IMG/VR virus record: IMGVR_UViG_3300010391_000195
Location: 1 to 38,599 of that record
DNA length: 38,599 nucleotides
Reading direction: 5' to 3' (one strand)
Source: a virus
Part shown: in pieces, positions 1-38,599 of the stretch
Numbering within the stretch: position 1 is the first letter of the stretch
Layout: each line of letters begins with the position of its first letter
Position numbers and translations under genes: made by a program
The notes under the pieces: model-generated
The model's input: the letters and a program-made list of their open reading frames with translations, nothing else
Told to the model about the DNA's origin: nothing
Databases searched by the model: none

Positions 1-965
1 GTAATGGCCTTGATCTTCTTGATGCCGAGCTTCACGCAACGCTCGTCGTGAACGAAAACGACATTGGCGGGCCAGCGGCCTTTGGCCGAGCCGCCTCGAA
101 CGCCCGGCGTCGCGGCAAAGTCCGTTGCGCCGTTGCCGTTGTAACGCTTGTCCTTGGACGCTTCGCCGTCGCGTGAGCCGCCTTGCCCTACTCCGATGCG
201 GCATTGGTCGATATTAAGAGCGCCGGTGCCGTATTTTAAGACGTTGGCAGCGACAGTTCCACACCCAAGGGGCTTGCGGCAAACCGTCCAAAACTCAATG
301 GCTGGTTTAAGCGCGGTCCCGAGTTCAGGTCGTCCGATGTCGGACATGGATTTGCTTTTCGGATACCCCGTGCCGAACACATGGCCGATTGCCGTGCGAA
401 TTTCTAGCCCGCTGTCTTCCAGAGCGCAAACCAACCGATGATGCGTGCGGTCGCCGCCAGCCGAAATCAAAAAAGCACCCGGCTTGAGGACGCGCATCGC
501 TTCACGCGCCCATGCTTCGCACCATTTTTGGTACGTCATCATGTGCTTGACGTACCCGCTGGCGGTCATGCCTTCGGGAGCGTTGCCGCTGTTTTCCACG
601 CGTCGCTTGCCCATCGGTTTCCAGTCGGGCGTTTCGCATTTGCATTTTTTCTTTCCGCGCTCGCGGCCCTTACACGTCGCGCACGTCGGATTGCCTGCGC
701 CGAATCTGCTCGTGGCGTAATAGCTCGGCCACGGCGTATCGCGCTGGCCGATGCCGGGGCTGGAAAAGCCAGCTTTGGATTCCCAGCGTTTTGCGGCCTT
801 GAACGAATCCCAAATTTCTCCCATGAACTCCAAGCCAAACGGAGGATCGCAAATGATAGCGTGGACGGAGTTATCTGGCATTGAACGCAACGTCTCTATG
901 ACGTCGCCGCAAATAACAGCGGATCGCTTAACTCCACTAAGAACGGCGGCAATGTTTTCCTCCAT
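1..965 (-). CDS. DNA methyltransferase (N4-cytosine/N6-adenine type), 3' end beyond window
   Basis: S-adenosylmethionine-dependent DNA base methyltransferase; about 321 codons are visible and the C-terminus lies off the left edge. Near the N-terminus it reads VICGDVIETL..., then the catalytic motif DPPFGLEFMG, followed by a Cys-rich insert (CATCKGRERGKKKCKC), the AMRVLKPGAFLI strand and FGTGYPKSKSM. The early DPPF, with the cofactor-binding FxGxG motif expected near the missing end, fits the permuted beta-class phage/restriction methyltransferases. The start is the ATG at 965, preceded by GGAGGTGATT, an almost full-length anti-16S match. It is the last visible gene of the left minus-strand operon, 18 bp after the ART-like gene. 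Likely role: protecting phage DNA from host restriction; the target base and site cannot be read. Confidence 0.85.
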   Translation of the reverse strand, partial: MEENIAAVLSGVKRSAVICGDVIETLRSMPDNSVHAIICDPPFGLEFMGEIWDSFKAAKRWESKAGFSSPGIGQRDTPWPSYYATSRFGAGNPTCATCKGRERGKKKCKCETPDWKPMGKRRVENSGNAPEGMTASGYVKHMMTYQKWCEAWAREAMRVLKPGAFLISAGGDRTHHRLVCALEDSGLEIRTAIGHVFGTGYPKSKSMSDIGRPELGTALKPAIEFWTVCRKPLGCGTVAANVLKYGTGALNIDQCRIGVGQGGSRDGEASKDKRYNGNGATDFAATPGVRGGSAKGRWPANVVFVHDERCVKLGIKKIKAI

Positions 966-983
966 ACGTCTTGAATCACCTCC

Positions 984-1520
984 TCACGACAGCAAAAAAC
1001 AACCGTAATCGACTACGGCTTCTTCGGGATCGTAGACAACGACATCTGTTTCATAGTCGTCATGTATGACAATCCCGTCGATGCCTTCGGCAAGAAGCCC
1101 CTCGCGCCATGCGACGGCAGCGGTCATACGGGCTACGTCTACGCCGCGCATCGTGTTGCCGAACGTAGTCGTCAAAAAGTCAAATATCTTCTTGCCCGGC
1201 GACCCTTTTAGAAACGGGTGTTTTCCTCTGGCGTCGATCCACAAGGCGTTTTCGAGTTCGATCTTGGCCTTAACGATCATAAATTTCTTTCCTTGGCGGC
1301 GGGCGACTGATTTCGCCCCCGATAAGCTCGTCGTGAAATACATCCCAGCGCCGTAGCTGCCAAGATCGTGAACGTCGATGGCGTGCATAGTCGGCAATTA
1401 CAACACCCCTGCGCCAATGCGCTCCCATGAATCAGCCGTAATGATGCCGTGAAACAACGTCCCGCGATAGGGCTCGATAAAAGCCCCCAAACTTTCAAGC
1501 AGTTGCGGCAGAAGTTTCAT
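984..1520 (-). pseudogene. ADP-ribosyltransferase-like protein interrupted by in-frame TAA
   Basis: A 178-residue reading frame containing one in-frame TAA at 1398-1400 (codon 41). Before the stop it reads ...PYRGTLFHGIITADSWERI..., resembling the ART first-strand H-G motif. After it come YGAGMYFTTSLSGAKSVA (the G-x-YFT-S block) and DGIVIHDDYETDVVVYDPEEAV, the typical C-terminal strand pair of phage MuF-type/toxin ARTs. Neither half alone would be a complete fold. The ATG at 1520 overlaps the upstream stop (ATGA), which supports it as the true start, and the C-terminal part would need a TTG at 1397 to be made separately. It could be a dead gene, a readthrough gene or an assembly error. ART membership is inferred from motifs. 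Confidence 0.6.
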
Positions 1521-1747
1521 AACGGATTTTTCAGCCGATACATGACCGTCTTGGAAATCGTTTTGCGGCGTTCGCCCTTGAAGCACGAGGGCGTCGTGCA
1601 GTAACGTCCCCAACCGCCGTCGTCTGGAAACCAGCGGGACCATTGATGCGGGTGCCGCCGAATAGTCCCGACTCGCGTGACCGACGGCATGACCTGACCG
1701 GCTTTCCAGCCAGTTAGGGGCTTGCTCTTGCGAATGGGCATCACCAT
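1517..1747 (-). CDS. small conserved-type phage protein, unknown
   Basis: A 76-residue basic protein with one Cys pair (RYCTTPSCFKGERRKTI), perhaps half a zinc knuckle. The family was not recognised. The ATG at 1747 overlaps the preceding stop; a second ATG two codons in forms a TGATG junction and may be the real start. Its own stop forms an ATGA overlap with the ART-like gene, so it is translationally coupled on both sides. Confidence 0.6.
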   Translation of the reverse strand: MVMPIRKSKPLTGWKAGQVMPSVTRVGTIRRHPHQWSRWFPDDGGWGRYCTTPSCFKGERRKTISKTVMYRLKNPL

Positions 1748-2139
1748 TGGGTTTCTCGGAATTTTACAAGTTTCTCGTAACCGGGAATGTCCTTGGCAAG
1801 CGCCCGAGACAAATACGGCCTCATGTTATTGCCGAGCTTGAGCCGCGAGTAAAGCCGGTGCTTGTATTTCACCAGTTCTGTTACGAGGTCAATCGAGAAA
1901 CGCCTTCCAGCCGCCACGAGCTTGACGGCCTCTTTTTTAATCAGCGCGTAATACTCCGGGTGCGTGGCGATCCATTCTTCGGTCGCGCGCCGCAGATTTT
2001 CTTTGTCGGCCATCTTCCAATTCGGCACGTCAACCGGATCGACAAACGCGGGCTCGGCAATCCTGTTGGCCGTGGTTTTCGCAACGATGTGTGGATCGAA
2101 TTTTGGCATCGAGCTTGTCACGTCAAACGCCAATCTCAT
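1741..2139 (-). CDS. conserved phage protein of unknown function (NNMRPYLSRAL motif)
   Basis: About 132 residues, mostly helical. The C-terminal half reads ...EEWIATHPEYYALIKKEAVKLVAAGRRFSIDLVTEL..., followed by NNMRPYLSRALAKDIPGY. I recognise this as a conserved small phage protein in which an N-N-x-R-x-x-L-x-R pattern precedes a short P-x-L/Y tail; no activity is known to me. The start at 2139 overlaps the upstream gene by 17 bp; an alternative ATG at 2109 lies 14 nt after the upstream stop and gives MPKFDPHIV. Confidence 0.7.
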   Translation of the reverse strand: MRLAFDVTSSMPKFDPHIVAKTTANRIAEPAFVDPVDVPNWKMADKENLRRATEEWIATHPEYYALIKKEAVKLVAAGRRFSIDLVTELVKYKHRLYSRLKLGNNMRPYLSRALAKDIPGYEKLVKFRETQW

Positions 2140-2395
2140 ATCGGAGAAACCATTCCTGATACATAACCCGTTCGTCTCCGTCCAACGGCTCGTATCCACG
2201 CAAGAAAAGTCCGTCCGCATGAGCTTCAAACTCCATCACGCGAAGCTCGCCGAGAATTCGCGCCCCGCGTAGAGGCCCGCTAAAGACAATAGCGCGGCGA
2301 TCTTTGTCTATGTCAAGGACGGTTCCCGCAATCCCATCGGGACTCGGAATTCCCACGCCCGTTTTACTTCGCAAGCGATAGAAAATGTAGATCAT
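2123..2395 (-). CDS. hypothetical protein
   Basis: 90 residues, predicted mainly beta: MIYIFYRLRS, then GVGIPSPDGIAGTVLDIDKD, RRAIVFSGPLRGARILGEL and MEFEAHADGLFLRGYEPL. Function not recognised. The ATG overlaps the upstream stop in the ATGA style, so it is part of the same operon. Confidence 0.65.
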   Translation of the reverse strand: MIYIFYRLRSKTGVGIPSPDGIAGTVLDIDKDRRAIVFSGPLRGARILGELRVMEFEAHADGLFLRGYEPLDGDERVMYQEWFLRYEIGV

Positions 2396-2628
2396 GTCGC
2401 CGCCTCGTTGGTCTTAACCCCCGACATTTCAGCGCGCAACCGCTCGATGGCGCGTTCGGGAACCATGTGGCCCTTGTTGCGATGCTCCAACAGGTGATAC
2501 AGAATCTCACCGCGCGAAGCCGTCGTGAAGTCTTCCTCGTTTGTCGCCATCGGGCAAATCTGGCAGATAAACTCTTTTCCGGTGTGATACAGATACACGT
2601 CTCCTTCGGACCAACGGGCGTAGCTCAT
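2392..2628 (-). CDS. small phage protein with CxxC and EHRxxGHxVPE motif
   Basis: 78 residues. MSYARWSEGDVYLYHT precedes a C-Q-I-C pair, then LYHLLEHRNKGHMVPERAIERLRAEM. Small phage proteins of this design (a Cys pair, then LxEHxxxGHxVPxxxxxRL) are widespread and uncharacterised; the Cys and His residues could bind zinc. The start has a clear AAGGAG SD eight bases upstream. It is the first gene after the hairpin-rich leader at 2640-2822. Confidence 0.75.
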   Translation of the reverse strand: MSYARWSEGDVYLYHTGKEFICQICPMATNEEDFTTASRGEILYHLLEHRNKGHMVPERAIERLRAEMSGVKTNEAAT

Positions 2629-2645
2629 GCGGACTCCTTAATTAA

Positions 2646-2715
2646 TTAAAACCCCGCCCGGTGACATTTTTGAGAGACGGCTGAACAGGGGATGCTCATG
2701 CCACACCGGGCGGGG
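2646..2715 (-). promoter_or_regulatory. leader stem-loop with T-run before the SD (attenuator-like)
   Basis: Two perfect 12-bp arms, 2652-2663 and 2704-2715 (minus strand CCCCGCCCGGTG ... CACCGGGCGGGG), enclose a 40-nt loop. The 3' arm is followed at once by TTTTAATTAATTAAGGAG, so the T-run abuts the SD of the gene starting at 2628. This is the layout of an intrinsic terminator or attenuator inside a leader. A 17-codon ATG reading frame (2646-2699) starts in the loop and ends TTT TAA across the 3' arm; it could be a leader peptide, but its own SD is weak. Confidence 0.45.
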
Positions 2716-2721
2716 AAATTT

Positions 2722-2756
2722 CAAAAAGAGGGCGGCTGTTGCCGTACAGCCGCCCT
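2722..2756 (-). terminator. rho-independent terminator
   Basis: A perfect 11-bp hairpin (AGGGCGGCTGT at 2729-2739 pairing with 2746-2756, six-base loop) is followed on the minus strand by CTTTTTG. It lies 67 bp downstream of the stop of the gene ending at 2823. A weaker CCGGAG/CTCCGG stem sits between them. Confidence 0.75.
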
Positions 2757-2822
2757 GCGAGACGAGGGGCGACCCCGGAGTTGCTGTGGGCTCCGGTTCG
2801 CCATTGGAGAGAGGGGAAAAAA

Positions 2823-3131
2823 TCATGCGTCGGTCCTTTTTGTTTTGGCGATGGCGGCGCGAGCCCGCTTGACGTCGCCCGCGAGGATTTTACCGGACCC
2901 GACCCCGAGCCCCCCGAGGTCCAAAATAACAAAATCGTCCGGTGCGTCCGAACTCACGGAAATATCTGAAAGCGGGCGAAGCGCCGCGAGCAAGTCCGAC
3001 GCGGCGGCAAACAGATACGCCTCGTCGATGTCCGGCACCGACGCGGCGGGACGATTTCCGCACATGACAAGATGCGCGGACCCCTGCGGAAAGTCGATTC
3101 CGTTTTCGACGACTTTATACGAAACCATCAT
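2823..3131 (-). CDS. small conserved phage protein (YLFAAASDLLAAL motif)
   Basis: 102 residues. It contains DEAYLFAAASDLLAALRPL and a C-terminal GDVKRARAAIAKTK, the pattern of many small phage proteins that carry an 'A-A-A-x-D-L-L-x-A-L' helix followed by 'R-A-x-A-A-I-A-K'. No function is known. The ATG overlaps the NADAR stop (ATGATGG). Confidence 0.7.
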   Translation of the reverse strand: MMVSYKVVENGIDFPQGSAHLVMCGNRPAASVPDIDEAYLFAAASDLLAALRPLSDISVSSDAPDDFVILDLGGLGVGSGKILAGDVKRARAAIAKTKRTDA

Positions 3132-3619
3132 GATGCGGACTCCGAAATCGTCGTGCGCTTGGTCTTGGGCTTGGGCGTCATAAGCTCCGTTCGCACCCGC
3201 ATCAGGATTTTTCCAAGATGATTCAGGCCGACGCCGTTACAGACGCCCCAAAACGAATCGCCCCACCTGTTGTTTTCGATCAGCGTCGCCGGATGCGTTG
3301 AGAGCAATCCCGCTTTCATGCTCAAGTGTTCGGTGAATTTCTGGCGCACCAGTTCGAGCATGACGTCGAGTTTGATCGCGTCCCACTCAGGCCGGAGCAT
3401 GAGTTTCTTGCCGAGCCGCTTGGCCTCGCCGGGCGTCTTAGCCGACCAGATTTCAAACCGTTGCGACTTGTCAAGCGTCTTGGCCGCCTGATAGGCCGCC
3501 TCAACGGTTTTGTAAACCACGCCGTCGTAAATAACTTTGGCGGGGTAGAAATTGCTCAAAAAGCGATACCTGCCGCTGAACGATCTGACGGCGGCGGACA
3601 TTCTGGGCATGGTCGGCAT
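3128..3619 (-). CDS. NADAR family protein (YbiA-like)
   Basis: 163 residues covering a complete NADAR domain. FSGRYRFLSNFYPAKV, then YDGVVYKTVEAAYQAAKT (the E-x-x-Y-Q-A-x-K signature), and near the end NRWGDSFWGVCNGVGLNHLGKILMRVR are the family hallmarks. NADAR proteins are N-glycosidases or ADP-ribosyl hydrolases acting on riboflavin-pathway intermediates or on ADP-ribosylated guanine in DNA. The start at 3619 is chosen for its AAAGGAT SD; an in-frame ATG at 3640 would overlap the upstream stop and lacks a good SD. Its position in the operon with an ART-like and a macro-like gene suggests ADP-ribose chemistry. Confidence 0.88.
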   Translation of the reverse strand: MPTMPRMSAAVRSFSGRYRFLSNFYPAKVIYDGVVYKTVEAAYQAAKTLDKSQRFEIWSAKTPGEAKRLGKKLMLRPEWDAIKLDVMLELVRQKFTEHLSMKAGLLSTHPATLIENNRWGDSFWGVCNGVGLNHLGKILMRVRTELMTPKPKTKRTTISESAS

Positions 3620-3632
3620 TATAAATCCTTTG

Positions 3633-5678
3633 TTATCCAAGGTCGAGTCCTCCGGTATCTGCTGGGCCTAAATTTTCGGCGAGCGGGTCGTAGCCCGGCT
3701 CGTCGTTGTCCTGAGACGCTTCGGGCATGACAGGCGGCTGACCCACCGGCGGGGGGCCTTCGGGCATCAGCGGCTTATCGCCTCCGATGTATTTTCTCGC
3801 CCGCTGAATCAAGCTCACGGCGTCGTTTTTACGGACGTGCTGTTCTTCGCGTACCCGAGCGACAAGCTGGTCCATCGGGGCCGAAGGGTCTTGACGCAGG
3901 ACATTCATGGTCTGAAGGACTTTTTCGGTTTCCTGATCGAAGTCCTTGAAGCGCAAGCTCGCGCGGTCAAGTTCCATCGTAAACGGCATCGGTTCTTCGG
4001 CTTCACGCAGTTCAAAGCCGAACCTAACGTATTTTTTGCCCGCGACGGTTTCTCGGCGCTGGCACAAAATATAAGTAGACCCCCATCCGGCCAAGACGCT
4101 TGAGCCCCGGAGCATCTGCGCGCCCTGACGCGGGGCACCGTCGCCCGACGGTTTGTTAAAATGATGCACGAGAATCACCGTTGAAAGCCCGGCGGCTTTG
4201 GCAATATCGTCAAGCGATTTCAAGAACCACGACATCGCCTGCGCGTCGTTCTCGTTGGAAAAATGGTATCGATTCAGCGGATCGATGACCAGCACGTCGA
4301 TTTTCTTGGCCCGTAGCGACCGGATCATGGCCTCTTGAATGTCCCGTTTGGTGATGTTAAAGGCGATATGCTGATACCAGAAATATTCGCCGAGCGTGTT
4401 CCAGTCGATGCCCATAGAATTTGCGATTAGCTCGATGCGGCCCTTGAGCGTGGACTCGCCCGTCTCCGAGGTGCAGATCAAGACGCGACACCGGCGTTGC
4501 ACGGGAAAACGCCTCAGCCACTTGCCGTCGGTCTTGCCCGTGGCAAGCAAAAAGGCCAGTTCCAACTCCACGAGGGATTTGCCGACTTTGGGCTCGCCGC
4601 CGATGACCACTAGAGAGGACAGCGGAATCAAAGGCCGCACCAGCCATTGCACGGGCGGCACGTCGATCAGCCGCGTGATCGGAAAAATCACAAGTTCGTT
4701 GCCCTTGACTATCGAGCGGTTAATTTCCCCGTCGGCGGCGACGCGCCCCGCCGAGAGCGTCTTACGCATATAATTTTCGAGGTTGCCCTTTTTGGCTTCT
4801 TCGAGGGCCTTCTCGCTGATGGCGTATTTGTCGTCGCCGAAGATCGTTTTAATTTGTTCTTCGGTGAAGCCCGCCACGAACAGGTCGCGCATGACGCGAA
4901 AATCAATCGTGGATCGGTCCACGGGACTGCCATCGGTCGGGGCCGGGGCTTCGGCGTAGCCGTTCAGGACGATGTTATAAAGCTCCCAGTTTTCTTTAAT
5001 CAGCCGCTTCATGGCTTCGTCCAGCGGCAACGCCGACGGGGCTTGACCCTCGGGGATTTCCGCGTCTACCGCAAGACGTTCATACCGGACAGTCCCGTCG
5101 AGATACACCAGTTCGCTCTTATGGCCGTCGGGACTTTTCCAGTTGATCGTGCCGGGGAGCCGGAAGACCCGTGCGGGGTCTGATACGCTGTCGCCGCCCA
5201 AGACGCGCTCGACGGTTTCGCACATGAGCTTGACTTCGGTTGGCTGAAGCGGTTTTTGCAAAAACCAATGGGCCTGCGCGTGGCCCGGCGTGCCCGACAG
5301 GATCACCGCGCTCGGCGGCGGCGTGAAAGTTTTCAGGCGTTCCTCGGCGTCGGCGCGGTCGATGTCGACCCACACGTCTTGGCCCTCCCCGACGTGTTCG
5401 TTACGCCCCGCGCCGCGCTCGGCCTTGGTGGCTCGCGGGCAGACGCCGAAGTAGCAGTCGTAGCCCTCTTTGTTAAAATGCTGGACGCGCACGGCGAAGT
5501 GGTCGAAGGTCTGTTCGAGCTTCTCGACCATGATAAATTCGCTGTGAACGCCCCTGCCGCCTTCCATCGTTTCGCGGCGGATAAATCTGAACTCGACCCA
5601 TCCGTGCGGCGAGCAGTTGCGAAAAATCTCCAGCAGGAGACTTTGGGCACTACGAAGCGGGTGGCTTTCCAGCAACAT
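3633..5678 (-). CDS. PrimPol-helicase (AEP primase fused to RepA-like RecA-fold ATPase)
   Basis: 681 residues with two enzymatic modules. Residues 75-215 resemble an archaeo-eukaryotic primase/RepB-type primase: VWVDID at 102-107 carries the metal-binding acidic pair, followed by LSGTPGHAQAHWFLQKPL and DPARVFRLPGTINWK. Residues 340-600 are a RepA/AAA_25-type ATPase with Walker A GGEPKVGKS (360-368), Walker B VLVIDPL (462-468) and a VILVHHFNKPSG sensor. The C-terminus (620-681) is a Pro/Asp-rich tail. The likely job is priming and unwinding at the phage origin, with the RepL-like initiator encoded just upstream. The ATG at 5678 has a GGGGGA SD and overlaps the upstream gene by 29 bp. Confidence 0.88.
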   Translation of the reverse strand: MLLESHPLRSAQSLLLEIFRNCSPHGWVEFRFIRRETMEGGRGVHSEFIMVEKLEQTFDHFAVRVQHFNKEGYDCYFGVCPRATKAERGAGRNEHVGEGQDVWVDIDRADAEERLKTFTPPPSAVILSGTPGHAQAHWFLQKPLQPTEVKLMCETVERVLGGDSVSDPARVFRLPGTINWKSPDGHKSELVYLDGTVRYERLAVDAEIPEGQAPSALPLDEAMKRLIKENWELYNIVLNGYAEAPAPTDGSPVDRSTIDFRVMRDLFVAGFTEEQIKTIFGDDKYAISEKALEEAKKGNLENYMRKTLSAGRVAADGEINRSIVKGNELVIFPITRLIDVPPVQWLVRPLIPLSSLVVIGGEPKVGKSLVELELAFLLATGKTDGKWLRRFPVQRRCRVLICTSETGESTLKGRIELIANSMGIDWNTLGEYFWYQHIAFNITKRDIQEAMIRSLRAKKIDVLVIDPLNRYHFSNENDAQAMSWFLKSLDDIAKAAGLSTVILVHHFNKPSGDGAPRQGAQMLRGSSVLAGWGSTYILCQRRETVAGKKYVRFGFELREAEEPMPFTMELDRASLRFKDFDQETEKVLQTMNVLRQDPSAPMDQLVARVREEQHVRKNDAVSLIQRARKYIGGDKPLMPEGPPPVGQPPVMPEASQDNDEPGYDPLAENLGPADTGGLDLG

Positions 5679-6084
5679 CGGTTTCCCCCGTGTCAGTTGC
5701 CGCCCGACGCATCGCCCAAAGGGGCGAGGCGGCGAACGCGGCGTTCAAATCTAAATGTTCCTCGAAGACGATCTTCTCGGGCGCGACGGCTTTGACGACC
5801 CCGTAAAACCTGAACTGGACTTCGGCCCTGTAGCCCTTGTCGTTAAAGCCGTACTGGGCGACGCGAAATTCTATGACCTCGCCGATCTTGAGGTTGCTCG
5901 GGACTTTGAAGTAATCGCCGCTTTTAGGCCAGAACCAGCGGCCATAATCATACCCCTGACCTGTAGGATAGGGGCTTACCGTCGCGCCCCAACTTTTGTG
6001 GCCGTACTTGCCGACGGGATTTCGGACGAAGCCCTTGAGGTCCGTGGGAAGCTCGAAGCAAAATTTAGTCGTATCGTCGGCCAC
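5650..6084 (-). CDS. hypothetical protein between initiator and primase
   Basis: 144 residues starting VADDTTKFCFEL. It is rich in aromatic beta-strand segments (GYDYGRWFWPKSGDYFKVP, VIEFRVAQYGFNDKGYRAEVQFRFYGVV), suggesting a beta-barrel or OB-like fold. Family not recognised. A GTG start at 6084 is preferred because GGAGG lies eight bases upstream; the longer ATG reading would overlap the initiator gene by over 50 bp. Its position between initiator and PrimPol suggests a replication accessory role, by context only. Confidence 0.7.
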   Translation of the reverse strand: MADDTTKFCFELPTDLKGFVRNPVGKYGHKSWGATVSPYPTGQGYDYGRWFWPKSGDYFKVPSNLKIGEVIEFRVAQYGFNDKGYRAEVQFRFYGVVKAVAPEKIVFEEHLDLNAAFAASPLWAMRRAATDTGETDVAGKPPAS

Positions 6085-6538
6085 GCGGCGGTCCTCCCTC
6101 TTTGCGCTTGTCGGCAAATTCCTTTTCGCGGGTCGCTAACATATTGACCCAAAAAACCGCACGACCGGAAATTTTGTGCATCAAGCCGATGTCCTTTGTG
6201 ACGCGCTTGAAGATATGATTCGGCGCGTCCCACACGCGGTAGGTGCTTTTATTAACCCGCGACAGAAACCCCATCGCCACGAGCTTCTTTCTGGCTCGCC
6301 ACGCCGCCTGACGGGAGACGTGAAGGGCGTCAGCGAGCGACGTCGTTGAAATCTTCGACAGGTAATGCTCGTTCTGCAAATGCCGCTGGACCATGAGGAC
6401 GCCGACGGCCACGGGGTCTTTCCACCCCAAAAGTTGCATGATGACCAGATCGGCAAGGGCGCGCTTGCGGTCGTAGAAGACGAGATTTTTATTGCGGCCT
6501 TTGTGGGGCTGGCGCGGAATCGACGGCAATACAGGCAT
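6065..6538 (-). CDS. RepL-like winged-helix replication initiator
   Basis: 157 residues. The centre (about 25-110) reads VIMQLLGWKDPVAVGVLMVQRHL, then STTSLADALHVSRQAAWRARKKLVAMGFL and STYRVWDAPNHIFKRV. This is a winged-helix DNA-binding domain with the 'Y-x-h-N/D-P-x-x-I-F' wing typical of plasmid RepL-type initiators. It sits directly upstream of the PrimPol-helicase and downstream of a 400-bp non-coding region containing a 45-bp double palindrome, which fits an initiator next to its origin. It could instead be only a transcription regulator. The ATG at 6538 has no strong SD. Confidence 0.6.
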   Translation of the reverse strand: MPVLPSIPRQPHKGRNKNLVFYDRKRALADLVIMQLLGWKDPVAVGVLMVQRHLQNEHYLSKISTTSLADALHVSRQAAWRARKKLVAMGFLSRVNKSTYRVWDAPNHIFKRVTKDIGLMHKISGRAVFWVNMLATREKEFADKRKEGGPPRGRRYD

Positions 6539-6559
6539 GAAAAGGGCTCGCTTTCGGGG

Positions 6560-6635
6560 GGAAATAAAAAGACCCCGTGCGTGTGGAGTCCGTCGATCTT
6601 TCCACGGCTTGCGCCGCTCGTCGGGCGCACGGGGG
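6560..6635 (-). promoter_or_regulatory. leader stem-loop with T-run before the initiator gene (attenuator-like)
   Basis: Nine-base arms CCCCGTGCG (6574-6582) and CGCACGGGG (6627-6635) pair and enclose smaller stems (GTGGA/TCCAC and GCGCC/GGCGC). On the minus strand the 3' arm is followed by TCTTTTTATTT, then the initiator start about 35 bases on. This could terminate or attenuate transcription entering the initiator gene, like the leader stem-loop at 2646-2715. Confidence 0.4.
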
Positions 6636-6672
6636 TAATGGCGATAGTACGATCACGGGCTCCACGGAGCAA

Positions 6673-6702
6673 GAGATTATTTGTGTCCACGGCCATCGTC
6701 AA
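6673..6702 (-). promoter_or_regulatory. candidate sigma70-type promoter for the initiator operon
   Basis: On the minus strand TTGACG is followed after 17 bases by TAATCT. A second overlapping candidate is TTGCTC, 17 bases, TACTAT (6672 to 6645). Either would place the leader stem-loop at 6560-6635 in the transcript ahead of the RepL-like gene. The -10 boxes match only 3-4 of 6 bases, so this is tentative. Confidence 0.3.
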
Positions 6703-6869
6703 GTCCTTCGGCGATTTCTCGAACAAAAAGTTCTGGCGCGCACGGCTGAACCACGGCAAGCGGCTGTTTTTCTCCACGACGGCAGATGCGCTAGTTGTGC
6801 TAAAGTGCCAGAAAATACATAAAGTTTGGGTCCATATTTCTGTCGGGTGAAAAACTCCACCTTCCTCAC

Positions 6870-6914
6870 AAACGGTTAAGCTGGCTTAACGTGGTTAAGC
6901 TGGCTTAACCGTTT
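6870..6914. repeat. 45-bp double palindrome (two 17-bp direct repeats, each palindromic)
   Basis: GGTTAAGCTGGCTTAAC occurs twice, separated by GT. Each copy contains the palindromic arms GTTAAGC and GCTTAAC around a TG spacer. The pair is flanked by AAAC and CGTTT so that the entire 45 bp is palindromic apart from the two TG spacers and the 3-bp centre. This suggests two adjacent dimeric protein-binding sites or an origin/operator cruciform. It lies upstream of the RepL-like initiator. Confidence 0.8.
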
Positions 6915-6938
6915 ACCTGTGCGTTCATATACAAATCC

Positions 6939-7073
6939 CTATTCTTGTTGATATGTGATTTCTGTCCCTCGGAAACACGGGAACAAAAGGGTATTCAGGA
7001 ACAAGTCTTGCTCTCGTGGAGGACTTAACGGCAACGCGCTTTGTCGCACTTCTTTCATGCCGTATCTGCTCAT
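6939..7073 (-). CDS. possible 44-residue small protein
   Basis: A short reading frame (MSRYGMKEVRQSALPL...) begins 4 bp after the metallophosphoesterase stop, with an AGGAG ten bases upstream, and ends in TAG at 6939. It may be a genuine translated small ORF at the end of this sub-operon. No family is recognised and composition alone does not prove coding. Confidence 0.3.
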   Translation of the reverse strand: MSRYGMKEVRQSALPLSPPREQDLFLNTLLFPCFRGTEITYQQE

Positions 7074-7077
7074 GCTG

Positions 7078-7713
7078 TCATGCTCCTGCCGGGAAGTCGA
7101 TGACGATGGGTTCGTGGGTGGCTTTGTATTCAAGGTCACAGATCGCGGCGTTCACCGTGATCGTGTGGCCGCCGATGTTTCGGATGCCGTAATCTTCGTG
7201 GATGTGTCCGCAAACATGGAGGGCGGGCCTGACCTTTTCGATGGCGGTCAGCAACGCCCAATCGCCTGTGCGGTTGCTGGAATACAGCAGATCACCGTAG
7301 CCCATCGGGGGGCCATGCGTCACCAGAACGTCCGTGTCGGGCGGGATTAAGTCCCACTTGGCGGCGATTTCCGTCTGTTTCATCATGAAGGCCCAGTTCC
7401 CGCACGGGAGCGTCCACGGGGCTCCGTAAATCTTGTAGCCGTCGCAGATCACCGATGAGTCCAGCAGGTACACGGCGTTGGAGATAAGCGGCTCGTAGCT
7501 ACCGGGGTTTTCTTCCAGCCCCCGGTCATGGTTTCCGGCGACGACGATCTTATGCCGATGCGGAAGCGTCCCGAGCCATGTGTTGAAGCTCTCGATTTCG
7601 GGGCGGTAGCCCGTGAGCGAGAAGTCTCCGGCGTGAATCAGGATGTCGCCGTCGGGGACGACAAGTTCGCCATGCCGGTTGTGCGTGTCGGAAATCAGGA
7701 CGATGCGGGTCAT
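7078..7713 (-). CDS. calcineurin-like metallophosphoesterase
   Basis: 211 residues. The dinuclear-metal motifs appear in order: MTRIVLISDTHNRH (D-x-H), DILIHAGDFS (G-D), KIVVAGNHDRGL (G-N-H-D), VLVTHGPP and ALHVCGHIHEDYG (G-H-x-H). It resembles short MPPED/YfcE-like phosphodiesterases rather than the SbcD-like nuclease encoded elsewhere in the window. Phage enzymes of this type are suspected of acting on nucleotides or RNA ends, but the substrate here is unknown. The start at 7713 has a GAGGA SD and overlaps the upstream stop (ATGA). Confidence 0.88.
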   Translation of the reverse strand: MTRIVLISDTHNRHGELVVPDGDILIHAGDFSLTGYRPEIESFNTWLGTLPHRHKIVVAGNHDRGLEENPGSYEPLISNAVYLLDSSVICDGYKIYGAPWTLPCGNWAFMMKQTEIAAKWDLIPPDTDVLVTHGPPMGYGDLLYSSNRTGDWALLTAIEKVRPALHVCGHIHEDYGIRNIGGHTITVNAAICDLEYKATHEPIVIDFPAGA

Positions 7714-7970
7714 GTTTTTCCTCTCGCTCGGATCGCAATGGCGATGTCCAGCCAGTCGGCAAACGGGCCGTCTCCTACGCCGCACCACTCAGCGCCCTCT
7801 GCGATCTTCGCACACGCCTCGCGTTCTTCTTCTGCGGCCTCGCGCCGGTCGGCTTTGATCGAGTCAATCAGGAGTTGGCGACAGGGGCACGACCCCTCAG
7901 ACGACCAATGCTTTTGCACATGGACTTCTACGAGGTTCATGATTCCGTCAGCGAGTTGTTCGGGGATCAT
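7710..7970 (-). CDS. small conserved phage protein (EREACAKIAE...AIRARG)
   Basis: 86 residues: MIPEQLADGIMNLVEVHVQKHW, a Cys pair (CPCRQLLIDSI), then a charged helix EEEREACAKIAEGAEWCG and the end AIAIRARGKT. This 'E-R-E-x-C-A-K-I-A ... A-I-R-x-R' helix recurs in many phage accessory proteins of unknown role. The start was chosen because the ATG at 7970 overlaps the macro-like gene's stop. Confidence 0.7.
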   Translation of the reverse strand: MIPEQLADGIMNLVEVHVQKHWSSEGSCPCRQLLIDSIKADRREAAEEEREACAKIAEGAEWCGVGDGPFADWLDIAIAIRARGKT

Positions 7971-8335
7971 CGGTACGCCTCCCAAGACGGATCGATGAAC
8001 CTCACGTTGTCCGGTGCGCCCTTGAACATGGGCGCGATCTGCTCGGGCTTGTAACCCGCCAGACCACATCCGGTTCGCGTCACGTTAAACGTCAGGTCGG
8101 GACGACTTGCGGCGAACGCCTTGAACGTATTCACGCTCGCTTGAATTTCTTTGAGCGTGCGAGATGCGAGTTTGTCGTTTTTTGTCGGGATCGCGTAGGC
8201 GTTGCCTGTTAGTCCTTCGCCGACGCCCCGCTTTGCGCCGTGAACCCGGTACGCGGTAAGGGCCGCGCCCGCGCCGTGAAACCCTTTTGTGTTGCTTCCG
8301 AAGACAAAGATTTCTGTCACGAAAATTTCCGTCAT
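7967..8335 (-). CDS. macro-like phage protein (FGSN...HGAGAA family)
   Basis: 122 residues. FVFGSNTKGFHGAGAALTAYRVHGA and FNVTRTGCGLAGYKPEQIAPMFKGAPDNVRFI are the hallmarks of the phage-associated A1S_2505-like family. Its G-S-N/H-G-x-G-A-A loop and G-C-G-x-A-G-Y loop look like the ligand loops of macro domains, so binding of ADP-ribose or a related nucleotide is a reasonable but unproven inference. The N-terminus carries a small internal repeat (MTEIFVTEIFVFGSN). It overlaps the helicase stop by ATGA. Confidence 0.75.
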   Translation of the reverse strand: MTEIFVTEIFVFGSNTKGFHGAGAALTAYRVHGAKRGVGEGLTGNAYAIPTKNDKLASRTLKEIQASVNTFKAFAASRPDLTFNVTRTGCGLAGYKPEQIAPMFKGAPDNVRFIDPSWEAYR

Positions 8336-9711
8336 GGCGTCGCGCCCCCGACCTCGACGATCTCGAAGCCCTCTTTGCGGCAGGTTGTGATGCGCTCGAT
8401 GGTGTGCTTGAGCGTGTATTTCGAGCCCTTGTCCACGAAGTCGTGAATCTCGACGGTGGTCTTGCCGGGGGCCGTGCGAAGAGCCCGGCCCACACGCTGT
8501 AAAAATCTTACCGCTGACCGCCCTCCAGCGGCGATCACGAGCGTTTTCATGTTTTCGAGGTTCACGCCTTCGTCATACACCGACGTCGCCACGATGATCG
8601 GCACGAGGCCGCCCTTAAAGTCTTTTCGGATCGTCACGCGGTCGGCCCCGGCCATTTTGCCCGTCACCAGCGTCGCCCCAGCGCCCGCGTCCAGAAGCGC
8701 GCTGTGAATTATTTTGGCGTGGCGGATCGTGTCGCAGATCACCAGTACGGGCTTTCCGGCGTCGGCGCTTTTTTGGACGATCTCAACGACGCGCAGGTTC
8801 CGGTTCGGGCAATCTTCGATGATCGTCCGTCGCACCGTGGCCCAATCCCGTTCGTCGCAGACCGCGCCCGAAAAGTCTTCGTGGTAATACACCGTGGGGC
8901 GAGCGGACCAACCGCGTTCGATCAGGGCGGCGTTGCCGACTTTGGCGATTTCGACGCCGGTAGTGGCTTCGAGGCGCAAGTTGCGGCTCTGGTCGTCCGT
9001 CCACGGCGTTCCCGAAAGCCCGAAGCGGTAATACGCCGGGCAGCATTGCGCCACGAAAAACCATGTGGTCGCCGACTGATGCTGGGCCTCGTCGATCAGG
9101 AGCGTCGTGAAATTTTCCAGCGCCTTGCGGTCGGCTTTGATGATCGTGTTTAGACTTTGAACCATGCCGACGACGACCCGCGATCCGTCCAGTTCCAAAA
9201 GTCCGTCGCCGACTTTCCCGACGGGTTCACCTAGATACCCCGCGACCATTTCGGCGGTCTGATGCAAGAGGTCTTTGCGATGCACCAGCCAGAGCGTCTT
9301 GCCCTTGACGCACATGGCGATGGCCGCGCCGCACGGGGTCTTCCCGGCATTCGTGGCTAACGCCAGCACCCCGCGCTTATGCAGGAGGGCCTTTTGCACG
9401 GCGTCGATCTGGAAGTCCGCCAGCGTGACGCCGCCGAGCATATCGGCTTTGACCTGTCGGCGAAGTCCGGGGTCGATTCGGTCGTCGCGGATTTCCGCCA
9501 GCGGGAACAGCCGCTTGACCCGCGTGACAAGCCCCGTGGGAAAAGACCCGCGCATCCGGTCAAAGGCGTGCCAACGGCCATCAAACCCCGGCCTATTTTT
9601 CATAATCCAGTAGGCGTTTTTCATCGGAGCAGACAGTAGCCGATCTAAGGCGGTGTATTCTTGATGTGTGCCTTTAACTTTCGAGCGCACGTTTTCGACA
9701 TGGATTTCCAC
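8332..9711 (-). CDS. UvsW/XPB-like superfamily 2 DNA helicase
   Basis: 459 residues. After an N-terminal region ending in the 'F-P-T-G-L' segment, SF2 motifs follow: Q-like FQIDAVQKALL, motif I ALATNAGKT (119-125, GK-T kept), motif II LIDEAQ (DEAQ in place of DEAH, 207-210), motif III LSGTP (233-236), motif V ATSVYDEGVNL and motif VI QRVGRALR. This matches T4 UvsW-type branch-migration helicases used in recombination-dependent replication. A GTG at 9711 is the likely start, with only a weak SD. It heads the left operon, and the divergent endonuclease gene begins 94 bp away. Confidence 0.85.
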   Translation of the reverse strand: MEIHVENVRSKVKGTHQEYTALDRLLSAPMKNAYWIMKNRPGFDGRWHAFDRMRGSFPTGLVTRVKRLFPLAEIRDDRIDPGLRRQVKADMLGGVTLADFQIDAVQKALLHKRGVLALATNAGKTPCGAAIAMCVKGKTLWLVHRKDLLHQTAEMVAGYLGEPVGKVGDGLLELDGSRVVVGMVQSLNTIIKADRKALENFTTLLIDEAQHQSATTWFFVAQCCPAYYRFGLSGTPWTDDQSRNLRLEATTGVEIAKVGNAALIERGWSARPTVYYHEDFSGAVCDERDWATVRRTIIEDCPNRNLRVVEIVQKSADAGKPVLVICDTIRHAKIIHSALLDAGAGATLVTGKMAGADRVTIRKDFKGGLVPIIVATSVYDEGVNLENMKTLVIAAGGRSAVRFLQRVGRALRTAPGKTTVEIHDFVDKGSKYTLKHTIERITTCRKEGFEIVEVGGATP

Positions 9712-9714
9712 GGG

Positions 9715-9768
9715 CTACTTGTTAGTATAAAAGACGAAGCCGACACCCACGTTGGCGGGAATCGGCTT
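9715..9768 (-). promoter_or_regulatory. intergenic stem-loop and possible -10 before the helicase gene
   Basis: GAAGCCGA (9736-9743) and TCGGCTTC (9761-9768) form an 8-bp inverted repeat in the helicase/endonuclease divergent spacer. On the minus strand it is followed by GTCTTTTATACT, which could be a terminator tail or a -10 box (TATACT) for the helicase gene. No good -35 is seen, so the role is undecided. Confidence 0.3.
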
Positions 9769-9804
9769 CTGACCAAGACCGTCCTTGTTGTGAAAGGATC
9801 GGCT

Positions 9805-10626
9805 GTGGCTGTCGAGAGCGTAAAGGATTTTCTTCAAACCTGCAAGCGCATCGCTGTAAATCAACGCCCAATGGCGGTTCGCTGCGCCGCTCGCGTTCTT
9901 GGGGTTAGTTCGACGACCGTTTGTCGGTTCGTGGCGACTGGGAAACTTTCCGGGGTCAAGCTGTCGCCCCGACAGATTTACGTTTTTGAGAAAGAAGTCA
10001 ATCGGCTTTTTCGTGCCCGCGCATTGGCCCGGCAGATTTCGTGCCGATGGTGCAAAAATACACTCGACGGCGGGGCTCATGCTTTGCGAAGGAAATGGTG
10101 TTCGGAGGCGTGTGCCGACAAAGCTAGACGTTCCCGGTGGACAAAAGCCGACCGCGCGCGAATTAACACACGCGAACGGGCGTCCTTGCGCTGGAAACGC
10201 CCTGAGCGCGCCGCCAAACGAAAATCCTACCATGAGTGGTACTATGAGAACGTAAAACGCCCGCGCACGGGAAGGAGCAAGCGTGGCGCTCGTTGGAGCT
10301 TGCCCGAGAAGCAAGTGCGAAAGATCGTCGAGGCGTGTTGCAACGCCTCCGAAGTGATTTTCTTCGACCGTAAGACGCTGGGTGGTCGCTTGGAGCTTGA
10401 CGTTTTTAACCCGGTGCGTCGATGGGCTATCGACATTCGCGGGGCGTATCATTACAAACCCATTCATGGGCTCGGGCACCTTCGCATGGTTCGCCGCTGG
10501 GACAAACGCAAGTCCGCCTTATGTAGAAAGTTGGGCATTCGGCTTATCGTCATGCGAACTATCCGCAACGCCGGGTTTTCGCCTCGAACGCTAAAACGTC
10601 TCCAGAAGAAGCTAGAGCTTGTTTGA
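9805..10626 (+). CDS. free-standing VSR/EDxHD-type homing endonuclease
   Basis: 273 residues in three modules: an N-terminal helix-turn-helix (CAARVLGVSSTTVCRFVATGKLSGVKL), a Cys-rich segment (CRWCKNTLDGG ... KWCSEAC), and a C-terminal restriction-like nuclease domain with LELDVFNPVRRWAIDIRGAYHYK and a helix KRKSALCRKLGIRLIVM. The E/D...D-x-x-G-x-x-H core is that of VSR-like EDxHD homing endonucleases and related DUF559-type nucleases. It is the only plus-strand gene among minus-strand neighbours on both sides, as expected for an inserted mobile gene. The GTG at 9805 has an AAAGGA SD; the ORF extends further upstream but overlaps the helicase. Confidence 0.7.
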   Translation: MAVESVKDFLQTCKRIAVNQRPMAVRCAARVLGVSSTTVCRFVATGKLSGVKLSPRQIYVFEKEVNRLFRARALARQISCRWCKNTLDGGAHALRRKWCSEACADKARRSRWTKADRARINTRERASLRWKRPERAAKRKSYHEWYYENVKRPRTGRSKRGARWSLPEKQVRKIVEACCNASEVIFFDRKTLGGRLELDVFNPVRRWAIDIRGAYHYKPIHGLGHLRMVRRWDKRKSALCRKLGIRLIVMRTIRNAGFSPRTLKRLQKKLELV

Positions 10627-10648
10627 TTTTCCATGACGATCTGCACGA

Positions 10649-10879
10649 TTATTTATCTTCGATGTCGAGGACTTTCTTCGTCATCGACAGGAGGCCCTCG
10701 ATCTGGCCCGTTTCGTAGGCGAGTTCTTCGAGACTCGCCGTTTGAAAGAAATCTTCGTGGCGAGCGATGTTGTCAAAGAGGGCCGCGATTTCCAGTTGCT
10801 CGTGGAGCGTGATGATTTTCTTGAGTTCGGCCATTGACGTCTTGAAGCGTTTGATCCAGTAGTCGCGCTTTGGGTCCAT
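10649..10879 (-). CDS. small helical protein, unknown
   Basis: 76 residues, helical: MDPKRDYWIKRFKTSMAELKKIITLHEQLEIAALFDNIAR and onward to LLSMTKKVLDIEDK. Not recognised. The start has a strong GGGAGG SD and lies downstream of a TTACTATGAG promoter-like element, in a divergent intergenic region shared with the DNA polymerase. Such a monocistronic gene beside a palindrome-rich promoter could encode a regulator, but no helix-turn-helix is evident. Confidence 0.65.
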   Translation of the reverse strand: MDPKRDYWIKRFKTSMAELKKIITLHEQLEIAALFDNIARHEDFFQTASLEELAYETGQIEGLLSMTKKVLDIEDK

Positions 10880-10902
10880 CGGATGTGCCTCCCTCTATAA
10901 GA

Positions 10903-10912
10903 CTCATAGTAA
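10903..10912 (-). promoter_or_regulatory. promoter-like element TTACTATGAG
   Basis: Lies 24-33 bases upstream of the small helical gene's ATG and mirrors the TTACTATAAG element in front of the polymerase gene on the other strand. The shared core GCGG(G)TTACTAT makes the two an inverted repeat flanking the divergent spacer. Confidence 0.4.
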
Positions 10913-10920
10913 CCGCTCCC

Positions 10921-10945
10921 GCAAACTTGCTGGCGGCAAATTTGC
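10921..10945. repeat. tandem palindromic operator-like sites
   Basis: GCAAACTTGC (10921-10930) and the perfect palindrome GCAAATTTGC (10936-10945) lie 15 bp apart, centred between the two divergent promoter elements. This is the usual geometry of an operator bound by a dimeric repressor controlling both genes. The regulator is unknown. Confidence 0.5.
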
Positions 10946-10974
10946 GATTCGTCCGAGCTATCGGCGAAGGCGGG

Positions 10975-10984
10975 TTACTATAAG
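10975..10984 (+). promoter_or_regulatory. promoter-like element TTACTATAAG of the polymerase gene
   Basis: A TATAAG/TACTAT -10-like box ends only 8 bases before the polymerase ATG, and no SD is present, so a transcript from it would be nearly leaderless. The same TTACTATA core sits 19 bases before the GTG of the SbcD-like gene. No TTGACA-type -35 is seen. Confidence 0.45.
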
Positions 10985-10992
10985 TTCTGTGA

Positions 10993-13900
10993 ATGACCGC
11001 GCTACTTCACGCGCACACGGAATACAGCCACCGCGACAGCTTGATCCGCGTGGGCGAACTCCCAAAACTCGCGCTTGACGCGGGCTACTCGGCCTGCGCC
11101 ATCACGGATCATGGGTCTATTTCCGGGGCGGTAGACTTTCACCGGGCCTGCAAGACCGCCGGAATCAAGCCGATTATCGGCTGTGAGGTTTACGTTCGTG
11201 TCTCCGACGCCGACAAAGACCCCAAGAGCAAGAAATATCACCTGACGGTCCTGACCAAGAGCGCCAAGGGCTTTGGGACGCTGTGCCGCCTCATGGGCGA
11301 CGCGGCTTTTGTCGAAGACGGCAAGAGCGTCCTGCCGCTGGAATCGTTACTGGAAGGGGCCGGGCAAGACATCGTGATCCTGTCGGGGTGTTATTCCAGT
11401 CCGTTTTGGCGCGGGGGCTCCGACGCCTATGCCGATTTCATGAAGTTTCTTAAAGCATACGACGAGGACTTTTTCTTGGAGGTCATGCCGCTATCCGATT
11501 GGGACAAACAGGTCATGCTGAATCGCATGATCGTCGAGCTTGCCCAAACGGTTAATCGCCCGCTGGTCGTCACGGGCGACGCGCATTTCGCGTGCGCCGA
11601 AGATTCCAAGCACCACGACGCGCTTCTAGCGGTCGCCAACCGCAAGAGCATTCTGGACCCGAGCCGCTGGCAGTTTTCGACGAAGCTAAACTGGGTCATG
11701 AACCGCGCCGATACGCTCATGCACCTGTCCAATGCCGGGCTTGAGCTTTCCAAAGCCGCCGAAGCCCTTGATAATACGGCCCTTGTCGAAGAACGGTGCG
11801 AGGCGTGGGAGTTCCCCACGGATCGCCTCCCGATTGCCAGCGTGTCGGAGCATCCCGACGACGAACTCGTCGAGCTTGTGGGCAAGGCCCTCGTAGGACG
11901 AGCCGAAGATTATTACAAGCGCGCCGAGTACGAGCTTGAAACTTTGATTACAGCAGGGCTGTCGGAATATCTGCTTCTGGTGCGTAAGTGCGTTTCGGAA
12001 TTCCGTAAGCGCGGGGCCTTTATCGGCCCCCGAGGATCGGTCGGCGGGTGCCTCGTGGCGCATTTACTCGGCATTTCCAACGTGGACCCGCTCAAGCATG
12101 ACTTGATCTTTGAACGCTGGTATTCGCCGGGGCGCGGAAATATGCCTGACGTCGATCTGGATTTGCCCCACGAGTTTCGCGCCCGCGCACCGGAGATTCT
12201 GGCCGAGGTCTTCGGGGCAAAAAACGTCGCGCAGGTCGGTACAGTCCAGACCTATCAAGTCCGCGCCGCCGTGCGAGACGCCGCAAAAGCATACGCCGTG
12301 GACATGGACGAGACTATCGGCTACGACGCCGCCGACGAAGACGCATGGACCAAAAGCGAAGCCGGATTCTCCGGTCATTCGCTGGCGGTCGCCCTTAAAG
12401 ACCGCTCGCCGGAGGCGTTTTCGTTCGCCGAAAAATTATTTGGCCGAGTCCGTCATGCCGGGGCGCACCCCGGCGGTTTCGTGATCTGCCGCGATCCGAT
12501 CAACCAGATCGGGCGCGGCTTCGTCAAAGACGGCGTGTTGTGCTGGCCGCTGGACGTGGCCGAGTCGCTCGGGTTTCTCAAGATCGACTTTTTGGCAAAC
12601 GGCACCTTGGATATTTTGGCCCAGTTCGACGGCAAGGTAAACTTCGAGGAAATCCCGCTCGACGCCGCCGACGTGTTTTTGGATTTCGAGCAGGGCCGCA
12701 CGGCGGGCATTCCGCAATTTAACAGTTTCGGCATGAAGGCATTTGTCCGAATGCTCAAGCCCCGGAGCTTTTACGACCTGATCTTCGCCAACGCCGCTTT
12801 CAGACCCGGCGGTCTAGGTCAGATGTCTCCGGCCAAGCTCGTTGAAACTTACCGACAAGACCCTGATGCGCTGATTATTTTCCAAGAGCAGCTCATGTCG
12901 ATCTGCGTGAACGCGGCGGGCTTCTCATGGCAGGAGGCCGACGCCGTGCGTAAGACGATGGCAAAATCCGAAGGCGTCGCGGCCATGCGCTCGTGGGAGA
13001 ACAAGTTCGTCCAAGGATGCGTGAAGACCGGCAGTTTCAGCGTTGAAGAAGCCGGTCAAATCTGGACGCAGTTAAGTGGATGGGGCCGGTACGGATTTTG
13101 CAAAAGCCATGCCACGGCGTACACGCAAAACGCCTATCGGTGCGGCTGGCTCAAGCGCAAGTTCCCGTTTGAGTTTTACGCGGCGGCCTTAAATGCCGCC
13201 GGTGAAAAGACCAAGTCCGACGATTCGGTCGCCATTTTGCTCGACGAAATCGAAGACCTCGGACTCCCCGTGCTTCCCGTGGACCTGAATTTGTCGGGTA
13301 ACGCATGGCAGGGCGAAGAAACCGGCCTTCGCAGGCCGTTTTCGGACGTGGCCGGGATGACCAAACCCCTGATAGCCGCCATTATGGCGGAAAGGGGCCT
13401 CAAAGCGATTATAAGTCTCCAAGACCTGTCCGTGCGCCTGAAAAAGAGAAAGCTCCCCGCCGCGCTCGCCGGTGCGCTTGAAAGCAAAGGCAACGAGAGG
13501 CAAATCACGCTATATCGGTCGCCTGCGCTTGATGCGCTAGTGGATGAAACGCGGACGTGTATTCTGTGTGACCGGCGAAAGACGTGCAAGGCCCCTGTTC
13601 CGGTCGATCCGGGGATTTATAACGCCCTTGTTGTCGGCCAAGACCCCGGAGCCGTAGAGGATAGGCGGGGCAAGCCGTTTCAAGGCGAAAGCGGCAAGTT
13701 GCTTATCGGGCTTCTGGACGCCTACGGCATCGACCGAAAGCAGATCGGCTTTTCCAATGTCATTAAGTGCCGTAGCACCGACCCGAACGCCGAAAAGCCG
13801 TACTGCCCGTGGCTGGACAAAGAGCTTGAAATACTCGCGCCGCCGCTGGTTTTGGCGGTCGGGCGCTCGGCATGGGAAGCCCTTGGCGGGAAGGGCTCGA

Positions 13901-14106
13901 TTCTCAAAGCCAACGCGACGGTTTACAAGTCGCCGACGGGCCGACAGGTCGTGGCGTGTATCCACCCTGCCGCTGTATTACGCGATAACGCCCTGTACCC
14001 CGAGTTCGAGCGGGCCGTCAAGAAATTTTCCAAGCTGTTTCACGACGCCGAAAAGCGGGACGAAAAACCGCCCGATTCCGGCGTTCAGCATGACTTGGGT
14101 TTTTAG
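10993..14106 (+). CDS. DnaE-type DNA polymerase III alpha fused to a uracil-DNA glycosylase domain
   Basis: 1037 residues. Residues 1-210 are a PHP domain with metal ligands in HAHTEYS, DHGS, GCEVY and GDAHFA. The polymerase III core follows: GPRGSVGG, the catalytic pair in MPDVDLDLP (near 386-393), HPGGFVICRDP and KIDFLANGTLDIL with the third aspartate, then AAFRPGG and YGFCKSHATAYT. A tail of about 180 residues (856-1030) is a family-4/5-like uracil-DNA glycosylase: Cys cluster CILCDRRKTC, VVGQDPGAVEDRRGKPF, NVIKC...YC and IHPAAVLRDN, with Cys residues placed for an Fe-S cluster. This is the phage replicase. The fused glycosylase may scan for uracil during synthesis. It starts the plus-strand replication block and has no SD. 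Confidence 0.9.
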   Translation: MTALLHAHTEYSHRDSLIRVGELPKLALDAGYSACAITDHGSISGAVDFHRACKTAGIKPIIGCEVYVRVSDADKDPKSKKYHLTVLTKSAKGFGTLCRLMGDAAFVEDGKSVLPLESLLEGAGQDIVILSGCYSSPFWRGGSDAYADFMKFLKAYDEDFFLEVMPLSDWDKQVMLNRMIVELAQTVNRPLVVTGDAHFACAEDSKHHDALLAVANRKSILDPSRWQFSTKLNWVMNRADTLMHLSNAGLELSKAAEALDNTALVEERCEAWEFPTDRLPIASVSEHPDDELVELVGKALVGRAEDYYKRAEYELETLITAGLSEYLLLVRKCVSEFRKRGAFIGPRGSVGGCLVAHLLGISNVDPLKHDLIFERWYSPGRGNMPDVDLDLPHEFRARAPEILAEVFGAKNVAQVGTVQTYQVRAAVRDAAKAYAVDMDETIGYDAADEDAWTKSEAGFSGHSLAVALKDRSPEAFSFAEKLFGRVRHAGAHPGGFVICRDPINQIGRGFVKDGVLCWPLDVAESLGFLKIDFLANGTLDILAQFDGKVNFEEIPLDAADVFLDFEQGRTAGIPQFNSFGMKAFVRMLKPRSFYDLIFANAAFRPGGLGQMSPAKLVETYRQDPDALIIFQEQLMSICVNAAGFSWQEADAVRKTMAKSEGVAAMRSWENKFVQGCVKTGSFSVEEAGQIWTQLSGWGRYGFCKSHATAYTQNAYRCGWLKRKFPFEFYAAALNAAGEKTKSDDSVAILLDEIEDLGLPVLPVDLNLSGNAWQGEETGLRRPFSDVAGMTKPLIAAIMAERGLKAIISLQDLSVRLKKRKLPAALAGALESKGNERQITLYRSPALDALVDETRTCILCDRRKTCKAPVPVDPGIYNALVVGQDPGAVEDRRGKPFQGESGKLLIGLLDAYGIDRKQIGFSNVIKCRSTDPNAEKPYCPWLDKELEILAPPLVLAVGRSAWEALGGKGSILKANATVYKSPTGRQVVACIHPAAVLRDNALYPEFERAVKKFSKLFHDAEKRDEKPPDSGVQHDLGF

Positions 14107-14115
14107 GAGGATCGC

Positions 14116-14616
14116 ATGACCGATAAGCGAAGCCACGACATCGAGATCGTTCTCGGGTCGGAACGCTTCAAGTTTTCCACCGAGGCCGAGCTTCGGATCG
14201 ACCGCGACGATCTGGACACGGCGCTGGCGCATCAGGCGTCGATGTTCGCGTTTTTCGCGGTGCTTCACACGCGGGCGGTGGGCGAACGCCGCCAGCTTGA
14301 AGCGGAGCTTGAGGAACTGGAATACCGCCTCACGCTCGACAAGCCCGCCCAACTCGAAAAGAAGGGCGCGAAAACGACCGTCGATGCGGTCAAAGCCGCC
14401 GTGCGAACGGACGACGGCTATCTCGACGCGGCCTCGCAGGTCCGCGCGGCCTTGCAAAACGAAAGTCTCGCGGCCGTTTTCAAGGACGCCTTCTGGCAAC
14501 GCAAAGACACCCTCGTTACGCTGGCGCGTAACCGCATAAGAGAAGAGGGCTCGCCTTCCGCCGTAGAAGTGGAAGTCGAGAAATTCAAGAAGTCCTATTT
14601 TGGAAAGGGGCAGTAA
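14116..14616 (+). CDS. conserved phage coiled-coil protein next to SSB
   Basis: 166 residues, helical and charged. ...DDLDTALAHQASMFAFFAVLHTRAVGERRQLEAELEELEYRL is followed by KTTVDAVKAAVRTDDGYLDA and a C-terminal KFKKSYFGKGQ. Proteins of this architecture recur between polymerase, SSB and recombinase genes in phages; a recombination-accessory role is possible, but I know of no proven function. The ATG has GGAGGATCGC upstream and follows the polymerase stop by 9 bp. Confidence 0.75.
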   Translation: MTDKRSHDIEIVLGSERFKFSTEAELRIDRDDLDTALAHQASMFAFFAVLHTRAVGERRQLEAELEELEYRLTLDKPAQLEKKGAKTTVDAVKAAVRTDDGYLDAASQVRAALQNESLAAVFKDAFWQRKDTLVTLARNRIREEGSPSAVEVEVEKFKKSYFGKGQ

Positions 14617-14617
14617 C

Positions 14618-15484
14618 ATGGCACTCAAGTACGGCGCGACGAATCTCGACAAAATCCGTCAGAGGTTCCTCCAGCGCCAAAAAGAGCAGGAAGGCGAAAA
14701 GGGCTGGTGGACGCCCGACAAGGACGGTTCGTACAAGATTCGCATTCTGCCTCCCGTGGCGGGATCGGAAATGTGGTTCAAAGAATATGGCGTCCACTAT
14801 ATGCCCGAAACCGAGACTCGCGAGCGCACGGCGATCACCTGTCCCAAGCTCACGATGAACCAGCCGTGCCCGATTTGCGGCTACGTCAGCGGACTCTGGC
14901 GCACCCGCAAAGACGAAGACATCGCCATCGCCAAGCAGATCGGCGTCAAGAAGCGCGCGTGTTGCAACGTCGTGGTCGCGGGTAAAGACAACGAGGTCAT
15001 GGTCTATCCGTTCGGCGTCCAAGTCCTCGACCAGCTTCTCCAGCAACAGGTCGGCGACGACGAGAGCGGGCCGTGCGACTTTACGGACCCCAAGGTGGGC
15101 TTCAACATCACGATCAACCTCACGACTGAAATGACGGCTAGCGGGAATTTCCCGAAATACACCGTCATCGTCAGCCGCGAATCCCGGCCCCTCAAGGACA
15201 TGACCGTTCTGGACAAGCTCAACGACCTGAACCGGCTCATCGACGGCAAGGTCCAGTCGGCTCTGGAGATCAAAAAGGCCGTCTTCGGCGTCACCGACGG
15301 CGACTGCGTGACTTCGCCCGCCAATCCGCCCGTCGATACATCTGAAACCGAAGAAGAAATCGTCGAGGAGGACGACACCTCGACGGCCCCGGCTTCGGCT
15401 TCGCCCACGACGCCGCCAGCGTCTACCGCTCCGAAGCTCGAAGACCGGCTCAAGACGTGGGCCAAGAAGAAGGGCACGCCATAG
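14618..15484 (+). CDS. gp32-like single-stranded DNA-binding protein
   Basis: 288 residues, close to T4 gp32 in length and layout. A basic N-terminal helix (NLDKIRQRFLQRQKEQ) comes first, then an OB core with YKIRILPP. The zinc site is H60, C75, C84 and C87 (CPKLTMNQPCPIC), spacing very like the His/Cys3 of T4 gp32. The end is an acidic Glu/Asp-rich segment (ETEEEIVEEDD), an Ala/Pro linker and a short basic tip (LKTWAKKKGTP). It would coat ssDNA at the fork and load recombination proteins. The ATG has an AAGGGG SD. Confidence 0.85.
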   Translation: MALKYGATNLDKIRQRFLQRQKEQEGEKGWWTPDKDGSYKIRILPPVAGSEMWFKEYGVHYMPETETRERTAITCPKLTMNQPCPICGYVSGLWRTRKDEDIAIAKQIGVKKRACCNVVVAGKDNEVMVYPFGVQVLDQLLQQQVGDDESGPCDFTDPKVGFNITINLTTEMTASGNFPKYTVIVSRESRPLKDMTVLDKLNDLNRLIDGKVQSALEIKKAVFGVTDGDCVTSPANPPVDTSETEEEIVEEDDTSTAPASASPTTPPASTAPKLEDRLKTWAKKKGTP

Positions 15485-15488
15485 CCCG

Positions 15489-16553
15489 ATGGCAAAACGA
15501 GGTCGTCCGCCAAAAAACAAGGCCGCAGACCCGGCGGTGAAGCCCAAGCCAGTCCTCACGATGGTAAAGCTCATCGCCGGGATGCACGCCTACGAGAAAC
15601 CTGTGTGCCTCCGAACGGGGGTTCACGCCATCGACCTTGTGCTGGGGGACGGGGTGCCGAGAGGCCGGTACATCGAGCTTCTCGGCGACCCCGCCACCGC
15701 TAAGAGCGCCTTTGGCTATGCCATTATCGCTACGTTTCAGCGGGCGGGCGGCGTGGCCTTCTTGATCGACCCCGAATCCAAGACCGACCAGTCGTTTGCC
15801 GAAAAGTTCGGTGTAGACTGGTCCAAGCTCGGGTATCCCGGCGGCGACGCGCCCGAAGATATGCTGACGCTGGAAAACATCGTCAAGCTGATCGCTCGAA
15901 TCGCCGACACCGCCGACTCGAAGATACCCACTGTCATCGTTTGGGACAGCATCGCCGCGACTCCCGGCGCGGAGGAACTTGAAGAAGACTTCGATCCCGC
16001 CAAGCCGGAAATGATGAAACGCGCTAGAATCCTGTCGGCGTCGTTTCGATCCGTGATGAACCGGCTTCACCACAAGGGCATCACCCTGATCGGCGTGAAC
16101 CAGCTTCGGCAACAGCTAGTCAGGTCTTTTTCGTTCAAAGAAGCCCCCGGCGGCAGGGCCTTGCGCTATCACGCTTCGGCGCGGCTCATGTTCAGAAAGA
16201 CCGCGATCATTAAAAGCGCCAAGACATCGCTTGTCACCGGCATCGAGCTTGAAATCGAAGCCGTCAAGAACACGCTCGCGCCGCCCTACCGGAAAGCCAA
16301 GATGCGCTTCAAGTTCGATTCGGGCTTCGACACTTACAGCGGCCTGAAAGAATTTCTCGTGCGGCATGGCCGCTTGACGCTCGAAGACGGCCAGATGAAA
16401 TTCGGCAGTTATGCCTTCAAGGACTTCGACTGGAACAAAGTTGTCATGGACCATCCCGAGCTTCTGGCACCGATTCGCGGCGTCGTGGAATCGGTCGTCG
16501 CCGGTAGCGGGGGAGAGATCGTTGCGGGGGAGGCAGAGACGCAAGAAAACTAG
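15489..16553 (+). CDS. RecA/UvsX-like recombinase with variant Walker A
   Basis: 354 residues. The ATPase core has the P-loop GDPATAKS at 66-73, Walker B TVIVWDSIAA near 148-157 and the ITLIGVNQLRQQL segment of RecA-type proteins (loop L1/L2 region). The P-loop departs from the usual GxxxxGK[ST]: the glycine before lysine is alanine. The N-terminus is short and basic (MAKRGRPPKNKAAD). Expected role: strand invasion in recombination-dependent replication with the SSB, helicase and SbcCD-like proteins. The ATG lies 4 bp after the SSB stop. Confidence 0.85.
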   Translation: MAKRGRPPKNKAADPAVKPKPVLTMVKLIAGMHAYEKPVCLRTGVHAIDLVLGDGVPRGRYIELLGDPATAKSAFGYAIIATFQRAGGVAFLIDPESKTDQSFAEKFGVDWSKLGYPGGDAPEDMLTLENIVKLIARIADTADSKIPTVIVWDSIAATPGAEELEEDFDPAKPEMMKRARILSASFRSVMNRLHHKGITLIGVNQLRQQLVRSFSFKEAPGGRALRYHASARLMFRKTAIIKSAKTSLVTGIELEIEAVKNTLAPPYRKAKMRFKFDSGFDTYSGLKEFLVRHGRLTLEDGQMKFGSYAFKDFDWNKVVMDHPELLAPIRGVVESVVAGSGGEIVAGEAETQEN

Positions 16554-16630
16554 ACTGGACTTATCAAACGGCGTGTGATACGTTTCACCGCCGATCACGG
16601 ACACGATGACCCTTTTTCTCAGAGGTCACA

Positions 16631-17314
16631 ATGAGCCGAAAACAAAACGGTTCCGTTCTCGAAACCCCGGTCACGTCGCAGACTCATCGCGCCGCTCTGG
16701 CGCAGGCCCTCAAGGCGACGGCGTCGAAAGTCCCCAAGCAGGTCGTTCGAGTGCCCGCCATCGACGTTCGCACGATGACGATTCGCCTCACCGGCGACAC
16801 GCCGCTTCTGTGTAACAAGTTCTCGACGAAGGCCAAGACGCAGATCAGCGACAAGCAACAGAAGAAGGCCAAGCAGGCCAGAGCCGCCAAGAATCCCGAA
16901 GAGTGTTTCAGGGACTCGCTGTACCCGATGCCGGGCAAAAAGGGCAAGTACGGCTTTCCGGCCAGCGGCTTCAAGAAGTCCGCCGTGGATTCCTGTTCGT
17001 TTGTGGAAGGTATTTTCAAGTCCGTCGCTAAGGGCGCGTTTCACGTCGTCGGCAACCTCATCGAGATCGAAGGCCCAAAGCCCGAGATGCAGGAAGACAT
17101 CGTTCGCATCGGACCCGTCGGTCGCAAAGTCGCCGACATCCGGTATCGCGGCGTGTTCAAGGACTGGTCCGTGCGGCTTTTGATCCGGTACAACGCCAAT
17201 GTCATCAGCCCCGAACAGATCGTGAACTTGTTTAACGTCGCGGGGTTCTCCGTTGGCGTCGGCGAGTGGCGTCCGCAACGCGACGGGTCCAACGGGACGT
17301 TCCACGTCGTTTAG
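16631..17314 (+). CDS. conserved phage protein of unknown function (FxVGVGEWRPQRDG)
   Basis: 227 residues. The C-terminal half is strongly patterned: FKKSAVDSCSFVEGIFKSVAKGAFHV, EDIVRIGPVGRKVADIRYRGVFKDWSVRL, NANVISPEQIVNLFNVAGF and GVGEWRPQRDGSNGTF. I recognise this as a widespread phage family found next to recombination genes; its biochemical role is not known to me. The ATG has AGAGGT four bases upstream. It is followed by the 500-bp repeat tract. Confidence 0.75.
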   Translation: MSRKQNGSVLETPVTSQTHRAALAQALKATASKVPKQVVRVPAIDVRTMTIRLTGDTPLLCNKFSTKAKTQISDKQQKKAKQARAAKNPEECFRDSLYPMPGKKGKYGFPASGFKKSAVDSCSFVEGIFKSVAKGAFHVVGNLIEIEGPKPEMQEDIVRIGPVGRKVADIRYRGVFKDWSVRLLIRYNANVISPEQIVNLFNVAGFSVGVGEWRPQRDGSNGTFHVV

Positions 17315-17339
17315 TTTCTCGAAAGCTCTTTGAAATTTA

Positions 17340-17855
17340 GGCGATGCGGCGCGAGGCGTCGCACGGCTTGGCATCGTCCGGCAGAAACGGCATGGTTAGG
17401 TCTGTCGAGGCAAGGTCCGTTATGGCAAGGCCGGTATAGTCTTGGCGTGGCTTCGCACCGCAAGGACCGGCGGCTCACGGTTTGACTTGGTACGGCAGGA
17501 TAGGCAGGGCGAGGCACGATACGGCTGGTTACAGGCAACGCGAGTTTCGGCAGGATTGGCAGGGCTAGGTTTGGAATCGCTGGGCAGTTCTTGGCATGGC
17601 AGGCCCGGTATTTCTAGGCGTTGCTCGGCTCGGCGCGTCTCGGTACGGCAGGCGTGGTGCGCTCTGGCATGGCATTGCCCGGCATGGCAAGGTATGTCGA
17701 TTCATGGCACGGCAGGAAAGGCGTGGCTAGGAAGGGCTCGGCCTGTTTAGGTTGGGCATGGCAAGGCAGGAATGGCAGGGCGCGAGGGCGCGGCTGGTCA
17801 CGACATGGCGCGGCAAGGCAGGCGGCGGGGATAGGCATGGCAGGCAATTCATGGC
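17340..17855 (+). repeat. GGCAGG/GGCAT-rich degenerate repeat tract, non-coding
   Basis: About 515 bp between two conserved phage genes consists of short G-G-C-A words (GGCAGG at least ten times; GGCATGG, GGCACGG, GGCAAGG) spaced mostly 4, 5 or 9 bp apart. The strong 4/5-bp rhythm is not a multiple of three, and the guanines are almost all on the plus strand, so the ORFs that cross it (17442-17750 and the 5' extension of the next gene) look accidental. Candidate roles are origin/primosome assembly, SSB or recombinase loading, packaging, or an RNA structure. No function can be assigned. Confidence 0.75.
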
Positions 17856-17872
17856 TTTTATCAGAGGTTCTT

Positions 17873-18412
17873 ATGACGAAGCTCTTTGATCTTGAAAACG
17901 GCGCGAAGTTTCGCGGTCGTGTTGGAAGCCGTCTTTCGACCGTCAAGGCCCGCAAATATGGCAAGCGGCTCTTGGAGCTTGAACGCAGACACGGCGTCGT
18001 GAATGCCGGGATCGTTCTCGACGACGCTCGCGCCAAGTCCAGTCCGCTTCATGATTATTTTGAGTGGTCGGACTCAAAGGCGGCGCAGGAATATCGCATG
18101 GAGCAGGCGCGGCGGCTCATGCGTTACATCGAAGTCGTCGTCGAGAGTCCCATGACAAAAGCCCCTCGGAATATCCGGGCGTTTATTCAGATCGACCGTC
18201 TCGGAGACGCCGAAGGCGGGTCTTATCGCAATATCTCCTCGGTGCTTTCGGACGCCGATTCGCGTCAGGTCATGCTCGACGAAGCTCTCGCGGAGCTTGA
18301 GTCGTTCCGCCGCAAGTATGCGATTCTCAAGGAACTCGCCGATGTGTTCGACGTGATCGACCGCATGAGCATTCCCAAGCGCCGTCCGCGCATGGCGGCG
18401 GTGGGTCGTTAG
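17873..18412 (+). CDS. conserved phage protein (SPLHDYFEWSD motif)
   Basis: 179 residues. It contains SSPLHDYFEWSDSKAAQEYRMEQARRLMRYIEV, FIQIDRLGDAEGGSYRNISSVLSDADSRQVMLDEALAELESFRRKYAILKELADV. The S-P-L-H-x-x-F-E-W-x-D-x-x-A-A-x-x-Y-R helix signature is common in phages near recombination or DNA-annealing genes; function unknown. The ATG at 17873 has AGAGGT four bases upstream, the same SD as the gene before the repeat tract. The longer ORF from 17621 is rejected because it runs into the repeats. Confidence 0.8.
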   Translation: MTKLFDLENGAKFRGRVGSRLSTVKARKYGKRLLELERRHGVVNAGIVLDDARAKSSPLHDYFEWSDSKAAQEYRMEQARRLMRYIEVVVESPMTKAPRNIRAFIQIDRLGDAEGGSYRNISSVLSDADSRQVMLDEALAELESFRRKYAILKELADVFDVIDRMSIPKRRPRMAAVGR

Positions 18413-18441
18413 AATTCGCCAAGGCAATCTCCAAGGTCTGA

Positions 18442-18450
18442 TTACTATAG
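18442..18450 (+). promoter_or_regulatory. promoter-like element TTACTATAG before the SbcD-like gene
   Basis: Shares TTACTATA with the polymerase promoter element and lies 19 bases before the GTG start (18 bases in the polymerase case); both starts are preceded by CTGTGAA-like sequence and neither has an SD. A nearly leaderless transcript is inferred. Confidence 0.4.
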
Positions 18451-18460
18451 CCCTATAGCT

Positions 18461-19531
18461 GTGAAGATTCTGATAACAAGCGACGTTCATGTCCATAGCT
18501 GGCCCGCGTTTTCTACGCTGGACTCGCGCGGCTTTAATTCACGGCTTCTGGACACGCTCAGAGTCATTGACGACCTCGGCGACGTGGCCGAGCGCGAAAA
18601 GGCCGATGTGATCGTGATTGCGGGCGATCTCACGCACGTCACGAAGATTGACGTTCATGTGTTTGCGCTTCTAGCAGGAACGCTTCGCCAGCTTCATCGG
18701 CGGCACCCGAAGATTCCCAAGCTCATCATCGAAGGCAACCACGACCGCGCGGCGCAGATGCGCGGTCTGTCCAGCATCGCCGCCCTGCGCGAGTGCGGCC
18801 TTACGATTTTGTCTGATTTCGGTTGCCTTCCCGTTTTGGGCATGAGCTTTTTTGGCCGCGCCTACGGCGAAACCAATTTGCCTGCCGAACCCGCTGACGT
18901 CGCTGTTATTCATCAAGGCGTTCGCGGTTCTGAAATCTCTGAGTATTTTACTAGCGCGTTTGAAAACGACCTCGACCCTTCCGAAGCTCACCGTCTCGCC
19001 AAGCACCTTGTTATCGCCGGGCACTATCATAACCGGCAAGTGATCGACCCTGTTACGCTTCCGTTGAATCCCACGATCCTGATTCCCGGCGCACCAATTC
19101 AGCACGTTTGGTCCGATGCGGGCCAACAGCGCGGCTTCACGCTCGCCGACGTCACGCCGAGCGGCTTAAAGTCACTCAAGTTTATCCCGCTCACCGGCTA
19201 TCCCAAGTTCATCCGCGTCACCGAGAAAAACTTCGAGTCGGCCATGAACGACATCGACGGCAACTTCGTGCAGGTCACATTTGATTCAGACCTTCCCCAT
19301 GATATTCTTGCGCCTCTTACCGACGAACTTAAAAAGCGCGCCCGCGCGTTTTCGATTCAAGCCGGTGCGCCGCCTATCACGCGACCCGAAGGCGACCGGC
19401 TTTGTTGCGACCCGTCCGTCGATCCGAAAACCATCGTGAAAGAGTACGCCGTGCGTTACGGCAAGGACCGGGCTACATCGCTTGCGGCCTTGGGCCTTGA
19501 GTTTATTCAGCAAGCGGAGGAACGGAGATAA
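18461..19531 (+). CDS. SbcD/Mre11/gp47-like nuclease
   Basis: 356 residues. Metallophosphoesterase nuclease motifs occur in order: MKILITSDVHVHSW, VIVIAGDLTHV, LIIEGNHDRAAQ, AVIHQGV and HLVIAGHYHNRQV, followed by the DNA-binding cap region. With the SbcC-like ATPase 3.3 kb downstream it should form the Mre11-Rad50/gp46-gp47 exonuclease complex that resects DNA ends for recombination. A GTG start at 18461 is used, with no SD but a promoter-like element just upstream. Confidence 0.88.
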   Translation: MKILITSDVHVHSWPAFSTLDSRGFNSRLLDTLRVIDDLGDVAEREKADVIVIAGDLTHVTKIDVHVFALLAGTLRQLHRRHPKIPKLIIEGNHDRAAQMRGLSSIAALRECGLTILSDFGCLPVLGMSFFGRAYGETNLPAEPADVAVIHQGVRGSEISEYFTSAFENDLDPSEAHRLAKHLVIAGHYHNRQVIDPVTLPLNPTILIPGAPIQHVWSDAGQQRGFTLADVTPSGLKSLKFIPLTGYPKFIRVTEKNFESAMNDIDGNFVQVTFDSDLPHDILAPLTDELKKRARAFSIQAGAPPITRPEGDRLCCDPSVDPKTIVKEYAVRYGKDRATSLAALGLEFIQQAEERR

Positions 19532-19534
19532 GAC

Positions 19535-20125
19535 ATGAAGGGATTTAAGTGGGGCGTCGAACGTCCGAAGCCGAAACCGAAGACCTGTCAGGGGTGCGGC
19601 GAGAAGTTCGTGTTCTCGGGCAAGCACCAGACACACGGCCCGTGCAAAGACGCGGGATGGGTGGTCGGCGTCGCCCTCAAGCCCAAAGGCATCAGTATGT
19701 CCAAGCTCAAAGGGCGTCTTGCGGCGGCGGCTAAAGGCGTCACGCCGGTCGATCTGAACGTCGGTTCCGACGTCAAGGCGGCTCTGGCGGGGCTCGACGC
19801 GACCATCACCAAGCACAGCGGGCGCAAGGCGAAGAAGGCCAAGAAGGGCACCGCAAGGTTCGCCTTTACGCAACTGCGGCCCACGTCAACGGCGGGAACG
19901 ACGGAATCCGCTACCTGCTGGAAGGTCGAAAAGATCGAACAGTTCAGGCCCGCTCATGGGCTTCACTTCTGCCCGAGTTGCTCCACGCCGATCCGCGATT
20001 ACAAGAACGCCGTCGCCAACGTCCCGTGGGATTACTGCGCTAGGTGCGGCCAGAATCTCATGTCCGTGCGTACCGCCGTAGCGACGGGCAACGCCAAAAC
20101 CGGGGTCAAGTATGACCCCGCTTGA
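19535..20125 (+). CDS. zinc-ribbon protein between SbcD-like and multi-module genes
   Basis: 196 residues with two Cys clusters: CQGCGEKFVFSGKHQTHGPC near residues 18-37, and CPSCSTPIRDY...DYCARCGQNL at about 150-180. A Lys-rich stretch (SGRKAKKAKKG) lies between. This looks like a DNA- or protein-binding double zinc ribbon; no family name can be given. GGAG lies 11 bases before the ATG. It overlaps the next gene by 14 bp. Confidence 0.7.
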   Translation: MKGFKWGVERPKPKPKTCQGCGEKFVFSGKHQTHGPCKDAGWVVGVALKPKGISMSKLKGRLAAAAKGVTPVDLNVGSDVKAALAGLDATITKHSGRKAKKAKKGTARFAFTQLRPTSTAGTTESATCWKVEKIEQFRPAHGLHFCPSCSTPIRDYKNAVANVPWDYCARCGQNLMSVRTAVATGNAKTGVKYDPA

Positions 20126-22823
20126 TCTAAACTACCCCGCCAAGAACGCCTTTCGGTATCGGCTCCGAAGTTTCATCAAGGCGAACTTGGCGGGGCGGCT
20201 TCGCGTTCTTACGCTTGAAACGCCGAACCTGTGGGAAGTCGAGCAGGTCTGGCGACCCCTCGGCGTCAAAAACGAGGACATCACGGTCGTCGAAGAAATC
20301 CCCGCCCGCGCCGAGGCCATCACGCAAAATCTTCCCGGCGCTCGCGTCATCACGGGAGACGTACTGGACTTTCTCAAGGACACCGATCAGAGTTTCGAGT
20401 GCATTCATCTTGATTTTTACAGTCCGTTTTCGGGCCATACGCTTGAATGCCTCCGAACGATTTCCGAGCGCGGCGTCCTGCGATCCAAAGCCGTTCTTGC
20501 CGTGACCGTTTACACCCGCCGCGAGCAGGAACCGCAAAAGCTGTCCTATGCCGCCATTCTGGCTTACGACCTCATGCGCCGCGTCTTTGCCCGCTTGATG
20601 AAGCGCGTTCGCGGCGAAGTCGAATTATCTTCGGTCATCAACGAGGCGTTCGTGACGGACTTTTTCGACGAGATGGGCGGCATTCTGGACTCCCGCGAGG
20701 AACTTCTGGCGAATGCCGTGCATTACTGCCTGACTCGCGGACCCGAGCGTCGATCCAAGCTGATCGAAGCCATGCGGAAAGACGCCATTTTGCCCAACGT
20801 CATGCCCGCCGTTTCCAGAATCGCCGAAGAACTCAAGCCGCTCTTTAAGGGCGTCATCGACGAGTTCTGCGAACGTATCGGCCCGCCGTACCAGCTTATT
20901 CGTGAAGTTGCGTGGGAAGAAACCCAACGCATCTGTCTTGAAATGGGGCTTCATTCAAACATCGAACGCATGATCGAAAAAGCGGGTGGACACCATGACC
21001 TTAACCCCCGTATCGCGCAGACCCTTGGGATTTCGTACATCATGGACCAGTCAAACGTGTGGGGCGTGTCGAAACGCTTGGGATACAAGTGGTCCACCGG
21101 CTCCACATCGCTTGCGTCTGAGATCGTTCTAGCAGACCAACACGGTGACATTTTGGGCCAGCACCCCTACGCGATTTCCGGCGGCATGATCCTGCCGAAC
21201 GTCACGGGACGCGGCGAGCAATCTTTTCGTGAAACCTGTAAGACGTTGGAGCGAACGTCGCGGATCATCGTGTCTTATATGCCCCTTGTGGATTATTCCT
21301 TTGTCGATCTAACGGAGGTCAACGATGCGCTCCAAGACGGAGTTGCGCCAGCGGTGGATTCGCCTGCTTCGAGAACTGCGGCGTTTGGTGGACGAGACGC
21401 TCAAAACGCACCGCGCGAGTCGGAACGGCTTACCGTCCAAGCGATCCTCCCTCAAGGGGTACGCCAGCCCGATGCCGCCCGCGATCAAAGAGGCGATTAT
21501 GCGGGAGCTTCAACGGGGAACGGACAACACGCGGGCTCTGATGCGCCGCTTCAAAGTCTCGCGGCAACAAGTGGCGTGGGTCAAGGCGCAAAAGACGATC
21601 CTAGACCGTCAGGTCAGCCCGACCCCCTAGACGTCTTTAAGGATCGCCGCCTAATAGTCTTGGCGAGCGAGAATTTCATGCTCCCCGAAAAAGCCAAGCG
21701 CGCCTTCAAGCGCACCCATCAGATGCACAAGCTCACCGTCACGCTTCAAGCCGGTGACGTACTGGTCGTCAATCACCGCATGGCCGAACACGGGAGCGTG
21801 TCGCATTCCGTTGCGGTGGCTCGAAAGCTCGGCCTGCCGATCCTGCGAACGACAAGCCCGAGCGGCGTTCTGCGAGCCCTTGACGAACTGGCGGCAACGC
21901 TTCAAAAACCCGTCGCGGCGGCTTCGAGCGCGCCCGCCGTAAAACCTGCATTTATGCCGTCCGAAGAATGGTCAAACCCAAAACCCGTAGCACAGGAGGA
22001 TGACGACATGGCGACCGCATCGAATTTCGTGGAGCTTCTCAAACTGCTTCTGAATGAAGGCGTCGGCGAATGGTCCAAAGACGACCTGCGTAAGCACGTC
22101 TCGGATCACCTGACGAGCGTCCCCCAAAAGATCACCAGCATCATCGACGAGGCCGAGAAGTCCGGGGTGATTAAGTGGCTGGACGACCGCAAATTTTATT
22201 CGGCTCTCAAGATCGGCTGTTCCCCCGGTACGGTCACGATGGCAAAAAATATCCGGCGCATCCCCGTTTCCGGCCATCCCGCCGAATACCGAAACGGCGC
22301 GCACCTGCAAGACGTCATGATCGAGTTCGATGAATTTCTCAACGAGTTCGGCTCTCCGCACTCGCCGAGTTATTATCAGCAGGTCATTCGGCTTTCCACG
22401 ATGCTCGGGTATGTTCAGCGGCTCGACGAGTCCAATCGCGTCAGCCCCATCAGGATCAAAACCAAGGTCAGCGAATCAGAGGCCGATCCGATGCCGCTCA
22501 AGCGGGGTAAGCCCGAGGATAAACCCGTCAAGAAGCCGGAACCCAAACCGGCGGACGTCATCAAGCTCGATTCCTTCAAAGTATCGCAGGAGCCCGCCAC
22601 GGCGCATCAAAACGGCGTCCCCAAAGAGTTCGTGACGCTGGTGGCCCTGCGGGGTTTCGAGCGCAAGACCGGCTTTTCGATCCCCGATCCGCAAAAAGGC
22701 GTCGAGTCGATCAAGGGCCTTATCGGAGAGCCCGCATGGGGCGCGCTCGTAGAAGCCGCCGACCAGCAGATCAAAGACAAACTCAAGGGCGACTGGCGCA
22801 AGCTCGTGGACGCCCTTTTCTAA
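20112..22823 (+). CDS. 903-aa multi-module ORF: Rossmann methyltransferase-like domain, DUF2325-like domain, helical C-terminus
   Basis: One uninterrupted frame with four parts. Residues 1-130 look like a class-I methyltransferase/Rossmann fold (RVLTLETPNLWEVEQV, VITGDVLDFLKD, IHLDFYSPFSG). Residues 130-400 are helical and unknown. Residues 405-506 are a Pro/Ala/Gly-rich stretch overlapped in another frame by a helix-turn-helix ORF. Residues 507-620 resemble DUF2325 (RLIVLASENFML, AGDVLVVNHRMAEHGSVSHSVAVARKLGLPIL). From 633 a module starting MATASNFVELLKLL has its own AGGAGG SD and could be made separately. It may be a true fusion or adjacent genes joined in frame. Confidence 0.6.
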   Translation: MTPLDLNYPAKNAFRYRLRSFIKANLAGRLRVLTLETPNLWEVEQVWRPLGVKNEDITVVEEIPARAEAITQNLPGARVITGDVLDFLKDTDQSFECIHLDFYSPFSGHTLECLRTISERGVLRSKAVLAVTVYTRREQEPQKLSYAAILAYDLMRRVFARLMKRVRGEVELSSVINEAFVTDFFDEMGGILDSREELLANAVHYCLTRGPERRSKLIEAMRKDAILPNVMPAVSRIAEELKPLFKGVIDEFCERIGPPYQLIREVAWEETQRICLEMGLHSNIERMIEKAGGHHDLNPRIAQTLGISYIMDQSNVWGVSKRLGYKWSTGSTSLASEIVLADQHGDILGQHPYAISGGMILPNVTGRGEQSFRETCKTLERTSRIIVSYMPLVDYSFVDLTEVNDALQDGVAPAVDSPASRTAAFGGRDAQNAPRESERLTVQAILPQGVRQPDAARDQRGDYAGASTGNGQHAGSDAPLQSLAATSGVGQGAKDDPRPSGQPDPLDVFKDRRLIVLASENFMLPEKAKRAFKRTHQMHKLTVTLQAGDVLVVNHRMAEHGSVSHSVAVARKLGLPILRTTSPSGVLRALDELAATLQKPVAAASSAPAVKPAFMPSEEWSNPKPVAQEDDDMATASNFVELLKLLLNEGVGEWSKDDLRKHVSDHLTSVPQKITSIIDEAEKSGVIKWLDDRKFYSALKIGCSPGTVTMAKNIRRIPVSGHPAEYRNGAHLQDVMIEFDEFLNEFGSPHSPSYYQQVIRLSTMLGYVQRLDESNRVSPIRIKTKVSESEADPMPLKRGKPEDKPVKKPEPKPADVIKLDSFKVSQEPATAHQNGVPKEFVTLVALRGFERKTGFSIPDPQKGVESIKGLIGEPAWGALVEAADQQIKDKLKGDWRKLVDALF
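21325..21630 (+). CDS. nested helix-turn-helix protein overlapping the 903-aa ORF
   Basis: 101 residues in a different frame from the surrounding ORF: RQRWIRLLRELRRLVDETL, then IKEAIMRELQRGTDNTRALMRRFKVSRQQVAWVKAQ, a convincing helix-turn-helix. The ATG has a perfect GGAGGT five bases upstream. By eye the third codon positions in this frame are mostly G/C, as in neighbouring genes, while the long ORF's frame loses that bias here. This argues that the small gene is really translated. It is either an overlapping gene or evidence that the long ORF is not one protein. Confidence 0.6.
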   Translation: MRSKTELRQRWIRLLRELRRLVDETLKTHRASRNGLPSKRSSLKGYASPMPPAIKEAIMRELQRGTDNTRALMRRFKVSRQQVAWVKAQKTILDRQVSPTP

Positions 22824-22830
22824 AACCTAC

Positions 22831-24762
22831 ATGACCCTTTGTATCAGCCGCATCGCGGGAATAAACTTCCTGTCGTTCGCGGAGTTTGACTTCAAGCCCG
22901 AAAAGGGCCTCACGGCCATCGTAGGCATGAACAAAGACTCTCCCGGTTCGCAATCCAACGGCTCCGGCAAGAGCGCCTTAACCTGTGATGCGCTGGCGTT
23001 CGCGCTGTTCGGCAAGACCCTTCGGGGCATTGACGGCGACGCCGTGATCCGGCTCGGTGCAGAAGCCGACGGATGCGAAGTTTGGGTCGAACTTGAGCAG
23101 GACGGTCATACCATCAAGATCGTTCGACGGCGCAAAGGGGGTAAGACCATCTTGAAGCTCTTTACCCCCACCGAAGGCGACGTGTCATTTGACCGTGTGA
23201 AAGACGTTCAAGGGCAGATCGAGCAACTTCTCGGGTTTGATTTTAACGTCTTCACGCAGACGGTCGTATTCGGGCAGGGCATTGATAGATTCTTGCGCCT
23301 GTCCGACAGCGACAAGAAGGCCGTCATCGAGCGCGTCTTGAACCTGTCGGTCTTCGAGCGCGCCGTTGAAGCCGCCCGCGCCGCCGAGAAGTTCTGCCGT
23401 AGCGATGGTGGGGCGTTGGAACTGCGAATCGCCGTGGAAGAAGCCAAGAAGGTCACGCTGGAACGCGAGCGCGATGCTATGCGCGACGCCGCCGAGCGCA
23501 AGCACATCGACCGTAAGACGCGCATTGCGGCATTGGAAAAGGCCATTGCTGACGCTCCAACGCCGGATGAATTTACGAAGGCCGACGCCGCCATCGTGGA
23601 AACTGAGAAAACCCGCTCGCGGCATGAAACCGAAAAGGCACGATGCTCAGAGTCGCTCAAACCGCTGGCCGCTCAAAAAACGTCTGCTTCGGAGGCCCTT
23701 GACGCCGCAGGTCGGGAAGCCGCCAAACTCGGCTCGGTCGCTAATGTCTCGCAGGCCAAGATGGTTAGCTTTTCAAAAACCCTCACGGGCGTTGAAGGGC
23801 TCGTGAACCGCAAGTGCCCGACGTGTTTTCAGGACGTCGCCGGAGATCACGTCGAAAAGTCTATGGCCCCGAAGCTCAAAGACCTTGAAGGGCAATACAT
23901 AAAAGCTCGTGACGCCGCTGACGCCGCCGACGCCAAGGTCGATGCGTTCAGAAAAGACTTCAAAGCCGCTCAGACAACCTTTGATAATGCAACGGCATCG
24001 GTCATTCGGCTTCAAACGGAGCTTCGCGTCGTCGATCTTGCTCTCGTTGAGGCCGTCCGTTGTCGAACGGCGTTGGATCGTCGCCAAGCCGACATTGAAC
24101 GATTCATCGAAGACCTCGCTCGGCTCAAAGCCGAAGGCGAAGTGGAAGCGGCGGACCTCCGAGGTTTCAACGACAAGATTAAAACCGTTACCGATGAAAT
24201 GACCGCGCTGGCCTTGAAATCCGCTGCGTTGCGCGTTCGGGCCGACGACGCCCGTTTTTGGGTGGACGCCTTCGGGCTCGGGGGCATCCGGTCGATGCTC
24301 TTGGACTCGGTGTTGCCGTTCGTGGAGGATCGCGCTAACGAGTATCTCATGGAAATAACAGGCGGCACGATTCGCGTGGCATTGTCCCCGGTGCGGCCCC
24401 TTAAAAGCGACGACCGGCTCAAAGACACGATCACGGTTGCGATTGCCACATCCAGCGCAGGGGCGACCTACGAGTCGCTTTCCAGCGGCGAGCAACAGCG
24501 CGTGGACCTCGCGCTGGCTTTGTCCCTATTTGACCTTGCGCGCTTGCGTTCCGGCGCGGACATCGGCCTTGTGGCCTTTGACGAGCTTTTCGAGCATCTG
24601 GACGCCGCCGGGTGCGAAACCGCCGTGAAGCTCCTGCAACGAATCGCCTCGCGGTTTGGGTCGGTCTTGGTCGTGTCGCATCAAGACGCGCTTCTGCAAG
24701 ACGTCCCGCACGTCGTCCGCGTCGTCAAAGAAAACGTCATCAGCCGCGTGGAGGTCGCATGA
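22831..24762 (+). CDS. SbcC/Rad50/gp46-like ATPase
   Basis: 643 residues. An N-terminal ABC-type half (IVGMNKDSPGS, then N-G-S-G-K-S Walker A at 43-48) is followed by a long coiled coil interrupted by a zinc hook CPTC (329-332), then signature LSSGEQQRVDLAL (near 550) and Walker B LVAFDELFEHLD (near 580). It would pair with the SbcD-like nuclease. The length resembles phage gp46 rather than bacterial SbcC of about 1000 residues. The ATG is 5 bp after the 903-aa ORF stop; its last codons overlap the next gene (ATGA). Confidence 0.9.
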   Translation: MTLCISRIAGINFLSFAEFDFKPEKGLTAIVGMNKDSPGSQSNGSGKSALTCDALAFALFGKTLRGIDGDAVIRLGAEADGCEVWVELEQDGHTIKIVRRRKGGKTILKLFTPTEGDVSFDRVKDVQGQIEQLLGFDFNVFTQTVVFGQGIDRFLRLSDSDKKAVIERVLNLSVFERAVEAARAAEKFCRSDGGALELRIAVEEAKKVTLERERDAMRDAAERKHIDRKTRIAALEKAIADAPTPDEFTKADAAIVETEKTRSRHETEKARCSESLKPLAAQKTSASEALDAAGREAAKLGSVANVSQAKMVSFSKTLTGVEGLVNRKCPTCFQDVAGDHVEKSMAPKLKDLEGQYIKARDAADAADAKVDAFRKDFKAAQTTFDNATASVIRLQTELRVVDLALVEAVRCRTALDRRQADIERFIEDLARLKAEGEVEAADLRGFNDKIKTVTDEMTALALKSAALRVRADDARFWVDAFGLGGIRSMLLDSVLPFVEDRANEYLMEITGGTIRVALSPVRPLKSDDRLKDTITVAIATSSAGATYESLSSGEQQRVDLALALSLFDLARLRSGADIGLVAFDELFEHLDAAGCETAVKLLQRIASRFGSVLVVSHQDALLQDVPHVVRVVKENVISRVEVA

Positions 24763-25205
24763 ACCCAAATAAACCTCCGGGTATCAACATGGACAAACTT
24801 TACGAAGAAGTGGACGCACGGATAAAAAAGATGCTTCATGACAACGGCGTGATGACGCTTGGGGCAATGATTTCTGCGCTTGAGCCGCTAGACCCGTCTC
24901 TTTCGATTTATTTCGACTTCTGCGGCTTTGGCCCCGGTGGTTTTATGAGTTACTGGGGCTACTACAACCACTTGGCAGTCGATTTCAAGGAACCGGACAG
25001 GCCCAAAGACACGGTCGGTAATTTTCTTCGCCGGTGCAAAAACGCGCTCGGCGAAACCTTCGAGGGCTACAAAGGCGGTGATTTCGTGATGGACGAAACC
25101 ACGCCCGTTTGGGTCGACAGATACGGTCATGGCGGCGGTACGGCCATCGTCGGAATCAGAGAAGTGGGTTTCGGCGTCGTCATCGACACTCGTTTTGTGG
25201 AGTAG
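24759..25205 (+). CDS. conserved phage protein (SYWGYYNHLAV, GYKGGDFVM motifs)
   Basis: 148 residues. VMTLGAMISALEPLDPSLSIYFDFCGFGPGGFMSYWGYYNHLAVDF and FEGYKGGDFVMDETTPVWVDRYGHGGGTAIVGI match a widely distributed phage family that I recognise by the S-Y-x-G-x-Y and G-Y-K-G-G-x-F-x-M motifs. Its function is unknown. The ATG overlaps the SbcC-like stop and has GGAGGT upstream. Confidence 0.75.
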   Translation: MNPNKPPGINMDKLYEEVDARIKKMLHDNGVMTLGAMISALEPLDPSLSIYFDFCGFGPGGFMSYWGYYNHLAVDFKEPDRPKDTVGNFLRRCKNALGETFEGYKGGDFVMDETTPVWVDRYGHGGGTAIVGIREVGFGVVIDTRFVE

Positions 25206-25210
25206 TAGTA

Positions 25211-25420
25211 ATGGACCTATCGCCCGTGGTGAACTATCTTTTGACGTGTCCGCATTGTTCGAGGAAAATTCTCGTGACCGCCGTGCTTAACGGATCGAAC
25301 CATAATATCAGCGTTCTTGTGGCCTGTGGCGATTGCCTCAAGACGTCGGGCGTCGATCCCCAATGGAAAGCCAATAACCCTGCGGGTGCAAAAGAAATCG
25401 AAGATTGGCTGGCGAGTTAG
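25211..25420 (+). CDS. small zinc-ribbon protein
   Basis: 69 residues: MDLSPVVNYLLTCPHCSRKILVTAVL ... LVACGDCLKTSGV. Two CxxC pairs about 25 residues apart suggest one zinc ribbon. The start has GGAG eight bases upstream. It is followed two bases later by the nuclease gene. Confidence 0.65.
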   Translation: MDLSPVVNYLLTCPHCSRKILVTAVLNGSNHNISVLVACGDCLKTSGVDPQWKANNPAGAKEIEDWLAS

Positions 25421-25421
25421 C

Positions 25422-25952
25422 ATGGGCGACCCCGAGGCCATTTCCAGAGCCCGTTCCCGTTCGCACCAGAAGGGCAACGCCTTCGAGCGCGAGGCCGCAA
25501 AGCTGCTATCAAAAGCCGTCTACGGGCGCGATAACGTATTGCGACGGACGCCGCTGTCGGGCGGCTGGTCCGCTAAGTCTAACGGGGATATTATCGTAGA
25601 CCCCACGGCCCTGCGATCCGAAGAAAACTCATGGAACGTCTATGTCGAGTGCAAAAATTACAGGAGCTTTTCGCTGATAGACTTTTTTCCGGGTTTGGGC
25701 AAAGCAACCCCCATGCTTGAAAAATTCTGGTCCGAAGCGTCTATTGCCGCCAAGACCAAAAAGCCGATTCTGCTTTTTAGGGCAAACGGCTGGAAGACAG
25801 CTATCGCCACCGTGCGGTTACGCGGCTTCCCGCTGATCCCGTATCGTGAGCTTGGGGGTTTTTGGAACGGCGAGGACATCGCGCTGTTTTACCTGAACGA
25901 ACTTGAAAGGCCGACCATTGCCGAGGCCATTCAGGAATGGGCCTTGACGTGA
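25422..25952 (+). CDS. Holliday-junction-resolvase-like PD-(D/E)XK nuclease
   Basis: 176 residues. QKGNAFEREAAKLLSKA (the first catalytic Glu helix), RRTPLSGGW, GDIIVDP (Asp) and VYVECKNYRSF (E-x-K) give the PD-(D/E)XK layout of archaeal Hjc-type resolvases and related phage nucleases. Together with RecA-like, SSB and SbcCD-like genes it would resolve recombination junctions or trim branched DNA before packaging. The ATG follows the upstream TAG by one base. Confidence 0.75.
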   Translation: MGDPEAISRARSRSHQKGNAFEREAAKLLSKAVYGRDNVLRRTPLSGGWSAKSNGDIIVDPTALRSEENSWNVYVECKNYRSFSLIDFFPGLGKATPMLEKFWSEASIAAKTKKPILLFRANGWKTAIATVRLRGFPLIPYRELGGFWNGEDIALFYLNELERPTIAEAIQEWALT

Positions 25953-26227
25953 CGCTTGACGAACATGGCTTCGTGACGCATCGCGTGTTATCAGACGGTC
26001 GGATAGCGGCGGTCGTGCCGCTGATCTTCGGTGGCCGCATCTGCGTCGGGCGCGGCTACGAGAGCTACGAGCATGGATACTGATATGAGTCCATCGACGC
26101 GGCGGTCGCCGCCATGACCGCATGGAAGCCCGAGGTCGATCCCGAGCCGGTCGGCTGGCATCGTGAAACCAGAACCGCCCGCCGCCGTCCCAATGGCGAT
26201 CCGGCTCAAGAATACATCGAGCCCTAG
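25949..26227 (+). pseudogene. conserved small phage protein interrupted by in-frame TGA
   Basis: A GTG start overlaps the nuclease stop (GTGA). The frame reads VTLDEHGFVTHRVLSDG...AVVPLIFGGRICVGRGYESYEHGY, then TGA at 26081-26083 (codon 45), then YESIDAAVAAMTAWKPEVDPEPVGWHRETRTARRRPNGDPAQEYIEP. The post-TGA part (A-A-x-A-A-x-x-x-W ... G-W-x-R ... R-R-x-P-x-G-D-P-x-x-E-Y-I) is the conserved half of a known phage family. From memory, that family has an aromatic/Cys W-C-Y at the TGA position. So a single-base change (e.g. TGC or TGG to TGA), an assembly error, or readthrough explains it. Confidence 0.6.
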
Positions 26228-26634
26228 TCGTCGTAGAACATCTGGCGGGGCAAATGCTCGCGGGCGCTCTGGCCGAGATACCGGACAAGCCGCATATCAT
26301 GGCTCGCAAGGGCCTCGTCGATCTGCGAGGCCAGAATCGCCGGAAGCATCGACTTGAGTTCTGCCAGTTCCAGCTTCGCTATTTCACGGGCCATCAGGTT
26401 GCTCTCGTGTTCCGTCAAGCTCACCCGTAGGACCGGGACGGTCGAGTCCAGAGCGCCCTTCGTGTGCTTGCGCTCGTGCTTGCGATACCTGTTTTTGAAC
26501 TTGACGACGCGAAGCGCCGTGCGAGGCCCTTCGTTGCCGTGCTTTTTGGCTTCTGCCTCGGCGACCGCCGCGACTTGTTTCAGTTCGTCGTTAAGCTGAC
26601 GAATGTAATTATCGCGCATTTTGATTTGACTCAT
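26224..26634 (-). CDS. hypothetical helical protein downstream of structured RNA-like region
   Basis: 136 residues, charged and helical: LNDELKQVAAVAEAEAKKHG, a basic segment FKNRYRKHERKHTKG, LRVSLTEHESNLMAREIAKLELAELKSML and IDEALASHDMRLVRYLG. Not recognised. Its TAG overlaps the convergent neighbour's TAG (CTAG). The ATG at 26634 has no SD, and the 3' arm of a 13-bp helix closing a 218-nt structured region ends one base before it, so translation may depend on that structure. A downstream in-frame ATG (MRDNYIRQL) is an alternative start. Confidence 0.6.
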   Translation of the reverse strand: MSQIKMRDNYIRQLNDELKQVAAVAEAEAKKHGNEGPRTALRVVKFKNRYRKHERKHTKGALDSTVPVLRVSLTEHESNLMAREIAKLELAELKSMLPAILASQIDEALASHDMRLVRYLGQSAREHLPRQMFYDD

Positions 26635-26635
26635 G

Positions 26636-26853
26636 GCTGGCGCGGTGTGCCGCCCGAAGGCGGCAAGCCGTCATCCGCACGAGCCGGGCCGTCCGCTTTC
26701 ATGAAGCGGCCAATCTCCCGGCTGGCTGACCGTCAACGTGGTCTTTCCCGGTCAATCATCGGATTACCGCTACGGTTACGCCAAGCGGCATTTACGGGTC
26801 CAAATACGTCTGGACACCGTGCGGGCAAACCCCCGCATGGACACCGCGCCAGC
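26636..26853 (-). ncRNA. candidate structured RNA closed by a 13-bp helix
   Basis: GCTGGCGCGGTGT (26636-26648) and ACACCGCGCCAGC (26841-26853) pair perfectly. Inside on the minus strand are further perfect stems: TGCGGG/CCCGCA, GTCCA/TGGAC, a nested GCCGGG(CCGCTT-AAGCGG)CCCGGC at 26683-26722, and GCCGCC-TTCG-GGCGGC with a UUCG loop at about 26650-26665. No gene fits this stretch. The strand is inferred from flanking minus-strand genes; the structure itself is nearly strand-symmetric. It could be a leader RNA, a free RNA, or a small inverted-repeat element (no target duplication seen). Confidence 0.5.
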
Positions 26854-26864
26854 GACAAGTCAAA

Positions 26865-27083
26865 TTACTTCTTGGCGGCGGCTTTGCCCAAGAACCATTC
26901 GGCGTTGCGGTGCCGCGCCGGGGGTAGCACTTTGCCCTCGTGTTGGAGCTTGTCCCACGTCGTCATGCCGAGCATAATCAGCCGTAGGACCGTCTGGTAA
27001 CACGAGTTGCAAAGCCCCCGGCGAACCGCCTCGCGTCCGCAATCGGGCTTGAGACAAGACGCCTTGTTTTTGGTTTCGGTCAT
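26865..27083 (-). CDS. small zinc-finger protein (CxxxxC...RGLCNSCY)
   Basis: 72 residues: SCLKPDCGREAVRRGLCNSCYQTVLRLIMLGMTTWDKLQHEGKVLPP. The C-x4-C-x9-C-x2-C set resembles the zinc modules found in small phage DNA-binding proteins and homing-endonuclease accessory domains. The transcript start predicted from the consensus promoter at 27090-27117 falls at or next to the ATG, and there is no SD at normal spacing, so translation may be leaderless. Confidence 0.7.
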   Translation of the reverse strand: MTETKNKASCLKPDCGREAVRRGLCNSCYQTVLRLIMLGMTTWDKLQHEGKVLPPARHRNAEWFLGKAAAKK

Positions 27084-27089
27084 GGTTTT

Positions 27090-27117
27090 AGTGTATCATC
27101 CTTTTCTTGCGTGTCAA
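27090..27117 (-). promoter_or_regulatory. sigma70 promoter TTGACA-16-TACACT
   Basis: A perfect -35 (TTGACA) and a 4/6 -10 (TACACT) are 16 bases apart, overlapping the end of the gene that stops at 27114. The -10 ends six bases before the ATG at 27083. This is the best sigma70 match seen in the window. Confidence 0.6.
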
Positions 27118-27377
27118 GCGCATTTGGCGAGTTTTTGCGCTTCGCCCATTGTTTGCTTGACCCACCTGACGGCCACTTTTTCGGTCTTAAACGACGGCGC
27201 GGAGTCCATGTGCAGGGGGATTTCCTGCGGGGTGTAGTCCTCGCCCGGTGTTTCAAGATACAGGGCGATCATGGGTTCCCACTTCTTGCCGTTTTCCGTC
27301 TCCCAACGCCCGACAAGGGCGCACTTGCGTCCCGCCATCAGCGGGAGCTTCTTGACGATCTGACGATCTTTTGCCAT
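27114..27377 (-). CDS. hypothetical protein
   Basis: 87 residues: MAKDRQIVKKLPLMAGRKCALVGRWETENGKKWEPMIALYLETP ... FKTEKVAVRWVKQTMGEAQ. A short beta-rich N-terminus is followed by a helix; not recognised. AGGAG lies six bases before the ATG. Confidence 0.65.
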   Translation of the reverse strand: MAKDRQIVKKLPLMAGRKCALVGRWETENGKKWEPMIALYLETPGEDYTPQEIPLHMDSAPSFKTEKVAVRWVKQTMGEAQKLAKCA

Positions 27378-27386
27378 TTCTGGCTC

Positions 27387-27938
27387 CTATAAAAGTTTCA
27401 CGGGCCTGATTTCTATGAGCGCGGCCCACAGCCGGTCGCAACGCTCGCATCGCGTCTGGAAAAGCTCTGGCGGCTTGTCCGCATGACCCGCGCATATCTG
27501 CCCGTAGACGATCTTGGCCGCTTTTTCCATGCCGCGCTGTTCGGCGTCGCGCTCGGCGGAGCGAATGGCGTTTACAATCGCAATGTGTCCTTCGCACTTG
27601 GGGAGGAACTTTCCGGTCTTTTCGTCGGTTCTGCAATCGCAGGATTTGAGATTGACGTTCACGAAGCTGGCGTAGTCTTCCGGCGTCATGGGTTCCCTTG
27701 CGTGGATCGAAGTGGTGATCTCAGCGGCAGATCGCTTCACGTTACGATCACAGCATGAAGGATTCGGCAACGTCCCAAATGACGCCCGTTCGAGAGCGAT
27801 CCTCGCGCACTCTTTTCGTTCTTCCAGCACGGCGGCGCGGGCGTCCTCCAAACACGCAACGCGCAACTGCTCGAAGGTCATTTTTGTATTTACCGAGAAG
27901 GCCGCGAACGTCGCGGTAATCCTATCTTCTGGTGTCAC
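27387..27938 (-). CDS. Cys-containing phage protein (EERKECARIA helix)
   Basis: 183 residues. EDARAAVLEERKECARIALERA, EPMTPEDYASFVNVNLKSCDCRTDEKTGKFLPKCEGHIAIVNAIRSAERDAEQRG and CERCDRLWAALIEI. The 'E-R-x-x-C-A-x-I-A' helix recurs in the gene at 7710-7970; the C-D-C, C and CERC residues could bind zinc. A GTG at 27938 with AAGGAG eight bases upstream is the start; the ORF continues open upstream but that part belongs to another gene in a different frame. Confidence 0.65.
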   Translation of the reverse strand: MTPEDRITATFAAFSVNTKMTFEQLRVACLEDARAAVLEERKECARIALERASFGTLPNPSCCDRNVKRSAAEITTSIHAREPMTPEDYASFVNVNLKSCDCRTDEKTGKFLPKCEGHIAIVNAIRSAERDAEQRGMEKAAKIVYGQICAGHADKPPELFQTRCERCDRLWAALIEIRPVKLL

Positions 27939-27961
27939 TTGGATTTCTCCTTTGTATTGAA

Positions 27962-28114
27962 TCAAAGCCCGAGGGCCTCTTTTTCTTTGGGCGTCAACTT
28001 CATCATCGCCTTTTTGCCGGTTTTCTCGCGGCGGCGATCCGTTGCTTCTTCCCGTTTCCGCTTGCGGTCGATGCGCTTGTGCTTTTCCCACCACCGCAGA
28101 ACCTTCGGCGTCAA
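27962..28114 (-). CDS. small basic phage protein (WWEKHKRID...KLTPKEKEALGL)
   Basis: 50 residues from a TTG start: LTPKVLRWWEKHKRIDRKRKREEA, then a basic helix and MMKLTPKEKEALGL. Small phage proteins with a W-W-x-x-H-K start and a K-L-T-x-E-E/K-x-x-A-L-G-L end are familiar, so the frame is probably real although it is short. AAGGGAAG lies about eight bases upstream. It overlaps, in another frame, the fragment at 28113-28175. Confidence 0.55.
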   Translation of the reverse strand: MTPKVLRWWEKHKRIDRKRKREEATDRRREKTGKKAMMKLTPKEKEALGL

Positions 28115-28175
28115 CGGACGGGCTTCCCTTGCCGAACGGGGCCTCGCAGTCCACGAAAATCAAGGTCGCCATCAT
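28113..28175 (-). pseudogene. possible N-terminal remnant of a phage DnaQ-type exonuclease
   Basis: After an SD-less ATG that follows the upstream stop by one base, the frame reads MMATLIFVDCEAPFGKGSPSV and then loses any recognisable pattern. The F-V-D-C-E-A start resembles phage RNase-H-fold exonucleases, which continue 'xxxTEFGAV' for about 150 residues. Here only about 20 residues remain before the next gene. It may be a deletion remnant, or coincidence. Confidence 0.3.
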
Positions 28176-28176
28176 G

Positions 28177-28425
28177 TCACCAAAAATCAGAGCAAGGCGC
28201 GAATCGAATAAACTTCCCGTTGTCGTCGTGGACAAGCTCGTCGAGGTGCCCCTCGCTGTCATAGCAATAAAGTCTCAGGGTGCCGAGTCACCCGTCTTCG
28301 TGAAGTTTCTGTACGACGCCTTCAGCGTCGTTCGTCACGGTCGGATAGCGGTCCCAAGGGCCAAGATCGCGGATGACCATGACCTCGCTGTCGATACGTT
28401 CGATTTGATATTGGGCTCTGTTCAT
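28177..28425 (-). pseudogene. conserved phage protein (DLGPWDRYPTVTNDAE family) with in-frame TGA
   Basis: The frame from the ATG at 28425 (AGGAG five bases upstream, overlapping the preceding stop) reads MNRAQYQIERID..VMVIRDLGPWDRYPTVTNDAEGVVQKLHEDG. Then comes TGA (28288-28290, codon 46), then LGTLRLYCYDSEGHLDELVHDDNGKFIRFAPCSDFW and the terminal TGA. Both halves match one well-known phage family (D-L-G-P-W-x-x-Y-P-T-V-T-N-D-A-E ... Y-D-S-E-G-x-x-D-E), so it is a single gene split by one stop, perhaps CGA to TGA. Function unknown. Confidence 0.7.
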
Positions 28426-28748
28426 GGCGTCTCCTCTTTGCCCCCACATACCAAATCTCCGAGGGCTTCATGCACTTCGACGCACAGCGCCGAATGCTCG
28501 TCGCCGCCGTTTGGGGCGTCGCATCCTTCAACGCATCCGTTACGGTCTTGCAGACGCCGAAGCAGTTGCCTGAATCGCTCGCTGACGGCGCGCTCTTGCA
28601 CGATAACGTCTTTGATGCACCCGGCACAAGCGGACCATTTCTCGACGGTTGCGGCGCAGTCGGGGCTATGGTGGCCTTTGCTATGCCATACGGTGCAATG
28701 GTCAATGACTTCCGTTGCCGTTGCTTCCGGGCTCAGTCGGTCGGTCAT
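28422..28748 (-). CDS. Cys/His-rich hypothetical protein
   Basis: 108 residues. MTDRLSPEATATEVIDHCTVWHSKGHHSPDCAATVEKWSACAGC is followed by a helix (ERAVSERFRQLLRRLQDR) and C..GC...HSALC. Seven or more Cys plus His suggest metal binding. AAGGAGG lies three bases before the ATG. Not recognised. Confidence 0.65.
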   Translation of the reverse strand: MTDRLSPEATATEVIDHCTVWHSKGHHSPDCAATVEKWSACAGCIKDVIVQERAVSERFRQLLRRLQDRNGCVEGCDAPNGGDEHSALCVEVHEALGDLVCGGKEETP

Positions 28749-28766
28749 GGGCCTCCTTGTTATTTT

Positions 28767-29009
28767 TCACGCTGTTTCATCCTGCTGTTCGGACAGCGAC
28801 CATTCCAGATACCGCGCCAGATACTCGACCAGAACGTCCTGATCCAGTAAGTGCTGGCGGTACGGTTCCAGCGCGCTTTTCAGGCGCGGATAAAGCTCGC
28901 TATCGGGGATTTTGCCCATCGACGCCTCAACGGCGATTTTTGACAGGGCTTTGATCGCGTCTGACGGAAGAAGGTCGCTGAGAGTTTTCGATTTCCAGTC
29001 GGGCATCAT
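28767..29009 (-). CDS. small helical protein
   Basis: 80 residues, no Cys: MMPDWKSKTLSDLLPSDAIKALSKIAVEASMGKIPDSELYPRLKSALEPYRQHLL and an amphipathic end. Not recognised. AGGAG is six bases before the ATG; the gene follows the 29019-29378 gene by 9 bp. Confidence 0.65.
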   Translation of the reverse strand: MMPDWKSKTLSDLLPSDAIKALSKIAVEASMGKIPDSELYPRLKSALEPYRQHLLDQDVLVEYLARYLEWSLSEQQDETA

Positions 29010-29018
29010 GGCGTTCTC

Positions 29019-29378
29019 CTAAAGCGGACCCTCTTGTCCGTGTGGCTTATCCAGCATCTCGCTCCGCCGGGCGGACGTCTCGAACGGGATCGTCGGGTCC
29101 ATCCCGAGTTCCGACGTCGGCTTGAATACGTCGTAGCCGTCAAAGTCCTCGGCGTGTTTAATTGACTCAAGGTAACGGTCGCCCCACTTGTCGCGCCAAT
29201 GCCAGAATACTTCCAGTTTCGCGTCCCATCGGGCGATAGCGGCGTTGCGGCAGTTGCCAAGGTAATACATACCGTCCATCAGAGCCGCCTTCTTGATGAT
29301 CCACCACGACGGTATTTTGGGGTCGTTAGCGTCTTGACCGGGATAAACCCACTTGATGATTTTGTCACGCCAGTTCAT
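29019..29378 (-). CDS. conserved phage protein (PKIPSWWIIKKAALMDGMYYLGNCRNA)
   Basis: 119 residues. DPKIPSWWIIKKAALMDGMYYLGNCRNAAIARWDAKLEVFWHWRDKWGDRYLESIKHAEDFDGYDVFKP is the full signature of a widespread phage family of unknown function (P-x-x-W-W-x-I-K-x-x-x-x-x-D-G-x-Y-Y-x-G-x-C-R-N-A). The ATG overlaps the upstream stop (ATGA). Confidence 0.78.
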   Translation of the reverse strand: MNWRDKIIKWVYPGQDANDPKIPSWWIIKKAALMDGMYYLGNCRNAAIARWDAKLEVFWHWRDKWGDRYLESIKHAEDFDGYDVFKPTSELGMDPTIPFETSARRSEMLDKPHGQEGPL

Positions 29379-29992
29379 GTGTCAAGCACCGTCAAAATTT
29401 CCGCCTTGTGATCGTATAGCTTCTCCAGCGTCGCCAGAAGCCGCTTGCCCTTTGGCGTCAAGTGCTTGCGTTCCACGGTGAAGTATCTGCCGTTTTTCAC
29501 GAGGTCGTAGTTCGACAGCGACGCCCCCGTGGAGCCAAGATAGACGATGGCCGAAACATCCAAGCACCGGGCGTAACTGCCGTTTTCGTACAGGATCGAC
29601 CTCGCGGCGTCCTCGCTAATCTTGTGATTTTCCTCACCGCCGTAGCTGACGCTAAAGCCGGTTCCCACGCCGAAAATACGCTTTGTCTTTTTTGACATCG
29701 GTTTGATGCCGATATTCGGGACGCCATCGACGGCGTAGTGCTTGGCCTTCTGCAAAATGCGGTTCAGCGCGTATGTTTCCGTTTTGACTTTCAGCTTGTG
29801 TATCGACGAACTCAAGATCACGTCGGAATACAGCTTCGCTCCGACGCCGGGGATGCAGACCAGACCTTTCGGGTCTTTGACGAACACGGCATAAGCCGCA
29901 AGACCGCCCTCGCCGCTGTCGCGCCACTTTGGGCTTTTCACGGGCCAATTAACAAGGCCGTGGCAAATATTCGTTCTACGGTTATAGCTCAC
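29375..29992 (-). CDS. hypothetical protein
   Basis: 205 residues. VSYNRRTNICHGLVNWPVKSPKWRDSGEGGLAAYAVFVKD, then KTKRIFGVGTGFSVSYGGEENHKISEDAARSILY, and a C-terminal winged-helix-like ERKHLTPKGKRLLATLEKLYDHKAEIL. Not recognised. The GTG at 29992 has GGAGGT seven bases upstream and overlaps the previous stop (GTGA), which is better than the TTG 15 bases further up. Confidence 0.65.
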   Translation of the reverse strand: MSYNRRTNICHGLVNWPVKSPKWRDSGEGGLAAYAVFVKDPKGLVCIPGVGAKLYSDVILSSSIHKLKVKTETYALNRILQKAKHYAVDGVPNIGIKPMSKKTKRIFGVGTGFSVSYGGEENHKISEDAARSILYENGSYARCLDVSAIVYLGSTGASLSNYDLVKNGRYFTVERKHLTPKGKRLLATLEKLYDHKAEILTVLDT

Positions 29993-30249
29993 GGCTTGAA
30001 CCTCCAAGTGTCAAGAATGCGGGGCCGGATCGACTTCCAGCGCACCCCAAGGTAATCGAAAAATGCTTCGTCGGTGCCGCAATCGGCACAAATATAGGTC
30101 TTATTGTCCCGCCGACACAAGCTCACGCCAAGGCCGAAGCTAACGGGCATGACCTCGCCGCAACGCGGGCAGGGCTTCGTGGACGCTACGGTCGGCTTCG
30201 ATTTCTTCCCCGGCTTCTTAGTGCAAACGGCGTTCCTCTTTTTCTTCAC
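29989..30249 (-). CDS. zinc-ribbon phage protein (SLCRRDNKTYICADCGTDEA)
   Basis: 86 residues. CPRCGEVMPVSFGLGVSLCRRDNKTYICADCGTDEAFFDY carries the S-R-x-D-N-K-T-Y-I-C-x-x-C-G-T-x-E-A signature of a common small phage family with one zinc ribbon. Preceded by a basic N-terminus. ATGA overlap with the upstream gene. Confidence 0.75.
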   Translation of the reverse strand: MKKKRNAVCTKKPGKKSKPTVASTKPCPRCGEVMPVSFGLGVSLCRRDNKTYICADCGTDEAFFDYLGVRWKSIRPRILDTWRFKP

Positions 30250-30704
30250 TCGGACTCCTTCAAAATGCCCGCCTTGATAAAAGCGGCAAAAACCTTGTCC
30301 TTCGGAATCTTGTACCGGAACCGATACGTACCGTCGTGAAACAGCTTTTCATGCCCCTTGGCTTCATGCATGACGACAAGCTCGTCGCCAAGCCACTTGA
30401 GGACGCGGCCCTTGAACTCTAGCGCAAGCAGGTCGGGCACAAGAATCATCGGGTTTTCTTTCTGGATAGACTTTTTGCTATCGTCGCTAAGAGCATCAAG
30501 ACAATGCACGGCGACTTTCAAGGTGAACCGCTCGAAGTCCTCAAGGTCAAGCTCGTCGGGGGCTTCCAGCATATTTTCCATACGGAGCGATGCAATTCGG
30601 TCGAGGTACTGATCGCGAGCCCTCGGCAGACACGCCTTGCAGACGACGCCCCACGGCCCGCCGTTAAAGTCCGTGGCGTCTTTATGACAAGCATCGCATT
30701 TCAT
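30246..30704 (-). CDS. Cys-containing hypothetical protein
   Basis: 152 residues. MKCDACHKDATDFNGGPWGVVCKACLPRARDQYL looks like an N-terminal zinc ribbon (two CxxC pairs). An acidic helix (APDELDLEDFERFTLKV) and LEFKGRVLKWLGDELVVMHEAKGHEKLFHDGTYRFRYKIPKDKV follow. Not recognised. The ATG at 30704 is preceded by ACTAAAACC, the same nine bases as before the ATG at 27083, and lacks an SD. Confidence 0.65.
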   Translation of the reverse strand: MKCDACHKDATDFNGGPWGVVCKACLPRARDQYLDRIASLRMENMLEAPDELDLEDFERFTLKVAVHCLDALSDDSKKSIQKENPMILVPDLLALEFKGRVLKWLGDELVVMHEAKGHEKLFHDGTYRFRYKIPKDKVFAAFIKAGILKESE

Positions 30705-30708
30705 GGTT

Positions 30709-31053
30709 TTAGTATTCAAGCAGTCGTTCCAGCGTCGCTTTGATGTCGTTGTCGGTCATCGTCCAATCGTCTGATAGCTCGACGAGAATGTCTTTCTCGA
30801 ATCTTTCATAAGCCAAGGTAGCCAGTTTGTCGTCGCCCGTCGCGTCCGCTAGAAGCGAAACGGCGAGCCGCTTTGTCGGGTGACACGTAATAACAGTCCC
30901 ACAACCCCAATGAAAATTAGCTTTGCCGCTAATATTAATATAAAGATCACGCCTCGGGAGAAGCGAGTAGCTACTGGTGGCGACGCCGGGCTCTTTTACT
31001 GTCACGCGGACAGACTGGTCGGATTTTTTGCCCTTGTAGGTCTTTTGGATCAT
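30709..31053 (-). CDS. DUF6166-like phage protein
   Basis: 114 residues. SYSLLPRRDLYINISGKANFHWGCGTVITCHPTKRLAVSLLADATGDDKLATLAYERFEKDILVELSDDWTMTDNDIK resembles the DUF6166 family (L-x-x-R-x-D-L ... F-x-W-G-x-G ... Q/K-L-A-x-x-L-L-A-D-A). The function is unknown. The ATG overlaps the TGA of the frame-shifted gene upstream, which in turn confirms that gene's reading frame at its end. Confidence 0.7.
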   Translation of the reverse strand: MIQKTYKGKKSDQSVRVTVKEPGVATSSYSLLPRRDLYINISGKANFHWGCGTVITCHPTKRLAVSLLADATGDDKLATLAYERFEKDILVELSDDWTMTDNDIKATLERLLEY

Positions 31054-31452
31054 GGCTTTTTCTTGGTTTTGGCGCGTTTCGCCAGTTGCAAAGCGAGCTT
31101 TTCGGTTTCTGCGGCCACTTCTTCGACGGTCCACAGGTGGCGATCCGGGCCGGGGCCGAAGCTCTCCGCGAAACCCGGAACCGCTTTGAGCAAGTCGCCC
31201 TCGATGATAAAAGCATCGCCGTAATGAATGCCCCGTGTCAAAGCCGAGCCAGTAGCCGGTCTTGGAAAGGCGCTTGCCCGCGAACGACAAGCCGCCGTGG
31301 ACCCGAACGTCCACGTCGTCATAGCTCCTGCTGTAATCTGGATGGTTTTTGGGCACTTGGACGTAGCCACAGAGGCACATTGGGCCTTTGACGACTTCGC
31401 ACATGAAGCCATTACAAAGCCACGTCTTGAGGATCGCTCCGGGTTTTCTCAT
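31050..31452 (-). pseudogene. conserved phage protein (HGGLSF...GFDTGH family) broken by a 4-bp duplication
   Basis: Frame 1 from the ATG at 31452 reads MRKPGAILKTWLCNGFMCEVVKGPMCLCGYVQVPKNHPDYSRSYDDVDVRVHGGLSFAGKRL...YWLGFDTGH. Frame 2 continues HYGDAFIIEGDLLKAVPGFAESFGPGPDRHLWTVEEVAAETEKLALQLAK to a TGA that overlaps the next ATG. Removing one CATT from the CATTCATT repeat at 31223-31230 joins them exactly as G-F-D-T-G-H-Y-G-D, matching the family's G-F-D-C-A-H-A-G-D. The gene is therefore interrupted by a tandem duplication. Function of the family unknown. Confidence 0.75.
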
Positions 31453-31664
31453 TCGGACACCTTGAAATCGAAAATAAAGGCGCGACACGTCGCGCATTCG
31501 ACCTTGACGACGCCGCTTTCGTGCTGGTAGCTGGCCCACGTCGGGGCGTCGGGATGGCACTTGGAGTGAAAAAACAGCAATCCGCCGTGCGCCTCAGCGC
31601 ATTTCGGCTCGCTACACTTGCCAGCGGTGATGCGATCCAAGTCCTTGCGATTCAAAGTCGTCAT
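31449..31664 (-). CDS. small zinc-binding phage protein
   Basis: 71 residues: MTTLNRKDLDRITAGKCSEPKCAEAHGGLLFFHSKCHPDAPTWASYQHESGVVKVECATCRAFIF. The pattern C-x4-C-x2-H... S-K-C-H-P ... Y ... C-x2-C is a familiar small phage family, probably one or two zinc sites. Starts overlapping the first H-x3-C-x2-C paralogue's stop. Confidence 0.75.
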   Translation of the reverse strand: MTTLNRKDLDRITAGKCSEPKCAEAHGGLLFFHSKCHPDAPTWASYQHESGVVKVECATCRAFIFDFKVSE

Positions 31665-31972
31665 GCCATGTTCTCCCGAAGTATGCGTTTAAGGCGAATG
31701 AGTTCTTCGTCGGCCTCGGTGAGTTTGACCGAATCGACCCTCCACGGCCCTTCGATGGAGTCGAAGTAAAGTTTCATGCCGACAGGACACAGGGCGTCGT
31801 TGTCGAAAACCGCTTCGATCACGTCCTCCGCACATTTGGCATCGAACATACGGCTGGAGTAGTCGAGAATGCTCCACGCGGTACTGAGTTGACGCTCGCA
31901 CTTGGCACACTTGTCCCAATGCGCCCGATACACAGCGTACAGTTTTTCGTTTTCTTGTAGTTTGACGCTCAT
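31661..31972 (-). CDS. H-x3-C-x2-C small-protein family, copy 1
   Basis: 103 residues with YRAHWDKCAKCERQL near the start and AEDVIEAVFDNDALCPVGMKLYFDSIEGPWR in the second half, plus a longer charged tail ending LRENMA. One His and three Cys (H-x3-C-x2-C ... C) could bind one zinc. It is the last of five tandem paralogues. The ATG follows the previous stop as TAACATG. Function unknown. Confidence 0.75.
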   Translation of the reverse strand: MSVKLQENEKLYAVYRAHWDKCAKCERQLSTAWSILDYSSRMFDAKCAEDVIEAVFDNDALCPVGMKLYFDSIEGPWRVDSVKLTEADEELIRLKRILRENMA

Positions 31973-31973
31973 G

Positions 31974-32231
31974 TTATTTTTCGGCTCCGTTGCGCCACGG
32001 TCCTTCGATGCTTTCATAAAACAGTTTCAAGCCCTTGTTGCAATGAACGTCATGCTCGAAGGCCGCTTCGACAAGATCGTCGGCGTACTTGGCGTCGGTA
32101 AGGGCCACCGAGTATCCGCGCTTCGGGTCGTCCCATGCCGCATTAAGTTTCCTCGAGCATTCCGAACATTCGCGCCAATGCGCTTGATAGGCGTGATGTT
32201 TTTCGCCGTTATAACGCAGATCGACGCTCAT
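31974..32231 (-). CDS. H-x3-C-x2-C small-protein family, copy 2
   Basis: 85 residues: YQAHWRECSECSRKLNAAW, then DAKYADDLVEAAFEHDVHCNKGLKLFYESIEGPWRNGAEK. This is the closest to a family consensus. Same TAACATGAGCGT junction with its neighbour as copy 1, which points to recent tandem duplication. Confidence 0.78.
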   Translation of the reverse strand: MSVDLRYNGEKHHAYQAHWRECSECSRKLNAAWDDPKRGYSVALTDAKYADDLVEAAFEHDVHCNKGLKLFYESIEGPWRNGAEK

Positions 32232-32232
32232 G

Positions 32233-32472
32233 TTACTCGCTCACGACCTCGTTGCGCCACGGTCCTGTAATGCTGTCGAAGTAAAGTTTCATGCCCTTGT
32301 CGCAAAGCGCGTGAAGTTCAAAGACGACTTCGATCTTGTCGTCGGCGTATGCCAGTTCGGCCATTAACTTAGTCGCTTCCGGCCACGATTGACGCCTTTG
32401 ACAAGTAGGGCAAAGGCGAAAATGCACCTTGTACGCCCTGATACGCTTTTCATCTCTTTGTAAGATTGCCAC
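32233..32472 (-). CDS. H-x3-C-x2-C small-protein family, copy 3
   Basis: 79 residues from a GTG start: VAILQRDEKRIRAYKVHFRLCPTCQRRQ, then AYADDKIEVVFELHALCDKGMKLYFDSITGPWRNEVVSE. The His is kept, and Trp is replaced by Phe. The start follows copy 4's stop as TAACCGTG. Confidence 0.75.
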   Translation of the reverse strand: MAILQRDEKRIRAYKVHFRLCPTCQRRQSWPEATKLMAELAYADDKIEVVFELHALCDKGMKLYFDSITGPWRNEVVSE

Positions 32473-32474
32473 GG

Positions 32475-32712
32475 TTATACTGCCCCCCTGTATGGTCCCA
32501 AGACGCACTCGAAATACAGTCTCAAGCCGGTGTCGCAATAAGTTTCGTAGTCAAACATGGCCTCGAAAACGTCGTCCATGTATTCCGCGTCGTGGATGAT
32601 ACGGCAGTAATTCTCGTGACTCCGCGCCGCGTCCAGTTTGCCAGAACACGCCTTGCACCCCCTCCGTGTGTTCTCTAAAGACGTTTTCTTTTGTGTCGTC
32701 ACGATCAACCAT
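32475..32712 (-). pseudogene. H-x3-C-x2-C family, copy 4, frameshifted in a G5 run
   Basis: From the ATG at 32712 (TAACCGATG junction) the frame reads MVDRDDTKENVFREHTEG and then leaves the family. One frame over, GCKACSGKLDAARSHENYCRIIHDAEYMDDVFEAMFDYETYCDTGLRLYFECVLGPYRG continues it. Removing one G from the five-base run at 32658-32662 restores H-x3-C-x2-C spacing exactly. This is a mutation, a homopolymer sequencing error, or a slippage site. Confidence 0.7.
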
Positions 32713-32715
32713 CGG

Positions 32716-32943
32716 TTATATCTCCACGAGACTGTCGGCGTAAAGTTTCAAACCGTCGTTGCAGTACGCTTCGCGCTCGAACAGGACTTCGAGCGTATCG
32801 CTTATCGTCCGCGTCCTTGCAAGCTCTCTCGAAATGTCGTCATCCGATGCTATCTTGCAAGTCCTGTCGGCGCAGGTTTTACACCAGTTAATGTGCCTCA
32901 CAAATAGTTCGTATTTGCTGGCGTCCGTCGTGAAGTTATTCAC
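32716..32943 (-). CDS. H-x3-C-x2-C small-protein family, copy 5 (divergent)
   Basis: 75 residues: KYELFVRHINWCKTCADRTC, then TISDTLEVLFEREAYCNDGLKLYADSLVEI. All four putative ligands are kept but the remainder is diverged. The GTG start overlaps the upstream stop (GTGA). Confidence 0.75.
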   Translation of the reverse strand: MNNFTTDASKYELFVRHINWCKTCADRTCKIASDDDISRELARTRTISDTLEVLFEREAYCNDGLKLYADSLVEI

Positions 32944-33482
32944 GGGTTGCCCAAAAGGTTCGTCAAGCGTCCGCCCATTTTGCCGTCGCGGACTTCGACC
33001 ACCTTGTCCGTGAACGTGATCGTTTCTTGCTTTCCGGTGCCGCTTCGCGTAAACGGCAAAAGCCGCATACCGAATTCGGCCCCGGCGTCGGTCTTGAACT
33101 CCCATGTGATATTAAGTCCTTCGATCCTATTGGGCATATAGCGCGGCATTTGGAGCTTATCGGGCGGCACCGTCATTTCGGGTTTGACCTCGGCGTACCA
33201 GACTTCGCTAATCACGATGACGCCGTAGGCGTCGGTGGCTTTGAGGACGCCCTTGAGGGTTTCGGCCATCTGGTCTTTTACGTCGTGGCCCTTGAGGTCA
33301 TGCTCCTCGCGGTACAGCTTTTCGGACGTTCGCATGAAATCGTCAAGGTCCACGATGCCGTTGCCCTTGTCCGAAAACGTCAACGCCATAAACGTATGGC
33401 GCTTGTCGGCTTGCAGGACCGACATGGCGGTCTTTGTCGCAAACTCGACGGCTTTCATGGGGTCGATGCGCGTGGGGGTCAT
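32940..33482 (-). CDS. hypothetical phage protein
   Basis: 180 residues, no Cys: DPMKAVEFATKTAMSVLQADKRHTFMALTFSDKGNGIVDLDDFM, then LKGVLKATDAYGVIVISEVWYAEVKPEMTVPPDKL and EGLNITWEFKTDAGAEFGMRLLPFTR. The strand 'VIVISEVWYAEV' followed by an 'EGL-x-x-x-WE' strand recalls a small conserved phage family of unknown function. AGGAG lies eight bases upstream of the ATG. Confidence 0.65.
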   Translation of the reverse strand: MTPTRIDPMKAVEFATKTAMSVLQADKRHTFMALTFSDKGNGIVDLDDFMRTSEKLYREEHDLKGHDVKDQMAETLKGVLKATDAYGVIVISEVWYAEVKPEMTVPPDKLQMPRYMPNRIEGLNITWEFKTDAGAEFGMRLLPFTRSGTGKQETITFTDKVVEVRDGKMGGRLTNLLGNP

Positions 33483-33493
33483 GATGCAATCTC

Positions 33494-33895
33494 CTAATCG
33501 TAAGCGTGACGAGCCGCGACGTGGCGCGAGAACTGCGCCATAATCAACGACTTGGCTCGCTTGCGGGCTTCATCTTCCGTTGCGCGGTAACTGCCGCCGA
33601 ACGGGATCGACAGTTTCAGCCGATGACTTCCGGTTTTACGATACCACTTGTCTTTGGCGCACTTCGCACAGGCGATGTAACCTACTGCTGACTTTTGCCC
33701 GAAAACACTCTTGACGCGAACACGCGGCGTGACCTTACTGACGACGCGCCGTGTACGCGCAACGAGCTTTTCCGTGCGCTGTTTGTCCATGACGTCGTTG
33801 CAACACGCTACGGCGTCTTTCCGACGCTCGAAAATGTCGATGCAGGTCGGGCACCGCCATGCCGAAATCTTCGTCGCACCGCCTCTTGCGCCCAT
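33494..33895 (-). CDS. zinc-finger phage protein
   Basis: 133 residues with an N-terminal CPTCIDIFERRKDAVACC (C2H2/ribbon-like), a basic middle (RTRRVVSKVTPRVRVKSVFG), and a second Cys pair YIACAKCAKDKWY. Basic and probably nucleic-acid binding. AGGAGG five bases before the ATG. Not assigned to a family. Confidence 0.65.
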   Translation of the reverse strand: MGARGGATKISAWRCPTCIDIFERRKDAVACCNDVMDKQRTEKLVARTRRVVSKVTPRVRVKSVFGQKSAVGYIACAKCAKDKWYRKTGSHRLKLSIPFGGSYRATEDEARKRAKSLIMAQFSRHVAARHAYD

Positions 33896-33909
33896 CGTCG
33901 CCTCCTACT

Positions 33910-34188
33910 TCAATTGATGCGGCCAAATTGCCGCGTCGTCGGTTTCTTTTCCTGTTTGATTTTCTCAACGAGCAACGCCAGCCGCTTCCAATACGCAAGG
34001 TAGGCGAAGTTCATGGGCCACTTCTTTTTCGCCGCTTTGCTACCGACTTTCGGTGCGCCCACTTTATCAAGAGCTTTGTGAATAGCTTTTACGATGTTGC
34101 GGGCTCTTTGGCTTTCGCCATGCCAATAGCCCTCGACCTGTCTAAGCTCCCTCTTGAGTTGCTTGCATCCTTCGCATTTGGTTTTCAC
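33910..34188 (-). CDS. small basic protein with CxxC
   Basis: 92 residues from a GTG that overlaps the previous stop (GTGA): VKTKCEGCKQLKRELRQVEGYWHGESQRARNIVKAIHKAL, then KKKWPMNFAYLAYWKRLALLVEKIKQEKK. Lys-rich and helical; not recognised. Confidence 0.6.
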   Translation of the reverse strand: MKTKCEGCKQLKRELRQVEGYWHGESQRARNIVKAIHKALDKVGAPKVGSKAAKKKWPMNFAYLAYWKRLALLVEKIKQEKKPTTRQFGRIN

Positions 34189-34436
34189 GCCTTCACCATG
34201 TCTTTCCCCTCGGCTTTGGCAATCGCGGTGTAATCGCTGATGATCCGCAACAGGTAATTGACGCCTTTGCCTTTGATGGTTCCGCTGGCGGCGCAATTCT
34301 GGACCGCGTTCGTGAGGTCGTCGAGTTCGGCTTTGAGGTCCGACGCGGCGGCGTGAAGCGGGCAGAGCAAAATAGTATTTGCGTTGCCGACCTTGCGACA
34401 CTTCGCGCATTCTCCGGTCACGGTCAACTTGCTCAT
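34185..34436 (-). CDS. small Cys-containing protein
   Basis: 83 residues. MSKLTVTGECAKCRKVGNANTILLCPLHAAASDLKAELDDLTNAVQNC and a helical end. C-x2-C ... C-x2-H suggests one zinc site. GAGGG lies upstream, directly behind the stem-loop at 34458-34497. Confidence 0.65.
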   Translation of the reverse strand: MSKLTVTGECAKCRKVGNANTILLCPLHAAASDLKAELDDLTNAVQNCAASGTIKGKGVNYLLRIISDYTAIAKAEGKDMVKA

Positions 34437-34457
34437 TTGGCCCTCTAAAAGTTTACG

Positions 34458-34497
34458 CCCCGGCGAGGGGAAAAAGGACGGTCAACCCTCGCCGGGG
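34458..34497 (-). terminator. 12-bp hairpin between operon segments
   Basis: CCCCGGCGAGGG (34458-34469) pairs perfectly with CCCTCGCCGGGG (34486-34497), 16-base loop. On the minus strand it follows the preceding gene's stop by 41 bases and is followed by CGTAAACTTTTAGAGGG, the SD region of the next gene. The T-tract is interrupted, so it may be a weak terminator, an RNA-processing or stability hairpin, or an attenuator like those at 2646 and 6560. Confidence 0.5.
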
Positions 34498-34538
34498 ATG
34501 CGAGCCCGCAAAATGCTTTCGGACCCGCTGGTCGTCGG

Positions 34539-35246
34539 CTACTTGGACCTGTTTCGCTTTGCCTCCAGTTCGCGCATGAACGCCTCGCCAACGGGCTTGA
34601 TGGCGTCTTTGAACTTCTTGTAGCTGTCGGGATAGTCCTTGAGGATCGCCACCGCCGTCAAAAACGACGTGATAACACAGGCGACGGCGGCAACCCGGTC
34701 GTCTTTGGGTAGCGGCGAAATCGTCGGGCAAAGCGTCTCCAAGAGCGCGAGCATATCGTCGATGACTTCGTTTTCGGCTATCGCGGCCTCTTCGGGATGG
34801 GCCTTTTTGAAGTCCTTTTTGACTTCGTTGAGCTTTTGAATGATCTTCGGGGCAACGTCCTTGTCGCCCAACTCGGCGGCAAGCCCTTGGATCAGTTGCC
34901 CGACGCCTTGAATCAACCCGTCGATTCCCGTAATCATGATCTTGCCGTGGACGGGCAGGTCCATGACAATCGCTCCCGAAGGTCCGGGCAGTTCTTCGCC
35001 GCCACGAATCTTGGAACTGTAGGCGTACATATCTCTGAGGACGTTCTCGGGAACCGTCATCTCGTCGTTCAGGGTCATGCGACGGACGGACAGGTCTTGG
35101 GCGACGATCAAAAGCTCGCCGCACTTCGGGCAAACCGCCCACCCTTCTTGCAGGGGCACGACGCTTCCGGCATTCGCGCCCGACATAATCATGGATTTGT
35201 CGTCGAGCATCTTGAGACTACAAGCGGGACAGGTATGCGTTTTCAT
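34539..35246 (-). CDS. zinc-ribbon-headed hypothetical protein
   Basis: 235 residues. An N-terminal ribbon HTCPACSLKML ... AVCPKCGELLIV (about residues 5-50) is followed by a helical region with MITGIDGLIQGVGQLIQGLAAELG, KDFKKAHPEEAAIAENEVIDDMLALLETL and AVACVITSFLTAVAILKDY. Not recognised. Start overlaps the upstream stop (ATGA). Confidence 0.65.
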   Translation of the reverse strand: MKTHTCPACSLKMLDDKSMIMSGANAGSVVPLQEGWAVCPKCGELLIVAQDLSVRRMTLNDEMTVPENVLRDMYAYSSKIRGGEELPGPSGAIVMDLPVHGKIMITGIDGLIQGVGQLIQGLAAELGDKDVAPKIIQKLNEVKKDFKKAHPEEAAIAENEVIDDMLALLETLCPTISPLPKDDRVAAVACVITSFLTAVAILKDYPDSYKKFKDAIKPVGEAFMRELEAKRNRSK

Positions 35247-35629
35247 GCGGGTTTCCTTTCATTCACGTTCGGGGAGTCGATGTCCAGCAACCCGCAAGAA
35301 CACGCGGGGCGCTCTTGCGTCCACGCCCCGCCGTATTTGAATCCTCGTGCCGGATCGTATTCCTCGAACATGGTAAGGGGGCAACCCCGACGATGCTCGC
35401 CGTACTCGCCAAGAGCATCTCTGAGGCGTTCGATTTTCAGGGCGTCATCGATGCGTTGCTTAGATGCTTCATCCGACGTTTGAATGTAATGTCTCTTGAG
35501 GCCATCAAACTCGGTACGAAGCTGTTCAATCTCCGCGACGAGCGCCAGCACTTCATCGCCTTCTTCGGTGCCCGCCGCGCACCGGGCCTTGATCGCCGCG
35601 ATTTCGTCGTCGGTTAGTCTTTTATCCAT
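35243..35629 (-). CDS. conserved phage accessory protein (Ea22-like pattern)
   Basis: 128 residues. MDKRLTDDEIAAIKARCAAG, an acidic coil (LALVAEIEQLRTEFDGLKRHY), then LRDALGEYGEHRRGCPLTMFEEYDPARGFKYGGAWTQERPACSCGLLDI. The T-x-D-E-I-A-A-I-K start and H-R-x-G-C-P ... C-x-C-G-L end occur in many phage early accessory proteins. GAGGA lies six bases upstream. It overlaps the ligase stop by 8 bp. Confidence 0.7.
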   Translation of the reverse strand: MDKRLTDDEIAAIKARCAAGTEEGDEVLALVAEIEQLRTEFDGLKRHYIQTSDEASKQRIDDALKIERLRDALGEYGEHRRGCPLTMFEEYDPARGFKYGGAWTQERPACSCGLLDIDSPNVNERKPA

Positions 35630-36866
35630 CGTAATCCTCCTCGTCGTCTTTGTCCTTGGTGTCTTTGCCCTCGTAGCGCAGTTGATCGACCGTGCAGTCC
35701 GTGGCGCGTTTGTCGTCGCGGACCACTTCGCCGTTCTCGTCGGGAGCGAGCGTCGGCTGATACAGCACGTCGCCATCGGTCGCGTACAGGTAACGAACGC
35801 GAATGACCTCGCCGCCTTTGATCTTGTCGGCGTACTTATCGGGCACCGTGACGTTGCCGACCGCCGCCAAGTCCTTGTGAAAACCGTAAGCGCCGATCTT
35901 GACCGATGCCTTATCGCCGTTCCACGACATGACCACGAACTCGCCTTCGTTCCAGAACTTGATCTTGACGGCGTTGCTCTTGGCGAGCGAATCGGTCTTG
36001 CCCGCCTTGTAGGGCGCGGAGAGCTTCTTAAAGACAACGCCTTCTTTGCGTCCCTTGCGGAGCGACTTGACCAGTTCGCGCTTCTCGTCGGGCTTCGTTT
36101 CAAGCTCCACGAGCTTGAGCGACTTGCCCCACGGGAGCGCCGCTTTTTTAAGCCGCGAGAACCGCTCGGAGTACGGCAAGGCCGTAAGGTCGGCGTCGCC
36201 TTCTTCGAGCATATCAAAGACGTGATAAACGTCGCCGACCAGTTCGCCGTCGAGAAACACATGGACCGTGTGGTCCTTGAAGGTCTTTACCATCGAAGCG
36301 GGCACGGTCCTGCCAACCCCGCGCCGATTCACGAGCGCCATCTCTTCGGGCGAGACGAAATCGAACATGGCCCGCTTGCCGTTGACTTTTTCTTGCGCCC
36401 CCCACTCGTCGCTCTTGATGTAACTTTCGAGCGCGTCCTCGTCGGCGGCGGTCAAGAGCATGGGCTTGTGATCCTTCGATTTGGCTTTTTTGCCTTTGTC
36501 CTGCTCAGGGGCGTCCGCTTCGGCTTTGCCACCGGCGAATTTCGCTCGCACGGCGACGCGATTCAAACTCGGCGGTCGCGTCGTCATGGCGACGTAGCCC
36601 TTCGTGAGTTTTTCTTCCGCGATTTCGGTGAAGATGCGTTCGGCCTCTTTGAGCGTGGCCTTGAAGGTCTTGACGCCGCTTTGGAGCCATTCCCCGATAG
36701 GGCCGAATTCGTAGCAGACGTTGTAAGTGTCGGCACCGCTCTCGGTGGCTTCGATCCAGAGCGTGTATTGCTTCTCGTGCCCCGGCGACGTGTTGTGAAA
36801 CAGCGTGAACTTCTCATAGCTGTCGGGTTCGGCCATCGCTTTGCCCTTCACTTTTACCGTCGTCAT
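35622..36866 (-). CDS. ATP-dependent DNA ligase with N-terminal WGR domain
   Basis: 414 residues. Residues 19-95 form a WGR-type domain (FTLFHNTSPGHEKQYTLWIE ... YEFGPIGEWLQSGVKTF ... EKLTKGY). A charged linker follows. Residues 135-310 hold the nucleotidyltransferase motifs: motif I QEKVNGKRAMF with adenylated Lys160, FLDGELVGDVYHVFDML (DGE at 206-208), EGVVFKKLSAPY and NAVKIKFW. The remainder is the OB-like domain with an acidic tail. It would seal nicks in phage replication and recombination; the WGR part likely binds DNA ends. AGAGGT is five bases upstream, and a sigma-54-type promoter lies about 60 bp upstream. Confidence 0.88.
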   Translation of the reverse strand: MTTVKVKGKAMAEPDSYEKFTLFHNTSPGHEKQYTLWIEATESGADTYNVCYEFGPIGEWLQSGVKTFKATLKEAERIFTEIAEEKLTKGYVAMTTRPPSLNRVAVRAKFAGGKAEADAPEQDKGKKAKSKDHKPMLLTAADEDALESYIKSDEWGAQEKVNGKRAMFDFVSPEEMALVNRRGVGRTVPASMVKTFKDHTVHVFLDGELVGDVYHVFDMLEEGDADLTALPYSERFSRLKKAALPWGKSLKLVELETKPDEKRELVKSLRKGRKEGVVFKKLSAPYKAGKTDSLAKSNAVKIKFWNEGEFVVMSWNGDKASVKIGAYGFHKDLAAVGNVTVPDKYADKIKGGEVIRVRYLYATDGDVLYQPTLAPDENGEVVRDDKRATDCTVDQLRYEGKDTKDKDDEEDYDG

Positions 36867-36927
36867 GGTCTACCTCTAAAAACTTGACCAGCGGGTCCAA
36901 CTCGATCCGTTCTGGTAGCACTTGTAG

Positions 36928-36945
36928 TGCAAGTATCGTGCCAAT
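36928..36945 (-). promoter_or_regulatory. sigma-54 (RpoN) type -24/-12 promoter
   Basis: The minus strand reads TTGGCACGATACTTGCAC, matching the RpoN consensus TGGCACG-N4-TTGC[A/T] at every conserved base, with the essential GG and GC ten bases apart. Transcription would start near 36916 and give a leader of about 50 nt before the WGR-ligase gene. A palindrome GCACTTGTAGTGC (36918-36930) overlaps the start region. Confidence 0.65.
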
Positions 36946-36978
36946 CTTCATCGAGCGCAAGATTTCGTGTCCTCAAGG

Positions 36979-37248
36979 TCACTTGTCGCCGTCGCTGGAA
37001 AGCTCTCCCCGCGATGCGGGCCGCAGATTGCCGTTGGACAGCCGTGCCCGTTGAGCTTTGGCCGTTTCTTGCTCCGGCGGAGTCTTCTGGATAGCAGGAT
37101 TCTTGACGGACGTGGCCGTCACCGCCGCGCCGTCATGTGTCGGGTGACTGCACCACTCGTCATGACACGCGCTCTGGCATTCGATGTGCCACGAACGGCG
37201 AGCCGCAACTTCAGGCGCGAGCCGATGCTGACATCTTAGGCAATCCAT
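36979..37248 (-). CDS. Cys/His-rich small protein
   Basis: 89 residues. MDCLRCQHRLAPEVAARRSWHIECQSACHDEWCSHPTHDG is followed by a disordered, Thr/Pro/Glu-rich tail. C-x2-C-x-H ... H-x2-C-x3-C-H-x3-C-x-H suggests a compact metal site. AGGAGGT lies four bases upstream of the ATG. Not recognised. Confidence 0.65.
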   Translation of the reverse strand: MDCLRCQHRLAPEVAARRSWHIECQSACHDEWCSHPTHDGAAVTATSVKNPAIQKTPPEQETAKAQRARLSNGNLRPASRGELSSDGDK

Positions 37249-37257
37249 GATGACCTC

Positions 37258-37497
37258 CTAGTCCGTAATAAGAATCTTGCGGTACAGGTTTAAGCCCTTG
37301 GCGCATAGGGCGTCATTGTCAAATACAATTTCAAGTGCGGACTCGAAGAACTCGCGCCCGTAGGGAAGTTTTCCAAGAGCTTTACGGCATACGTTCCACT
37401 TCGGGCTTCGTTCAAAAGTTTTACATTCGGTACAAGTATTCCAATGCTCTCGGTAACGGTCGAGGGCGATTCGGTTTATGTCGCTTGTAGGTTTCAT
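37258..37497 (-). CDS. H-x3-C-x2-C small-protein family, copy 6
   Basis: 79 residues: YREHWNTCTECKTFERSPKWNVC, then ESALEIVFDNDALCAKGLNLYRKILITD. Belongs to the second cluster of the family; the E-x-V-F-D-N-D-A-L-C block matches copy 1 word for word. The start overlaps copy 7's stop (ATGA). Confidence 0.75.
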   Translation of the reverse strand: MKPTSDINRIALDRYREHWNTCTECKTFERSPKWNVCRKALGKLPYGREFFESALEIVFDNDALCAKGLNLYRKILITD

Positions 37498-37733
37498 TTG
37501 CTTACCGTGGCGTGATACAGCGCCATCCCCTCAGCGCAAACAAGGTCATGGTCGAACATGAATTCAAGCGATGCCGCTCGATAATTTTCCGCTTTATGCA
37601 ATTGCGTATCCATGTCGAGTTTTAATCCGGCGCTGGCGTCGGCCCAACGCTTTTTGCAATCGTCGCAAGCGTTCCAATGGTGGGCATATCTCGTGAAGGC
37701 GTCGGCTTTGCTATGATCGAATTTTGGTATCAT
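37494..37733 (-). CDS. H-x3-C-x2-C small-protein family, copy 7
   Basis: 79 residues: RYAHHWNACDDCKKRWADA, then AASLEFMFDHDLVCAEGMALYHATVSK. Starts 6 bp after the two-domain copy 8, with no clear SD. Confidence 0.75.
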   Translation of the reverse strand: MIPKFDHSKADAFTRYAHHWNACDDCKKRWADASAGLKLDMDTQLHKAENYRAASLEFMFDHDLVCAEGMALYHATVSK

Positions 37734-37739
37734 GGAGTA

Positions 37740-38150
37740 TTACAAGGGAAGCGTTCGACGGTACAGGTCCAGCCCAACGGGGCACAGCACGTCATACTCG
37801 AATACGGGTTCAAACATGGCGACAGAGTCGGCGCAATTACGGGTCGCCGCGTCATACCCTGCAAACGTCCCTGTTTTTTCAAGGCGAGCTTTCCAGCCGG
37901 AGCAATACTTACACTCGTTAAAATGATTTGCGTAGACGCTGAAATCGCTCATGTATTCGATCTCCTGCCGATACAGGTCAAGCGCGACGGGACAGACAAT
38001 ATCATGCTCGAACATCATTTCGAGAATTTCGATTTTGGTTTGTGTTCTCATGCTGGCGTTCGTGTATTGGTTCCGCTTGTCTTTGTCATGCCAAATATCC
38101 CGGCACGTCTCGCAAGCGTCCCAATGAGCCGTGTATTTGTCTATGCTCAT
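37740..38150 (-). CDS. H-x3-C-x2-C family, two-domain copy 8
   Basis: 136 residues containing two family domains in one frame: YTAHWDACETCRDIW ... EMMFEHDIVCPVALDLYRQ, and YANHFNECKYCSGWK ... EPVFEYDVLCPVGLDLYRR. The internal junction reads EIEYMSDFSVY, where a former start codon (ATG for MSD) is still visible, suggesting fusion of two adjacent genes by loss of a stop. Confidence 0.78.
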   Translation of the reverse strand: MSIDKYTAHWDACETCRDIWHDKDKRNQYTNASMRTQTKIEILEMMFEHDIVCPVALDLYRQEIEYMSDFSVYANHFNECKYCSGWKARLEKTGTFAGYDAATRNCADSVAMFEPVFEYDVLCPVGLDLYRRTLPL

Positions 38151-38163
38151 GTGATCCCAACAG

Positions 38164-38228
38164 CCGCCGCTTAGTAGCGGCGGGCATTGGAGCCACTTCT
38201 GGACTCCCTTCGAGCGTTTACGCGCTCG
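38164..38228. repeat. three consecutive hairpins in an intergenic gap
   Basis: CCGCCGCT-TAGT-AGCGGCGG (38164-38183), GGAGCCA-CTTC-TGG-A-CTCC (38189-38207) and CGAGCG-TTTACG-CGCTCG (38211-38228) follow each other in the gap between copy 8 and the next gene. None has a T-run, so processing or stability hairpins or a small RNA are possible. Confidence 0.45.
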
Positions 38229-38258
38229 GCTATACCAGCGGTCAATGCCGCTCGGCGT

Positions 38259-38588
38259 TTAATTCAGGTTGCCGCGCTGGAAGGCGTCGAAGCCGCCGAT
38301 GCGTCGGTCATCGTCGCCGGTCGGCGTCGGCGCGGAGTCGCTTCCCGTCGCGCCCATGCGCTCGACGCGCTCGGCCATTTCGATCACGGTCGCCGTGATG
38401 ATCGACAGCGCGGGCAAGCCACCGAAGCCGCACGTCGGGCAGTCGTGACCTTCCGACTTGACGCCGTTTTTGATCGGGTGCCCCTCGGGAAGCGCGTCAA
38501 CGGCGTGGCTGATCCCGCCCGCCGTCGTCATGATGCGGTTCAGGGCGTCGTTGTCGATCACGTTGCCGAACTTCATGGCCCGCTCCAT
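38259..38588 (-). CDS. hypothetical protein with CPTCGFGG motif, near window edge
   Basis: 109 residues from the ATG at 38588 (AAGGA four bases upstream); the frame may continue past the window edge. MKFGNVIDNDALNRIMTTAGGISHAVDAL, a single CPTCGFGG knuckle, and a helical ALSIITATVIEMAERVERM followed by a disordered end. Not recognised. Confidence 0.55.
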   Translation of the reverse strand: MERAMKFGNVIDNDALNRIMTTAGGISHAVDALPEGHPIKNGVKSEGHDCPTCGFGGLPALSIITATVIEMAERVERMGATGSDSAPTPTGDDDRRIGGFDAFQRGNLN

Positions 38589-38599
38589 CGCGTCCTTGA

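Follow-up and report, generated by a model that had tools for sequence, protein, structure and literature searches.

The window, that is, the whole stretch of 38,599 bases analysed here, comes from an uncharacterised large DNA phage with a replication module. This module lies on the plus strand and comprises a DnaE fused to a uracil-DNA-glycosylase-superfamily domain, a gp32-like protein, RecA, and SbcD-like and SbcC-like proteins; the minus-strand genes are small genes and a DNA ligase. Among these minus-strand genes sits the structured element, a 230-base non-coding stretch between a gene for 72 amino acids (aa) and a gene for 136 aa (Table 1). Neither protein matches a known family, and no flanking gene shows a metabolic or transport function. 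The AlphaFold model of the 136-aa protein is poor (pLDDT 56).

A candidate sigma-70-type promoter lies directly upstream of the 72-aa gene, and a single transcript starting there would therefore carry both genes and the spacer between them. Its predicted start falls at, or a base or two from, the ATG of the 72-aa gene (27083). This arrangement (27083–27117, minus strand) suggests that the 72-aa message is leaderless.

Table 1. Positions of the element, its flanking features and the recA 5′ regions (window coordinates unless another locus is named)
Feature	Position	Strand	Basis or remark
Candidate sigma-70-type promoter, TTGACA-N16-TACACT, TG before second hexamer	27090..27117	−	Consensus scan, 10/12 matches
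Upstream gene, 72 aa, four-cysteine zinc-ribbon-like small protein	26865..27083	−	ORF and codon-usage signal
Outer closing helix, 5′ arm	26855..26865	−	11 pairs, two G·U
Inner closing helix, 5′ arm	26841..26853	−	13 perfect pairs; mismatch 26854/26635 divides inner from outer
Hairpin P2, GCGGG/CCCGC	26821..26836	−	MFE fold
Hairpin P3	26794..26820	−	MFE fold; its GGUGUCCA repeats the closing-helix 5′ arm
Hairpin P4	26765..26790	−	MFE fold
Branched domain P5, nested GCCGGG/CCCGGC and CCGCUU/AAGCGG stems	26673..26764	−	MFE fold
Hairpin P6, GCCGCC-UUCG-GGCGGC	26649..26664	−	MFE fold; cUUCGg tetraloop on minus strand
Inner closing helix, 3′ arm	26636..26648	−	
Outer closing helix, 3′ arm	26624..26634	−	Holds AUG of 136-aa gene (26634–26632)
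Downstream gene, 136 aa, no Shine–Dalgarno sequence	26224..26634	−	ORF, codon signal, orthologues in L100 and L114
recA 5′ region, window	15489..15900	+	
recA 5′ region, L011	3413..3800		
recA 5′ region, L100	7945..8300		
recA 5′ region, L114	8135..8500		

The closing helix and the interior

The core of the closing helix, already noted in a preliminary description of this DNA, is a pair of 13-base arms that are perfectly complementary and have an outer span of 218 nt. No longer perfect inverted repeat with arms within 400 nt of each other exists in the window; the next in length have 12 bp. The same description placed the end of the helix one base before an ATG, which is correct for these inner 13 bp, one base from 26634, but pairing continues past the ATG. 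Beyond a single C·C mismatch (26635/26854), an outer helix adds 11 bp, two of them G·U on the minus strand, so that the complete closing helix has 24 standard pairs over 25 positions. It extends from the last base of the UAA stop codon of the 72-aa gene (26867–26865), which forms the outermost pair, to codon 4 of the 136-aa gene, with the annotated start codon of the latter (AUG1) inside. AUG1 is held by an A–U, a U·G and a G·U pair; on the plus strand, both wobble positions become A·C mismatches. A second in-frame AUG (AUG2, 26619) lies 4 nt past the helix. The 136-aa gene does lack a Shine–Dalgarno sequence, as first described, while several neighbouring genes carry one. In a 500-nt context, the pair probabilities of the closing helix are approximately 1.

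The helix loops out approximately 190 nt of branched RNA (P2–P6). All of the interior stems picked out earlier, the CCGCTT/AAGCGG stem nested in GCCGGG/CCCGGC and the GCCGCC-UUCG-GGCGGC hairpin, are present and belong to the minus-strand minimum free energy (MFE) structure. P3 contains a copy of the closing-helix 5′ arm, giving a 12-nt direct repeat (26811–26822 and 26838–26849).

Fold statistics, strand and identity

Folding of the minus strand, one of the checks proposed in the preliminary description, gave more structure than chance: the 251-nt RNA has an MFE of −129.8 kcal/mol, compared with a mean of −97.3 kcal/mol for its shuffles (z −6.4), and none of 200 shuffles folded as well. Among all 251-nt segments of both strands, the element is the GC-corrected minimum, 4.5–4.8 sd below the trend. 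The closing helix alone is less exceptional. When the whole window was dinucleotide-shuffled 150 times, helices spanning 120–420 nt with a score of at least 21 appeared twice, and in 1.8 Mb of related loci, where only 12 helices score at least 18, two others with z of about −6 lie inside genes (of the related phages L103 and L106); the significance of the helix by itself is thus no better than about the percent level. These equally good helices are what speaks for a structure that is neutral or due to chance in a spacer rich in GC, which we nevertheless regard as very improbable, given that no other fold and no other long-span helix of the contig is as good and that the element exactly fills the gap from stop to start, in a neighbourhood where the gaps between genes are short.

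Other structures were seen in the same scans. The top-scoring helix of the plus strand is a 21-bp hairpin (G·U allowed) in an AT-richer stretch at 6870–6914, and its second-best is a 20-bp helix (G·U allowed) between 576–595 and 940–959, with a span of 384 nt, which overlaps an ORF at 438–884. Separately, the 5′ coding part of recA (first 300–400 nt) folds better than synonymous-codon shuffles in the window and in the related loci L011, L100 and L114, with z of about −2 to −4.7 in most positions across the four loci; a search for a consensus fold common to these four regions found none (best z −1.7).

Which strand carries the structure is not decided by energies, because folds are strong on both strands and as both RNA and DNA. 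The 251-nt plus-strand RNA has an MFE of −131.5 kcal/mol (z −8.4), again unmatched by any of 200 shuffles, and folding as single-stranded DNA gives z −6.4 and −7.2 for the two strands. Without the closing helix, the interior departs only modestly from shuffles on the minus strand (z −2.3) and more clearly on the plus strand (z −4.5). The operon setting, the promoter, the G·U pairs on the AUG and the UUCG loop favour the minus strand, whereas the interior fold alone favours the plus strand; the wobble pairs on the AUG, which form only on the minus strand, are a small argument for a minus-strand RNA. The element most likely resides in a minus-strand mRNA, with its function a matter of inference.

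The plus-strand values, as good as or better than those of the minus strand for the whole element and for the interior, together with the strong single-stranded DNA folding, are what an element acting at the DNA level or as a plus-strand RNA can claim, either as an inserted inverted repeat (a MITE-like relic, a single-strand initiation site or a protein-binding site) or as a transcript of that strand. We consider this unlikely: no promoter-like site directly precedes the element on the plus strand, its ends lack a target-site duplication, and no second copy occurs in the window or in 50,697 phage and 72,556 plasmid records, BLAST against which returned only chance matches of 31–43 nt. Nor does any viral contig of IMG/VR carry both exact closing arms. 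Despite the inverted repeat, a MITE or a transposon end pair, the latter an alternative named in the preliminary description, was thus not found.

The other alternative listed there, a decayed gene, was likewise not found. No frame shows a sustained codon-usage signal across 26636–26864, and the flanking genes read as coding in the expected frames; a 178-aa ORF overlapping the element on the plus strand scores −0.03 bits per codon, compared with 0.36 for dnaE. The fold statistics, the lack of coding signal and the exact stop-to-start fit all support the original view of a structured, non-coding, RNA-like element. We conclude that the element is genuine, well bounded, structured, non-coding and lineage specific.

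As anticipated, it matches none of the RNA classes of Rfam 15: the whole window has 0 matches at the gathering threshold, and only noise appears up to an E value of 5, the best sub-threshold scores being 13–15 bits against cut-offs of 36–40. The element resembles the structured RNAs of phages and bacteria in Rfam, such as GOLLD, ROOL and riboswitches, in being a branched non-coding RNA outside genes; it differs in matching no covariance model, in being smaller and in not being conserved. GOLLD, ROOL and OLE are large ornate bacterial RNAs (PMC12286853).

The label ‘riboswitch-like’ found no specific support, as the element contains neither a known aptamer nor an expression-platform terminator; no intrinsic terminator (GC hairpin followed by a T run) was found within it. 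A riboswitch, or another leader of the 136-aa gene that senses a ligand or a protein (for example, one through which one of the two small proteins regulates its own expression), could draw on the multi-branch fold that buries the start codon and on the internal 12-nt repeat of the closing arm, which could allow alternative pairing. We find it highly doubtful in view of the Rfam result, in which no aptamer reaches the gathering score and none is convincing up to E 5, the flanking genes, which show no sign of a role in metabolism or transport, and the lack of relatives with a conserved core.

Relatives of the window

The flanking proteins had no BLAST or pattern matches in viral contigs and phage records, a search with DnaE only gave no relative, and a scan of genome contigs with DnaE returned matches of approximately 30% identity, mostly in bacterial chromosomes, with no close relative. 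Alignments of DnaE and SbcC identified the relatives L011, L100 and L114, with 39–49% identity in the best segments and a conserved gene order. L100 and L114 are the two closest found, at approximately 40% protein identity.

The DnaE genes show two further features. That of the window (10993–14106, plus strand) encodes a DNA polymerase III alpha subunit with the uracil-DNA-glycosylase-superfamily domain fused at its C terminus, and the alignments of L011, L100 and L114 also extend into this domain. The DnaE of L100 has an intein-like insert (approximately 4170–5240) inside the conserved GRY.F..KSHAT motif, starting with Cys and ending in HN before Ser; the two halves of the protein align to the DnaE of the window on either side of it.

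Both closest relatives have an orthologue of the 136-aa gene, in L100 at 13478–13861 (E 6.7e-4) and in L114 at 12036–12413 on the minus strand (profile E 1e-10), and in both, as also in the window, it is arranged convergently with a plus-strand gene. In L100, a small upstream ORF stops 16 nt ahead of the orthologue start, with AAGGGGG between them; in L114, a gap of approximately 60 nt precedes the orthologue, with AGGAAGGAG before the start. Both thus have an ordinary short leader with a Shine–Dalgarno sequence and no room for the element. Searches by BLAST, by pattern and by covariance model gave no homologue of the element, a single-sequence covariance model detecting none in related loci or whole records. 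A helix scan that, of the three relatives, took in L100 and L011 also found none. The long helices of L103 and L106 were rejected as relatives because they lie inside genes, and that of L063 because it is a plain long hairpin. As an observation on the 136-aa family itself, which is conserved beside the convergent plus-strand gene, there is a vague likeness between the L114 member and sigma-70 region 2 (EDIRQEAAVGALLAE); this is an impression only, and Pfam and PHROGs gave nothing to support it.

Because L100 and L114 carry the orthologue with an ordinary leader and without the element, the element appears to be specific to the lineage of the window. On these comparisons, it was presumably either gained there, or replaced an ordinary leader there, or else was lost in both L100 and L114. 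Its absence from the orthologous position makes it look inserted or newly arisen, a point in favour of the DNA-level or plus-strand element considered above.

Proposed translational coupling and its alternatives

The best explanation, which we hold tentatively, is that of a lineage-specific structured spacer in the minus-strand operon transcript, controlling the 136-aa gene in cis by translational coupling. The 24-bp helix would bring the 72-aa stop codon and the 136-aa start together, looping out the branched RNA, and the AUG, which has no Shine–Dalgarno sequence, would lie hidden within the 11 bp of the outer helix. On terminating at the UAA, a ribosome would cover the 5′ arm, melt the outer helix and thereby expose the AUG, which would be only a few nucleotides away in space; the 136-aa protein would then be made mainly when the 72-aa gene is translated. 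We infer transcription, the use of AUG1 and the coupling itself.

Several lines of evidence count for coupling. The ends of the helix coincide with the stop and start codons, and its pairs are predicted to form with near certainty. The start has no Shine–Dalgarno sequence, unlike those of several neighbouring genes and of both orthologues; the spacer is non-coding between two coding genes; and the two G·U pairs fall on the AUG itself and form only on the minus strand. In silico, AUG1 is unpaired in 2% of the free transcript and in 28–42% when the 5′ arm is blocked by a terminating ribosome, and a ribosome 45 nt upstream leaves its exposure unchanged, a predicted pattern of the kind expected for coupling. 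The model depends on AUG1 being used. AUG2 is approximately 87% unpaired in the free fold and open in all states examined in silico, so that a true start at AUG2 would leave nothing to mask. Also counting against coupling are the more unusual interior fold of the plus strand and the absence of the element from both relatives, which leaves neither covariation nor any sign that it has been conserved over the long term.

Phage MS2 is an established case of coupling by way of a structure that translation of the upstream gene opens (PMC9894550). As in the coat–replicase coupling of MS2 and other RNA phages, a start codon here lies in a long-range structure and would be exposed by translation of the upstream gene (PMC9894550). 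The differences from MS2 are that this phage has a DNA genome, that the helix begins with the stop codon of the upstream gene and not within that gene, that its loop holds approximately 190 nt of branched non-coding RNA, and that the coupling is predicted in silico. Coupled genes without a Shine–Dalgarno sequence are known from RNA phage GA (PMC9955659). If coupling holds, a DNA phage would tie together two distant reading frames through a long looped-out RNA, without a Shine–Dalgarno sequence.

Masking of the start codon needs only the outer helix, so the coupling model leaves the branched interior unexplained, and this is the main reason to keep a second reading in which the RNA itself is the product. 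RNase III processing stalks flank pre-16S and pre-23S rRNA, and RNase III sites occur between phage early genes. Here, the 24-bp helix would be such a stalk, releasing a stable branched RNA of approximately 200 nt and separating the messages of the two genes. The element shares with these stalks a near-perfect helix of about two turns that closes a structured RNA in a polycistronic transcript; its high pair probabilities, the cUUCGg hairpin in its branched interior and its location between two genes behind a good candidate promoter also fit a released RNA. We nonetheless judge this somewhat unlikely, as the interior exceeds its shuffles in stability only modestly on the minus strand (z −2.3), neither a homologue nor a conserved core was found and, unlike in the rRNA stalks, no known RNA lies inside and cleavage is hypothetical. 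If the RNA is released, it would be a new phage RNA; at present, it is a well-delimited candidate from a single sequence. That the operon spacer combines both roles, with the closing helix setting the stop codon beside a start without a Shine–Dalgarno sequence and RNase III releasing the structured RNA, we take to be improbable.

The layout also recalls the ribosome-shunt leader of the CaMV type, with its short ORF stopping at the foot of a long stem and a start codon soon after the stem. That mechanism is eukaryotic and we see no evidence of shunting here, but the geometry is alike: the 72-aa ORF ends at the stem base, with the next start just past the stem.
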